DNA from: Mariannaea sp. PMI_226
Taxonomy: Eukaryota; Ascomycota; Sordariomycetes; Hypocreales; Nectriaceae
DNA: 64,000 nt
NCBI GenBank assembly: GCA_024336345.1
Contig: JANFOG010000009.1
Coordinates: 1,364,001-1,428,000, forward strand
Reading direction: 5' to 3'
Below the pieces are notes generated by a model. It saw only the letters and a program-made list of their open reading frames with translations. It was not told the DNA's origin and searched no databases. Every line of letters starts with the position of its first letter. The first letter of the stretch is position 1. The translations under genes were made by a program, and so were the position numbers. Below are positions 1 to 64,000 of the stretch, piece after piece.

Positions 1-541
1 TAAAGGTGATGTAAGTGTTCATTCCAGTTCTTTGCCACGAGACAGAATAACAGCCTTATTTACCACTTTGGTGACACAAAGAATCTCTGCAAAATCAGGT
101 GCTCCTTGAATTCCAAGCTGGCTGGCTCGTCATGCATCCCTGGGACCAACTCTTAATCCGGATCATCTCCACCAATGATCAAAACTGAGTTCGCGTCATC
201 TTTATGCTGGTGATCAACGTTAATAATTATAGTTAGCTGAGGATTGAGCTGACCCATATAATTTCGCTCAGCTCGAAATGTTACATATATGTTCAACAAG
301 TGATGCATCCATGTCATGACCAAACAATAAGTGCCGGCTTCATGCTTCTTGTAGTAGGGATATTCAAACTTGATATAGGCAAGGGCCTGGCTTAAATTCC
401 AGTGTCTACGCTTTTTACTGGTAGCTTATTCTGGATGGTATGGTGATCGAAATCTTAGGGTGACCTTGACATCATCATATCCAAGTTTCTAATGAGTTTC
501 CTGAGACATAGAGAAATACCGGAGCCAAATCCCCGGCAGGA
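1..541. other. Non-coding upstream region of the hydrophobin gene
   Basis: No gene-like reading frame is seen. The stretch is AT-rich and serves at least in part as the upstream region of the hydrophobin gene that starts at 655. Confidence 0.5.
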
Positions 542-552
542 ATATATATATG
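541..552 (+). promoter_or_regulatory. TATA element of the hydrophobin gene
   Basis: An uninterrupted TA alternation lies about 105-115 nt before the hydrophobin ATG. It is followed by a C/T-rich stretch with ctcaacc-like initiator sequence, the usual layout for a strongly expressed fungal gene. Assigned by position and composition only. Confidence 0.5.
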
Positions 553-654
553 CTTGCGTTTGAGCTCTCAAATCACTACACTCAACCTCCTCTTTAACTT
601 CCACTCAAAAACTACTAGCTATTAATTTTCAATCTCCTCTGCAAAAGAATCACA

Positions 655-1073
655 ATGCGGTTTGCAGCTGTAGTTGTTACCCTCCACGCTTGCTTGGTCG
701 CAGCTGTTCCAACGACTGAGAAGCGCCAGATCTACATTCCATGCTCTGGACTCTATAAATCAGCCCAGTGTTGTGCCACTGATGTCCTCGGTGTCGCGGA
801 TCTAGACTGTGGAAATCGTAAGTAACGGACGCTACTAAACACCCCCTACGTGGTATCTTCACGAGTGGCTAAACATGATTTATTTAACAGCTTCAACCAC
901 TCCTACCAGTGGTGATGATTTCAAGAGCATCTGTGCTGCAGGTGGACAGCGGGCTCGATGCTGTGTCCTTCCCATTGTAAGCGCGTTCCGAAACATCTTT
1001 TACTTATGACTGATTATCTTGGTAGCTGGATCAGGGTATTCTTTGCAACGACCCCAGCGGTGTTACAGATTAG
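655..1073 (+). CDS. Class II hydrophobin
   Basis: Exons are 655-817, 891-976 and 1026-1073 and encode 98 residues. The start ATG opens a signal peptide (MRFAAVVVTLHACLVAAVP) followed by a KR site. The mature part carries the eight-cysteine hydrophobin pattern C..CC..C..C..CC..C, with the class II hallmarks CSGLY, QCCATDVLGVADLDC and ARCC. Both introns have GT..AG ends and keep frame exactly. Class II hydrophobins are small secreted amphipathic proteins that coat hyphae and spores and self-assemble at air-water interfaces. Length and cysteine spacing match the family. A TATA element lies about 110 nt upstream, in keeping with high expression. No neighbour is functionally linked. Confidence 0.95.
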
Positions 1074-2386
1074 GAACGGGGGAATTCATAGGTTCGGATA
1101 AGAAGCTCTTATTTAGTGGTTTTTGAATTGAATTGAAGCAGCACTATGACTAGGAAAACATACTTTCCGGTATTACCGTGAAGATGTGCATTTTGTTCTG
1201 ATGTGTCCCAACTAATTGACCTTTGCACTCGTCAATTTGAAGTCCTTCTACAATACGGTCATGGAACTCCATACTCTCTAAGGAGAACATTATTAAGAAA
1301 AGAGCCGTGCATCTGACCTTTGTTGCATCCGGGTCACACAAATAGAGCCAAATTTGATCTGCTCTGACCTTAGGCCACACCAGTCTGCGCTTGGTTATTG
1401 TGATGCAACCAATGGCCGGACACATCGGAGCTGGTTGACTATCGGCAGACACAGCCATGTATGAATTCATATACGGTCCCAATCGGCCGAATATGTTTGT
1501 GAATCTTGAAGAGAACGATAATTAATTAGACCTTATTTGCTGGGCTAACACGTGAAACTTATTGGCTAACAGTGCTCCGTCTCTCTTGACACTCACCTCT
1601 CTTGATGAGAGCTCTGCACATTGCCATCCACCCCATACACAAAATGTGCTTGCGCTTGCATATTCAATAGAACAAGAACAAACTCTGACATCTCACCATG
1701 TCCCCCCAAGACAAGAGATCCGTTGTAATGGTGTTGTCTGGTACCTACGTGCGCCTCAAACTTGCCTGCCGCTCGGAGGATATCAAAGTAAGTCAGGTTT
1801 GACACCAGCACGAGGGGGTACAGTATTATGTATTCAGTATCCCACTTCATTTGAGATATCCAATGGAAAAGCTGTCCAGGGTGACAGAATATTCAGCGTC
1901 ACGGTGTATAACCAGTTCTGAGCCTTTGAACCCACCTCATCTCCAGCTGAGCTGGTTGAGATGACGTCTTCGGCCGGGTCAAAGCTGCTGGACTCGTCCT
2001 CTTAGAACAGGTTTCCTCTGCGAACCTTGCGGATTTGATCACCCCAGATGATAATTTCTTGCGGTAGGTCTCGTATTCGCAAACCCAGACGTTGTTTCAG
2101 TCAGCTTGCTAACACAATCAGCGCTGTTCTGTACTGAGGTGACAAACTTGCGACTGTTGATTCGCTGGATAATATGCAGTTTGGTTGAGAATATCGCGGA
2201 CTTCGCCAGCCTAGACCTCCATGGGTGCATTTCCAGCGCTAACTGGCACTGTCGGGCCGTCCCGCCAGGGGCTCAAACAGCCCTGCACTGAATGAATGCA
2301 TTACCTAATAATTGATAAGCCAAGCCATCTATATCGCGTCCCGTCTGTTGTGTCAGCTTCATCCAAGGGTCCAAATCTCACCCATT
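1074..2386. other. Intergenic, no gene supported
   Basis: Open frames here (for example minus strand near 1150-1482 and plus strand near 1562-1921) have no recognisable domain and overlap one another on both strands. The last part is the promoter and 5' leader of the mannosidase gene. Confidence 0.5.
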
Positions 2387-4094
<1,708 letters not shown>

Positions 4095-4706
4095 TGATGA
4101 TGCGAGCATCTCAGCCGGCTGAGAATGGAGAGCGATAATTAAATTGCCTTAGAAACAATTTGGAATTATCACTAAATGAACTCTGACTGCTGGACTTCAT
4201 CGGCGTTTGACAGGGGTCTATTGTCTACACGTGTCTTTGTTGATGGTTGATGAGGCTAATCTTGAAGCTGGTCAACGCTTTGAGCTGGGTCAATTGTCTC
4301 GGCCACCTGCAGGATGCCCGCCCACTTGCCGCTCCCCTGGATCATCCTCTATGGGGCGGCGGCAGCGGCTGGCTTGGCGCATATCTCCAGGGGACTCGAC
4401 CACTAGCGGAGCTAGCGTTGAGAGCTCTAGGGCTGTCTTTTCTTTCTTATTGCTCTTCAAGCCAATAGACTTGGCGTAACCGGTAAAGATATCGGGTTTC
4501 TCTGGTTAAAAAGACAGTACTTATATATAGTAAGGTAAAAAACAACCAAAAAACTATAAATATATTTGAATAATTAAATAGCGAAGCATATTTAGCTACT
4601 GCACAATACGCGTGTTACAGTGATTGCAAGATGCAGTGCGTGACGCCCGCCACGCGACTCGTCCAGTGCCGAGAAGAAAATGGGGAGACAAGACAATTCT
4701 CGGGTG
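4095..4706. other. Convergent 3' intergenic region
   Basis: Lies between the 3' ends of the mannosidase (plus) and the alpha/beta hydrolase (minus). An AT-rich stretch at about 4515-4580 probably carries the 3' processing signals. No gene is seen. Confidence 0.5.
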
Positions 4707-5642
4707 TTACACCTTGAGTGCTTCTTTAAGGTGTTGGCATGCCAGAGTATAGGTTTCGAGCCGTTTTTCCCAGTCAGGCGAACCAGGTGCGCATTGTTTG
4801 TCAAATCCGTGGCTGACGTCCTCCAAAGTAACATTGACAACTTTCCGCTTGCCGTCTTCTAGTTTCCTTGCTAACTCATTCGCTTCCGGCCAAAAGACAT
4901 CTCCGTCACAGTTGAAGAAAATCACTGTGTCAGGAAAAGACTCCGGGTCAGCAAGGATGGGAGACACACGGGGGTCTTCTCTGATGATGCCGGGTGGCAG
5001 GTAGGCATCGTTGAAGAGGCGAGCGATCCCGACTGGGAGAGGCTTTTTGGGCTTTGGGGCTTTCTTCTCGGCGGCATCCATGAATAAGTTCGTGCCCGTG
5101 TAGAAGGTCACGGCAGTAGAGATATTCATCTTATCAGCCAGTGCAACCCGTAGAGATGAGGCAGCAACAAGGGCTAGAACGCCACCAGAACTGAAGCCAG
5201 AAACTGCGACACGGCTCAGATCGAACCGGTCGGGCTGTGTCGCCACCCATCTTAGAGTGTCCTCGACATCGTTCAGCGCGCCGGGGAAAGGCACTTCGGG
5301 CGATTTGCGATAGTCGGCATCGACAACAAAGCATCCGGCTTCTCGCGCAACCTGGCTGCACCAGCCTGCGTCAGTGCCAAAGCCTTGGAGCATGAAGCCG
5401 CTCCCATGCCAGTTGACGAGGACGGGTTTCTTGCCCGCAGATGCCTCAGTCGCAGGCCCTGAGTAAATCCAGGCCGAAATAAATCGCCCCTTGTCACGCG
5501 ACGGGATCTGGATAAGATCGCGGCTCTTGTCGGTGACGCGGGCAGCCTCCTTTTTCGCACCTTGTCTCGTAAAGACGATAAATCGGAAGATTGTGGCTAT
5601 GATCTTGAGCCGTATGTACTGAAGAATGCCGTGTCCGGCCAT
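4707..5642 (-). CDS. Alpha/beta hydrolase, HSL/CE10-type esterase
   Basis: Intronless, 311 residues from the ATG at 5642. The frame stays open 46 codons further upstream, but that extension has no family-like sequence, so the internal Met (MAGHGILQY) is preferred. The oxyanion motif HGSG is at about 79-82, the nucleophile elbow GFSSG at 149-153 (Ser151), the likely acid in NCDGD near 246-248 and the His in SHGF at 278, in the right order for an alpha/beta-hydrolase 3 (hormone-sensitive-lipase-like) enzyme. A hydrophobic segment near residues 10-25 could be a membrane anchor. The gene lies about 530 nt downstream of the PKS stop on the same strand, so it may belong to that locus as an esterase or lactonase; this is inference from position. 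Substrate unknown. Confidence 0.85.
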   Translation of the reverse strand: MAGHGILQYIRLKIIATIFRFIVFTRQGAKKEAARVTDKSRDLIQIPSRDKGRFISAWIYSGPATEASAGKKPVLVNWHGSGFMLQGFGTDAGWCSQVAREAGCFVVDADYRKSPEVPFPGALNDVEDTLRWVATQPDRFDLSRVAVSGFSSGGVLALVAASSLRVALADKMNISTAVTFYTGTNLFMDAAEKKAPKPKKPLPVGIARLFNDAYLPPGIIREDPRVSPILADPESFPDTVIFFNCDGDVFWPEANELARKLEDGKRKVVNVTLEDVSHGFDKQCAPGSPDWEKRLETYTLACQHLKEALKV

Positions 5643-6172
5643 GATGATTAAAGAAATGCTGACGGAGTCGGAAGATTGATGATTTGTCAGTGAGAACACA
5701 TTCCAAGGTTGGGATTTGAGAAAAAAAAAGGCAACAAAACTTGTCGGATGTTTCGCTCTTTTAAACACTATCAAACACACATACTTTGTAACTTAAGTTA
5801 TTAGCCGATGGGAGATGGTGCGCTGACAGGGAAATGGTGGAATGCTCCTGTTCGATGGTTCTGCCCACAACGTGAACCCCCATCCGCCCCCGGCGAGCCA
5901 AATCAAGCAAAGTCATAAGTCGTATACGCAATTAATTTAGAGGGGTCTCTTCGCTTCACAACCTACCCGGCGATCACATTGAAATCGAGGCTCTGACCTC
6001 TAAAAGAAAATTATGTGAAAACTGGGACGACACTTCAGTTGCAATGATACACTATACTACTAGATGACAAAACTATGCCAGAAACACCAATACAAAACTG
6101 GACTAAAATAATAAAAATCAATTGTCTAGTTAAATCCAAATGCTTTGCAATGCGATGCAATCTTTTCTTGCT
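5643..6172. other. Promoter of the alpha/beta hydrolase and 3' end of the PKS
   Basis: No gene. AT-rich 3' flank of the PKS near 6050-6170 and upstream region of the hydrolase on the minus strand. Confidence 0.5.
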
Positions 6173-9100
6173 CTACTCCTGCGCAGACCAAACCCCCTTG
6201 AGCTGCGTCTTTCTCAAAATCAAGCCCGCCAAATCTCTCATGCTTCCACTCGTTAGAAGCTCCAATACCTGCAAGTGGGCCTTTAGTTCCTTGCCGATCC
6301 AGTTTCGTAGCTCAATGGCATTCAGCGAATCCAATCCCAGACTGGTGATGGATGTCTTGGCCTGCTCGGCGGCCATGACCTCCGGGGGGAGCATCAGAAT
6401 AGCACCGAGCTTGTCGCTAAGACCAGCTGTTACCACGTCCTGTGCATCATCCAGACTGGTTGTTTGCTGGAGTTTTTGTGAGGTTGTGACATTGGCTGCC
6501 CCGTTCCCGCCGGATGACTCATCCGGTGAATTGGCTAGGGCGTCATCCCTGAGATGGGAGAACTTGCCATCGGCCGCGTAATATGGCAGGTTTGCAGGAT
6601 CTTCAATGCCTAACCCGGTGATGCATTGGCCTCTGCACAAGTTGTTTACTTTGCCGTCCATTGCACTCTCTACTAGGGCTAAGACCTCCGCCTCGCCCAT
6701 GGTATTTCCCGACAGGTTCTTCAAGACCTGCGTCTGACGGGTAGAATTCTCAGCAAGGTAGCCAACACCCTCTACAGCAGTCAGATCGAGCGAGGAGGCA
6801 ACGAGGCCGTTGCGACGACGGTGGTGAACAAATGCGTCCAGGAACGTGTTGGCTGCGGCGTATGCCGCTTGACCTCTGTTGCCAACAATGCCCGCGACAG
6901 ACGACAAGACGATGAAGAAGTCGAGAGTCACGCCTTGGAGAGCCTTGTGCATGTTCCAGGCGCCATCGACTTTGGAACGAACGACACTTTCGTATTGTTC
7001 AAATGTCATCTTCTCAAAAAGAACGTCCTATAATAGAGATATAATTAGCTTCCGTTTGTATTAAGAATGATGTACGTAAAGTCTCACCTTCAGTACCATG
7101 GCAGCGTGAATAACACCGCGGATGGGAGGCAACAAGTGCTGGATCTCGTTGACAAGCCCATTCACGCTGCTTGCATCCGCAACGTCGCAAGACTTGACAT
7201 GAATTGCTGCGCCAATAGTGCGACAGTCCTCAATCAGCTGGCTGAGTTCGCTGGTCACCTTGCCACCTCGCGACAGCAGAACAACGTGCCGAGCCCCGCG
7301 TTGAACCATTCGCCTGGCCATGGACCGACCGAGACCACCTGTGCCTCCGATAATAACATACGTAGCATCTGCTCGCATCATATCTGTAGAGGGAAAAGGG
7401 TGGGTAGTCTAAAAAGCCATTATTAGTTGTCCATTGACGAGAGCCTGTTTGAGTTATTGCAGGGAACTTACCTTGACCTGGTGGTTACCGTCGTGGCTCA
7501 CAACGACCTTACCAGACGTCTTGCCACTCTGTAGCTTTCGTAGGGCCATCTCAACTTCAGAGATTCCAACGGTAGTAATGGGCCCAATTGGCTTGATAAC
7601 CTGGTTGGCTAGAAGCTCCATCACGCAGCCCAGAACGCGATACATGATCTTGGGTCTCTGTTCAGCGACAAGAGTCAAGTCCACGGAACTGAAGGTACAA
7701 TTGTAGGCAAACTTGGCCATTTCCAATCTAGTATTGGACGTGATGTCTCGCTTTCCGATCTCAATAAAGCGACCGAATGGAGCTAAGCAGTCCCACGTCT
7801 CACGCAGCAAATCTCCAGCCAGCGAGTTGAGAACAACATCAACTCCACGACCCTTGGTTGCCTCCATGAGAGCAGGGCCAAACTCAGTATCTCTACTGTA
7901 AAATATTCGGTGCTCGGGTACTCCGTAAGCATCCATAATGTGCTGCTTCTTCTCAGCACTTCCGACTGTCGCATAGATCTCTGCGCCAATCATCTGCGCA
8001 AGTTGGATCGCCGCCTGACCGACACCGCCGGAGGCCGCGTGAATGAGAATCTTATCGCTGGGCTCAAGTCGAGCAAGGTCAACCAAACCGTAGTAAGCAG
8101 TACTATACACGACGGGGATTGAAGCTGCAACCTCAAAGCTCATGTCATCTGGGATAACCGCTGCGCTTGTGGCTGGGCAACGAGCGTAAGTGCTGTACGC
8201 GCCGAGAGACATGGCGCACACACGATCACCAACTCGCAATGTTGTGACGTTTGAGCCAATGCTGGTGACGACACCACTTGATTCGACACCGAGATAAGGG
8301 CTAGCGACTTGTCCCATGGCAATGACAACATCCTTGAAGTTCATACCTGTGGCAGCCACTTTGATCTCAATGTCGTTTGGGGCCAAGGGCATCTCGGGCT
8401 CGTCCTTCCAGTACAACGAGTCGATGGCACCATAGGTACCAACAGCAATGTTGAAGCGGCGGCCCGGCTGGATAAAGTCTTGTAGGTAGGGAGCTGAAGG
8501 TTGAGTCTCGCGGAAGAGACTCAAGTTCATATCTTCCTCGTTGACGACGCGTGGAACAGTCAGATGCCCATCCTCCTCAGAGAATTCATAGTCCAATGGA
8601 GACCCATCCTCGCTCTCAATAAGAGAAGCAATCATTGCTTGGGAGATTAGATCCGCCTGATCAGACGCATGCAGCTCAGAATTTGGGTCCAGGTCCAAGG
8701 TCGCGGCCACAGTGCTATTCTCAGACCGAATCGTGCGGAGGAGACCTTGAATCAAGTTGGTCTGGGGGCTCTCTGCAAAACGATAAGCACCCGCGGTAAC
8801 CCAAAGGATGGATTGGCAATTCAACAGCAGCTTTTGGACCTTCTCAAAGGTCTCTTGGCTCATGCCATGCAGCAGAGGAGCATCCATTTCAGATAAACAG
8901 ATGTAGCGAGCAGAAGCGGAGAGTTGGACGCCGGAGAAGGGAGACACAGAAGGCTTGGATCCTGAACGGCTCTCTATGAGTGCGGACAGAGCTGACACTA
9001 ACGAGTCGCTTTTAGCTCGGTCTGTGATGATGACGATGGTAGATTCTTTGAGCGTGTTATCATCTTGTTCTTCCTTCTCGCAATGACCATTGATCTCGCC

Positions 9101-12100
9101 ATTAGCATGACCATTGATGCCGTTACTGTGCACATCTCCGTTGGATTTCTCGGCGTTCACAGATAATTCATCATCACTGCTGGGTTTAACGCCAAATGGC
9201 TCCCACTCAACTCGATAGCACAAAGAGCGCGGGGCTTGAGCCTCATCCATATCGTTGGTCACAGGCGTCATCCTGACACCCGCAAACCTGGCCACAGGTT
9301 CAGACTGGTCGTCTTTCCATGCGTCAACAAAGAAGTCAACAGGCCCTGGACTTTTGAAGTCGGGACAGCCATGCGCAACAACCTGGACACGCTCACCAGC
9401 CTGGTTAGGGAACACATTCGTGATCTCCATTTCCTTGATGGCAGAAGGTATGAAAAGAGAAGGCAACTCATCGTTGCCAGCTCCAAGGATGGGAAACATG
9501 AGCTGGAAACACAGATCCAGGAATGCTGCAGGCAGAATAGACGCTGGCTCGTGTTGCGAGTGCATAGTCGATGCTGTGTCGGGGATGACAACTTGACTTG
9601 TCGAATACTCACCCTGGACCCTGAGTCCGCCGTCAGGGTGAAGTTGGAAGACGGGTCCATAACCTGCACCGCGGTTGTCGAGTTCATTGTAGAACTTCTC
9701 CAAAGAAAGATGACCACCCGTTTTGCCAGTGATCTGGTCTCGGCGCATGATAGCTCCTTGAAGTCGACCGGCGGCGACGGGGTTGGCACCTCGGTGCTGG
9801 TTGACGCTAACTAGACCACGGCAGTGCTCAAGCCATCCACGCCTAGACGTCCATGATGAAATGCGAAATTCGTCCCATTCATTTGAGTAGGATCGGGTCC
9901 CTTCTGCGTATGCGTTGAAGGTGACCAGAGTCTCATATTGGACATCGTCGTCGAGGATCAGGGCCTTGGAAGCGTGGACTTCGCGAAGTCGAAAGCTAGC
10001 TATTTGCTCAGGCTTGATGCCTCGAAGCTGTGCTCTCTGAGAGGCTGCTTCAACAGCCATACACATGTAACCCGAGAGAGGGAAAGTAGCTAGAGACTGC
10101 ATTCGGTGGTCCTTGAGCCACGGGATATCGTCGGTATTGAGACTGTTTCGCCAGCTGGGGCTATTCTCACTGCATGTCTCTTCTAGAAGGCCAAGGAGGT
10201 CATGACGACCAAACGGCTTCATACGATGCTGCTGGCTGATACGCGACTCGAACCAGTACTTGTGTTCCGACCAAGGGTAAGGAACGAAATCGGTGATCAG
10301 ACTGGGCTTTCCTCGACCGGTCCCCGTCTGATTGACCTGGCCGACGTCGATATTGTAACCCTTGAGAAAAAGGTCTCCGGCAAGTCTGACAGCCGTGCTG
10401 GTAGCGTCTTGGTTACGGACGAGGGCCGAAAAATAGCTCACATCCTGTGCCGCCTTGGGGCTGATGTCCTTGAGGATCTGTTTGATAGGACCCTTGAGGG
10501 CGGCATGAGGGCCAATCTCGACGACGACATCGGGCTTTTCTTCAGTATACATCTCCTTGAGAGCGGAAGAGAAAAGGACAGGCTTCGTGAGGTTCTCAAC
10601 CCAGTAGGATGCATCGAGGGACGAAGTTGAGTCCAGTTTTGTACCCAGCAACGACGAGTAAAACTCAACTCCCTCAACAACCTTGGGTGCGATGGACTTG
10701 ATAGTGTCCATATATTCATCAGCAACACACTGCATGTGTGAAGAGTGGTACGCAACTTCGACACGAAGCTTGCGGTTGAAGACATTCTGGCGTTCGAGCT
10801 CAGCAGCAAGTTCGCATACGTCTTTCTCATCACCAGATGCGGTAATAGAGCTAGGAGAGTTCTCGCAAGCGATGCTGACGCCTTTGAGTCCAAGCCGTTT
10901 GATCACGCTCTTCACCTCTGCAGGGCCAGCACCAACGGCAAGCATAGATCCTCGAAACTCGGGGTGGTTAAGTTTTAACGAGGATGCCGCCTGGCCACGG
11001 TAGTAAGCCGCAGCCATCGCTTCCTGCATGGTGATGGCTCCCGTCGCGTAAGCGGCGACAATCTCGCCACTGGAATGGCCTACGACCATGGAAGGCTTCA
11101 CCCCCCACGAAGCAAGGAGGTCGGTGAGGCCCAGCTGAACAGCAGAGCATATGGGTTGTGAGATGTGTGCCTCGCCAATGACGGAATCCTTCCCGTTTTC
11201 TGTCAACAACTCCAACAGATCAAACTCGGAGCCGATGCTCAGCAGGTAATCCGACGCCGCTTTGACAGTGGCAGCGAAGATGGGGTGGCTGTCCATAAGC
11301 TCTTTGCCCATTTGCGCCCACTGAGCTCCCTGGCCAGTGTAAACAAAGGCCACTTTGGGAGAGGTGGGAGCTCGCATTGGATTAGCTCCAGAACCGTTCA
11401 GAGACAGCGCCAGCTCGTCGCAAGACGAAGCCACCAGGGCAACTCGCCAGGGGAAGAACGTTCTTCGTTCGCCCAGAGTATAGGCGAGATCGTGGACCAG
11501 ACGCTTCTGGAAGACTTCGGGGTGTTGCTCAATGTAGACACCAAGATGAGATCCCACGCGCTTCGCAGCCTCTTCGTCATTGGCAGAGAGGACGAAGAGC
11601 CTTGGGAACTCATTTTTGGAGGTCTGTGGCAGGTCTGTGAGTGCTGCAGGATGTCGCTCGAGAACAGCGTGAGCGTTAGAGCCGCCAAAGCCGAAGTTAT
11701 TGACGCTGATATACTTCTTGTTTTTGGGCCATGGTCTGACAGAAGTGGGCACCTTGATGTTCCACTCATCCAGAGGGATCGCGGGATTAGGTGTCTGGAA
11801 GTTGACGTTAGGTAGAATGAAGCCCTTCTCAAGCATCAGAGTTGCCTTGATAATGGAAATGATACCGCTTGCGTTCTCCAGATGTCCAAAATTGGTTTTG
11901 GCCGAGCCCATGTACAAGGGAAATCGCTTCGTTCGCCCGGATCCGAATACCCGGTAAATAGCTCCGGCTTCAATGGGATCACCAACCTTGGTGCCCGTGC
12001 CATGGGCCTCGACAAAACCCACGTCCTCAGGCGAGATACCTGCTCTGGAATAGACATCACGGATGAGCTGCTCCTGAGCCTCACCACTCGGAGTTGCCAG

Positions 12101-13064
12101 TCCAATTGTTTTTCCATCATGATTCACACCGGTATTGACAATAACCGATCGGATCTTGTCATTGTCTCTGATTGCCTCGTCAAGAGGTTTGAGGATTAAG
12201 CAGCCAACGCCTTCACCACGAGCGAAGCCGGATTTCGCGCGCTCGTCAAAAGCAAAAGTCTTGCCTTCATCATTGAAGATACTATGCTCAATTAGTTTGT
12301 GAAATATTTCTCATTAGAGAATTGGGGCTTACCCAAGCATAGACATGGAAACAGACTCATCTGGCTGCAAGAACAGGCTGCAGCCTGCCACAATAGCCGA
12401 ATCCGCCTCACCAGAACGGATGGACTGGACAGCTGAATGCAAAGCGTACAGACCAGATGAACAAGCAGTGTCAAGAGTGAAACAGGGGCCCCGGAGATCG
12501 AATAAATATGATATGCGACCAGCCTGAATAGATTGGTGGTTACCTGTGGCGGCAAAGGTTGGGACCTCACTCAGGTCCTTGTGTAGGCCGTCACGATAAT
12601 CCGACGACGTGCCACCAATGAACACACCCATGGATTTTCCTGATACGTACTCCTTGGGGAAGCCGGCATTCTCCAGTGCTTCGTACGTACACTCCAGTAG
12701 CTGTCTCTGTTGGGGATCTGCAAGTGGGTTAGCTCATGCCGGCTTTGGTGTGTAACTTGTGAGACATACCCATAGCCATCGCCTCCTGGGCGGTAATCTG
12801 GAAGAACGGAGCGTCAAATTTGGAAAAGTCGCGATCCATGAAGTATCCGCCTTTCATATTCAAGCATCCTTTCTTCTGGGGGTTTGGATGGTAGTACGCA
12901 TTGTTCGAGAACCGAGATTCGGGTACAGGGCTCCATCCATCTCGTGATCGAGAAACGAGTGTCCAGAACTCTTCAATAGAAGAGACATCCCCGGATAGGC
13001 GACATGACATACCCACGATGGCAATTGGCATCGGGTTTGCCTGAGTGTTGCCTGCAGAAGACAT
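6173..13064 (-). CDS. Highly reducing iterative type I polyketide synthase
   Basis: Exons (minus) are 13064-12770, 12717-12333, 12281-7472, 7408-7088 and 7027-6173; introns are 51-63 nt; 2,221 residues. Domains in order: KS with DTACSSG (Cys184), EAHGTGT (His320) and KTNFGH (His360); AT with GQGAQWAQMG and GHSSGE (Ser about 630); DH with the His in LKDHRM (about 951) and Asp in FLDLCFQ (about 1150); a non-catalytic linker/pseudo-KR with a low-complexity Asn/Gly insert; ER (about 1500-1825, HAASGGVGQAAIQLAQ); KR (GGTGGLGRS, LSSVAG, QAAYAAAN); ACP with LGLDSL (Ser about 2171). No C-methyltransferase and no thioesterase or reductase release domain is present. All catalytic residues I can check are intact, so an unbranched, strongly reduced chain is expected. 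It is divergently arranged with an FSH1-type hydrolase that could release the product. Confidence 0.95.
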
Positions 13065-14568
13065 GGTGAAGAAGATGGTGGTGAATGGTGGGGATGGGGA
13101 TGATGAGGAGGATGTGAACAGACAACAGGAAAATGAGGGGGTATCACAACAGAGCAAATCTAACACCTGAGCAAACAAATGAAGGTGAGGAAGTATTGCG
13201 ATATTTATCGACTTCGAAGATATCCTCCGCCTCAGCATCCCGTGGGTTCAGTACTATCCCAACTGGCTGAATCAGGAAATATTCAGTTCCTTGGAAGCTG
13301 TGCCGTTTCCAACGGTTCTGGCTTAGACGCTCAAAGCAGGTGTTAAACCCGTACAATGTCTCAGATCTTGTCGAGATCGGTGTGCCCCGGGTAGATGTTT
13401 GCAGATCCTGGCGATGCATACCAAAAGAAAAGGCGGCCGCCTGTCTGTTGGCCATAAGACCTGGCCGAAATCAGAGAGATTACAGATAACCATCCCTTGA
13501 ATCAGAGCTCATCCCCACGTTCTAGACGGTGAGTCATCCGAGCTCGAACACGTTGCTATACTGTTCCATCAGGTTACCTATCTAGATACGGTGATGTCGC
13601 ATATTGTGAATACCAAAAAAAGGAGCACAACTCCCTCCACCACACCAGCTCCCCAATCAACAAAAATCCGAGATGGAAAAAAAATGAGGTACTTGAAAAA
13701 CCTACTTTGAAAGGTATAAAAATCTACTCTCTAAAGCAATAAAAGATTGATAATAGCGATGGCCTCTTTAGTGATCAGTGACGAGGGGGCTTCTTGCCAG
13801 TCAATCAATATGGCTTGGTGATGAAGACAGTCAAATTGATTGATATCGCCAAGCACCAAAATTGTCGTTAACGGTTCAATGTCTGATTTCTAATAAACTG
13901 GATTACCTTATTTCTCGTTCTGAACGCCCCAGGATAATGAAAGAGGTGACGGTTGACGAAATAGGATCAGATCAGCAGCGGCTGAAAAGCTCCAGTGACC
14001 CAAATTCTCGATGTACGCGCTTTCAAATGAGACAAAGTAGGCACTTCGCCCTATTATACAGAAACATTTTCCGGTTTTGAATGAGATGATCATTTCCATT
14101 ATGCATTCTGGAAAGTTGCGATCCGCCCAATTGGACTGGTCATTAGATCAATTTTTATTTTTTTTTTGCTTTCGGTGTCAACATTCCAGTACGGCCAGGA
14201 ACAGGACAAAGGGCGGACACTACCGCATGCGTGCGGCAAAGGCGCGACTAGGTCTGAGACATGACGAATGAGAGTATGTACAGATCTCCTCTAGCAGTTA
14301 GACCAATGTAATTCGAGTGATTCAGTTAGTTGGTTACCTAGCATTCGCTCACGGACGTTTCCTATTGGGTCATGATTTCGGCTGTGACGATTGTTGGACG
14401 CTTTTGGGATGTATGTTCCTGCAATGTCAGCTTCCAGTTCTGTCAGATTGTGAGGATATAGATAGGTGTTAACGGCCCTCTTCTTTGCTTGCACTTGAAA
14501 TAAGAACGGTTCTCATTGGAAGTTCTATTGGATCACCAGTTGCTCATCTTTCCTCCCATCCCGTCAAT
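13065..14568. promoter_or_regulatory. Shared divergent promoter of PKS and FSH1 hydrolase
   Basis: About 1.5 kb between two divergently transcribed genes, so coregulation from a shared region is possible. A pyrimidine-rich leader precedes the PKS ATG (about 13070-13140 read on the minus strand). A 103-codon ATG frame on the minus strand (13455-13144) lies in the PKS leader and is discussed as a possible alternative first exon. A T-run is present near 14155-14168. No other gene is seen. Confidence 0.4.
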
Positions 14569-15498
14569 ATGAAGGTTCTCTGCCTCCACGGCTCTTTCGG
14601 CAGTGCTTCGGTAAGCTACGCGACATGCGTCCTTGTCAGTATCTTATAGACATAAAGCCTTCTAACATCAACAGAACTTCAAAGCTCAGCTCGGCCCATT
14701 CATCGACAAGATCGAGCAAAATGGCTCGATGAAATTCAAGTGGATCAACGGCGGCCACAGTGCCATCCCCCCCAAGGGATTTGAACATTATTTCGGCCAT
14801 CCACCGCTCTATCGACATATCGACTTCGAAGGTATCAGCGAGCTTGACGATATGATAGACAAGATCAGAGATATGCCGAGTGGCATGACCGCCGAGGACA
14901 CTATACGCAAGCTCATAGGAGAGGCCCAGATGCATGAAGCGGGCCCAGTGCAGACGGCGCTTGACAACCTGCAACAGATTCTAGAGGACGATCCAGAGAT
15001 CGATGTAAGTTGTTAGTGATAACATCCTATATGGGCTTACTGACTTGGAAACTAGGGGATTCTCGGCTACTCAGAGGGTGCTATGACAGCCGCTACCCTC
15101 ATTCTCGAAGAACGTCGGCGCTGGGAGGAAGAAGGGAGGCCCCGACGAATCAAGGTTAGTCTCTACTCAGTACGCAAGATACAAACCCCTTCTCATGCCT
15201 TCCGCTCTAGTACGGCATTTTTTTCGCAGGATGGCCTCCAGTCCAACTTCAAAACGGCAGGGTAAAGTACCTCTTGGCCGATGAATGTGACAATGTCATT
15301 GACATTCCCACCTGCCACATCGTTGGTTGCAATGACCCATATATTCAAGGAGCTATGGCCCTGTTCGCCATGTGTGAAGAGGACACTGCAACAATGTTTG
15401 ATCATGGTAAAGGCCACACTGTCCCACGAGATCCTAGGACGATCAAGGAGCTAGCTACAGTGATAGAAGAATCGTCGAGGACACAGGCTTGTATGTGA
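14569..15498 (+). CDS. FSH1-family serine hydrolase (LovG-like)
   Basis: Exons are 14569-14610, 14675-15004, 15056-15154 and 15211-15498, giving 252 residues. The protein begins MKVLCLHGSFGSA, the typical FSH1 N-terminus. The nucleophile elbow is GYSEG (Ser130), the acid is in GCNDPY and the His in GKGHTVP. All four exons join in frame at consensus splice sites. FSH1 (PF03959) hydrolases include trans-acting thioesterases such as LovG, which frees the nonaketide from LovB; that precedent and the divergent position next to a PKS with no release domain suggest the same job here. That role is inferred. Alternatives are a general esterase or an FSH1 hydrolase of primary metabolism. A long branch of neighbouring PKS genes carry exactly this companion. 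Confidence 0.9.
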
Positions 15499-16516
15499 TA
15501 TGCTGTTGACAATTTCTTTTAGCAAGTTGAAGAGGCTTGGCTAGAAGTGTAATGTCTTAGAAGTCAAGAGTTATTCTGCTTTTTCTCCTCATCCACCTTG
15601 ATGAGCCCTTGTATTCTCCGTTATAAATGGATATACCCATAGGATTTAGATAAAACCAATCTGGAGGGCATTCACTCTTCAAGTGTTGGCCTAGTTCTGC
15701 ATCAATAATATGAACATTGCATTTTCTTTTATGAGGGCTTGGCGTTTCGCAATCCTCAAATCAACAACCTCAGAATTAATATTGAGCCTTTCGTAAGATA
15801 ACTATCAAGGGGTCTTCCCCTACGTCCAGGGGATCCGCTTTTGTGAGAAATATCATTTATTATTAGAAGACGCCACATAACGAACACTCTGCCTTCTGAG
15901 CCCTTGAGAATCCGGTTTTTCGATCAGCTCAGGAGTCTCATTGCTTTGACTTCAGCTGCCGAATCCTACCTAATGGTAACACACCGCACCAACGCCATTT
16001 CCGGCCGGCCAATCATTAGAGGTTAATATAGTGCTCTGTATACCTCCCTGGGTAAGGGCTAGCTCATGTGTAATCAAGATGTAAACGGGCCTAGCGGGTA
16101 TAAGAAACCTCTCGGTGCTCGAGGGTCAGGCGTTTTATGTCTTAGGTCTTACAGACATTCTGAAAGGTAGAGCAATGTCTGAAAACCTGGTGGCACCCAA
16201 ATAATTTTGAATATTCAGCTAAGGAATGTTAGTATGATTAGCTTGAAAGTACGTCACCTGCCACACTGATCGTCCTCACACTTGACCCAAGGCATCTCTT
16301 GGGGAATTTGGGAACCGATGCGGTATCACGGCTGCTTATCACAACTGTTTGACCTGTGGCTTGTGATTTGAGGCCCACAATGTTGTTGATTAGGATAAAT
16401 CAATGCATGAATCAAAGATATCGATGCTTTCAGTAGATGGTCGAACTCAAATAATCCTTTAAAACCATCTCCTTTGGCATCATTCGGAGACCAACGAACA
16501 TCAGCTTGTGTTCGCC
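15499..16516. other. Intergenic, promoter of the glycosyltransferase
   Basis: No gene-like frame. It is the 3' flank of the FSH1 hydrolase and the upstream region of the glycosyltransferase on the same strand. Confidence 0.5.
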
Positions 16517-18206
16517 ATGGCTAGAACTGATGGTGTCAGTCCTTCGGACCACAGAAAGGTCCTTCTGCTGACCGACACGGAACGTGGCGAATCAAATGTC
16601 TTCTTGGCTACGTGTGCTGCCCTCTTGTACCTCGACCCAGAAGTCGAGATCCATTTTGCCACCTTCGCTGAGCTCAAGCCCTTCATCGACAGCCTTGAGG
16701 AGCAAGTCCGCATTAAGTCGCCTCATGTCAAGCCTATTGTCGTTCATGAAATCAAAGGAATGTCCAATAAAGAAGCAGTGCATGATGCGGTCATGAGACG
16801 CAAAGTTTCTATTACAGAAAACTGCCTCCCACGATCTTACGCAAACCGGCCGGGGTTCTTCAATACACCAAGGGCTATCCACGACACGGTGGGATTATTC
16901 TCGCCTTATACAGGTCCACAACTTGTCCAAGTTTTCTCATCAATTGTCGAAATTATCAAAACGGTTAATGCCAACATCGTGGTGGTGAGTAGCATTATGA
17001 CTGCTGGGCTTACAGCCTGCTATCACTTGGGCATACGATTTGCCTGTCTGAGTCCCAATTCAATCAGAGAGTTTGCAGCTCCGTTGCAGCCTCACGGAGC
17101 TTCCTTATGGAAATACCCCGCGTGAGTTTTGCAGTTGGAAATCTGAACTGAAGTCATGGAATCATCATCGCTAACGGAATTTACAAGGCTCTTCTCTGCA
17201 TTCCCATATCCAGTGCCATGGTACCTCATTCCATCGAATATCTATTTCAGTATATGTACCATCATTGGTTTTTGGACAGATAGTGATCGACACCAAGTAA
17301 TTGAGTATCTTCGTTCAGAAACGGGTGCAATTCTCCGCACCCCAGTCGATCTACTTCGACGCCGCCCGCCATCGCTCAAGATCCTCGTCAGCACGCTTCC
17401 AGAACTTGACTTCCCTGCAATAATACCACCGCACCTGTTGCCATGTGGTCCCATCATGCGTTTGGCGCCGCCGATCAAGGAATCTGACCCCGCACTGCAG
17501 AGCTGGCTCGCCATGGGCCCAACAATTTACATCAATCTAGGCTCACTTTTCCGTCTCTGTGAGTACCAAGCAGTTGAGATTGCCCTCGCGCTGAAATCCG
17601 TGATGGATAGCTTCCATAGGCAGACTGGAAGTTCTCAGTTGCGAGTTTTGTGGAAGTTAAAGAAAGCTGGAGATTACGAGGTATCCAAGCCCGGAAGTAA
17701 GGTTTATGACGTGCTGGGAAGTGAAATGTTGGCCGACAGAATACGCATATCAGGGTGGATTGGATCTGAACCCGTTTCAATCCTTCAATCTGGGCATGTT
17801 GTGTGCTCAGTGCATCACGGGGGGGCAAATTCATACAACGAAGCTATCACGTAAGTTTACAATCACATCTTCCCATTATTTCAAAGTTGAGACTCACCTC
17901 ATTCATAGGGCGGGAGTTCCTCAGGTCGTGTTGCCTCAGTGGACCGACTGCTATGATTACGCACACCGAGTCGAGATGCTCGGTGTTGGTCGATGGGGCA
18001 GCAGAAACATGGCACCAAGGTGGACGACTCAGGACCTTGCGCACGAGATCTTGGAGGTTGTGCAGGGAGAGACGTCTCGGGCAATGAAGAAGCGGTCAAA
18101 AGCTTACGCAGATCTCTGCAAAGAAAGAGGCCATGGTGCAATGAATGCCGCCAAAATCTTGCTAGATGAATGTCACAAAGAGTGGGTTCAAGCCGGAACG
18201 GGGTAG
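16517..18206 (+). CDS. UDP-glycosyltransferase (GT1 family)
   Basis: Exons are 16517-17121, 17188-17850 and 17909-18206, giving 521 residues. The first ATG is used; no signal peptide is evident. The N-terminal half starts with KVLLLTDTERGESNVFLAT, the usual fungal UGT opening. The C-terminal half has INLGS and the donor-binding signature HHGGANSYNEAITAGVPQVVLPQW, which crosses intron 2. Such enzymes move a sugar from a UDP-sugar to a small lipophilic acceptor such as a sterol or polyketide. I cannot place the usual N-terminal catalytic His by eye, so activity on a particular acceptor is not established. Codirectional with the FSH1 hydrolase and about 3.4 kb from the PKS start, it is a candidate tailoring enzyme. 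Sterol glucosyltransferase is less likely because the PH/GRAM domains are absent. Confidence 0.9.
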
Positions 18207-18892
18207 GAGAGCTGGCTGAAGAGGCGATATTCGGATTGGGCGGGACCTTGGCAGGTAAAACAATCTATTGATAATTATCTGTGAGTTATTGATGAGTAAC
18301 GTGTAGCGGTATCATTTTCGTTAGCCTTCAACAGTATTTCTTCACCGATCTGCCTAACTTGAAGTCTGCAGTGCCTTTTACCTCTACCCCCTCGGTGACA
18401 TGCTCATACCGCAGTACGGAATCTTACCAATCACATTGGCTTCGGCAGATGATAAATAGGTGTCCTTGAGTGCGCAAATAATGAATGTAGGCACCTGACT
18501 TCTTAGGAATGCTCAGAAATGATGATTGTCATTGTGTCTTAGACCCAACACACGGTAGATTAAACCCCAGCCGCTTCCACCAACGGACCTAACTCCGATG
18601 GAGACCAAGGGCACCAAATCTCAGCTCTTTGTTCCATTCCCAAATGCCAGAAATAAAGGGGTTTCCATTATATGGTTGTGGCACATGGTCTTTCAAAGAA
18701 CCCTCATAGTCCCAGGCCATCTTGGGCATGCCGTCCCGGCGAGATTCATGCCACTGTGAGGCGTCGCGCGTGGCAGCACGTATCTCTCAGGATGGACAAT
18801 GATATAAAGTGTTGATCACACATCAAATCAGTAGCTCAGGGTTTGGATCTTTGGGTCTATTATTCGTTCGTTTCGTCAGATAGCAAGTTATC
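18207..18892. other. Intergenic, promoter of the secreted lipase
   Basis: No gene-like frame. A TATAAA box is at about 18803-18808, roughly 90 nt before the lipase ATG. Confidence 0.5.
18803..18808 (+). promoter_or_regulatory. TATA box of the lipase gene
   Basis: TATAAA about 85-90 nt before the ATG of the secreted lipase, a normal distance for a fungal TATA gene. Confidence 0.5.
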
Positions 18893-20266
18893 ATGGTCCG
18901 AATATCCTTTCAGGCCGTAGTGTCAGTGGCCATCATCGTGTCGGTGTTGGCGACCCCGTTCCACTCCAGATCCTCACGTACCGACTGGTCGTTTTCCGAA
19001 CCAGTCATTCCGAGCCGAGATCCTTTCTACCTTGTACCAGACGATGTAGCCAACTATAGCCCCGGAGCAATCCTCAAGTACCGTCGCACGCCGTCTCCTC
19101 TTGGCAGCTACGGAGTACCGATGTCATACCTCGCACAAAGCTGGCAGATCCAATATAGAACTACGGACAACCTTGGACAAGCCACTGCAACTATTCTCAC
19201 TGTCTTAATACCTCCACAACCAGACTTCAAGAAGGTCTTGTCATTCCAAGTCGCAGAAAACGATGCCACCATCGATTGTGCCCCGTCGTGGGGTTTCCAG
19301 CTAGCATCAGCCAGGGATGAGAAGCTGAGTAGCAGTACAACTCAAGTGCAAGCGCTGCTTGTTGAAGCTGGCCTCTTCCGGGGATGGATTGTGATCGTGC
19401 CAGACCTTTGGGGGCCTAAAGGTGCCTATTTTGCAAACAAATTAGCTGGACGTGCGATTCTAGATGGCATCCGCGCAGCAACCCGATCTGGCAACTTTAC
19501 GGGGATATCCAGGAACCCCAGGACGACTTTATGGGGGTATTCCATCGCAGCTCCCCCCACACAATGGGCTGTTGAGATACAGCCATCATATGCCAAAGAG
19601 CTGCAAATCGCGGGTGCTGCCATTGGAGGTGGTAGCGCAAACCTCGGGGGCGCCTTGGACAATTTGAATGGCAAGCGAGGGTCTGGATTTATTCCTCTCT
19701 CCTTGATTGGCCTCGGTGCACAATATCCAGCACTCATGCAGCTAGTCGATCTGCATTTGAGGCCTCATGCTCGAGAAAGGTTCTATCAGGCCAAGTACCA
19801 ATGCTTGGAGGCCAACATGAGGAGTCTTGGCCATACAAATATCGCGGCCATGTTCAACGACTTCAAGGGCATGCTCAATAACCCCATATTCACTGCGGTT
19901 TTCGCCGACAGCAATTACGACCCCGAACGATCGATCCCGCAGATCCCTTTATATTGGTACCAATGCGCTGGCGACCTCGTTGCTCCTATCCAGGACATAG
20001 ACCAAATGCTCGTTTCGTGGTGTGCTACTGGAACCGCCTCCATCGAATACGAGCGTAACATAGCACAAAAACCTAATCATACTACATGTGGCCTTCTCAG
20101 TGCGCCTCACGTCGTTACTTGGCTTGAGGGTGTTATGAATGGGAGGGATCCGCCACAAGGATGTCAGTCAAGAGGTGTCTTCACCACAAGCATTGATTTG
20201 GATTTTCTCAAGATCTACCCGCCAAGAATTATCGATGCTATGCAGGAATCAGTTAGACCGGGCTAA
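18893..20266 (+). CDS. Secreted lipase, CalA/secretory lipase family
   Basis: Intronless, 457 residues. A signal peptide covers about residues 1-20 (MVRISFQAVVSVAIIVSVLA). The body matches secretory lipases (PF03583): VAENDATIDCAPS, IVPDLWGPKGAY, then the nucleophile region WGYSIAAPPTQWAVEIQPSYA, the acid region GDLVAPIQDID and the His region NHTTCGLLSAP. The nucleophile Ser217 is kept, but the residues after it are Ile-Ala-Ala where the family normally has Gly-Gly-Ala, so the elbow is unusual. Members cut or rearrange acyl esters outside the cell or in vacuoles. The gene lies beside the glycosyltransferase on the same strand; it could act as an esterase or acyltransferase in the same pathway, but this is positional inference only. 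Confidence 0.88.
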   Translation: MVRISFQAVVSVAIIVSVLATPFHSRSSRTDWSFSEPVIPSRDPFYLVPDDVANYSPGAILKYRRTPSPLGSYGVPMSYLAQSWQIQYRTTDNLGQATATILTVLIPPQPDFKKVLSFQVAENDATIDCAPSWGFQLASARDEKLSSSTTQVQALLVEAGLFRGWIVIVPDLWGPKGAYFANKLAGRAILDGIRAATRSGNFTGISRNPRTTLWGYSIAAPPTQWAVEIQPSYAKELQIAGAAIGGGSANLGGALDNLNGKRGSGFIPLSLIGLGAQYPALMQLVDLHLRPHARERFYQAKYQCLEANMRSLGHTNIAAMFNDFKGMLNNPIFTAVFADSNYDPERSIPQIPLYWYQCAGDLVAPIQDIDQMLVSWCATGTASIEYERNIAQKPNHTTCGLLSAPHVVTWLEGVMNGRDPPQGCQSRGVFTTSIDLDFLKIYPPRIIDAMQESVRPG

Positions 20267-21696
20267 GGAAGAGGAGCTACGACGACCAACATCTGGGGTT
20301 GGTCGGAAATATTCACGGGGATTGTCAATGAGAACATGATCCATGTTTATGAAGAAATGAAAGAAAATACAGGACAATTTGGCCCTTTATCAGGGCGACC
20401 ATAGATGGCACTGGAGGACAGTCCGTCAAACACATAGCTACATAACAACTCAGTTACTTACCGCTGGCCACACAAATCGCAATTATCCAGGTCGAGATTC
20501 CGAGAACGGCAGCCTAGGGGGCCACTTGGTGGACACGAATCCGACGATCTTCTGCACAGAGGAGAGTTCCCGGTAACCAATGGAAAGCACGCATCGAGGC
20601 AACAGCGCTAGCACTGCGAAGCTATTCGCACCAGCGTTAGGGTTTGTGAGGGAATTCTAGTTTCCCTGCTTTTCATAGTAGCGCCAGGCCGGGATTTCTC
20701 CAATGTTGGGCGGAGCCGCAGCGCCCTTCCAGTAGGAGTCCTACTACCCCAGAAGAATGGAATGCTCTGAAAGATGAGCAGTCCCGAATTCCGTTTCAAG
20801 GACGACCTTTGCATGATGCTGCCTCCGGTATCATCCCCCAGCTCATATAGAATACATAGGCATAGACATGTGACATAAATAAAAAAACCAGAGGCATTGA
20901 TTCGCGTAAGTTACATCTGGCTCGGTTCCACTCATGTCCCTCTTTCACACATTAGCTGAAGCAAAGGAGTTTCATGACTCCTTCATGGCTAAATAGAAGC
21001 CAGCTGGCCTTTATCTTGCACAGATCACCTCACCGACTTTGCCAACTGTAATTAATGCCCGTACATTGTTTATCTCATCGTTATAGTGAGGATTGGGTCT
21101 CAGACTCCCAGGGATGAGACAGGAAACCACTGAACCTAGACTTAGGATGTTGATACCTGGGTATACTCAACAAGTCTGTCACTGACCGGTCAGGGCTACG
21201 CACTGCCTGTGTCTGTCTGATCAAATTAAGACCATCTCGGGCTGTATCCAGCTGAAGAAACAGATCAATACCCGATTCCGTTGTTCTTAAAATACTCCAT
21301 ATCTTCACTCCACCTATTCCGAAGATCAGACTCGTCATATGTACTTATTGACGATGTAACAAGTCTCCGATCTCTTCATAGTGCACTTGAATTCTCGTTC
21401 GTCTGTGGTTTTATTATGGGGCTGTTTAGTTCATCAGGAGATGGCCTTTCGGAATCCGTTCCACAGCCCTGGGTGCATTAGCGTTGCTGGCGCCATCGAT
21501 CAGTTGCAAGAATTGGCCCTGGGGAATAAAAAAAAAGCAAGGTCATGGTTTCGACTTAGGGGTGGAGATCGGGCCCTGACAACGTCCTGTCAACATGGTG
21601 TCTTATTAACGGCGTGTCAACCGGCGCGGTACGGATGCGTTGGAGAACAAGGCTACATGTGTATGCCGTCGACTAGAGACACGCAGCACAACTGCC

Positions 21697-21765
21697 GGGA
21701 GGCGGAGGGCGGAGGGCGGGGGGCAGGGGAAGGGGAGGGGAGGGGAGGAGAGGGGATGGGATGGG
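21697..21765 (+). repeat. G-rich tract with many GGG/GGGG runs
   Basis: About 69 nt on the plus strand made almost only of G and A, with more than ten runs of three or more G separated by one to three bases. This satisfies the usual pattern for intramolecular G-quadruplex formation. Function unknown. Confidence 0.8.
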
Positions 21766-23340
21766 AGACAAGAGACAACACGCCTAAACAGAGTGGATGA
21801 TTCCCCATTCCCCACGCTCGCATGGTGTCCGACTCATGGCATAATGGCAATGTTCCATTCAGGAAAGTTTCGCCTTCAATGGATGACACTACACACTCTC
21901 TGACATTCGAGAGACGCTGCGAGCGCGCGTTGGAGCCCAAACGCCACGTACGGCCTGAACCACCCGCTCCCTGGTCGACCTTTTTTTTTTTTTTTTTTGG
22001 TTTGCCGGGTACAGTACCGGTACGTACGTGCGTCCTCAAGATGAACGTGAATTTGCTTGTACCGTCCGAGACACAAGCTGAGATAACCCCTGTCGGGACT
22101 CAGATGTAGCAAGGAGATGGGAAGCCAGCCAGGTGGAGAACCCAGCCTTCCCGCGGATGGGATGTCCACCGACGGTGCCACGCCAGGCAGCGTTTCGCAG
22201 ATTTTCATCAGGCGATGTGTTGTACAGACCACAATGGCTCGCAGGAAAGCTGCAGGAAATCGAGGAAAAGTCCCCGGGGGGGCATCGATATCTTACGTTT
22301 GAGTCTGCGATCTTTGTGCGATTCCACCGGCAACCTCCTGCTCCCCCCCTCCCCCCTGTCGTTGGACACCGGGCCACACCAGATCCAACAAAAACCTGGC
22401 ATCATTTTAGGAAATCTCATACGAGAGAAGAGAAAAGGGAAAAGAGAATACAAGGGGCGGGAAAAAAAAAATAACACAGCCCATTACCATGATCGCCCAG
22501 GACGGACCACGTCCAAAGAGACTCCACCATAAGCATAAGCCAAGCAAAAATAACGGCATTAAAAAAAAAGAGTAGGAGTAATCTGTATTACTTAGATATT
22601 ATAATCATCATCACCGGGATGTGGTCTGCCTGTCACGACTGCATCTAGGACTCCATGTGCTAATTAGGGCGCGTCTCGATGCCGAAGATCATCACGGCGC
22701 CATTTAGTCTATACATTGAACATCAATGGCAGCAGCAGCAGCTCTTATCTACATTGGGCGATTCCCTCGTCAGCGGGGGATCCGGAAAAGGGTCCCCCGA
22801 AGTGCGAATGGAGGCGAACTTGTGCTGCCATGCACCCTGAAATGACGTGCATCCGGGGTTGGAAAAGCAAGAAGCCCATTGCTACAGACATACGGGTTTG
22901 CGAAACAAACAAAATTCAATGCAATGCCCTACCAGGCCCTGCCATGCCAGGCCCTCATTTTACACCGCCTCCATGACAGAGACGCCAAAAGGTCGAAGCC
23001 ATCCTCCGAAGTCTGGGTTTTGTTGGCCCAACATGCCGGGGAAGTCCAGGCCAGGCGGCACGTTAGCCTTGTTATCTCTTCTCTCACTCCTCTAGTTTGG
23101 CTCCGCGTTTTCACATCACGTCCATTCGCCCGCTCCTGACAGGTCAATCTTTGGTTCTTGGCTGCTCATCAGTCACGGATCGGGCACAGCCGTCTCGGGT
23201 TGTACAAAAAGGAGACTGCCAATCCCTCCCCTCCCTCTTCCGGCTCACCTGATAATCATCAGTCGGTTTCCCATTTTCTGCCTCGCCACCGAATCCTGCA
23301 GTGAGAAAAAAGGACTGCCCAACCCAGCAACGTCTGAGCC

Positions 23341-23580
23341 ATATAAAATCGTGTACTATCTGGAATTGTGATTGATCCTCTATTTTTACCCTTCCATTCC
23401 GTACCCCGCTTCAAAACTCTCATCTCTTCTCCTACTCTTTCTCTCTCTCTTTCTCTCTCCACAACACAACACCATCTGTGAAAAGGGGGGTTGATCACAT
23501 CTATCTGGCTTACTCCGAAAAGACGAATCCATACCTCAAAACGAAAAGGAAAAGAAAAAGGAAAAGAAAAAGAAAGAAAA
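23341..23580 (+). promoter_or_regulatory. Core promoter and leader of the small protein gene
   Basis: A TATA-like atataaaa at 23341-23348, a CT-rich tract (tctttctctctctctttctctctcc) near 23435-23460 and an A/G-only stretch of about 40 nt ending 20 nt before the ATG. CT-rich tracts mark initiation regions of strongly expressed filamentous fungal genes; the purine tract is presumably in the 5' UTR. Confidence 0.5.
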
Positions 23581-23599
23581 ATTCTTGTCATCGCCCAAT

Positions 23600-24114
23600 A
23601 TGCCTACGCCGGCTGGACCTGGCCTTCCTCCGTCCGGATCGTGCAGTACCAATCTCAACCACAAAACCCTCGAAATGATTGTTAGAGAACATCTCGACAG
23701 TCTCGCAGAGCAGATTCCAAGCGCCATGACTCACGACCCCAGGGGACCAAGGCAGGAAGTTACTCTACCTCGCGATATCGGTGACTATCTTCGCTCATCA
23801 GCACAAACGTGGGCGGAGATGACAGAAATTCTGGTCAAGTGCAAGCAACTAGACCAGGCCGCAAACACGCTTGCCTTGGATTCATATCAGAAGACTCGAG
23901 CCGCTGATATAAATATCGTGACTATTGCTATGGAGGGTGATCTTCATAAACTCATGTACGTAAATCTATTCTTTCGGTTCACGAAACAACTGACGCAGGC
24001 GGACAACACGTGGGTAACACTAACAACCTATATAGGAAGATCCGAGAGGCAACAAACAGATTCTCCCAAGATGTGAGAGCAATTTGGGACGAACCACCAA
24101 GGACAGGGAATTAG
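23600..24114 (+). CDS. Small conserved-looking protein of unknown function
   Basis: Exons are 23600-23955 and 24036-24114, giving 144 residues. The ATG starts MPTPAGPGLPPSG, followed by a helical, mostly polar protein (LNHKTLEMIVREHLDSLAEQI, then TWAEMTEILVKCKQLDQAANT) ending WDEPPRTGN. Splicing at gtacgt..tatag replaces a short stop-containing tail with KIREATNRFSQDVRAIW, which continues the helical character, so the intron is probably real. No signal peptide, membrane segment or known motif is visible. The gene stands alone behind 3.3 kb of upstream sequence with a TATA-like box and CT-rich and A/G-rich leader tracts, features of well-expressed or regulated fungal genes. I do not recognise the family. 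Confidence 0.7.
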
Positions 24115-27100
24115 TCAAGGAGCGTGTATTATATCCCCCCTCTATTTCACTTTGGGCATATTCACCGTTGCGAAAGGGCTGTACTGGTTATACCCGAGCT
24201 ATGGCGAAATTAGATGACTATGCAAGCGTTGTTCTGGTTAATGGAAGGTTGTATTTTCTTGTTCCTGAATCTTTGTGTGATAATACACTCCTCCAAGTCC
24301 CTTAGAGATACCCGTTTCGCTGACACTTGCGGTGTGGAAAACTGCGGTGATGGAGGCAAACTCACAGGCTTACAACATGTTCCAGCCATGCAAGCACAAT
24401 CACCAGAGTCAAAACAAGAATCCTCCTGGGTGAGTTAGTACGTATTCAGTCTTGAGTCCGGAGTTTCAAAGAGTGACAAAGGGTGGTGTATTTCTTCGGG
24501 CCTTTTACCGGTAAGAGTTGCAACTTCTGCGGGCCAAGCCGGCTCCAATATATCATCTGTTTCATTCACCTTGCGGCCGCTCTGCTTCTACCAGTAATCA
24601 TATATCCTACTAGACTTTTTTCTGCGTCCCTTGAATGTAAATTTCTAAGTCGCAGATCGCGCTAGATATGCCACGTTCTGTAGCCCTCACAGCCCCTCTC
24701 TACTGATCTGAGACAGATCGTAAGTCAAAAGAGAATTATCTGTTGCGTTCGACCTCTTGATAGGAGGCTCTTACTCTTTTGGCCGCCAGCTGGCAATTCC
24801 ATGGGTGCTGTACTATAAGACAGTGGGCTTATAGGGATGCAAGATGATCACGAGGGGAGGATCTACATTGTCTCGACTTAAATTTTTTTGCTTTTTTCTC
24901 TAGCACAGTTGCTTTGGTCTTCCCCTGAACGGCCTAAAACGGGACCGGGACTCAGGTTTTCTTTTTGCCAGAACGAAAACCACATGTCCTGCCGCAATTG
25001 GTATGCTGCGGCCCTACCCTGGGGTAAAAGTGTCAACCGTCTGCCATTTCCCGAGTCTGGCCTTTCCTATTGGCGTTACTCCCGATAAGCCTTCAACTCA
25101 GCCGTGGGTTGCATACCAGCCCTTGATTGGGCTTGAGCAGGTGATGAGAAGAATCCACAGGATGTTGAGACTTCTCTTTTTCTCAAGAAGACCACAGCGG
25201 CTGGATGTCAAGCTCACTCGTCTAGCTGGGCTGGGCATGCCTTTGGGTCTCACCCATGACGGCGATATCTCTGCCACTACTGAGCTGTGCTTCCCTGCGG
25301 CAAATGGAGCCAATCATCCAGGTGACCAGGATGGAAGCAAGAGATCCTTGCCAGGCCCAACTTGTTGCTGTCGCTCGCCCAATCGACCCTAGGTTCAGGT
25401 TAGGGGAAATGGACACCATTGCCGTGTCGATGGTCCTATTGGCTGGTTTATTTTCAAGCATCTACCCAGACTGGGATACCCTGGACATATTCCTGTTGAC
25501 ATAAGGGTAGGGATTCAACCAAAGTCATCGTTGAACGGAATAGACTCCCGCTTCTTAGTCTCACATCATCCGGATGATCAAATCCTGTGCATGTGTGTGA
25601 TAAAGTTACATCGTTTTGGTTCCACGCCTCTTCGACGGCACTTACACGTTGCCGTCCCTTATTCATGCTTAAGCCACACTTCATTTGACTGGCACGCATT
25701 TCGCCTTTGAATGGTCACCCAATGTATTTTTCTCGACCAACGGCCTGACACCATGTTTCTGAGGTGGCTTGTGATCCCTTGAAAGCACCTTGAAACTCGT
25801 TGACAGATTGGCTCACGTGCAGCACGTAACGGGCGTATCATTGTGTTGAGGTTTCACAGTGTGGATCAGTGAGACCTCCGTGTTCCGCACAATCCTATCC
25901 TATCCTGCTTCCTATGAACCTGTTTCGCCAGTCCCCAACCAGGGCTCTAATTAATATTCTTCCTGAAGACAAAAAACAAAAGGGCTCTTCTCCCTTATTC
26001 GATCCTCGGACAATCCATCTCGTTCGGGCCATTTGGCTCGGGCCACTTAGCTCGGGCCGTTCGTTTGTCACTTCGGCCCAACGATACGCCAACTCCCGCG
26101 CTGCCGACAGGGCCGCCACCACCCCGCATCCCCCGCCCCCCACCAAACGATGGACAGGCCTCCGATTGGTGACGTCTCAATCAGTAGTAAGCAATGGTGA
26201 GATGCTTTTCAGCATGCATGTTTATCGTATCAAAACAATCTGAACCTCAAGAGGAGCTGTGACTTGGGTCCTTTACCGCCTCCTTGAATACAGATACTAC
26301 TACTACAGGTTACAGCAGGTCATGAGCTACGAAATTATGGCTGAGATTGGGTTTAGAGAGAAGACTCTGAAGGGCCGTTTAAGTGGTAATTCGAGCTTGG
26401 AGCTGGTCCGTGTAAATAGAATGCCAATCCGAGGACAACCATCGATATTTCTGTTGTGAGGATTATGCGTGGGATTATTCAACTATTCAGGGAGGATGGG
26501 GGAAGTAATGAGGAGCAGGATGGGAATTGGGATGACAGAGGAAACAAGCGTATCGATTTGAAGATCATAACGTTCCCCTATGAGCACTTTCAGGTAGTGC
26601 ACCTCACTCTGTGCCTTGAATCAACCATCCTTCGTGTAATGTAGGCAATGAGAAATTCAACTCTGACGCGAATATCAGCTACTAGATTACAACTAGCATG
26701 ATTAGATACGCATAAAAGTCACTCAGAAGAAATCCAAAATTTTAGAGTCGATAAACATAGATACTTGCAGTGGCTTACAACGAACCTCTGTCCAGCGTCG
26801 GCACTCAACAGAACAACTTGAAGGCATTGGCCATGTGTGTCTTCTCTTGAATTACCTACAAAAAGTAACTGCGGATACGGCAATGATTACTGATTAGATG
26901 ATGGACTGAGGTAGAGTATATTAGATACTGCTTGGCTAGTATATACGCCATCTACCAATAATACACATCATCATAAGTGTGCGTAAGTAGTAAATTCAAC
27001 CGAATCAGCGGTTGAAGTGTCGGCATGAGATCAATCAAAGCTTAGAAATTCATTCTTTGCTTGCTGTTAGGCTGGCCACTCTAGTTAACTAAGATAGAAA

Positions 27101-27453
27101 GGCTGGATTCCATAAATAATAGGCCCTTACAACATGGCTGAGCTTTAGCACACCAACAGCTAGATTCTCACTACACCAAAAATACCCGAGCCTTGAAGCT
27201 ACTATGCACCTAAGGAATAATGTCTCAGCCCATATTGTCAGGTACAATGCCGCTAATACAGCCTTCAAGCGACATCGGCTTGCTGCTAAAATAGATTTTG
27301 ATATTTGCCTGGGTCGCCCCAGACACCCCATTTCCGACCACTTTTTGCCTCGGTACACGAAATTGTCGGATTTTATTGCAAATGGGCACGTTAAATCGGT
27401 CGGCTGTGCGTGGACATATGAGTTAGAGTAAGCAACACCTCTGACCAGCATCT
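24115..27453. other. Intergenic, AT-rich to the right, no gene supported
   Basis: Contains several short overlapping frames without domain character. GC content drops after about 26600. A minus-strand frame at 27089-27451 has some hydrophobic segments but no start context or motif and may be decayed sequence linked to the pseudogene just upstream of it. Confidence 0.45.
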
Positions 27454-27900
27454 TTAGTTGAAATATTCAACTACGTCTTCGGGCACTGAGACCATAAGGA
27501 ACCAAACGCCGTCATCGACATTGCGCAGAACCAGCTTCCCAAGGCCGCCGGCAATGGTTATAGACCCGTCATCACCCAAAACCAAGTTTGAATACAGCCC
27601 ACTAGTGAGGACACCTAGGGCATTATATTAATTTCCATACTCCCATCTGGCCCTACCATGGGAAGACAAATCATTATGAGTGCTTTTGAGAAACAATCCC
27701 AATACTGCCTGACAGAGTAAGACAATTGATAAAGTTATAATGAATTTCCTGGTAGGAGGTCTGGGAGTCAAGTAGAATTGCTTTGGTATTAAAGAGATAC
27801 ATAAGATATAGAGTGATACGGCGGCACCTAGCTCAATATGCCTATTATTTGGCAGAGCGTGAATTTGAATGTCGATAGCTCCATAATTATACAGTAGCAT
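27454..27900 (-). pseudogene. Decayed reading frame with one in-frame stop
   Basis: From the ATG at 27900 a 90-codon frame encodes a protein with two hydrophobic segments (SLYILCISLI, IITLSIVLLCQAVLGLFL) and ends at a TAA at 27630-27628. The same frame then stays open for another 57 codons, with protein-like sequence (LVLGDDGSITIAGGLGKLVLRN, VWFLMVSVPEDVVEYFN), to a second TAA at 27456-27454. No intron of credible size removes the first stop. A single nonsense change (for example CAA to TAA) in a once longer gene explains this best. Family not recognised; readthrough or two unrelated frames are alternatives. Confidence 0.4.
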
Positions 27901-28435
27901 CGTAATTTAGGCTTATTAGCTGGTGATCTAAGGCTAGGAGCATCAGCTTCGATGGCCGGGGCTCCCAGCTCTCCGACCCCGCGCACGTACACAGAAAGGA
28001 TTTTGCCCTCCCGGGTCCTTGCTTGCTTTTTTTTTCAGCTAATCTGTCTACGCCGTAATCTGTACTCTGTACTGCATCCGCCATAATATCTCGCTAAAGC
28101 ACAAAAGCGACATTGCGGTGACTCACCCTCAAGGGTGGGACTGGGCTCAACCTCGCAGCCATGAAAGCGAAGCCTACTATAGTATTACTAGAATGGGTGT
28201 TCCTGTTTAAATTGTAAAGCCAAATCAAAGGGAATAGAATATCAGCGACATGTATAGGGCGCTGGAGAATCAGAAAGCAAAAGGTAGGGCAAGGATAATG
28301 TTTGTGTACATCACAAAACTACTTTTCCCCATCAAATCCCTAGCACTACTTCAAATTAACTATGTTTCTACTCCGTCGTCCAAATAACAATAGTCTACTT
28401 TACGCCCTTGGGTCCCTGCCGCACCCCCTGTACCT
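27901..28435. other. Intergenic, no gene supported
   Basis: Upstream of the decayed frame and 3' flank of the GFA gene. A 65-codon frame at 27887-28084 on the minus strand has no features. Confidence 0.45.
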
Positions 28436-29449
28436 CTAAGGCTCTTGGTACTTTGGGGGATTGTTGGCTCCTGGGATCTTCTCAACCTTGTCCTTGATTG
28501 CACCTAAATCGAGTCCATCCAGAACCCGCAAGTTTACGGGGTGCAAGGGACGAACGAATCCGTACAGGTTCCGTCCATCCTCTGACAAGGCAGCAATTTC
28601 TGCTTCAGATAGAAGAGCGGGCTCGTTGGTCAATTGCACACCGCATTTCTTGCAGAAGATTTTGGCAAGCAGGTCTGAACCCTTGAAGAAGTATCGGCCG
28701 ATATTCTCAGCATCGCCGTGAATAACAACGTGTTCACGACGGGGCCAGATCCAGATGTAGCCGTTCTGTAGAAGCGTTAGCAAAAGTCCCCAAGGCCCAG
28801 GGCTCGCGGATAGGTTACTCTTTGACAAATACTACAATTACATTCGCCAATGCGCTCAGTAAAAGTGCCATCAATCTGCTTGCTAGACAGGGCTACCTGC
28901 ACAGAACCACAATGGCAGCTCCCAGTGCAGATCTTACCGTCCTCGACCTGCTCAGAGGGGATAGAGCCCGAATACTGGGGCGGAACGTGCTTCTCACCCA
29001 AAGCGGCGCCATCATACCTGATGTTAATCTGTCAACATATCAACCTATTCAAGGAAAAAGGAGAAGAAGAAATAGGAATAGCAATATTACGTGTTGCTGG
29101 GCAGGGACCATGTATCTAAACCCTGAATTGTTCGAGCGTTCAAGCCAACGTTCTGGTTGGGTGGGCCGTTGGGGAAGACGGCCAGGACGCCGATGCCGCA
29201 GTGAGGGCAGAATTTGTGATGCAGGTTCCCCTTTCCGAAGGTGTAATTTGTCAATTCGTCTACAGATCCTTTGACGATCTTGATTGAATCGAGACCTCCG
29301 GGGAAAAGCCAGAGGTATCCCTTCTTAGAACAGATGGAGCAGTTGCAGTCGTTCACGGCCTTGATTTCCGGAAGATCAATCTCGTAGATAAAAGCACCGC
29401 AGTGGCAATTACCACGATAGGTTTTCTTGGGTTGCTGCTCGTCCGCCAT
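28436..29449 (-). CDS. Tandem two-domain GFA/CENP-V protein
   Basis: Exons (minus) are 29449-29091, 29017-28819 and 28765-28436, giving 295 residues. Each half is a complete GFA domain (PF04828) with its zinc ligands: NCHCGA, CNCSIC and CPHCG in the first; SCHCGS, CNCSIC and CKKCG in the second. Intron 1 (73 nt) falls in the linker between the domains and intron 2 (53 nt) right after the CNCSIC block of domain two, and both preserve frame. The fold is named for glutathione-dependent formaldehyde-activating enzyme, though most fungal members are uncharacterised; binding of glutathione adducts is a reasonable guess. Cytosolic, with no targeting signal. Read separately, the two halves look like two genes, but the spliced model gives the expected interdomain sequence TYDGAALGEKHVPP. 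Confidence 0.88.
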
Positions 29450-30435
29450 GGTGGAACTAGACTGGGGCTAGCTGAAGTGGTTGGCTGTTGCCTTGAAGAT
29501 CTTTTGGTATGGAAGATGGTGTGGTTGGAGGGCGGATGGGATGCGTGAAGGAGCGGTTGAAGCAGTTGGATTCCTCTCCAGACGGCGCAGCTTTTGCCTT
29601 TTAGTACCTCATTTCGACAACTGCCGTGTAAGAAAAAGACTCAGTGTTCCGTAAGCTGTAAGTCATGATTCAATGCCTGTTTACGAGCAATACGGCGTGA
29701 ATATTTTGTTGAGTAGCCCCCAACTCTGCTTTGGAAGCGCGGGGTTGATGCTGGCATCGTGCAGCTGAAGCTAGCGTGAGCGGCTTGACCAACGAGCGTG
29801 AAATTCACGGTGACGGAGAACGCAATGCGGGGGAAAGGATTGAAGATGTTGGCCGTCTATTTTCCGAACAAGGGAAAAATTGAGCCCAAATTTGCTGACA
29901 GAGATCCTGATTGATCAGTGGGTTTGCGCTGGCAATTTGAAGCGACTATTTTGCTGAAATACTCGCCGAATTGGCCGAGATCTGTATAATAGACAGCTCC
30001 ATTCCTCAATTGCTTGGAAGAAACGCTGCCGTGAATTCGTCGTGAATTTTCCACTGCCAGTTCAAACTAGCTGCGCAAGCCACGTTCGACCTCCTCTTTT
30101 ATTGAACGGTGAGACTCGTCATGCAGCCTTCATCCCTCCCCAATCATCTCAAACGATCGGCGCAATTTCATGCCTATTCACGTCTCGGCTCGGGCTAGAT
30201 TGGCCCGTTTCCGCCGCCACAGACCTGTGCAAGTCATATCGATTACGAGCGAATCCGACCAGAGTACGAATAATGGATTACGATAAATGAATTGATTACC
30301 ATTCGGGTCGCAATTCGCGAACTATAAAATGCATCTCTTGCATCGCCCAGCGACTCGGCAAATCCTCACAGTCAACTCAATTGCGATACCTCATCTTTCA
30401 AGACCCAGCTATTTTTATACGATTAAAAAACTACA
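29450..30435. promoter_or_regulatory. Divergent promoter of GFA and DUF899 genes
   Basis: About 1 kb between divergent genes, with no frame of its own. A TATAAAA element at about 30323-30329 lies some 107 nt before the DUF899 ATG. Confidence 0.45.
30323..30329 (+). promoter_or_regulatory. TATA box of the DUF899 gene
   Basis: TATAAAA about 107-113 nt before the ATG at 30436, in otherwise non-coding divergent promoter DNA. Confidence 0.5.
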
Positions 30436-31197
30436 ATGCCAGGCAAAGTACAGTATCCACCAAATGCTTTCAGACATGGGTGACCTCTGTCTAAACCATA
30501 TCAGGTTGTCAGCCGTGATGAGTGGCTTGCCGCCCGCAAAGCCTTTCTCGAAAAGGAGAAAGAGCTCACCCGGGCCAATGATGCGCTCTCTGCGGAACGG
30601 AGAGATCTTCCCATGGTCAAGGTTGACAAGGAGTATACCTTTCACGGTCCTGATAACAAAACATATACACTGAGCGACTTGTTTGATGGCCAAGAACAGC
30701 TCATCGTCTATCACTTCATGTTCAAGCCTGGTGACGACGAAGGCTGTCGAGGCTGCTCCCATATCGGTGACCAATTGCCGGATGTGCGCCACCTCCAATT
30801 GAAGAATACGAATCTTGTCTGTATCTCGCGCGGAGATATTGACAAGCTTGAGGCATTCAAAAAGAGAAACGACTGGACGTTCCCGTGGTATTCGAGCGGA
30901 AACTCGGACTTCAACTACGACTTCCACGCAACTCTGGACGAATCCGTCTGCCCAATCGAGCTCAATTTTCGTAGTAAGGAAGAACTTGAAAAACTGGGAA
31001 AGAGCATGTACACTGGAGATGTGCCTGGATTGAGTGTCTTCTGGATGAAGGATGGCGAGATCTATCACACGTACTCTACGTTTGCACGTGGTGGGGAGAA
31101 GCTGATGCCGACATTGGCGTTGCTTGACATGACTCCTCTCGGGAGACAGATTGGAAAATACGGGCCTGCTGAGTTCAAGTTGAAGGATGAGTATTGA
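30436..31197 (+). CDS. DUF899 thioredoxin-like protein
   Basis: Exons are 30436-30447 and 30505-31197, giving 234 residues. The first exon encodes only MPGK; a 57-nt intron with a ctaaac branch site leads into VVSRDEWLAARKAFLEKEKELTRA, the standard opening of DUF899 (PF05988) proteins. An ATG at 30613 would drop this block, so the spliced start is preferred. The body has the thioredoxin-like YHFMFKPG, a GCRGCS Cys-x2-Cys, NDWTFPWYSS and LSVFWMKDGEIYHTYSTFARG. The family is related to AhpC/thioredoxin folds; its substrate is unknown in fungi. Cytosolic. The short first exon rests on weak donor sequence (gtacag) and is the least sure part. Confidence 0.88.
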
Positions 31198-32504
31198 CTA
31201 TGAAGTATCTAAGTTGGATGCTGTTTCTGTGTGTGGAGCGGTATACGTAACTCCTTTTATTGTGTTCGCGCTATGCTGGCGCTTCAAGTCTCATGCAAGG
31301 GAGAAAAGAATGAGTGCAAAATTACGATGCGAAGGAGACTTGACTCTTCAGCTTGTTAATATGCAATACGAAAAGTTTTCTTCGTCCAAAAGATCTGGCT
31401 TGGTCTTGAGTGTATTATCAATACTTAAACTAGTTCAGTACAGAAGAGATATCCATGTCTTTCTGGATTAGCTTGCGGAGAATAGTCGACTCTACAGACT
31501 TAACGCCCTGATTTACGGCTGTCTAGTACTACTTTATGCTTAATTCATATACGCTAATATAAATTCGCTCCCACTATGGATTATTCGTAAAAAAAAACGT
31601 CGGGGAATCACCGGCTGAGGTTCGTGAATACAGGTAGACTACTCGCGCTGCGGCTCTACCCTAAAGACAAAAAGGCAAATATCTTTGACATGACCATGAG
31701 TTGTAAAACTAAAAGTTTTGAGACCAGAGTATACGTAATTTGATTAATTTTTACTTTCTACTACCTCTAACTTTTTACTATATGCTCCCAACTGCCCACG
31801 TGAGTTACCCAAGTTTGTATTGGCTCGTTCTGATGGCACCGGCTCAAAATCAGTCCATCTCTGGATTACCCTAGCCCAGGTGATGGATAAACAAAAAGGC
31901 AACTATATTCCTACCTATCTATTCAGTAAATTCCTGGCCTTCATCTCGATGACCGCAATGAGGGGCTCTGGTTCAGAAGTAAGAGATAGCGTCTGGGACA
32001 TATTACCTTGTCGGTATCGTTGGAAGCAATACATTGTAGACCGTAGGTGAAAGTACTAGCTTGAGAGATTCTAAGAAACTGGGTAAAATATTCGATTCGT
32101 ACAGTACTTCAAGTGATTTGTGAAATTTTCAATCATATAAAGTAGCAAAGGATAGAAAGGTTGAGTTACTTCTTACAGATCAATTCTTTTGATGACTTGA
32201 AAGAGATATGCCGACAGCAGAGATTCAGATGGGAGCAATGTAAAATTATTTAGTTCAGATATCTCGTCACCATTGGTAGTGTTATGAGAAGCGCATGTAA
32301 TGATTTAATTTAATTTCTAAGATACAAAAGCTCTATCATCAAAAAGAGAGGCGAGGTTAATAACTCAACTAGCCCATATCCTAGTTCGTAGACAAAAAGT
32401 TCATGGGTTTTAGGCGTTCTACATAATCAATGACTCATTTAGGACGGGGCTAAATCATGCTGAGCTGTCCCACTTTTGAAAATCGCACACTGTCTTGTTT
32501 ATAT
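31198..32504. other. AT-rich intergenic region
   Basis: No gene seen. Convergent 3' ends of the DUF899 gene and the P450. A short plus-strand frame near 31820-32050 has no start context or motif. Confidence 0.5.
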
Positions 32505-34264
32505 CTACCAAGTAACGGGGAGGGCAGCAATGCCGACGTCTTTGTGAAGGGGAGTGTAGGTAAGCTCCTCAAGAGGGACGGCGACCTTGAGGTTGGGAAG
32601 GCGGGCAAATAGGGTTTCTAGAATGGGCTGTCAGCACTCCTTGTCTCACAGTAAATCAAAGGGGGGAGTTTTCTTACCGAATACGGTCTCAAGCTCAGCG
32701 AGAGCAAGATGCTCGGCAACGCAGCGGTGAGGTCCGAAGCCGTAGCCAAGGGCGTCGTATGGACCCTGGACACGCTCACGGTGGAGGTTGAAAGTGTCTG
32801 GGTCAGGGAAGACCTCCTCATCGCGGTTGGCAGACTGGTTAGAGGCAATGATACCGTCACCAGCGCGAATAGTCTAGTAAAGAGCTCGAGGTTAGACATT
32901 TTGCAAAACATATCAATCAGGAACTTTTTGTGCACACCTTTCCGCCAAGTTCAATGTCAACCTTGGCAACACGCTTCATGGCCATGGAAGATCCAGTGTG
33001 GTAGCGGCAGAGCTCCTGCACGAAGGGAACAGCCAAAGACGGGTTCTGCTTGAGCTGAGCAAGCTGCTCGGGATGTTGCATAAGAACAACCACGCCCTGG
33101 AAGGAGTTAGTACAATTAAATCCGTTTTCTTGAAAACCAATTCGGTTCAAGAGGGAAGAGGCAGCCGAGCTTACCAGAGCAATCATATTCACCATGGTCG
33201 CGTTACCTGCCACCAACAAGAGGAAAGCAATCTGAACGGCATCCGACTTCTCAATCATGCCCAAGTTGAGCTGCTCCACAACAAGCTTGCTGATCAGATC
33301 GTTCTTGGGCTCCTTAACTCGCTTGTCGACAAGGTCGCCGAGATAGTTGAGAAGCTCCCTATCAAATTGTGTGAGTTTGGATCAATCCTGCTGGTTTTTC
33401 GGCTGAGGGGTTATCCTTACTGGTTAGCAGCGGAGGCTTCCTGGGCAGTGGCACTTCCATTGCTTCGGATAGCGTTCTGTTGAGTCAGGTATTCCAAGTC
33501 CTCAAATGGAACACCGAGAATAGTGTAAATGATCTGTAATCAGAGCATTCGGTAAGCTTTTGCATAGTTTTCTCCCTTAAATCGGTAAACTTACGTAGGA
33601 GGGAACGGGCAGCGCAAACTTGTCGATCAGATCCACGGGCTCACTGCAGCCCTTCTCGATCATGGCGTTGAGAAGGTCGTCGACAGTCTTCTGGATGTAG
33701 GGCTTCATGGTGTCGATATGCTCCTTGCTGAATAGCGACTCGACCATTCCTCTTGAGGCACAGAGTTAGTCCTGTCCCTTGTGCTGCAACCTAAAGTCGG
33801 GGGGGTGGGTATTTACCTCTGATGCATATGGGCCGGTGCATCCATGTCAACAAAGGTAGGCTTGTTCTTAGCGGCAGCCTTGCCACCAGCACTCAACTCG
33901 GGGAATCCTGGTCGAGTTCGTTCCTGCTAATAGTTAGCAACAGGGCAAAGGCCAGGGGCATTTTTGAAGCTCGAAGTTTGGGCATCATGTGGTAGAGCGG
34001 TACCTTGGAGAGTCTCTTGTCGACGGCGACCTGGCACACATCCTTGTACTTGACGACGAGCCATGCCAGGCTGCCGTCGTAGAGCTTGACCTGTGAGACA
34101 GGCTCATTGGCACGAAGTCGAGCGAACTCAGCGGGAGGCTCGAGAGAGGTGGAGCGCTGGAAGGGGAAAGATGGAGGAGTGGCCATTGTGGAGGAGAAGC
34201 GGAGGGATTGGCGAGGGATGCGGTGCGAAAGGTTGAAAAGTCGTTGTTGAGTAGATGCAAACAT
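32505..34264 (-). CDS. Cytochrome P450nor, nitric oxide reductase (CYP55 family)
   Basis: Eight exons (minus): 34264-34004, 33923-33817, 33751-33595, 33533-33421, 33358-33175, 33096-32938, 32873-32678 and 32617-32505, giving 429 residues. Family blocks: [19 protein letters not shown], the I-helix [18 protein letters not shown] and the heme loop [16 protein letters not shown]450nor reduces NO to N2O with electrons taken directly from NAD(P)H, with no reductase partner, in fungal denitrification. Two Mets are in frame: the first (34264) adds a 26-residue Arg/Ser-rich, acid-free presequence ([20 protein letters not shown]), typical of mitochondrial import; the second is at 34186. Counted from the second, the heme Cys is residue 352, as in Fusarium P450nor. 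Mitochondrial and cytosolic forms from one gene are likely, as known in Fusarium. Confidence 0.95.
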
Positions 34265-37200
34265 GAGGATCGATGTCGATAGAGGGAAAATGGAAACTTG
34301 GGTCAGATTGAGGACAAGATATTTATATATTGCAAGGTATGCAAATGTTTTTGCTTCTATATACATAACATGTCGCCAATTAGCAATACTGCCATGTAAC
34401 ATGCGGCAACCGTACCTATCCTTGCCACAGCATCGTGCCTTGAGCCATGTGGAAGATGCTGCCGTCACGCACCAATGACATTTCCGTGGAAATATCATAC
34501 ATGACGCCATGTCATCCCGATGCCGCCCTTGTTCAAGGTACATGGAGAGGCCAATTGGACTCTAGCCATTTGTCAATTGGGCAGCAGTCGCACATACCTA
34601 CATAGAGACATGGCTTGTCTGGGTACCATGCTCCGGCTGGAGTGTCAAAGTGTGTAGCGCAGCTGTAGTGTACCTTGGTTAGTGTGATGCAGTTTTAGGT
34701 ACCTACTGTAGGTGGTGTTGCGTGGGCGTACTGTACTGATTTAGTGCAGTGTGGGTTTCACCAAACGCGGCAAACGAAAAATATTCCAGGGGCACGTATT
34801 GTTTCCGTGTCGGTGGTACTGGCTGGCCCGTAGTGCTCCGTCCATCGCCGCCGCAACGCCAATGCCGTTGCGCCTTTTTCTTAGCTTCTCCGCGGCGGGC
34901 GCGGGGATGGATGGTCAAATACGACCAATATGCCGGAATCCCCTGCCCTGTGCTCGTCGTCAGCGTCTTCTAATGTCGAAGCTCCGCACTAATCGATGAC
35001 AAAGCGACCTGCGTGTAGCCTGACAATTTGGGGCCCATGTGACGATTTACTGTCATATTTTGGAGCTCCTTCGTTTTTCACCACTGATCACGTCCGGAGC
35101 GAGGAGATGCTGGACATGCCGGTATTCCAAATAGTGCATTGTGTCCCGAAGACGCCCGACGGTCGACACTGAATCAAGTGACCTATTGATTACTTTTGTC
35201 AGATTATTATTGTTGTTGCTGTTACTATTATTATTGTTATTATTATTGTTACCGTTTCTTATTGACGCTTTGAGGCCCTCCTGTGTCCCTCCTCTGTCCC
35301 TCCCTTGATGCCTTTTGCTTAGGCTTAGGCAAAGTCCACAGCATCCATCGTGTGATTTGAGCGTGTCACTCTCAAGTCCATGATACTTCGAACCACCACC
35401 AACCCACCCACGCTGACGGATACTCGGTCTCGCTATAGTAAGGACTCCGAGAACGAATGGCGGTGTAAACAGACAACTATTTCCTTAAAACAGCTAATTG
35501 ACACGAAACGGTGAATCGGCGATTAGATTTCGATTTTTCTCTTGTCAGAATATGGCCTGATTTTAACCTTGGATCCTTCGAACAAAGAACTCTTGTTCCA
35601 CCGCATATAGGTTCGTAGCGCAACTCTAGAGGCACAGTAGGGTCGTAGGTGAAAGTATGGATCTCTTAGGAACCAAATAACATCCAAATAAACAAAAAGA
35701 TCCCACCCAAGTGTAAAGTTGCAGCGGAATTAACCCCGTTTTAGTGCATGTGAATACAAGACGGGAGGAGCAGAGACTCTGTTTTCCCCTCTCTTTACTA
35801 CCCTATTGCATCATTTCTTTCCACTTTATTCATAGCTCTCCAGGTCTAGACCTGCCACTTGTCTTCAATGTATGGTGCCTACATGCTCTAGATCTGATGC
35901 ATTATGCAGCCTTGATCCTGTTTCGACCGCGAATCAAATCGGACCCAAGCAGTCAGTATCGATATCTCTAAAGTTTCTGGTCCCATGATCATAGTTTGCG
36001 TGCTGTCAGCCTCAATAGTGGGTAGCAATTCCAGAACCGGGATCTATGGGATTGCATTGCATTCGCATTATTGCTATTGGCTGGCGGGTGTAATTCGAGA
36101 ACACAGCCAACTCGTCTTTAGCATCCAATTGAATCTTAATCAAACTAGTCGGAATGCATAATAACGATGAGTATGTCCGCGTCAGATATCTCAAGCGAAT
36201 AGTCAACTACGCACATGCTATAATGCCGCGATTCGGGCAAGGTAGTCAACTGTGGCGCTCTGAATATCGAACCCGAGATCTTTGCTTCAAAAAAGTTTTC
36301 CACGAATTGGGAGTATTGGTGTATTGCAACCATGAGGACACCGGGCATCTCCGATTCGAGAATGCAGGTTTGTAATAGAGCTAGAGGCGGCAAGCCTTGA
36401 CCGGCACCTCGGTTGAGCCCGCGTCCTCCCCTCAATACTCCAGCCGATAAGTCAAATCCATCGCTGGGTTACAACCAGTGTAAGCGAAGGTTTCGATGTT
36501 GCATGGAACGAGAGCTGCAGCTTTGTTGACTTGTTGGCCTTGTGACATTGATGCTTTTTTTCATGCAGCTAGTCAACGTCAATCCTGTGAGTTAAAACAT
36601 AACCATTAGCCGGCCTGTTAGTCTTACTTCCGCTGTGACATTGTGTTGTGCGCCACCTCCGGCGATACCGCCGAGGGCACCCGCTCCCATCGTTCGGTTC
36701 CCGGCCTTACCTCAATCGCGAGGTCGTTGCTGTAAAAAGTATCCGACTTTTCGTAGATAAAATTTTTTTAATATGAAGCCCTTCCTAATATTTTCAGTGT
36801 AGGCTGGGGAATCAATGAACGACTTTGCTGTTGACATGAGCTGACTGTCAAGAAGACAAATAAATAGAACTCACGGACAATCTAGACACCTCAACTTCTA
36901 TTCGCTGTACCCGATTTTATGTATGCACGCTTATTTGTCCTCGATAACTTACCTGGAGGATTAATATGTAGACACTCATATATTAAGCCATGCATTGTCA
37001 TACTTTCGTGGGATGCTGCATTAGCATACTCCAAGAAAACGGGCAACCAATTCCACAAAAAGCCAATTGGAGACTTCCAATTACCCAGCATTGTAGACTA
37101 CACCATTCACCAACCTTGAAACCTTGAAAAACAACGCTCATGCATATGCCAAGCCGAAGTCAACTCTATGGTATTTTTGGGGTCGCCGTTGCGTGGGCAC

Positions 37201-40200
37201 TGCATCGGCCACTAGTTAGTGAGGGGTGGTCCAGATGCATCGCTGGGCCGTGGGAGACGCGAATGGGTTACTGAACTGGGCCTTTCCAATCAAGCTCTTT
37301 GATTGGATTATGCAAATCGAATAAGTTTCCGTTGAAACCGAAAACAGGCCACTTTCAAGGCAGCGAATTGTTCCAGATCCAGCCCCTGTGCGGGTAAATA
37401 TCTTAGCTTGCAACGCTACGCCATCTGTTCGTTTTCTAAATCCCTGCTTCCCGACCACTAATTTGCTCTCGTAAATGGTATCAAGCCATCCCAATGTAGA
37501 CTGGCCTCGAATAGGTAAGCAAATGGAGGAGCATTTACAATGGCCAGGAAATGTCTCGTCTAGGATCCTTACTTGGAGCATGGTTTGAACGTGGGCATCT
37601 TGAAGGAGGAGTTGGACGTCTCAACAGAAGCAGATTACTCATCCGGACCGCGTTGCAAAGCCCCAATTGACTATTGCTCAGGTGGCTTATCAGATTTTGC
37701 CATCGTTAGCACGTGACTTGAGGGAGGTCCTGTGGCGATTGATGTCATGGGTGAGGCAGAGGACTGCTGAATTGGGCGTTCGAAATTGATACTGAGATAG
37801 ACTTGCAGATTTGTTATTGGGTGAAATGTTTAGATTTATCACTTGAATAGATATATCGAATCTCATTCGGTTGGCGAACATTTGTGAAAATGGGTGCTCA
37901 TCCATTCAGACCACAACGGCTACAGTCAACGCTTGCTACTTTCGCATCAGCTCCATTCATCGTGAATTGACGACAACGTCAAAGCTCTGTCCCAAATTAG
38001 TGATTAGTATACATTTTAGACTGGATTTGAAAGTGGATAAGCCTGCGTCATATCTTCACCGCATGAATCCTGAAAAGCGGAAGTACGTTTGTGGGATCTC
38101 TATAGCCATGGAAAGGCTATCCTCGTTGAGCAAGTCATCAAAATGCGCGTCCCTGGAGAAAAATTTCATGCCCGTGATCAATCTCTATGAATTCAAGATG
38201 CGGGTCGGTCGGTGAGATCCGTCGGTCTGCTCCATAATGTTCGCTATGTCTACTACTTGCTAGTTCTTGGCTTCCGCGGAGATGAAAGCAATGGACATCA
38301 CGAGGGAGGAAACCATCGGTGGAGTATATAGCGCAACACATTCCGCCGCAACAAATTCGCCGAGTGAAGAGTATAAGACCCTCGGGATGCAACGTTTTAT
38401 CCGTAGAGATGTGTCATCTTCATCATGGATTTTATGCCCATGTGCTTGTTTGTCCGTTGCGGTGGACCACCCACCGGACACTAAGCTTGCTGACAAAATT
38501 GTAGAAGTGAGATATTGAAAGAGCTATGAAGCAAGTCTCACTTGGCAAATTCGATTGGAAGAGAGAATAAGAGGTATGCTCAGTGCCTATATCACATATT
38601 GCTACTCGCAATGGGGCCTGCTATGTCTTCCTGGCAGTCATCTATCTGGTACTAGTATCCCAAGTAAGGAAAACTCTTCAAAAGGTTCATCAGTGTCATC
38701 CAAGCACAATACCTATTTTCCAGCGCTATGAATCTACTTATCTCTCTGGTACTAATGTTGGCCTTGTCAACCGCTTCAATGACTCAATATTACAGCACGC
38801 CCTGAGGGGCCGCCACGGAACACATATCCTGGGTACTTTGTTCAGGAATCGCTATAGTCATCATCACTGGCACTTCTGGGTGAATGACGGTGCCTGAGCC
38901 AAGACAGCACGGATGTGGACTAACAAGAACCCAGTAATCAAGCAGGTGTAGTTACAAAAAGATGATGCCTCACAAGGTGTGCGCGGCTAGAATGGGTCAT
39001 CAATACATTCAAGGTCCATCCTAGGGGGAATGAAGTCTAAGAAGTAAGGTCAAGGACTAGTTGATAGCTAGACAGACGTCTAGATATTAGCTGTTACCTT
39101 ATGTTTCCGATGACATTTTACTCTGTTCTGGCCAATCTTTCAATGCCATAACTTTGTTCCACTTTCGTTATATCTGAAAGTTTCTTATAGTACATATATA
39201 CATCTGGAATGTGTTGACAGGTCAAGAGAAAGAACACAATAACTAGCCCATGGCGGACTGTATTATTTCACTACTCACCACTTTTCGGAGTATTTTCAAA
39301 TAACTTGAGCTGAGACAAGTCGGCCTTGTGTTATACCAGGTAGGGATCCTCAGTCTCAAACAACAGCTTCGACCAATTCCCCATTCCGGGTGCGGACGAT
39401 GACTTGTGTATGCAGAGAATGATTTAGGAAGCTGGAAAAGGTGACCAGCAATGCCTGTCCAACAGAGAGTACAGAAAACACAGCCCATAATTCTCGGTCC
39501 TGAGAAGCAAAACTGAACTGGGCTAGTGCATTATCCGCCAAGAAAACATAAGTCTTACGGCAGCTTATTTAACATACCGATGGTCGCCATTATATGCTGT
39601 GTAATTGATAGGAGATAGCCAGTTATTGGTTAATTCGAGATACTCTGAATCCAGTCTATGCATGGCTTGATTGAAAGCAACTTAAGATGCAAGACAGCGC
39701 GACTCTATCGCGATAAGCGCTTCTACAGGACACACTTTATGTTGTCACCTCAGAAAGAGATCCTCTGAGGACTTAGGAGAACCTTAGGAAGATGATTGAA
39801 AGAGCAAGGAGCTTTAACGTTTCCTATTATACGGTAACTACCCGTTAGAGATGTAGGAAGCCTACAAAGTAATCGTCAAGAGGCACTAGCTGTAAATTTT
39901 ACCCATGACTCGCTCATCAGGTCGGACCGTTCCTCGGACCGCTTTAATCTTCTCTTACTATTGGCTGCTTTCAAATTTACGTACCACAATGAGTTCAACC
40001 TTTTTGGTCTCCAACTCGGCTGAGAAACACCTCATTAGTTTGCTTGCAAGTTCAACCGGTGAGTTCTTATATAGAAATAGCTGACTGGAATCGGACGATC
40101 GTTGAAGCTCTCTGAGCTAAATGAATAGAGGATGCAAGCGAAGGGGCTTCCTATAGATTCGGCAAAGCTCATAGCAAAAAGGCGAGGTGAGAGGAGGGCA

Positions 40201-40440
40201 GTTAAAGACATCAGTCCACAATAAGTCGGGGCTTTATATGTCAGAGTAAATGATGTTACGATGGAAGAAAGCAGCGTCTCTTTAATTTCCGTATCTCGAA
40301 CTGTTTGAGGTATATTCATCAATCTGGAGGGTAGTCCTCTGGAATAAACATTTACGCAAAGAGACCTGATCATAGCGCCACTATTGAAAATCATTGCGAA
40401 TTGGACATCCATTTTCGTGCAACAACGTGACCATTCCGGA
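34265..40440. other. Six-kilobase stretch without a supportable gene
   Basis: Starts with the P450nor promoter (AT-rich TATA-like sequence at 34321-34330). It contains an ATT/GTT microsatellite at 35205-35253 and scattered short frames (near 36145-36435, 37216-37581, 38138-38518, 38583-38897 and 39243-39541), some with hydrophobic segments, none with a start, splice pattern or motif I recognise. Decayed genes or transposon remnants are possible. I see no terminal repeats or transposase signature. Confidence 0.45.
35205..35253. repeat. ATT/GTT trinucleotide microsatellite
   Basis: Imperfect run of att and gtt/gct triplets (attattattgttgttgctg and onward to about 35253) in intergenic DNA. No coding role. 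Confidence 0.8.
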
Positions 40441-42307
40441 TCAGTTGGCAACGCCCTTATCGAAGTGCAAGCTCTGGACATTGCAGAATGCCTTCAATCC
40501 GCTTGCGCCTAATTCACTGCCAATACCGCTTTCCTTGTGGCCACCAAACGTCGCCATGGGAGTCAGATCAAAGTGCGTGTTAATCCATACGCTTCCAGCT
40601 TCGATCTGCTTGGCAACACTCGCTGCCTTGTCTAGATCCTTGGTCCAAACGGAGGCGCCCAAGCCCATGGCGCTATTGTTTGCTCGAGCAATAACGTCAT
40701 CTTCATCCTTCCAAGACAATAGAGGTACGATAGGGCCTGGATTCGCGATCAGTTATTGGTCATTTTGAAGGAAGATGGGAGGAAAGTTCAACATACCGAA
40801 TGGCTCTTCAACCACGATTCTCGAGTCCTCAGCAGGTCGATCGATGACGGTCGGAGTAATGAAATAACCGGAAGAGGGTTCGATCTTGCCTCCAACCGCT
40901 ACCTTCCAGCCTTGCCTCTCGATATCATCGAAAAATGTCTTGACACGTTCATACTGCATCGAGTTCTGAACAGGTCCGTGGCTAATTCCTTCTTGCGAAC
41001 CATCTCCAAGTGCATAAGACTTGACGTGTTTGACTAAAGAGTCTCTGAATTGCTCATAAATAGACTCGTGGACGTAAATACGCTTCACGTTAAGGCAGAC
41101 CTATTGTCGGGTTAGGAAACGTTCCATAGGGTTATGAGCTTCAATTTGATGGCTTACCTGGCCTGAGTTGATGAAAGCAAAGAGGGCAACCTATAAGAGA
41201 TTATTAGCCAACCGTACAGTCGATAAGAAGTCTACTCGTGAGGCGTAGTCTCGTGTGTACCAACCTTTTCAGCAACCGCGTCAATGTCTACATCTGGGAA
41301 AACAATTGCGGGGTCATTTCCGCCACTGTGAGTTCAACTTAGTAAGGACTATTCTCCATTTGAAAGCAAGCAAGCATTGCCAGGATAACTCACAGCTCTA
41401 GAGTTACTCTCTTCAAAGTCTTACTGGCGCTCTGCAAGACCAGCTTTCCTGTGGCAGTTGAGCCAGTGAAGCTGATCTTGTCAATGCCAGGGTGGCTTGT
41501 AAGCCATGGTCCCAGGTTATCATCTCCACTCAACGACTGAACGACACCAGCAGGGAAGAACTGTTGCGCCAACTCAACCACTTTCAGTCCACAGTAGGGA
41601 GTAAAAGGTCTATCGTAAAATATGTTAATGCGAGCTTTAAATGGAGTCTTGCAATCAGCACTTACGAAGGCTTGACGATGATAACGTTGCCCGTCAAGAC
41701 AGCTGGTGCAATCTTTGCCGCAGCCAAGAGCATGGGGAAGTTCCAGGGAACGATGGCAGCCACCACTCCAATCGGGGTGTACCGTGTGATGACCTTGTGC
41801 CTCTCATTATCCTCGACAACATCCTCTGGCAGACTAATGCTGGCCATACCCCGCATCCATGAAACCGCGGTGGTGACCTCCCCCGCAGCTTGCGGGAGCT
41901 AGTGGCAAGCATATTGTTAGTGAATGCCGATGATCCCCCCTCATTCTGTATTAGGAAATAAACTGAGAAAAACTCACCGGCTTGCCTTGTTCCGAGGTCA
42001 ACAGGTCACGGAATTCTGTTTGCAACTTCTCAACAGCGTCGGCAAAGGCCAAGACGGCGGCCTTTCGCTCTTCATATGGAACTTTGGACCAGCTTCGGAA
42101 AGCCTTCTTGCCAGCAGCGGTGGCGCGGTCGAGGTCATCCTTGGTTGCAACAGGAACTGGAGCCTTTGGCTTCAGGTTGGCAGGATTAACTCCGTGACGG
42201 GACTCCTTTGTTGGGGAGCTTTTGCCATTGATGATATGGACAAAGTTGTCAGTAAAGCTCAATGAGCTTGATAGGCTGTGGCCATTGGTTTCTGCGGAGG
42301 GTGCCAT
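40441..42307 (-). CDS. NAD(P)-dependent aldehyde dehydrogenase
   Basis: Seven exons (minus): 42307-41978, 41898-41666, 41609-41394, 41325-41265, 41190-41158, 41100-40797 and 40736-40441, giving 490 residues. ALDH superfamily blocks are all present: [22 protein letters not shown] core, the cofactor loop [11 protein letters not shown], the general base in VTLELGGN (Glu259) and the nucleophile in FINSGQVCLNVKR (Cys293), spaced 34 residues as in ALDH2. It ends at the usual [14 protein letters not shown] region plus a short tail. Exon 5 is only 33 nt and sits just before the catalytic Cys codon. No targeting signal, so cytosolic. The enzyme oxidises an aldehyde to its acid; the substrate is not predictable from sequence. 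Introns are 56-79 nt and all keep frame. Confidence 0.94.
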
Positions 42308-44010
42308 GTTGAAAATGAAGATTGAAAATGAAGATTGAGTGGAAGATGGTATAGAACGATGGACGAGAGTCTGGGGAGCGAGCGATGTTCATCCCGTATT
42401 ATAGAAATACCAGAAGGCGGGGTAATGTCAGGACTTGGCATCCAAAGGAAACTTTTCGGTCCGATGCCGTGATTCCTGTTGCTCGGAATCTCATATGTTC
42501 CACCGCAGGCCGTAGGTGTGCCATCTCACCTGGCCACCGATTCGGAGACAAAGCGGTCCGCGTTCCCCATGGGGCGTTGTGGAGGATGGGCAAGCCACCA
42601 AGCTAACAAGCGGCAGTCCAATCCCTGTATGGGGGAGGAGAGGAGACAAGATCGGCAAAGAGCCTGTGAGAAGGTCGGTTTAAAAGTAAGCTCAGACTTG
42701 AGGTCCATTGACTATTGTAAGAATATCAATATCCTGACTTTGGAAATCCAATGAAACGAACTACGATGAGAATTATGTGTTTCGTTGAGGGTGGAAGGGT
42801 AAGTGGCAACAAAAACTAGTGCCGCGGTTGGCGTCCCGAGCTGAAAGTAGACGATGGCACTTCGCGTCATCAAGGACCTGAATCCTTCATCCTAACCAGA
42901 GGGCCGCGTGTGCCGCGAGGAAGAAGATAATTGGCTTGTGGCCAGTCAAATCCTAATTTGTGAAAGGCAGCCTGCTAGCTATACAATAACACCGACATCT
43001 AGAATACGGCCGCCATTAAGATGACAATCGGAGACGCGAGGCTGGCATAGGGCTGTGCCAAGTTCCAAGACGAGCTCAACATATAAGCAGCAGCGTCTAG
43101 ATGTGGTCAGTGTGTACAGGGCTGATCCTCATAATATTGTGGACCTTGTGTAGATAAGGTATTTCGTATTTTACGGTGACAGTTTCAAGATTGCCTAGTC
43201 TAAGGTACAGGCCTGTACCACCTATGGCATCTAGGCTGTAAGGTGATGGAGTGAATGTATACTTATACTACCATATTCTTTCATTAAGTTACCCTTATTT
43301 TTGGGCTTTTCGTTGCTGCTCAATACTGCTACTGTCAATGTGGCTCGACTCCTCTATCCTGGTCCTTTTTGCGAACTCCTCACTATCACTGACTTGATGA
43401 TTGTTATGGTACTAACAGTTGTGAAAGGGCATCATCATGCAGATGCAGCTTGTGCTCATGCCGGACCAATGCCCAATCCTGTTACAGTGGACCTACACGA
43501 GTAACATGCATGAGTTTATTCCATGACTGGGGCAGTTTGGTGCCACCCCAAGACTTTGAGGTCAGAGAGTGCATGTGAATGGTCTCTTATCTATAAGCAG
43601 TTTTGGAGTATCTTTACCTCGGTTTTCAAAAAGACCCATATTCAACCGTTGAAGAGCACTAGGCGTTCGATGACATTGACTTCACCATGAATATGATAGC
43701 GCACCAGTGAGTATTCTGCCGGAGTTGACTTTTGAATGAATTTACAATCATTTCGAGAAATATAAAATAAGAATATGTTACAGCGTTTCCTTTCGGTCAG
43801 TCACTGCCTTGACAACTCAATATCTTCACTGAATTTATCCTGAAACAAAGACAACTTGAAGACATCCGCAGATCTACATCTTAACGCCGGCGCCTAAAGT
43901 ATCTTGACCCTCAAAAACCATGTCGTTATTCCGCAACAGCAGACGAAAATGACAGAATTAGATTTGGCATAACAGAAGTGCACACCCCCAAAAAGTTCTG
44001 GTCACTCCAA
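42308..44010. other. Intergenic, no gene supported
   Basis: Upstream region of the aldehyde dehydrogenase (minus) and 3' flank of the membrane protein gene (minus). Overlapping short frames on both strands around 42385-42750 show no domain character. Confidence 0.5.
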
Positions 44011-45188
44011 CTATGGCTTCTTCATTTTTCCACTGTACAAGCGCGCTACAAGAATTTCTTCCCTTACAAGCCAGATAAAAAGCAACAGTGTTCCGGGACC
44101 AAAAACAACTCCAATAAGGGCAGTGATGGCAATACTTTGTGCGTATCGCAAGTCATAGACACCTTGGGCTCCAAGGTCGCGAAACTGAAGGGCCAGCCAT
44201 AAGACTACTGCTGCGAAACTACAGATATAGTCATACTGTAGAACTAGTCGCATTGCCAGGTCGATTGCTTCTGGCTTCTGGAAGAGATTTTGTGGGACGA
44301 ATATTGCTGACCACGAATATGTCGACTGAGATAGAGAGTACCACCAGACCGCGCTGTTGATCAATGCGAGAGTACCAACCGTCACTCTGATAGTTGAGAG
44401 CTGGACCTGGTGTGACGTATTGTTTGGAGTCTGTTTGAACAAGAGACCAAACACATTTGAGAGCACGAAAAGAAGTATCGAACCCCATACTGGATACAAT
44501 TGCCAGACCCAGTTCCACCAATTTCTCGCCTCGAGACTTGGGTGAAAGTATGAAGGGAAAAGGGGGAGATGGTATGCTAGTAGAACTGTAGGCAGTACTG
44601 CCACACAAGAAGCGCCATTTCGGAGGACGAAATTATCAGAAGTGAGATTTTTGACCGATGAGAAAACATAAAAGAAGTAAAAGTATAGAGGGCCAAGGAT
44701 GCCGACGCCGCCCAACTGAGCGAAAAAAGCGAGGAGAAATGGACTGTAAACAGAGTCAGAAAACGCCAGTCGCCAGTGGAAGAGCGAGCTCACTATGCAA
44801 AAAGTGTGCCACTGTGGACAGGCCTCAGGGATTCGAAAAACAAGATTGCGTATATCCCAGCAAATTCTGCAAGAAAAACGAGTGACTGCCAATATGCCCG
44901 CTCGTCGCCGAAAAACTGCAACTGGGCAAACGCAACGGTGATAGGCGCGAAAACTGCATCAATAAATTGGAGGCCATAGAAGTTGCGTATGATGGGCACC
45001 TCTAATCCGTTCCATTCGAACAAGGAATTGTCGAGAACTCTTTCGATGGCGTAGCCGAAAGGCTCAGCGAAGGAGAAGGCATTGACCATGATCATAGACA
45101 ACACGAGAATGGGCAGTGCTACAAAAGCACGCCAAAGTCGGTTGTCATGACGGAAACCTTTTGTTCTTTCAACCTCTGTAGAAGGCAT
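44011..45188 (-). CDS. Polytopic membrane protein of unknown function
   Basis: Exons (minus) are 45188-44794 and 44743-44011, giving 375 residues. The 50-nt intron has canonical gtgagc and tttacag ends with a ctgac branch site, and its removal joins ...HSGTLFAY to PFLLAFFAQLGGVG in frame. About eight hydrophobic stretches span the protein, among them ALPILVLSMIMVNAF, ITVAFAQLQF, SILLFVLSNVFGLLF and SIAITALIGVVFGPGTLLLFIWLV; the C-terminus is short and basic (SGKMKKP). No signal peptide other than the first helix and no transporter signature (MFS, ABC, SAT4) that I can see. Proteins of this size and shape sit in some fungal secondary-metabolite clusters as membrane enzymes or accessory proteins, but I cannot assign it to one. 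Function unknown. Confidence 0.8.
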
Positions 45189-45881
45189 TTTTTTGTTCTT
45201 GACTGCGATGTGCAAGGACTTGGAGAAGCGGTTACCTTTTATTCTTGGAGACGACTTTTTGAACGGCCTCAGCTCGGTCGCTGATAGGTTGAGTCAGCCG
45301 GCTGCCAGGCGGTAATCTCCCGCCCTCCCGGCAAGCGAGGTGGGAGCTTACAAAACCCTCCTTTTGAAGGATTATCCCACCGGATAATAAGCAATTATGA
45401 GTCACCTTTCACTTAAATTCATTCGGATCTTAATAATGAAACGTCTCACTGCTGTGGAAAATAAAGCGTCATAGTAATAAGATATTTATCGATATAGCTG
45501 TAGGCTGAGAAGTCTCGAGTTACCATAGCTAGAATACAATTTTCGTAAAGCCGACGTTGGCAGACCTGCCTATGAACAGTCAAGTAGCCATGCTTGGGAA
45601 CTTTGGGTGACTATTTCAAAGGAGCCATTTCAAGGCAAAAAGCTATAGATATTTCAAAACGTAGGGTTAACTTCGTCGTCTTGGCGATGCCACAAATGCG
45701 ACGTATTGCCGCGCATGCTTGGGTACCAAAGTCGAGATTGGAGAGGGACGCAGAGGGACGCGAGGCGCAGTCAAACCGACGCACACTCAACATGATCGCC
45801 CTCGTCCTGGTTTATCATTGCGATTAGATTAGGTAGGACCATTTTCTTTCTATTTTCTACACTAAGAGGTCCCTATATATC

Positions 45882-45923
45882 TTTTTAATTTAATTTAATT
45901 TAATTCATATTTTATTTTATTTT
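45882..45923. repeat. TTTAA/TTTTA tandem repeat
   Basis: Four to five consecutive taatt units followed by three ttta-type units in non-coding DNA. Confidence 0.75.
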
Positions 45924-46293
45924 CGCTGAATAAATCACCTTCCTGTCAACAACGCTGAATAGACAACTCAAGATCCAGATCACGGGGGTGCTTGGCCAGA
46001 TGAAAACAGGGCACCCTGATTGGTCAGATGTAATACGGCCAACCGGAAAATTGATGGGCATACGACGACAGGCATCTGAGCATTGGGGGCATGTATTGGC
46101 CCTGCCTCAAAGGCTTGGACGAACTCCAGTTTCCTTGACCCTGAAAGACGCAGTTGTCTGTGGTCACAGCGTGATTTTCTCTCATCGTATCCAATCCCCC
46201 TCGCTTAAGCAGGTACAGTTGGCCGCTTGTATCAGGGGACTCAGACCCCTGAATTGGCCTCAGAAGGCTATCGCACAATCCAATCAGGCATTG

Positions 46294-46533
46294 TTAGATT
46301 TGCACTTTCGGAGCCTCGTATTTCAGCTCGGCATGAAAAATCACATCCCCGTCATGTAGAGCCTCGTCAACGAGCCGCTGGACACGTGATCCGCAAGTGA
46401 TGAGGTAGTGACACGGAGGATAGGTCAGTTGATGTACGTCCACCGTCAGCCATTGAGAATCATCATGAGCGCGGTTGTAGACGCCAGCCTGGTCAAACCG
46501 GGGAACCTGGAAATAGCGCCTTTTCCCTTCCAT
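46294..46533 (-). CDS. Possible small hypothetical protein
   Basis: A 79-codon ATG-to-stop frame beginning MEGKRRYFQVPRFDQAG and ending ELKYEAPKVQI, with balanced amino-acid composition and no signal or membrane segment. There is no intron or recognisable family. It sits in the upstream region of a divergent large gene. The evidence is only an open, protein-like frame; it may be spurious. Confidence 0.22.
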   Translation of the reverse strand: MEGKRRYFQVPRFDQAGVYNRAHDDSQWLTVDVHQLTYPPCHYLITCGSRVQRLVDEALHDGDVIFHAELKYEAPKVQI

Positions 46534-46805
46534 CTTCCTACACTAAGTCTACCGAGGCGTTGCATTATACTACATCAACACGTATGGCAACTAGCCTAAA
46601 CAAGAGTCTTATCAGCCACACCATTGAGATAGTGAGCCGTGATCGGCTGCGAGGCAGATCATCGTTCGCATGACCGTGCATCAGGCTTGGATTCCACCCT
46701 TTCGGATCAGTTTCCTTGAACCATAAATACCTCGTTGTGATGTGTGAAATCCAGTGTGTCTCATCTTTATCTACCCTTCTTTCATGGAATTTGCTAGACC
46801 TCAAA

Positions 46806-49800
46806 ATGGATCCTCCGAGCATCGCTACCTCTGCCGCGACTTTGGCACGGACAGCAGGAGCTGTAAGTTCCGTCCCGACTCGATTGAAGCTTACGGACTT
46901 CATTGAGGCGGAGTTGGAGTATCGAGGTAGATGAAGTAGTGCTGACCTGTACTTAAGGTATCTCTTTGGTTCTTTGATCTGATCAACAACATCAATATTA
47001 TCGATACCAACATCAATGACCTCTCCAAAGAAGTCGAGCGCCTCACAGCTTTACTCGAGTCAGTGAAAACTGTAGTTCAGCAGTGCCAGTCGCAGGCCTT
47101 GACTCTAGCCTATCTTGATGGCCACATGTGGCGGCAGATTGACAATGCTCTCATCGACTGCAAAATCAATATTGAAGGATTACAGCGCCTCACTATCCGT
47201 CTCAATAACGAGATTAACCCAGAAGCCAAGAGCCTAGCAACGCTGTTAAAGAAGCCGAGCACACACTTCCACTTCAATGTTCATAAGGACAAAATTACGG
47301 AATACACCGGGAAGGTTTATAAATCGAACTGTGCCGTGCAGACAGCGTTGGCGGTGGTCAACGTGTAAGTTTCAATTCTGGAACCAATCCCCATCCTCCC
47401 CCAGCTAACCAAGTATGCTTTTTGAGATCTCTTATTTTCCGGACCAATGTTTCACAGGAAAGGCTGTTTCAGGAACTTGAAACCCTGAAAGAATTTTTCC
47501 AAGCGGCCCTGACAGCAGCAAATCGAACAGAAGTTGACCAGGATTCTTTCTCATCCCGACAGAACAGGAACCTCAAAAGTCTCGCCAGGGCTGCTCAGCA
47601 CTTCCATAGTCATGCAAGTTCTACAGCTAGTTCGCGCTATGGGCCTTCGCGTGCTTCCTATTCAAGTAGCCTGTGGGGTAGCGACTTCGGAGGGTTATCC
47701 GATTTTCAAAGGGACAGAATCGAACAATGGAATGACGTGTCGACGGTGGAAGAGTCTACTGAAGGTGGTACGGTTGGGTTCTCTGGCCCGAGCAACCACT
47801 CAGCGGCTTTCACCTACTTGGATACTGGGGGTCCGTCGCAGAATTCAAGTAAGAAGCACGGCACTGCTTCTTCGGGCAGTGGCGATAAAGATGAAGAAGA
47901 GTCCGATGTGGAAATCGACTCCCTAACAAACCTCAAGCAACTAGCCCGTACCAATTTTGACTCGCAAAATTATGCTAAAACTGAGCAGTGTCTGCGCCTG
48001 GCCCTGGAGCGCTCAACCAGCGATCCGTCCGTTGACTTCAGACAGCTCAAGACCCAGTTGGCACTTTGCTACTGTCTACAGGAGAAATGGAGTCTCGCCG
48101 AAGCAATCTTAGCTCCGCTAACTAAGACGGAGTCACCCTCAAATCTGCCGGTTTTTCATTTGCTGCAAGCAATAGCCCTCGCACAGCTCCAAAGTCATCG
48201 CTTCGATGACGCCTATCTCACCTGTAAACGTGTTCTACAGGGGAAGAAAAGAATTGTTGGGCGGCATAGCTACGACTACCACAAATGTCTTCTTCTCTTT
48301 GCGACTATTTGCGAGAAAAGGGGTGACATGTTGAAAGCTGAGGCTGTTCGACATTCAGTCCCACGGGGAGGTGCCATATCTGAGGACCTAATCCAAGTTC
48401 CGACGCAATATATTCTTACTCATGCAACACTTATTGACTTGGTCTTTCCTAAAAATCACCAGGCAGGTCTCGCCCCTAAAGGAGAGGTCACTGACACAAA
48501 TACTATACGCCCCAGGTCCCCTCTATCTGCCAACGGAACAGAGTTGGATTCAGAGCTGACAATCGCGGGGCGCCGGACCAGACTTGCTCCAAAGAGATCT
48601 GGAGATGGAATCTACCTTGCCGAAAATGACGAAAGAAAAGGGTTTCCGGCCGGAGAAATGGACACAGGCAAGGAGTCCTCTGTACAGAGTGTCCCTCGGG
48701 CCGATTTTACATTTCCCTTTGATGGAAAATCCGATTCTACAGCAGGTGGACCAAGTCAAGCCACTGGAAAAAGCTACGCAGTAACTAGCAACAGACAGAC
48801 ACTGATGGGTTCGCATGAGACTACGGCTCTGTCAGACGATTCTCGGTACCTCCATCCAAATCGGTATCACCAGCAGCTGATTCGCAACTCGTCAGTGCAA
48901 TCTCCGCAACAGCCATCCCCAAAGAAACACATAAAAAGTCCCTACCTCCATACAGACATACCGAGCTCTGACTCTAGTGTACCGGGTAAGGTTAGCGGCC
49001 AGAGTTCGTTGTCTGTGCAGAGCTTTCCACGGCGTTTGAATCCAAGCCAGTCACGGGCTGTCGGTAACAGAAACAAGCTCATAAGGAGAATTAATGGCCG
49101 GACACTGCTGAGAAACATGGATACTCTGAGAATCGCTGATGAGCTTACGGTTAACAGCCAAGGGGCCCACTCACAGAGTTCGAGTCTGGACACAGCAGAT
49201 GGCCCATCGCCATCAATGATAAGTCCGACAAGGCCTTTCAATCGTCCCTCAGAGGATCAAGGACTAGAACTTTTAGTACATCAGATGCAGGATGCCCAAA
49301 TAACATCAGCCAAGCCAAATATTGACCTGATCGACGAAGTGAAAGATCTTCCGACCCTTCCCCAAACGGTTGTTGAGGGGATCCAGAGAACTGTCACCAG
49401 CGACTCACACTCCACTCTCGAAGTCGCCACGAATGCTTCTAACCACTCTTCACGGCCATCTCGCATTGATACCGCCCTAATTACGAGAGTTAAATCTTCC
49501 ATTGATATGGCATGCCAGGATTCTCTCAGGATAAGATGGACAGTACAGAAGGACATCGGTAATATTGGTCGGACAAGGCCATTTGGCAGGTCCGGTACAC
49601 CGCAATTTCTTCCAATCTGTAAAGAATCTCCTAGTTCCGGAGCTTGTTTCGTTGGCGTTTGTATAGGTTTCGAAACTCCCACTTCAATCATACTCAGGAG
49701 GGGGCAGACTGGTATTACAATATGCGAGATGCCAGCGATATCGACGGTTAGCCCTCGTCTCTATCCAGACCCAACTGCTGGCCCTCAGTCTGGATTAAAG

Positions 49801-51014
49801 ATCCGAGACGGCGTCTTCCGCAAGATGATCCCCTTTGCCCGCAAGGTATCGCCATTGGCGGATACCTCTGTATATTCGGTCGACGTTTCGTCCCTGCGCG
49901 ACTGGCTGGATGAATTGGGTACCGGTGAGATGACAGGCGAACACGTCAGCCTATTCGGAGACATGAAAGAGTTGCACAATATCTGTGCTACGGCAGCACG
50001 GCATATTGAGCTAGAAATCGCAAATTTACTGCGTCAGGGGCAAGTGATGGAAGACTCGGGGACAATTGCGTCCCTAAGACTTGAACGACTTGTCTATGCG
50101 CTACCTGACTTTATAGATCGGACGGCTTGGATGTTTTGGACTAGCATCTTGGCTGAATGTCCTCTTCTTCAGCATGCCAAGGTCATCCCCCAATCTTTTG
50201 CAGTCGTGCAGTATTTCCTTGACAATGGTCTGTTGTTTCCGAATTATGAAGACCTGGAGCAAAATATCCAAATTCCAATAGTTGTTCTGAACTGTGGTGA
50301 GATGCTTGTGGATTGCATTCCATACTATTTGCAAAAAGTTTCGCCCAGTTTTGTCAAGATCACTGAATCTCCGTCTTCATACATGGCCGAGTTGACTGGG
50401 TAAGGACGTGCATCCCGTTCCTCTGTGTTTCATACGATCAAGGCACTGACAGATATTTCAGCCTCAAGCATGTTCAAGCTGAATTTGCAAAACTTGTAGA
50501 AGGTCAACTGAAGCAAATGACACGCGAGCTGCGTCGCAGAATTGACAACGCGACAATGGAGAAACTCGTAGAGTCCTGCTGCGAGCAGTTCCAACAAAAT
50601 ATTTTCCCACATTTCGAAAATAACGGCAGAGAATGGACAGTCGAGTTTGAAATGCCCCAGACCATCCCGGGTCTCCAGCACGGTCGGCTAAAGTTTAGTA
50701 ATGCTGAGATGCTGAAGTGCTTCGAGCCGAGTACGAGGATGATAACAACGATGCTGCTAAGAACAGTACAAAAATTCAAATATAACGTTTCAGTGAGTTC
50801 TCTCCGTTTATTTACTCAAGACTGCTGCTGATTTTCGAAATAGAGCATTCTCCTTTCTGGTCCGTACTTAAAGTCGAAGTACCTCAGGGACGAACTGAAA
50901 GAGGTGACTGATAGACTGTGGTTTAAATACGGTATTCTGAAGAGCGTTCCCTATGAAGCGAATTATGAGGACGTATGTGTACCCGGCGTTTGGTCTCACG
51001 CGATTTCAAGTTAA
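46806..51014 (+). CDS. STAND-type N-domain, TPR and degenerate Hsp70-like protein
   Basis: Exons are 46806-46862, 46958-47362, 47458-50399, 50462-50792 and 50844-51014, giving about 1,301 residues. Residues 1-200 match the helical N-terminal domain of fungal NLR/STAND proteins (MDPPSIATSAATLARTAG, then LLESVKTVV). Residues 309-450 form TPR-like helical pairs (YAKTEQCLRLALERS, WSLAEAIL). A Ser/Pro-rich disordered linker follows to about 830. The rest reads as an HSPA12-type Hsp70 fold: FVGVCIGFETPTSIILR (phosphate 1 position), IPIVVLNCGEMLVDCIPYY (phosphate 2 position, near 1094) and SILLSGPYLKSKYLRDEL (near 1246). The usual DxGTT and DGGGTxD residues are lost, so ATPase activity is doubtful. 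The exon 2/3 junction has an alternative differing by one residue, and a gtatgt donor at 50974 could extend the C-terminus. Role inferred only: signalling or non-self recognition. Confidence 0.82.
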
Positions 51015-51500
51015 ACCATGGATATATGAGCCGAGGCCTATGGTTTAGTCAAGTATGAAGGAGACTTTCACTGGCACTCATAAGGACAAATATGCCATGT
51101 CCTGGATATTTGATACATGTTCAGAACACAGAGAAGTGTCTAACAGTGAACACCCCCTCAGACTCATGTATTATTTCCTCAAATAAACGGCAAAGGAACT
51201 TCTAATCCAACTTGATTTTATTGCTCATACTACTATCAGGAGGCACATGAGTGGCGGATTCAGGATGAGGAAAACGTGGTTGTTGAAGCGATAGTTATCA
51301 GCCCTGCCGTCAAATAAGAAATATAATCGAGAGGGGCGTCTTGGATCTTGGATCGGTTCGACAGCGAGGGCCAACGAACCAAAGTTATGTGCCTAAAGAA
51401 ACAGTAAAATAGTACATGGAGGTAGCTTAGCTGTGTAGAATGTTGATAATGGTGATAAATTGTGATAAGCTCTATGTTCCAATAGCCCTACAGGGGGGCT
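51015..51500. other. Convergent 3' intergenic region
   Basis: Between the 3' ends of the STAND-N/Hsp70-like gene and the cupin gene. A further exon of the former could lie at about 51049-51183. No other gene is seen. Confidence 0.4.
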
Positions 51501-52085
51501 CTAGCAACCCTGCGGCTCCCAACCCTCAGGTTGAAGCACCTCTCCGCTAACCTCAAATCCTGGAGCAACTTGGGGTGGTAACTGTTAGCACAATCAAAAT
51601 TCCTGAACCCGAAAACGTACAGTATCTTGCTTACCAGTAGTTCCAACAAGGGTATACTCTCCGAGACTCCTGCTACGTTGCCACTCGCCCCGGTTCACTA
51701 CTGCCTGCGGTCTCTGACCCTTGCACAGGTCTGGGCCCAAAATATGGTCCCTCACGCAGCTACCATTATTATAGGATAGACTAAGAATCAACGGTGCTCC
51801 CGCATAATAGTGCCACACCTCGGAAGCATCTAGCTTATGCCAGAGTGAGTAGCCTGCAGCCCCATCGAGGAGGTAGTATATAGCCGTGCTGACGGAACGA
51901 TTGCTGTTTCCGACGGTCACTGGATCCCGAAAGGTTTCAACGAAGTAGCCTTTCTCGGTAGAGGGTTGAAGGTTAAGCTGCTGGATGACTTCCGCTGCAG
52001 ACGCATAATCATGCCCTCGCGTGCGCAAGGTTTCTGGGAGGTGCAGGGCCGAGCAGAGCGGCAATAGGAATATTGAGAAACGCAT
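51501..52085 (-). CDS. Secreted DUF985 (Cupin_5) protein
   Basis: Exons (minus) are 52085-51635 and 51568-51501, giving 172 residues. The frame extends upstream of 52085, but the internal ATG opens a classic signal peptide (MRFSIFLLPLCSALHLP), so that start is chosen. The cupin core is clear: AAEVIQQLNLQPSTEKGYFVE, TAIYYLLDGAAGYSLWHKLDASEVWHYYAG and LSLSYNNGS, then VVNRGEWQRSRSLGEYTLVGTT. Splicing at gtaagc..ccaag joins to VAPGFE, the conserved family C-terminus. DUF985 (PF06172) proteins are small cupins; a few are epimerase-like, most lack a known reaction. The signal peptide implies export, which is unusual for this mostly cytosolic family. Neighbours give no functional hint. Confidence 0.85.
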
Positions 52086-52655
52086 GGGCCGAAGCAGGGT
52101 ACTGGATACCTCTAGGATGATTTGGAACTGGACAATAATGCAATAGTTTTTGTATTTCCAAGCTGCTTTATCCTCCTCTATATATATCAGCGTAAGCTCT
52201 CGTGGGGCGTAAGCTGCACAGAGCTCCCGGAGGAGTCGGACTGATTTAAGACAATGATGACGTATAAAGAGTGGGTGTGGCTGCAATCCTACGACCGAAT
52301 TCAGAATTGAGTAAGCGATCGGCCTGCTACCGAATACGACGTACATATAAGGGTAACATAACATCTAGATCGTCATTAATGTGTTGCGAGGCAATTTAGC
52401 TATGGAAAGCATCGTCTTAAACCCGTGATTCAACTATTCCGTGTGCCTGTGAAAGACCTTAGTATAGTTGTGAAGATCCCCAAAGCGAGGTTCATTTTGC
52501 TCAAGACAAATAATCAAAGATCAGGCATCATGAAATTTTGCAGCTTTCTTTGAAGGGGCTACGAGAGCATTAAATGGTTAGTAATGGCAGTTTTTTTCAG
52601 ACTTGAAGCTGTCAACCGGCAGCCCTCTTGATGCCTTCGGAACGGTGAAGCCATC
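52086..52655. other. Intergenic, promoter of the cupin gene
   Basis: No gene-like frame besides the 5' extension of the cupin frame, which is judged leader sequence. Confidence 0.5.
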
Positions 52656-52774
52656 ACATACGACCACAGCTCTTAGAGAATACTGGATCCCGTCTGCTCT
52701 CCGAGCGTCAAGCTAAGAAGCGGTAGATTAGTACTCGGGTCGGTGACGACCGGGGAATCCCTACTGTTGTATGT
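52656..52774 (+). rRNA. 5S ribosomal RNA, divergent copy 1
   Basis: 119 nt beginning ACATACGACCACAG and ending GTTGTATGT, which pair to form helix I exactly as in ascomycete 5S rRNA. The ATCCCGTCTGCTC loop and GGGAATCC segment match 5S landmarks, while the rest differs much from the common Hypocreales sequence. Helices II and V can be drawn fully paired (52672-52676 with 52713-52717; 52721-52726 with 52761-52766). A T5 pol III terminator follows at 52782-52786. The internal control region is within the gene. Variant 5S genes dispersed in the genome are normal in filamentous ascomycetes; a non-transcribed relic cannot be excluded. Confidence 0.82.
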
Positions 52775-52874
52775 CTTTCTCTTTTTGGTGCTTCTACTAG
52801 TCTTTTTTTTCTTTTATCATCTTGTGCTTTGCTGGTGCGGCTACTTTTGAGCCGCATTGTGTCTCACCTCCAAG

Positions 52875-52993
52875 ACATACGACCACAGCTCTCAGAAAAT
52901 ACTGGATCCCGTCTGCTCTCCGAGCGTCAAGCTGAGAAGCGGCGAATTAGTACTCGGGTCGGTGACGACCGGGGAATCCTCGCTGTTGTATGT
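52875..52993 (+). rRNA. 5S ribosomal RNA, divergent copy 2
   Basis: 119 nt, in tandem with copy 1 (start-to-start 219 nt), differing at nine positions. Eight of the nine fall in four base pairs and keep pairing: one in helix II (52893 with 52934) and three adjacent in helix V (52943-52945 with 52980-52982). The ninth (G to A) lies in a loop. A T5 terminator is at 52999-53003. The flanks of the two copies are unrelated, so this is an old tandem pair and not a recent duplication. The preserved pairing argues that both copies have been under RNA-level selection. Confidence 0.82.
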
Positions 52994-53987
52994 CTTTCTT
53001 TTTGCTTAATTCTCTAAGTTTTGTTTTATTTTGGTCTTGGCCTATCTGGTCTCTGAAAGGGAGGAGATTGAAGAGGTGATACAACTTTTCCAGCGGCTAC
53101 CGTCGTTCATTCGAAGATGCGTGTCGGTTGTCCGCGCCGTGGACGTAGGATCAATATAAATAATCAATAAACAAGTACAGCCTAAATAGATTGTAGTTGA
53201 TTTAATGCATAGTCCTATTACAATTCGTCAATTCGTTCTGCTGATACTTCAATCACCGTCGCGGTTCGGGAGATTCGATGATACACCAGTGGCGATCTAG
53301 TCAACAAGGCATTCCTTGTATACCAACTAGTATCGCATCAATTCCATGATACCCGACTGTGAAATCATTCATTCCTGGATCATTCCTAAGAAAATGTTTC
53401 CAATGTTGAGAAAGGATGGTATGTGCTGGAAACGATTTATATGCTCCCGGAAGCTGGGACTTGAATGATGTCTGGGTATAAGGCATGCAGAAGTGCCCCA
53501 ACCCGGCCATTACTCAGTAGGTAAGCTGGGGAGGTGATACTCATGCATCAGATGGCGGCTTTTTTGTTAGGGAGGCCCGTCTTCCTGATTGTTTTTGCTC
53601 AGCATATGAATTAATCCCATTTTGCATCAACGCACAAAGATGTTATGAACAATGGACATGAAGAAAGCTTACCTCGATATCCATTCGCCAACTCCTCAAT
53701 CTTTCTACACCAACGGAAATACTACGCAAATACGGAGATACGCAGTGGAGGCCGACTGATGCTAATTGGCCCTGGCGTAAAGGATGCGGATACCATAGTA
53801 AGGATGATCCATTTTAGGGACCGTCTCTATCTCCGATAGCTCATCCCCGGCCACACTGTCATCTCCGAGTCCGATTTTTCTTCTTTTCTCAGACACTTTT
53901 CGCGACAGCTGGGATCTTGGTTACCATATCAAACTGTGCAACGCGGGTCCTGTGTCTCCGATTGTCTTACTTTTTTCTCACTTGAAG
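52994..53987. other. Intergenic, promoter of the Zn2Cys6 gene
   Basis: No supported gene. A 64-codon plus-strand frame near 53645 has no features. The last few hundred bases are the upstream region of the transcription factor. Confidence 0.5.
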
Positions 53988-55996
53988 ATGACTCCATCGG
54001 CTGCGTTGGAGAAATCAAGTCCGATTATCCCCAATTCTCAAGGGGTGACCCGAGAACTGAAGCGCCGCTCTCGGAAACCTGTGAGTTGTGAGCCTTGCAG
54101 ACACTCAAAACTCCGATGCGATCGCCGACTGCCTTGTGCCACTTGTTTACGAAGGGGATGGCAAGATTCTTGTGCATATGGGGCAACCCGTACGGAATCT
54201 ATCCGCCCGCCTCATCGTAGAAGAGGTCGGCCTACTACTGCTGTTCAGGCCGTCCCTCAGCCACAGCAAGCTCAGCTCATCGAGTCCTCGGAGTCAGCCT
54301 CACCTCGAAGCCAAAGTCCAGAACCAATCCACCATCGATGGGATAATATTCTAAGTCGACCGCCACTTGGAAAGAATGCTCCAATTCTCACAACGACTAT
54401 TCCGTTCACTCTGTCCTTTGGACCGATTGGACCGACACCGGAGCTGCTTGCTTTGCTCCCTCCGGATAACGTCTGCGAATATCTAGTTTCTCGATACTTT
54501 GCACACCTTTGTCCTCTCTTTCACATATTACACGGCCCAACGTTCCAGAAACAGTACTCGGCTTTCCTGCAGGACCGTCAACGAGTAGATTTATCATGGC
54601 TAGCCTTGCTTTTCGCCATCTGCTCATTGACTCTGAAAACAACCGAGCCCAATGATTCCGCATTGACAGAACTGTGGCAGACGCCATCCTCTCCTAAAGA
54701 CCTGCCATCCATGTCTCAACAATGCCGAAACGCTGCTATGATGGCGCTGTCTCAAGACCATTTCCTAGTCCGACACAACCTCAACACTCTCGAAGCAATA
54801 CTGGTCCTAGTCCATACTATCTCCGACAGTGAGGGTGCCGAGTACGGGTGGGTTTTACTTGGGAACGCATTGAATATTGGAATTGCTCTCCGCTGCCATT
54901 CATCCCCAGCCGAGCTCAACTGTATAGAAAGAGAAAGACGCCGTCGTTGCTGGGCAGGGATCTTGATTCTCCATACATACCAAGCCCTCCTGTTTCGCGA
55001 TACGGATTTATCTTTCCTCTGCAACATGAAATTTACAATGCCAGCCGAGGTCAACGACAATGATATCTTAGAAGATGAAATCATACAGTCACCGAGCCAT
55101 GTTGCATCAGTTCAACTTACGCAAATGTCTCTTATGAGATTCCAAATCGGTCTGTTTCAACTGTCAACTCAGATATGTAACCATATCTCTGGCCCTGATC
55201 GACTAAGCGAAGAGTTGTTGACCCATTTCGATTCCGCCGTATTGGCAGAGCAGCAGCGATGGGACTCGGTGTATTTGGTTCACGGTGCTCGAAGTATTAT
55301 AGACACCGCCAGCTACGCACATTGGTGTCTCTTACAAACCTTTGCGCACCAGTTGTATCTGCTGCTGCACCGCCCATTCCACAACTCTCGATCTACCCAA
55401 TTTCGTCCTGAGTCTAGGGACAGGTGTGTCAAGTCAAGCCTAGCTTTGATGAATATACACCGTGAATTCTATGAGCTCCCCAGACTTAAATCCTATCGCT
55501 GGTTGGTAAACGGAAGCATAAGCTGCAATGCGCTGCACGGAGCTGTTGCATTGACTTCATGCCTGCTCGATATGCCCAATGATTCCGACTTTACGGAACA
55601 CATTCCTGTCATTGATGCCACTGTACTTCGGCTGGAGAAGCTTCGAACGAATAGCCCAGCTTGTGCCAGCGTCTATCCTATTCTGCGTCATTTACGGTAA
55701 GTAGCATCCCAAACTGCCAATGCCCAATGCCTAAATGGAAAATTAACATGCATCAGCTCTCGACTTTCTCGACAAGACCCAGCACCATCTCCTAGTCGAG
55801 AAACCGCCGAAAGTAAATTTGACGACTGGGTTACCAGCATTGATTGGTTCAGGCCTGAAGACATAGACTGGGTTAGTAATTCATACCGTATTTGAAGCCA
55901 ATCATGGAGAATGGAAGAGCTGACTCAAGATAGGACTTTTGGAATGGAGACTATTCAACCTTACTAAGCGATGATCACCAAACTGCAGTATTTTAA
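53988..55996 (+). CDS. Zn2Cys6 fungal transcription factor
   Basis: Exons are 53988-55696, 55757-55871 and 55934-55996, giving 628 residues. The ATG is MTPSAALEKSS. Residues about 30-65 carry the binuclear zinc cluster CEPCRHSKLRCDRRLPCATC...C (C-x2-C-x6-C-x5-C-x2-C-x8-C) with flanking basic RELKRRSRK and PPHRRRGRP. A Fungal_trans-type middle homology region follows (YFAHLCPLFHILHGPTFQKQY, IALRCHSSPAE, ERERRRRCWAGILI). The third exon is inferred from a 62-nt intron with a gctgac branch site; it turns a short tail into IDWDFWNGDYSTLLSDD. Without it the protein ends at 55895. Nuclear DNA-binding regulator; the target genes are unknown. The nearest genes are the cupin to the left and the arrestin to the right. 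Confidence 0.92.
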
Positions 55997-56833
55997 TCAT
56001 ATTGAGCGGATCTTGGTACTGAGTTGGCAGAGATCCTTTGAACAGGGATACTTGAGGGTAGTTATGAAACGTAGACCACAATATACTGTAGAACACGCGT
56101 GGGGACGTTACAGGTGTGGCAACTAGAGGGCTAGTGCAATAGATAGCAGTCTTAAATAATGCCCAATAGTAACGGCATATCCCGCCTTGATGATTCATTT
56201 AGAGACCTTAGTACTGAACAAAGATGGCTGTGACGTAGATTATTTGATAGACAATACTTGTGCGGAAGCAGACAAGCCATCAACCAATAATCATCCCAGC
56301 CTCCATGCCACCCTTTTTATGGAAATAAGCTACTTTGCCAAGAGTTAATTTCATTTTGGGTTACATAGTTCTTTCTTTCAGAGCTAATGCTGCATCCTAT
56401 CAAGTTACACGGGGAGATCTCATCCGCGACTGGCGGGATGTGATACGGCGAGAAGGTGGCATCACGGCGTGGGCGTGAGATTAAGTAGTGATCTAATGAG
56501 CTTCTAGAAGACAAAACGCTTGGCCGCATTATTTCAGCTGTGTAGCTAAATTCAAAAAGGATGGGGAGTTTCTCCGATCTCCAATCTTTTAAACTCCGAA
56601 TCAATCCCAATTCCATAGTACTCCGTCTCATCAAGAGGACCAACGATGGTGGTGGCTCCAGGCTCTGAATCTCGATGTGGTGCTTGAGCACGCCCTTTTT
56701 GATATGTACATTGGGACCAGCCCATCAAAATTCAGGCTTGCCGTTAGTTGGTATAAAACTCCTCTGTCATTAATCATAAAACTCCATCCCAGCAATGCCC
56801 GTTTCAACTGTAGTACGGGCGGCTTCCTCAACT
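55997..56833. other. Convergent 3' intergenic region
   Basis: Between the transcription factor and the arrestin gene. Short overlapping frames only. Confidence 0.5.
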
Positions 56834-58140
56834 TCAACATAGGCTGTAAGCTGGCGGAGGAGAAGTGGGAATAGCATTATAATCGTTCAAGAAATCGCCC
56901 TTGCAGTACTTGGGTGGAATCTGGATACCTTCAGAAAGCACATTCCGAGTCCCACTGGCACTCTTTTCTTTGTTCTTCAAAAAGATACCCCAACCATTGA
57001 CTGGTAACTCAGGGGATGTAAAGAGGATAATAGGCATCGATATCTCGTACTATAGACCGAGTTAGCTCTCTAGTATCAGTCAAATGTTGGCATGATGACA
57101 TACCTCTGACACAGTCCCGTCTTCTCCCAGCAGCGTTGCTGCGAAGTGTAACGTGTGATCAACTGAAATTCCAGAAACAGCAAAGTCAGGAGAACACTCT
57201 CTGACGACTTTGGGCAAAGGTAGGCACAGCTTCCAGTTTTGCGTCTCCCCATCTCTATTTTCCAGGTCCAATTGCCATCTAGAAACGATCTTCTGCCCTT
57301 GGTAGATGAGCGGACCTGTAATAGATTTGTCGTGTATCTTATGATGCTCTCGTAAATAGAACATCGCACCCATAATTGTGGCTCCGTGTTGAATTCTTGT
57401 AATCTGAGCGTCGATAGGTATAAGTCCGCCTAGAGCTATCGCTTGGTGCCGTAGTGAAATGCTGTATGCAATCTTCTCACACCAGCTGCCTTGTGCTGTC
57501 ACGGGATCCATCAGCTCGTATGAGGACTCCTGAGGGCAGCGAATGATTCGGATAGGAACATAATCTTGGAAATCTTCGGAGCCATCCTCCTTTAGTATTG
57601 CAGCCTCTAATCTGTATGTGATCGCGCAGCGACCACATCCTCTGAATGATTCTTCTTGGTTTCCTCGAATGAGCAGCTCAAAGGGCCATTCATAATTGCT
57701 ACCGTGCGCGGACGGTTCACCAGCTCGGCCCTGCGTCAAGAATGGTTCCCATTCATGCAAGACAAAGTCGCTTGTTTCCCATAGTGTGGAAGTGCATGCG
57801 CTGGCGAGATGGTCTCTATAGGAAAAGGCAATGAGTAAATTTGGCAGATGAAGAGATGAAATATTGTTCGTCGCTTACCCCATAGTGATTCGACCAGTCA
57901 TTTTGAGCCGAACACCCTTGATGCCTTCACCTTTGGGTAGAAACAAGACAACCTTGCCCCAAAGATACTGCCCCCGAGCCTCTTCTCCATATCCACTGAG
58001 GAAGACATGGTCGGAAGCGGGCCTTGAGACGAATTAGCCCGGGCGGAGGACTGGGAATAAATCCACCATTCTTCTGAGGCTTACCTTATTGTGGCGCGGG
58101 CTCGCGGCGTACCAGTAATTCGTGCTAGTAGTGACCGCAT
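56834..58140 (-). CDS. Arrestin-related trafficking adaptor (ART-like)
   Basis: Exons (minus) are 58140-58085, 58022-57879, 57815-57104 and 57049-56834, giving 375 residues. The first exons encode the arrestin N strand pattern: VFLSGYGEEARGQYLWGKVVLFL, then GIKGVRLKMTGRI, LWETSDFVLHEWEPFL and the N-lobe domain; exon 3 holds the arrestin C domain (ITYRLEAAIL, GGLIPIDAQITRI). The C-terminus ends PTSPPPAYSLC, containing PPxY, the motif by which ARTs bind WW domains of Rsp5-type ubiquitin ligases. ARTs link plasma-membrane transporters to ubiquitin and endocytosis. All three introns keep frame at consensus sites. The first exon (56 nt) is chosen from frame and splice sites and is the least certain. 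Confidence 0.85.
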
Positions 58141-59254
58141 GTGATGAGAAGTGACTGCAGTAAAATAAGGTAAATAAGGCTATAGATTGCAATCGGGCGA
58201 TGTGAGATCTCGGCGAAATCGTCGGTCAAAAATCGGATTGGAAGAACACAAGTGGGCGATGAACAAGGCCACTGCGAGGATTATAAGAGTTCAGGGATCC
58301 CGGCACGACAGACGCAGGAGGAGAAGGGGTGTACGACTAGATGGGTATAGCGTTTGTGATAAGGGATGCTTCCATTCCTTGAATGTGTGAGACTTTGAAA
58401 CCTGAACTGCGACGAAGGTTGTATGACTACGAGCGTATGTTCCCTTTATATCCTGTCCCGCCCTTTGACCGACAATCTTTTTTTTTCCTTGGCCATCATA
58501 AGCGGAGTCTATTGCCGAAAGAATACGTAAGATTTGGCCTCGTTTTTCCCTGACAATGCTGCCTTCGCCTGGCTAGAGAGCTCAATCACTTCATGGCAGA
58601 ACCAATCCAACGATGCCGTGCTCAAGCTGAATCGGAGTCGGGATTGGGTGGGACCGGAGATATGTGTGGGGGGGCAGCATTTCTTCTTTTTGACTAGGAC
58701 ATGTCAGAATCGGAGACTTGGTGTGGTCGGAGAACACGTCATGGGAGGTCCAGATGACCGTAGATCAGCCCAGACTCTTAGTTTGGGTTGCATGATCCAA
58801 GAACAAACAGGAATGGCGCACCTAATGAGCTTGAACATAGTTGGGCCACGCTCTCCACCGTGCCGTAATCCCGCATCAACCGGCACCGATTCTGTGGGCG
58901 ACTACCACGTCTGTATAAAGCTACAGACGCCCTGCCACAAGCCGGAGACTCTCTTCTGGTTCAGCTCGGCGCATGCAGCGCCTGGTGTGCCGAGGGTGAT
59001 TGATATGGAGCTTCCCAGGCTGCGTTATCGCTATTTGCATGTACGGATAGTGGACAATAGCTTTGACACCAATGCTTCTGGTTGTAGCCCATTGATTGGC
59101 CCTTTCATGAGACCAACGTGCCTCTTATAACTTAGCATAACGCCATTTGAGAGATAAGGTATTGGCAAACGAAATTTAAAATGTCCATTTGCCTTAGCTA
59201 AGGAATGATAACGACTCTTGATTTTGACATCTCCATTTTTGCTTCCCCATAACC
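58141..59254. other. Intergenic, promoter of the arrestin gene
   Basis: Holds a 198-codon plus-strand open frame (58534-59130) that lacks an ATG at its start and has no recognisable domain. Not called as a gene. Confidence 0.4.
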
Positions 59255-60745
59255 TCAAAGTGAGGGAATCTCGCCGCTGAGCACGAATTCTCCACCAATA
59301 TCCTTTTCTTTCGGTCTCCTAGGGATGCCATACCAACACCCCAGCATGACTATGTACAGGAAAAGACATATTGGGTGCAGAATAAACGTGCCGATAACCT
59401 CTGCAAGGAGCCCGGTCATGAATGGGGCCGCTGCGCCCCCCAGGCTGCCGACGGCGGTAATTGTTCCCATTCCCCTAAGCCGGTACTCTCTTGGCATATT
59501 CTCCATAAGAAGAGCCGCTGCGCATGGGTAAATTGGTCCAAGCATGATACCTACAATAGCCGTGGCGACTGCATTGCCAATGATATTTGGCACAAGCCAT
59601 ATTAGAAGCTGAAAGGTTAGTGCCACGATAGTAAGTCCATAAACAAAAGGCTTCTCGCCCCAAAGCAGTGCAAGACTTGATAAAGCAAATCGACCGACAG
59701 TAATCCCGCCCCAAAAGCCGGCTGAAACAAATCCAACGGAAAGAGGAGCGCCACCACGGGTGTCAATGAGGAACGAGATAATCCAACCAGAGATTGATAC
59801 CTCAACGCCTTGATAGGCAAAGATGAAAATAGCTCCGAGTATCATAACCCTCATACTCAGTGTCAAAGACGCTCCGCATAAAGCCAACTCTTGCCCCATA
59901 TTCTGATTTACTTTGATGACTTGGCTTGACTCGGTTTCATAGTTCCAGAACGACCACAAGCACAGGAAAAGGAGAATAATCGCGATACCGAAGTTGATAA
60001 AGTAGAACCGACTCCACAATGCAGCTTCGGAGTTCACAATCGGGGTTGCTATGAGCGGGCTAATCGTTCCGCCGAGACCGTAGCACCCATGGAGAAGTCC
60101 AAGGATGAGCGTCCTGTCCCGTAGGCTGCCGCAAAACAGATTGCCTAATGCTATATTGATTGCGGCGCCGAAGCCAACAAAGCAGAAGCTGATCGGAATC
60201 AGAGGATAGGAGGCTGGCGCGAGTATCGGGATATATCCACAAACAATGACAAGATTTGCTATTCCGAGCATCTTGGCGCTGCCTAACCTTGCATGGAGGT
60301 CATGAATGAATATCGCTGCCAACATAAAGCCAACTGCTTGCCCCACGAATATTAGTGAAACAACGGCATACCCAATAGAATAATGACTTGAAGCGAGTTT
60401 TAGTCATCGAATTTTCCGAGAGCAGTCAAAGGAACTGAAAACGTACTTCTCTATATGTTGGAGCACCGCACCTGCTCCAGCATCATTGAAGCCATTAGCC
60501 AGACTAGCAAGGCACATAGCAGCAAATCGAGGCTTATTCGCAGGATCGCACACTCTTGGTATTTCCTCGGAAGATTCGATGGCGGATCTTGGATCAGAAG
60601 ACGCTCTCACAAAGTCACCAAGCGGAGTTGTGCTTTCGGTTTGGCGCAGAAAGACGGCTGTGTCAGACCAGTGTGGTCTCGTGAAGGCCGGGTGCGGTAA
60701 AGCCACTGACGGGTCATTTTGGGATAGGTCTCGGGTGTTGATCAT
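59255..60745 (-). CDS. MFS transporter, FucP/BSC6-like
   Basis: Exons (minus) are 60745-60447 and 60386-59255, giving 476 residues. A polar N-terminal tail of about 75 residues precedes the first helix (FAAMCLASLANGFNDAGAGAV), whose FNDA motif is typical of this MFS group. About eleven to twelve hydrophobic helices follow, with the loop motif IHDLHARLGSAKML after helix 2-3, GAAINIALGNLF, a central cytosolic stretch (NYETESSQVIKVNQN) and, in the C half, WIISFLIDTRGGAPLSVGFVSAGFWGGITVGR and LGPIYPCAAALLMENMPREYRLRGMGTITAVGSLGGAAAPF. The 60-nt intron keeps frame. Plasma-membrane or vacuolar solute transporter; the substrate is unknown. It is not obviously tied to its neighbours. Confidence 0.92.
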
Positions 60746-62566
60746 GCTCTCAGGAGCGTTCGCCGTTAACGATGCACTCAGCCTTAACAGGAGGGTGGGA
60801 AGTAGTTTCTGTCGTGAAGTGACATGTCAGCGGATTTGTTAAGGCGAGAGGAGTAACAAAAGGGAATACCAAATTTGTGAAAGCGACACCGAGGCCCTTC
60901 CACTCGTCAAGTTGAAGTTCGAAGCGCGTGAAGTTAACTTTTTCACGAAGGTTTTATTCCAATTCATGCCATAGAAGTGCTTATTCCTCGAGCAACAAAC
61001 CATCTAATCAGCCGTTTTCTTTGCGTACCTCACAACTGAGCAGCCTTGATGTCATTCTCGCAACTTATCCCATATCCGACAATTGTACTGGGATTTCTCA
61101 TTGGTATAATTTACTTTTCCTTCCTCAAGTTTTCGTCAGCCGACCAGAATCGGGGTTGCTGTGCATCTAGTTAATCGGAGATAACTTGTTGGGGGCTGGG
61201 TCTTAGTCGGAGATGTGCCACACATGGAGCACATCGAGCTCGTGTAGAAACTGGTTAAATCCGACACACTGGCGACCACCATTAGACAGAGGAACTTTGG
61301 GAGAACTATTACATACAAAAATCAACTTCATCAGCTCGGTTTAGAAACGGCCAGATTCCATTCACCGACCACCAATAACTTCATCGGAGCCGTTATATTC
61401 ATTTCCATTGGGGATAGTCCTAGCATTATGGTGGGGGCATGAGGCTCTAGTTCTAGCTTCAAAAGACATTGATATTCTTGCTTCATCAGTATTTTCAATT
61501 GTCATTTCATTACTAAATTGACTAATACCGCGCGTTTTAGTCTGTTGTCTCTATTATTCAGTTGTCCAATTGGGGTTTTGTTTCAGGTTGCGATTGGATG
61601 AGATTTCATGATCCTGTTCTTGAAATTCTATTCCTCGCGCTTGAAACTTCGGAATTAAGGGTCGACGCCTGACCAGGATCTGATCAAGGCCGATTTCAAA
61701 TCAGCTACCCCAAAACTTGTCCTCTACTTTGTTACCAATGCTAACTTGGACTCTATTGCGGTGTGAAGGGGCTTCCAATGCGACAAAGGATTTATAACTA
61801 GATTCATTATAAACACTGCTTTCACTGCTGTTGGCCGTGGACAATTCTCGATGACTGCAACGGCAGCACATGTGTCATTGTCATTTCCGTGCCCATGCTT
61901 CAGGCATGCGTCCCGGCTATGGTCGTTTTCCTTTCTTCTTAATTTCCGCATCCTGTGTCAGACTGTCATTCCTTATAACTAATAGGCTTTTTATTGCACT
62001 GTCAATGGAATTGGAGAATGTGTATGGTTTGCTCAGGATTTACATCCATCTGGTCTAGGGTAGTTTAGGCTGGGTATGTTATTACGTATTGCAATTCCAA
62101 CTGATAGATATCCTTCATCCATTCGACTGAACATGTTGGCTGATATAGCTAGCTTAATCTTGACTTAATATGATTACTACTGCTCCCATGGTCTTGAGGC
62201 ATGTCTATTTCCATCAATCACATGCATCGTATACACTACAAGACTGTTATTCTCCCCTTAAATGCGACACAAGGCTTCAAATATATTTGGTGATCTCTTC
62301 AGGGTTGCGAAGTATTAGCTATTTCTACGCTTTTGATCGTTAGAGTTGATTTAGGCTCAAAGGATAGGCTTATTACTCCGCATTCAATTTCATGTTCAAT
62401 ATCAACCTCACGAATGACAATAACTATTACGTGAATGTGACATGGTTAACTCTAAGTAGCAATTTTAAAAATTATCAAACATCCCGCTGTATGTGTGTTG
62501 GTTAAATAAATAGCAAGCCTGTAAAACAAGAGACATGAGAAACTTTTGAGTAAGATGGCCGTTAAC
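60746..62566. other. Intergenic, no gene supported
   Basis: Promoter of the MFS gene to the left and 3' flank of the amine oxidase to the right. AT-rich with only short unrelated frames. Confidence 0.5.
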
Positions 62567-64000
62567 TCATAGTTTGGCTCGAGGGTTGCTGTTCTTGATA
62601 GCTTCCGCAACCTCCTTCGCGCCAACCTCACCAGACGCGAGAGCACCTTCCATATAACCCTTCCAACAAGGAGCAAACTCAGTACCAACAAAGTGCAGGT
62701 TTCCGGTTGGCTTTCCATACACGGAAGCGTACTTAGTGAGATGTCCAAGCTTGGTGATTGGGACCAAAGCTCCCCTGCTGAAGGTCTCACCCTTCCAAAT
62801 CATCTCGAAGAACTCAATCGGCTTGTAGAGCTCAGAGTCGTAACCGACATTGAAGACGGTAGCAAGCTGGTTCAAAACGACCGATCGTCGCTCATGTGGG
62901 GGAAGTTTGGACCACGCGTAGCCCTTGTCACCTTGCACGAACAAGGTCATCGCAAAGAACCCCTTCTCATCAACACTGGTGTCGCGAGCAAGGGCAACAG
63001 GTCCCCCCTCGTAACTCATGAAGAAGCCGTTGAATCCGAGGTCTCTCCACCAAGGCTTATCCCAAGCAATGATGACTTTGTTATAGTTACCCAGTATAGT
63101 GGAATCAGCAACGGTTCTCAGAGCTTCAGGGAGGGGGGGCGAGAAGTTGAGCTCTTTCCACATGGTGCTAGGAACCGACATGATGCACTTTCGTGCGCTG
63201 AAGGACTTTCCAGTTGTGGTGAGAACGTTTACATGGGTGCCGAGGTCTTCGATGGACGCGACGGGGTTGCCGAGATGAATGTGTTGAGCGCCAATCAGCT
63301 TAGCAATGCCCTTTGCAACAGTTTGAGTGCCTAAATGAAGTCAATAAATGCCTGCTTTTTATGTATCTCAGAATTGTGTCTCAACGCACCACCATGGAGG
63401 CGCATGTAGTTGCCACCAGTCTCGTCGTCACCTCGGACAGACAGAAGGCCAGTGTTGCGTCGGCAGTAGTCGATAAAAAAGGCAGCAGACTGCTCAGTGG
63501 ATTCAACACCGTGCATGGCTTTTGTCCAGAGGTTCACCATCTTGAGGGTTTCAGGGCATGCCCCTAGATTGCGGACATATTGATCAAGCGTCACATTGTC
63601 ATCCTCAACCTTGGGTGGGCCAGGTTTCAATGATTCAGCCTGGACATGGTCGCGAATGAACTCAAGGTTTTTCTTGGCATCGGCTGAGAACTATGATCGC
63701 ATAAATGTCAGCATAATAGTTACCAATTGTGCTGAATGGTGCTCTGTTGTATATGCCTTACCTCTGGAGTGATGCCGAAAGGATACTCAATCCTTTCTTG
63801 AGGGTTAAGTTGCATGATTGCAGTGCCCGTGAGACGTTGGACCGTGTTGGCCTCGCTCATGTTGAACTGCTTCGCATATGACCAGATTCTGGGCTGCTTG
63901 GAGGGGTTGATCCATGCAGCACCTAGATCGGCCACGCCTCGGTTGGAGGCCAGAGGAACACTCCATGACTTGCCTCCGACACGATCGCGGGCTTCGACCA
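62567..64000 (-). CDS. Flavin monoamine oxidase, MAO-N-like, 5' end outside window
   Basis: Partial; exons seen (minus) are 64000-63762, 63690-63390 and 63330-62567; the start lies beyond the right edge. The visible part begins VEARDRVGGKS, the arm of the FAD-binding Rossmann fold, continues with GVADLGAAWINPSK and the substrate domain, and ends with the C-terminal FAD block FVGTEFAPCWKGYMEGALASGEVGAKEV. The last three residues are Ala-Lys-Leu, a PTS1-type peroxisomal import signal as in Aspergillus MAO-N. Such enzymes oxidise primary amines to aldehydes with release of ammonia and hydrogen peroxide, supporting nitrogen use. Introns are 59 and 71 nt. No substrate can be named. Confidence 0.9.

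Follow-up and report, generated by a model that had tools for sequence, protein, structure and literature searches.

BGZ63DRAFT_406620 of Mariannaea sp. PMI_226 (P0002 among the proteins compared here) is predicted to combine a HeLo-like N-terminal domain of the type carried by fungal NLRs with TPR-like repeats, a linker and an Hsp70-type nucleotide-binding domain (NBD) that has neither the residues for hydrolysis nor a substrate-binding domain (SBD). We tentatively propose, with a probability of roughly 0.4, that the protein and its relatives form a conserved fungal pseudoenzyme switch.

Gene structure and genomic context

Mariannaea is a genus of Nectriaceae, Hypocreales, according to a taxonomy look-up. 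The gene lies in a 64-kb stretch of DNA, termed the window, on contig C25 of the 42.2-Mb source genome (G000). Its features, in window coordinates, are as follows.

46806..51014, + strand: whole coding gene, 5 exons, 1312 amino acids
46806..47532, + strand: HeLo-like (PF17111/'PigL_N') domain, residues ~1-190, from Pfam and hhalign; spans introns 46863-46957 and 47365-47426
47917..48402, + strand: TPR-like region of kinesin-light-chain (KLC) type, residues ~319-480, from sub-cut-off TPR matches and KLC alignments; helical when modelled in the relative P0022
48403..49527, + strand: fast-evolving, probably disordered linker, residues ~481-855
49648..51014, + strand: pseudo-Hsp70 NBD, residues ~896-1312, from structure models and the profile match of lobe II

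The joined-exon translation is identical at every letter to the public record of 1312 residues, and all introns of the gene are GT..AG. The gene end assigned in a preliminary description of the DNA is correct, as are its motif positions to within ~12 residues, an offset that fits an alternative acceptor of intron 2.

Ten open reading frames scanned in the window matched GH47, lipase, DUF899, cupin, a Zn2Cys6 factor, an arrestin-like protein, MFS and amine oxidase, with two lacking matches. The 64-kb window showed no match to NACHT, NPHP3_N or NB-ARC and no further one to HSP70, and an informative gene neighbourhood was rejected. The closest NPHP3_N match is found ~64 kb upstream of BGZ63DRAFT_406620, at C25:1346284.

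A predicted Hsp70 fold in the C-terminal half

The C-terminal half had been read as Hsp70-like from the order of its motifs, and this is borne out by structure comparison and by profile comparison of lobe II. In structure models of the C-terminal part, fold comparison finds the two-lobed fold of an Hsp70 NBD, with TM-scores that are low (0.30-0.37 by query length). In family profiles, lobe II matches a pair of Hsp70s from the same genome (C19:493838 and C22:1718942, presumably HSPA12-like) with a probability of 98.4-98.5% (hhalign), and the two lobes II are thus homologous. The C-terminal profile used in the first of these comparisons left out P0015 and P0018 of 15 sequences, since their gene models are broken there. 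Lobe I gave no profile match to the same pair (hhalign 0.1%, with 17 of the 18 family proteins against two sequences); its place in the Hsp70 fold is predicted by the models, which are of low confidence for the phosphate-1 strands. AlphaFold confidence was moderate to low overall, with a mean pLDDT of 56.8 for the C-terminus and 54.5 for whole P0022. It was poorest at the linker and near the phosphate-1 strands; the latter lie in segments with pLDDT <50 in each model. Ssz1 was among the top VIA rows, tied, in the structure comparison. Viral Hsp70 homologues were among the best rows of a comparison with viral structures, which added nothing further.

The Hsp70 assignment came from a protein search of the same genome, profile-profile comparison and folds. 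Pfam HSP70 had no match at E<=1 in 16 family proteins (12 with a whole or nearly whole C-terminal half), NCBIfam no Hsp70-model match in six, and the PDB sequences no match at E<=10 for an eight-sequence C-terminal profile. Five of 15 relatives nevertheless carry the NCBI name 'Hsp70 family protein', and hence the Hsp70 link is already present in annotation. No SBD follows the NBD in the 18 members (the end of P0015 is broken). BGZ63DRAFT_406620 stops 2 residues past the segment PGVWSHAI and so ends with the NBD, a difference from the C19 and C22 Hsp70s, and short C-terminal tails occur only in the Colletotrichum proteins P0004, P0012, P0013 and P0018.

Degenerate active-site motifs

Motif residues are given by what we take to be their Hsc70 numbers (D10, E175, D199, G202, T204, D206, G338, G339 and R342), and the positions in lobe I come from motifs paired by eye, without significant sequence alignment.

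49648..49686, + strand: degenerate phosphate-1 motif, residues 896-908 (FVGVCIGFETPTS), paired by eye with GIDFGTT of the C19 and C22 genes
50185..50217, + strand: degenerate connect-1 motif, residues 1075-1085 (IPQSFAVVQYF); ISEPEAAALFC in the C19 gene
50281..50316, + strand: degenerate phosphate-2 motif, residues 1107-1118 (VVLNCGEMLVDC); LIVDCGGGTVDL in the C19 gene
50850..50885, + strand: degenerate adenosine motif, residues 1259-1270 (LLSGPYLKSKYL); LVVGGFGASEYL in the C19 gene

The canonical D10, E175, D199 and T204 are retained in 0/17, 0/18, 0/18 and 0/18 members, respectively. The phosphate-1 Asp (D10) is replaced by C, S, E, M or A in all 17 readable members (E once, in P0021), the connect-1 Glu (E175) by Q, H, K or R, the phosphate-2 Asp (D199) by N in 17 and S in one, and T204 by L or I. 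The position of G202 is E or D and the second adenosine Gly (G339) is lost in 18/18 members, while D206 is kept as D in 14 and as E in four, the first adenosine Gly (G338) is kept in all 18, and position R342 holds K in 13 members and R in one. The reading of the NBD as degenerate, first made for the single protein, is right. By comparison, the C19 and C22 genes both keep GIDFGTT and EPEAA, and C19 also DCGGGTVD and VVGGFG, all of which BGZ63DRAFT_406620 has lost; C22 is itself partly altered, as it reads NLGGGIVD and VVGEFG.

The segment LNCxExLVDC is conserved across the family. Together with the recurrent D-to-N change, it points to a maintained pseudo-ATPase, as judged from sequence. In the 12 pairs compared, conservation of lobe II exceeds that of the linker every time (12/12) and falls short of that of the TPRs in 9/12; therefore the pseudo-Hsp70 is constrained but is not the most constrained part. 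It is very improbable that other residues have taken over ATP hydrolysis in this domain. Such an activity would be compatible with the retention in 18/18 members of Asp or Glu at D206 and of the first adenosine Gly, and with the acidic residue at the G202 position in 18/18 members and the Glu of P0021 at the phosphate-1 Asp position, but the phosphate-1, connect-1 and phosphate-2 acidic residues and T204 are replaced throughout the readable members.

An NLR-type N-domain without a STAND NTPase

The preliminary description likened the N-terminus to the domain that opens many fungal STAND proteins, with no NACHT or NB-ARC P-loop following. The domain, PF17111, is named PigL_N in the Pfam library used here and Helo_like_N in PMC9815663 (cited in part). 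Among 16 scanned family proteins, PF17111 was above the Pfam cut-off in three (P0004, P0012 and P0017), below the cut-off but at E<0.001 in three (P0003, P0005 and P0022), at E 0.0016 in BGZ63DRAFT_406620 and at E 0.35 in P0014; no PF17111 match was found in the other eight. By hhalign, a profile built from 15 of the 18 family N-termini matched PF17111 loci of the Mariannaea genome, with a probability of 97.6% (E 2.7e-12) for five N-domains borne by NACHT-type (STAND) receptors and of 96.8% for eight others. Since three control comparisons gave 0.1-0.2%, the initial assignment of the N-domain was right. In the whole-protein model of P0022 the domain contains helices at 2-26, 32-58, 70-99, 114-157 and 161-188 (pLDDT 38-72 by blocks), and helix 1 is apolar in the BGZ63DRAFT_406620 sequence.

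A STAND NTPase (NACHT, NPHP3_N or NB-ARC) match follows within <=3 kb five of the 17 PF17111 loci found in the genome, and no such match was found within that distance of the other 12, hence the N-domain alone marks neither a receptor nor a STAND protein. The 17 loci were merged from 22 matches, among which BGZ63DRAFT_406620 itself is absent; approximately nine of the weakest NPHP3_N matches were left out, none adding a PF17111 locus, and hhalign took 13 of the 17 (L024, L032, L034 and L038 were left out before counting). Within the family, no NACHT, NB-ARC or NPHP3_N match was found by Pfam at E<=1 in 16 proteins, and a pattern search found no P-loop ahead of the Hsp70-like part in 18, in agreement with the reading of the single sequence. 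A STAND NTPase hidden between the N-domain and the TPRs was rejected on the same pattern search.

The TPR-like repeats and linker that had been noted next to this domain are likewise supported. The TPR-like helices are degenerate, with all TPR-type Pfam matches in family proteins under the cut-off, and a four-sequence profile matched kinesin-light-chain TPRs among PDB sequences weakly (best E 0.057). In three pairs (P0002 with P0003, P0004 and P0025), identity is 54-59% in the N-domain, 52-58% in the TPRs, 39-53% in lobe II, 23-39% in lobe I and 22-25% in the linker. The linker is thus the fastest-changing part, and its counterpart in the P0022 model has pLDDT <50, consistent with probable disorder.

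The further suggestion that the protein is an immune- or incompatibility-type receptor fared less well. BGZ63DRAFT_406620 is the sole locus of its family found by a protein search of its own genome, homologues occur in three orders and no NLR match was found in the window. No tandem DNA repeat array was found in the gene, and a tandem-repeat allorecognition array was rejected; by contrast, repeat domains of fungal NLRs can be polymorphic in repeat number (PMC4986451, in part). A receptor function of this kind is at most putative. A more specific proposal of this kind is an integrated decoy, in which the pseudo-Hsp70 would mimic an HSPA12-like Hsp70 targeted by parasites (for example, viruses or bacteria) and binding would set off a defence or allorecognition response through the HeLo-like domain. 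We regard this as improbable. In its favour are the fusion of an NLR-type N-domain to what would be a dead host-protein copy, the presence of related Hsp70s at C19 and C22 of the same genome, and the faster change of lobe II compared with the TPRs in 9/12 pairs. Putative integrated decoys have also been discussed for NLRs of Sordariales (PMC12258605, in part). However, lobe II remains above the linker in conservation in every pair, neither a repeat array nor a STAND module was found, and the window gave no NACHT, NPHP3_N or NB-ARC match.

Distribution of the family

The 18 members compared come from Hypocreales (Mariannaea, Dactylonectria, Cosmosporella and two Fusarium), Glomerellales (ten Colletotrichum) and Sordariales (two Podospora and Immersiella), with lineages assigned by looking up one species per genus. 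Word-based protein searches gave at least 10, 15 and at least 23 matches, several being fragments or shortened models; the set of 18 consists of matches carrying the C-terminal half, with fragments and shortened models uncounted. In a tree, the ten Colletotrichum sequences (support 100/99) and the three Sordariales sequences (100/100) each group together. The Hypocreales sequences are not monophyletic in this tree, where Fusarium and Cosmosporella sit on long, unreliable branches.

The N-domain is present in 15 of the 18 models, with its first residues missing in P0014, P0016 and P0021. It is absent from P0015, P0019 and P0020, which may reflect either loss or missed exons. Because the same N-to-C architecture recurs in 15 of 18 proteins from three orders, the N- and C-terminal parts of BGZ63DRAFT_406620 are likely encoded by a single transcript. 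That the gene is a decaying pseudogene, or an annotation fusing two genes, is the least probable of the explanations considered. Its motifs are degenerate and gene models of some relatives (for example, P0006-P0008 and P0030) are truncated or fused, yet the reading frame is open with GT..AG introns, the architecture is shared by three orders, lobe II consistently exceeds the linker in conservation and signature residues are conserved.

A putative pseudoenzyme switch

We propose that the pseudo-Hsp70 and the TPRs would together serve as a sensing and restraining module on the HeLo-like domain. The C-terminal module would be altered when a partner is bound (a chaperone, client, stress or pathogen factor) or, possibly, when nucleotide is bound but not hydrolysed; the apolar N-terminal helix bundle would then be free to oligomerise or to reach a membrane. 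In MLKL a four-helix bundle is under the control of a pseudokinase; the logic would be the same here, with an Hsp70 in the kinase's place. HeLo-like domains belong to the MLKL four-helix-bundle superfamily and are membrane-targeting, and MLKL itself consists of a four-helix-bundle effector and a pseudokinase (PMC12881547, in part). Several results speak against the proposal: the limited AlphaFold confidence, the missing profile match of lobe I, the lower conservation of lobe II than of the TPRs in 9/12 pairs, and the 12 of 17 PF17111 loci at which no STAND NTPase was found within 3 kb.

The main rival to this latch model is an atypical Hsp70 co-chaperone or scaffold, in which the TPRs and pseudo-NBD would bind and regulate canonical Hsp70/Hsp90 or HSPA12-like Hsp70s, with the N-domain only oligomerising or tethering the complex and having no role in cell death. 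We consider this somewhat unlikely, although several observations agree with it. Two Fusarium gene models keep the TPRs and the pseudo-Hsp70 without the N-domain, so that, if no exons were missed, the protein may be able to do without the supposed effector. The finding of only one locus of the family in the Mariannaea genome, with homologues in three orders, would also suit such a role. Atypical Hsp70s act as regulators, and three such subfamilies are recognised in Ascomycota (PMC3879978, in part). On the other hand, the family lacks an SBD, whereas Ssz1 keeps SBD-beta (PMC7083937, in part); the TPRs, as far as their weak match goes, are of the kinesin-light-chain type that has been used to model TPRs of fungal NLRs (PMC4986451, in part); and the N-domain is conserved to the same degree as the TPRs in the three pairs with P0002.

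A bolder form of the switch, which we think rather unlikely, would be an independent second invention of the MLKL type, in which a HeLo-like death domain is restrained by a dead Hsp70 that monitors chaperone or proteotoxic conditions (or their disturbance by parasites). Sordariomycetes would then possess a sensor that resembles NLRs but dispenses with the STAND NTPase. In a related fragment, P0033, the TPR half continues into an apparently intact phosphate-1 motif; under an independent MLKL-type origin, P0033 would be an instance of this module linked to a different Hsp70.

Relation to known systems

The window protein resembles fungal NLRs and HELLP-type executioners (HeLo-like, PF17111, sesA/HELL) in the profile match of its N-domain to NACHT-type receptors and in its apolar first helix. 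In those NLRs, however, the N-domain is followed by NACHT or NB-ARC, rather than by TPRs and an Hsp70 fold. MLKL has a pseudokinase where BGZ63DRAFT_406620 has a pseudo-Hsp70 and, to our knowledge, lacks a TPR; likewise, we know of no HeLo-like domain or TPR in Ssz1. Ssz1, a non-canonical Hsp70 of the ribosome-associated complex, has an Hsp70 fold that binds ATP without hydrolysis (PMC7083937, in part), and an Hsp70 fold lacking the hydrolysis residues is predicted for the window protein as well. Besides its SBD-beta, Ssz1 differs in having Zuo1 as a partner.

The domains themselves are known. Among the matches listed in open-licence PMC, titles and the starts of abstracts held no description of a HeLo-like/Hsp70 family and no paper combined the terms HeLo-like and Hsp70; within that scope we found the combination of a HeLo-like domain with a pseudo-Hsp70 to be undescribed.

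The family thus places an NLR-type HeLo-like N-domain on a pseudo-Hsp70 in the position of the STAND switch in three fungal orders, and it would escape NLR censuses that start from NACHT or NB-ARC. If it instead comprises co-chaperones, it would represent an undescribed atypical Hsp70 subfamily beside the three recognised in Ascomycota (PMC3879978, in part). Should the N-domain turn out to be an effector, the MLKL-type design in which a pseudoenzyme controls a helix bundle would be extended to the Hsp70 fold, providing a direct link between chaperone biology and fungal cell death.

Neighbouring genes

The gene BGZ63DRAFT_406620 is accompanied in the window by the following frames:

6173-12310, minus strand, long open frames, polyketide synthase as read by eye
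51594-52364, minus strand, cupin_5 (DUF985) frame, downstream neighbour
53808-55700, plus strand, Zn2Cys6 transcription factor frame, downstream neighbour

The minus-strand frames at 6173-12310 are a candidate polyketide synthase, as judged by eye. Within the window, no tie was found between BGZ63DRAFT_406620 and the downstream cupin_5 (DUF985) and Zn2Cys6 frames.

Family members with unusual layouts

The TPR part and linker of the homologous protein P0033 are common to P0031, P0032, P0034 and P0035, in all four of which the place of the phosphate-1 motif is occupied by IGVNLNLGD. In P0033, at residues 545-580, the TPR part and linker run into SNNVAAPELVVGIDFGTTC, an intact Hsp70 phosphate-1 motif. 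This layout reflects either fusion of the module to another Hsp70 or a chimeric contig.

Unusual N-termini also occur in gene models of the family. Two Fusarium models (P0019 and P0020) retain the TPR and pseudo-Hsp70 parts with an N-terminus that is unrelated or absent, and the public record of P0030 (Cercophora sp. LCS_1) has an MFS transporter start fused to the family's spacer and TPR part, which is probably a gene-model error.

Further loci elsewhere in the genome

Beyond the window, contig C19 of the Mariannaea genome carries:

C19:4083619-4085160, HeLo-domain and NPHP3_N matches, head to head

The HeLo-domain match (PF14479, E 3.2e-55) lies in a 331-aa frame on the plus strand and is separated by 441 bases from the NPHP3_N match on the minus strand, an arrangement that may represent a het-S/nwd2-like pair.

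A second Hsp70-like gene of this genome, at C22:1718942 and likewise beyond the window, retains GIDFGTT and the connect-1 motif EPEAA, and has an altered phosphate-2 motif (NLGGG) and an altered adenosine motif (VVGEFG). Judged by these motifs, its product is possibly a half-way pseudo-ATPase.
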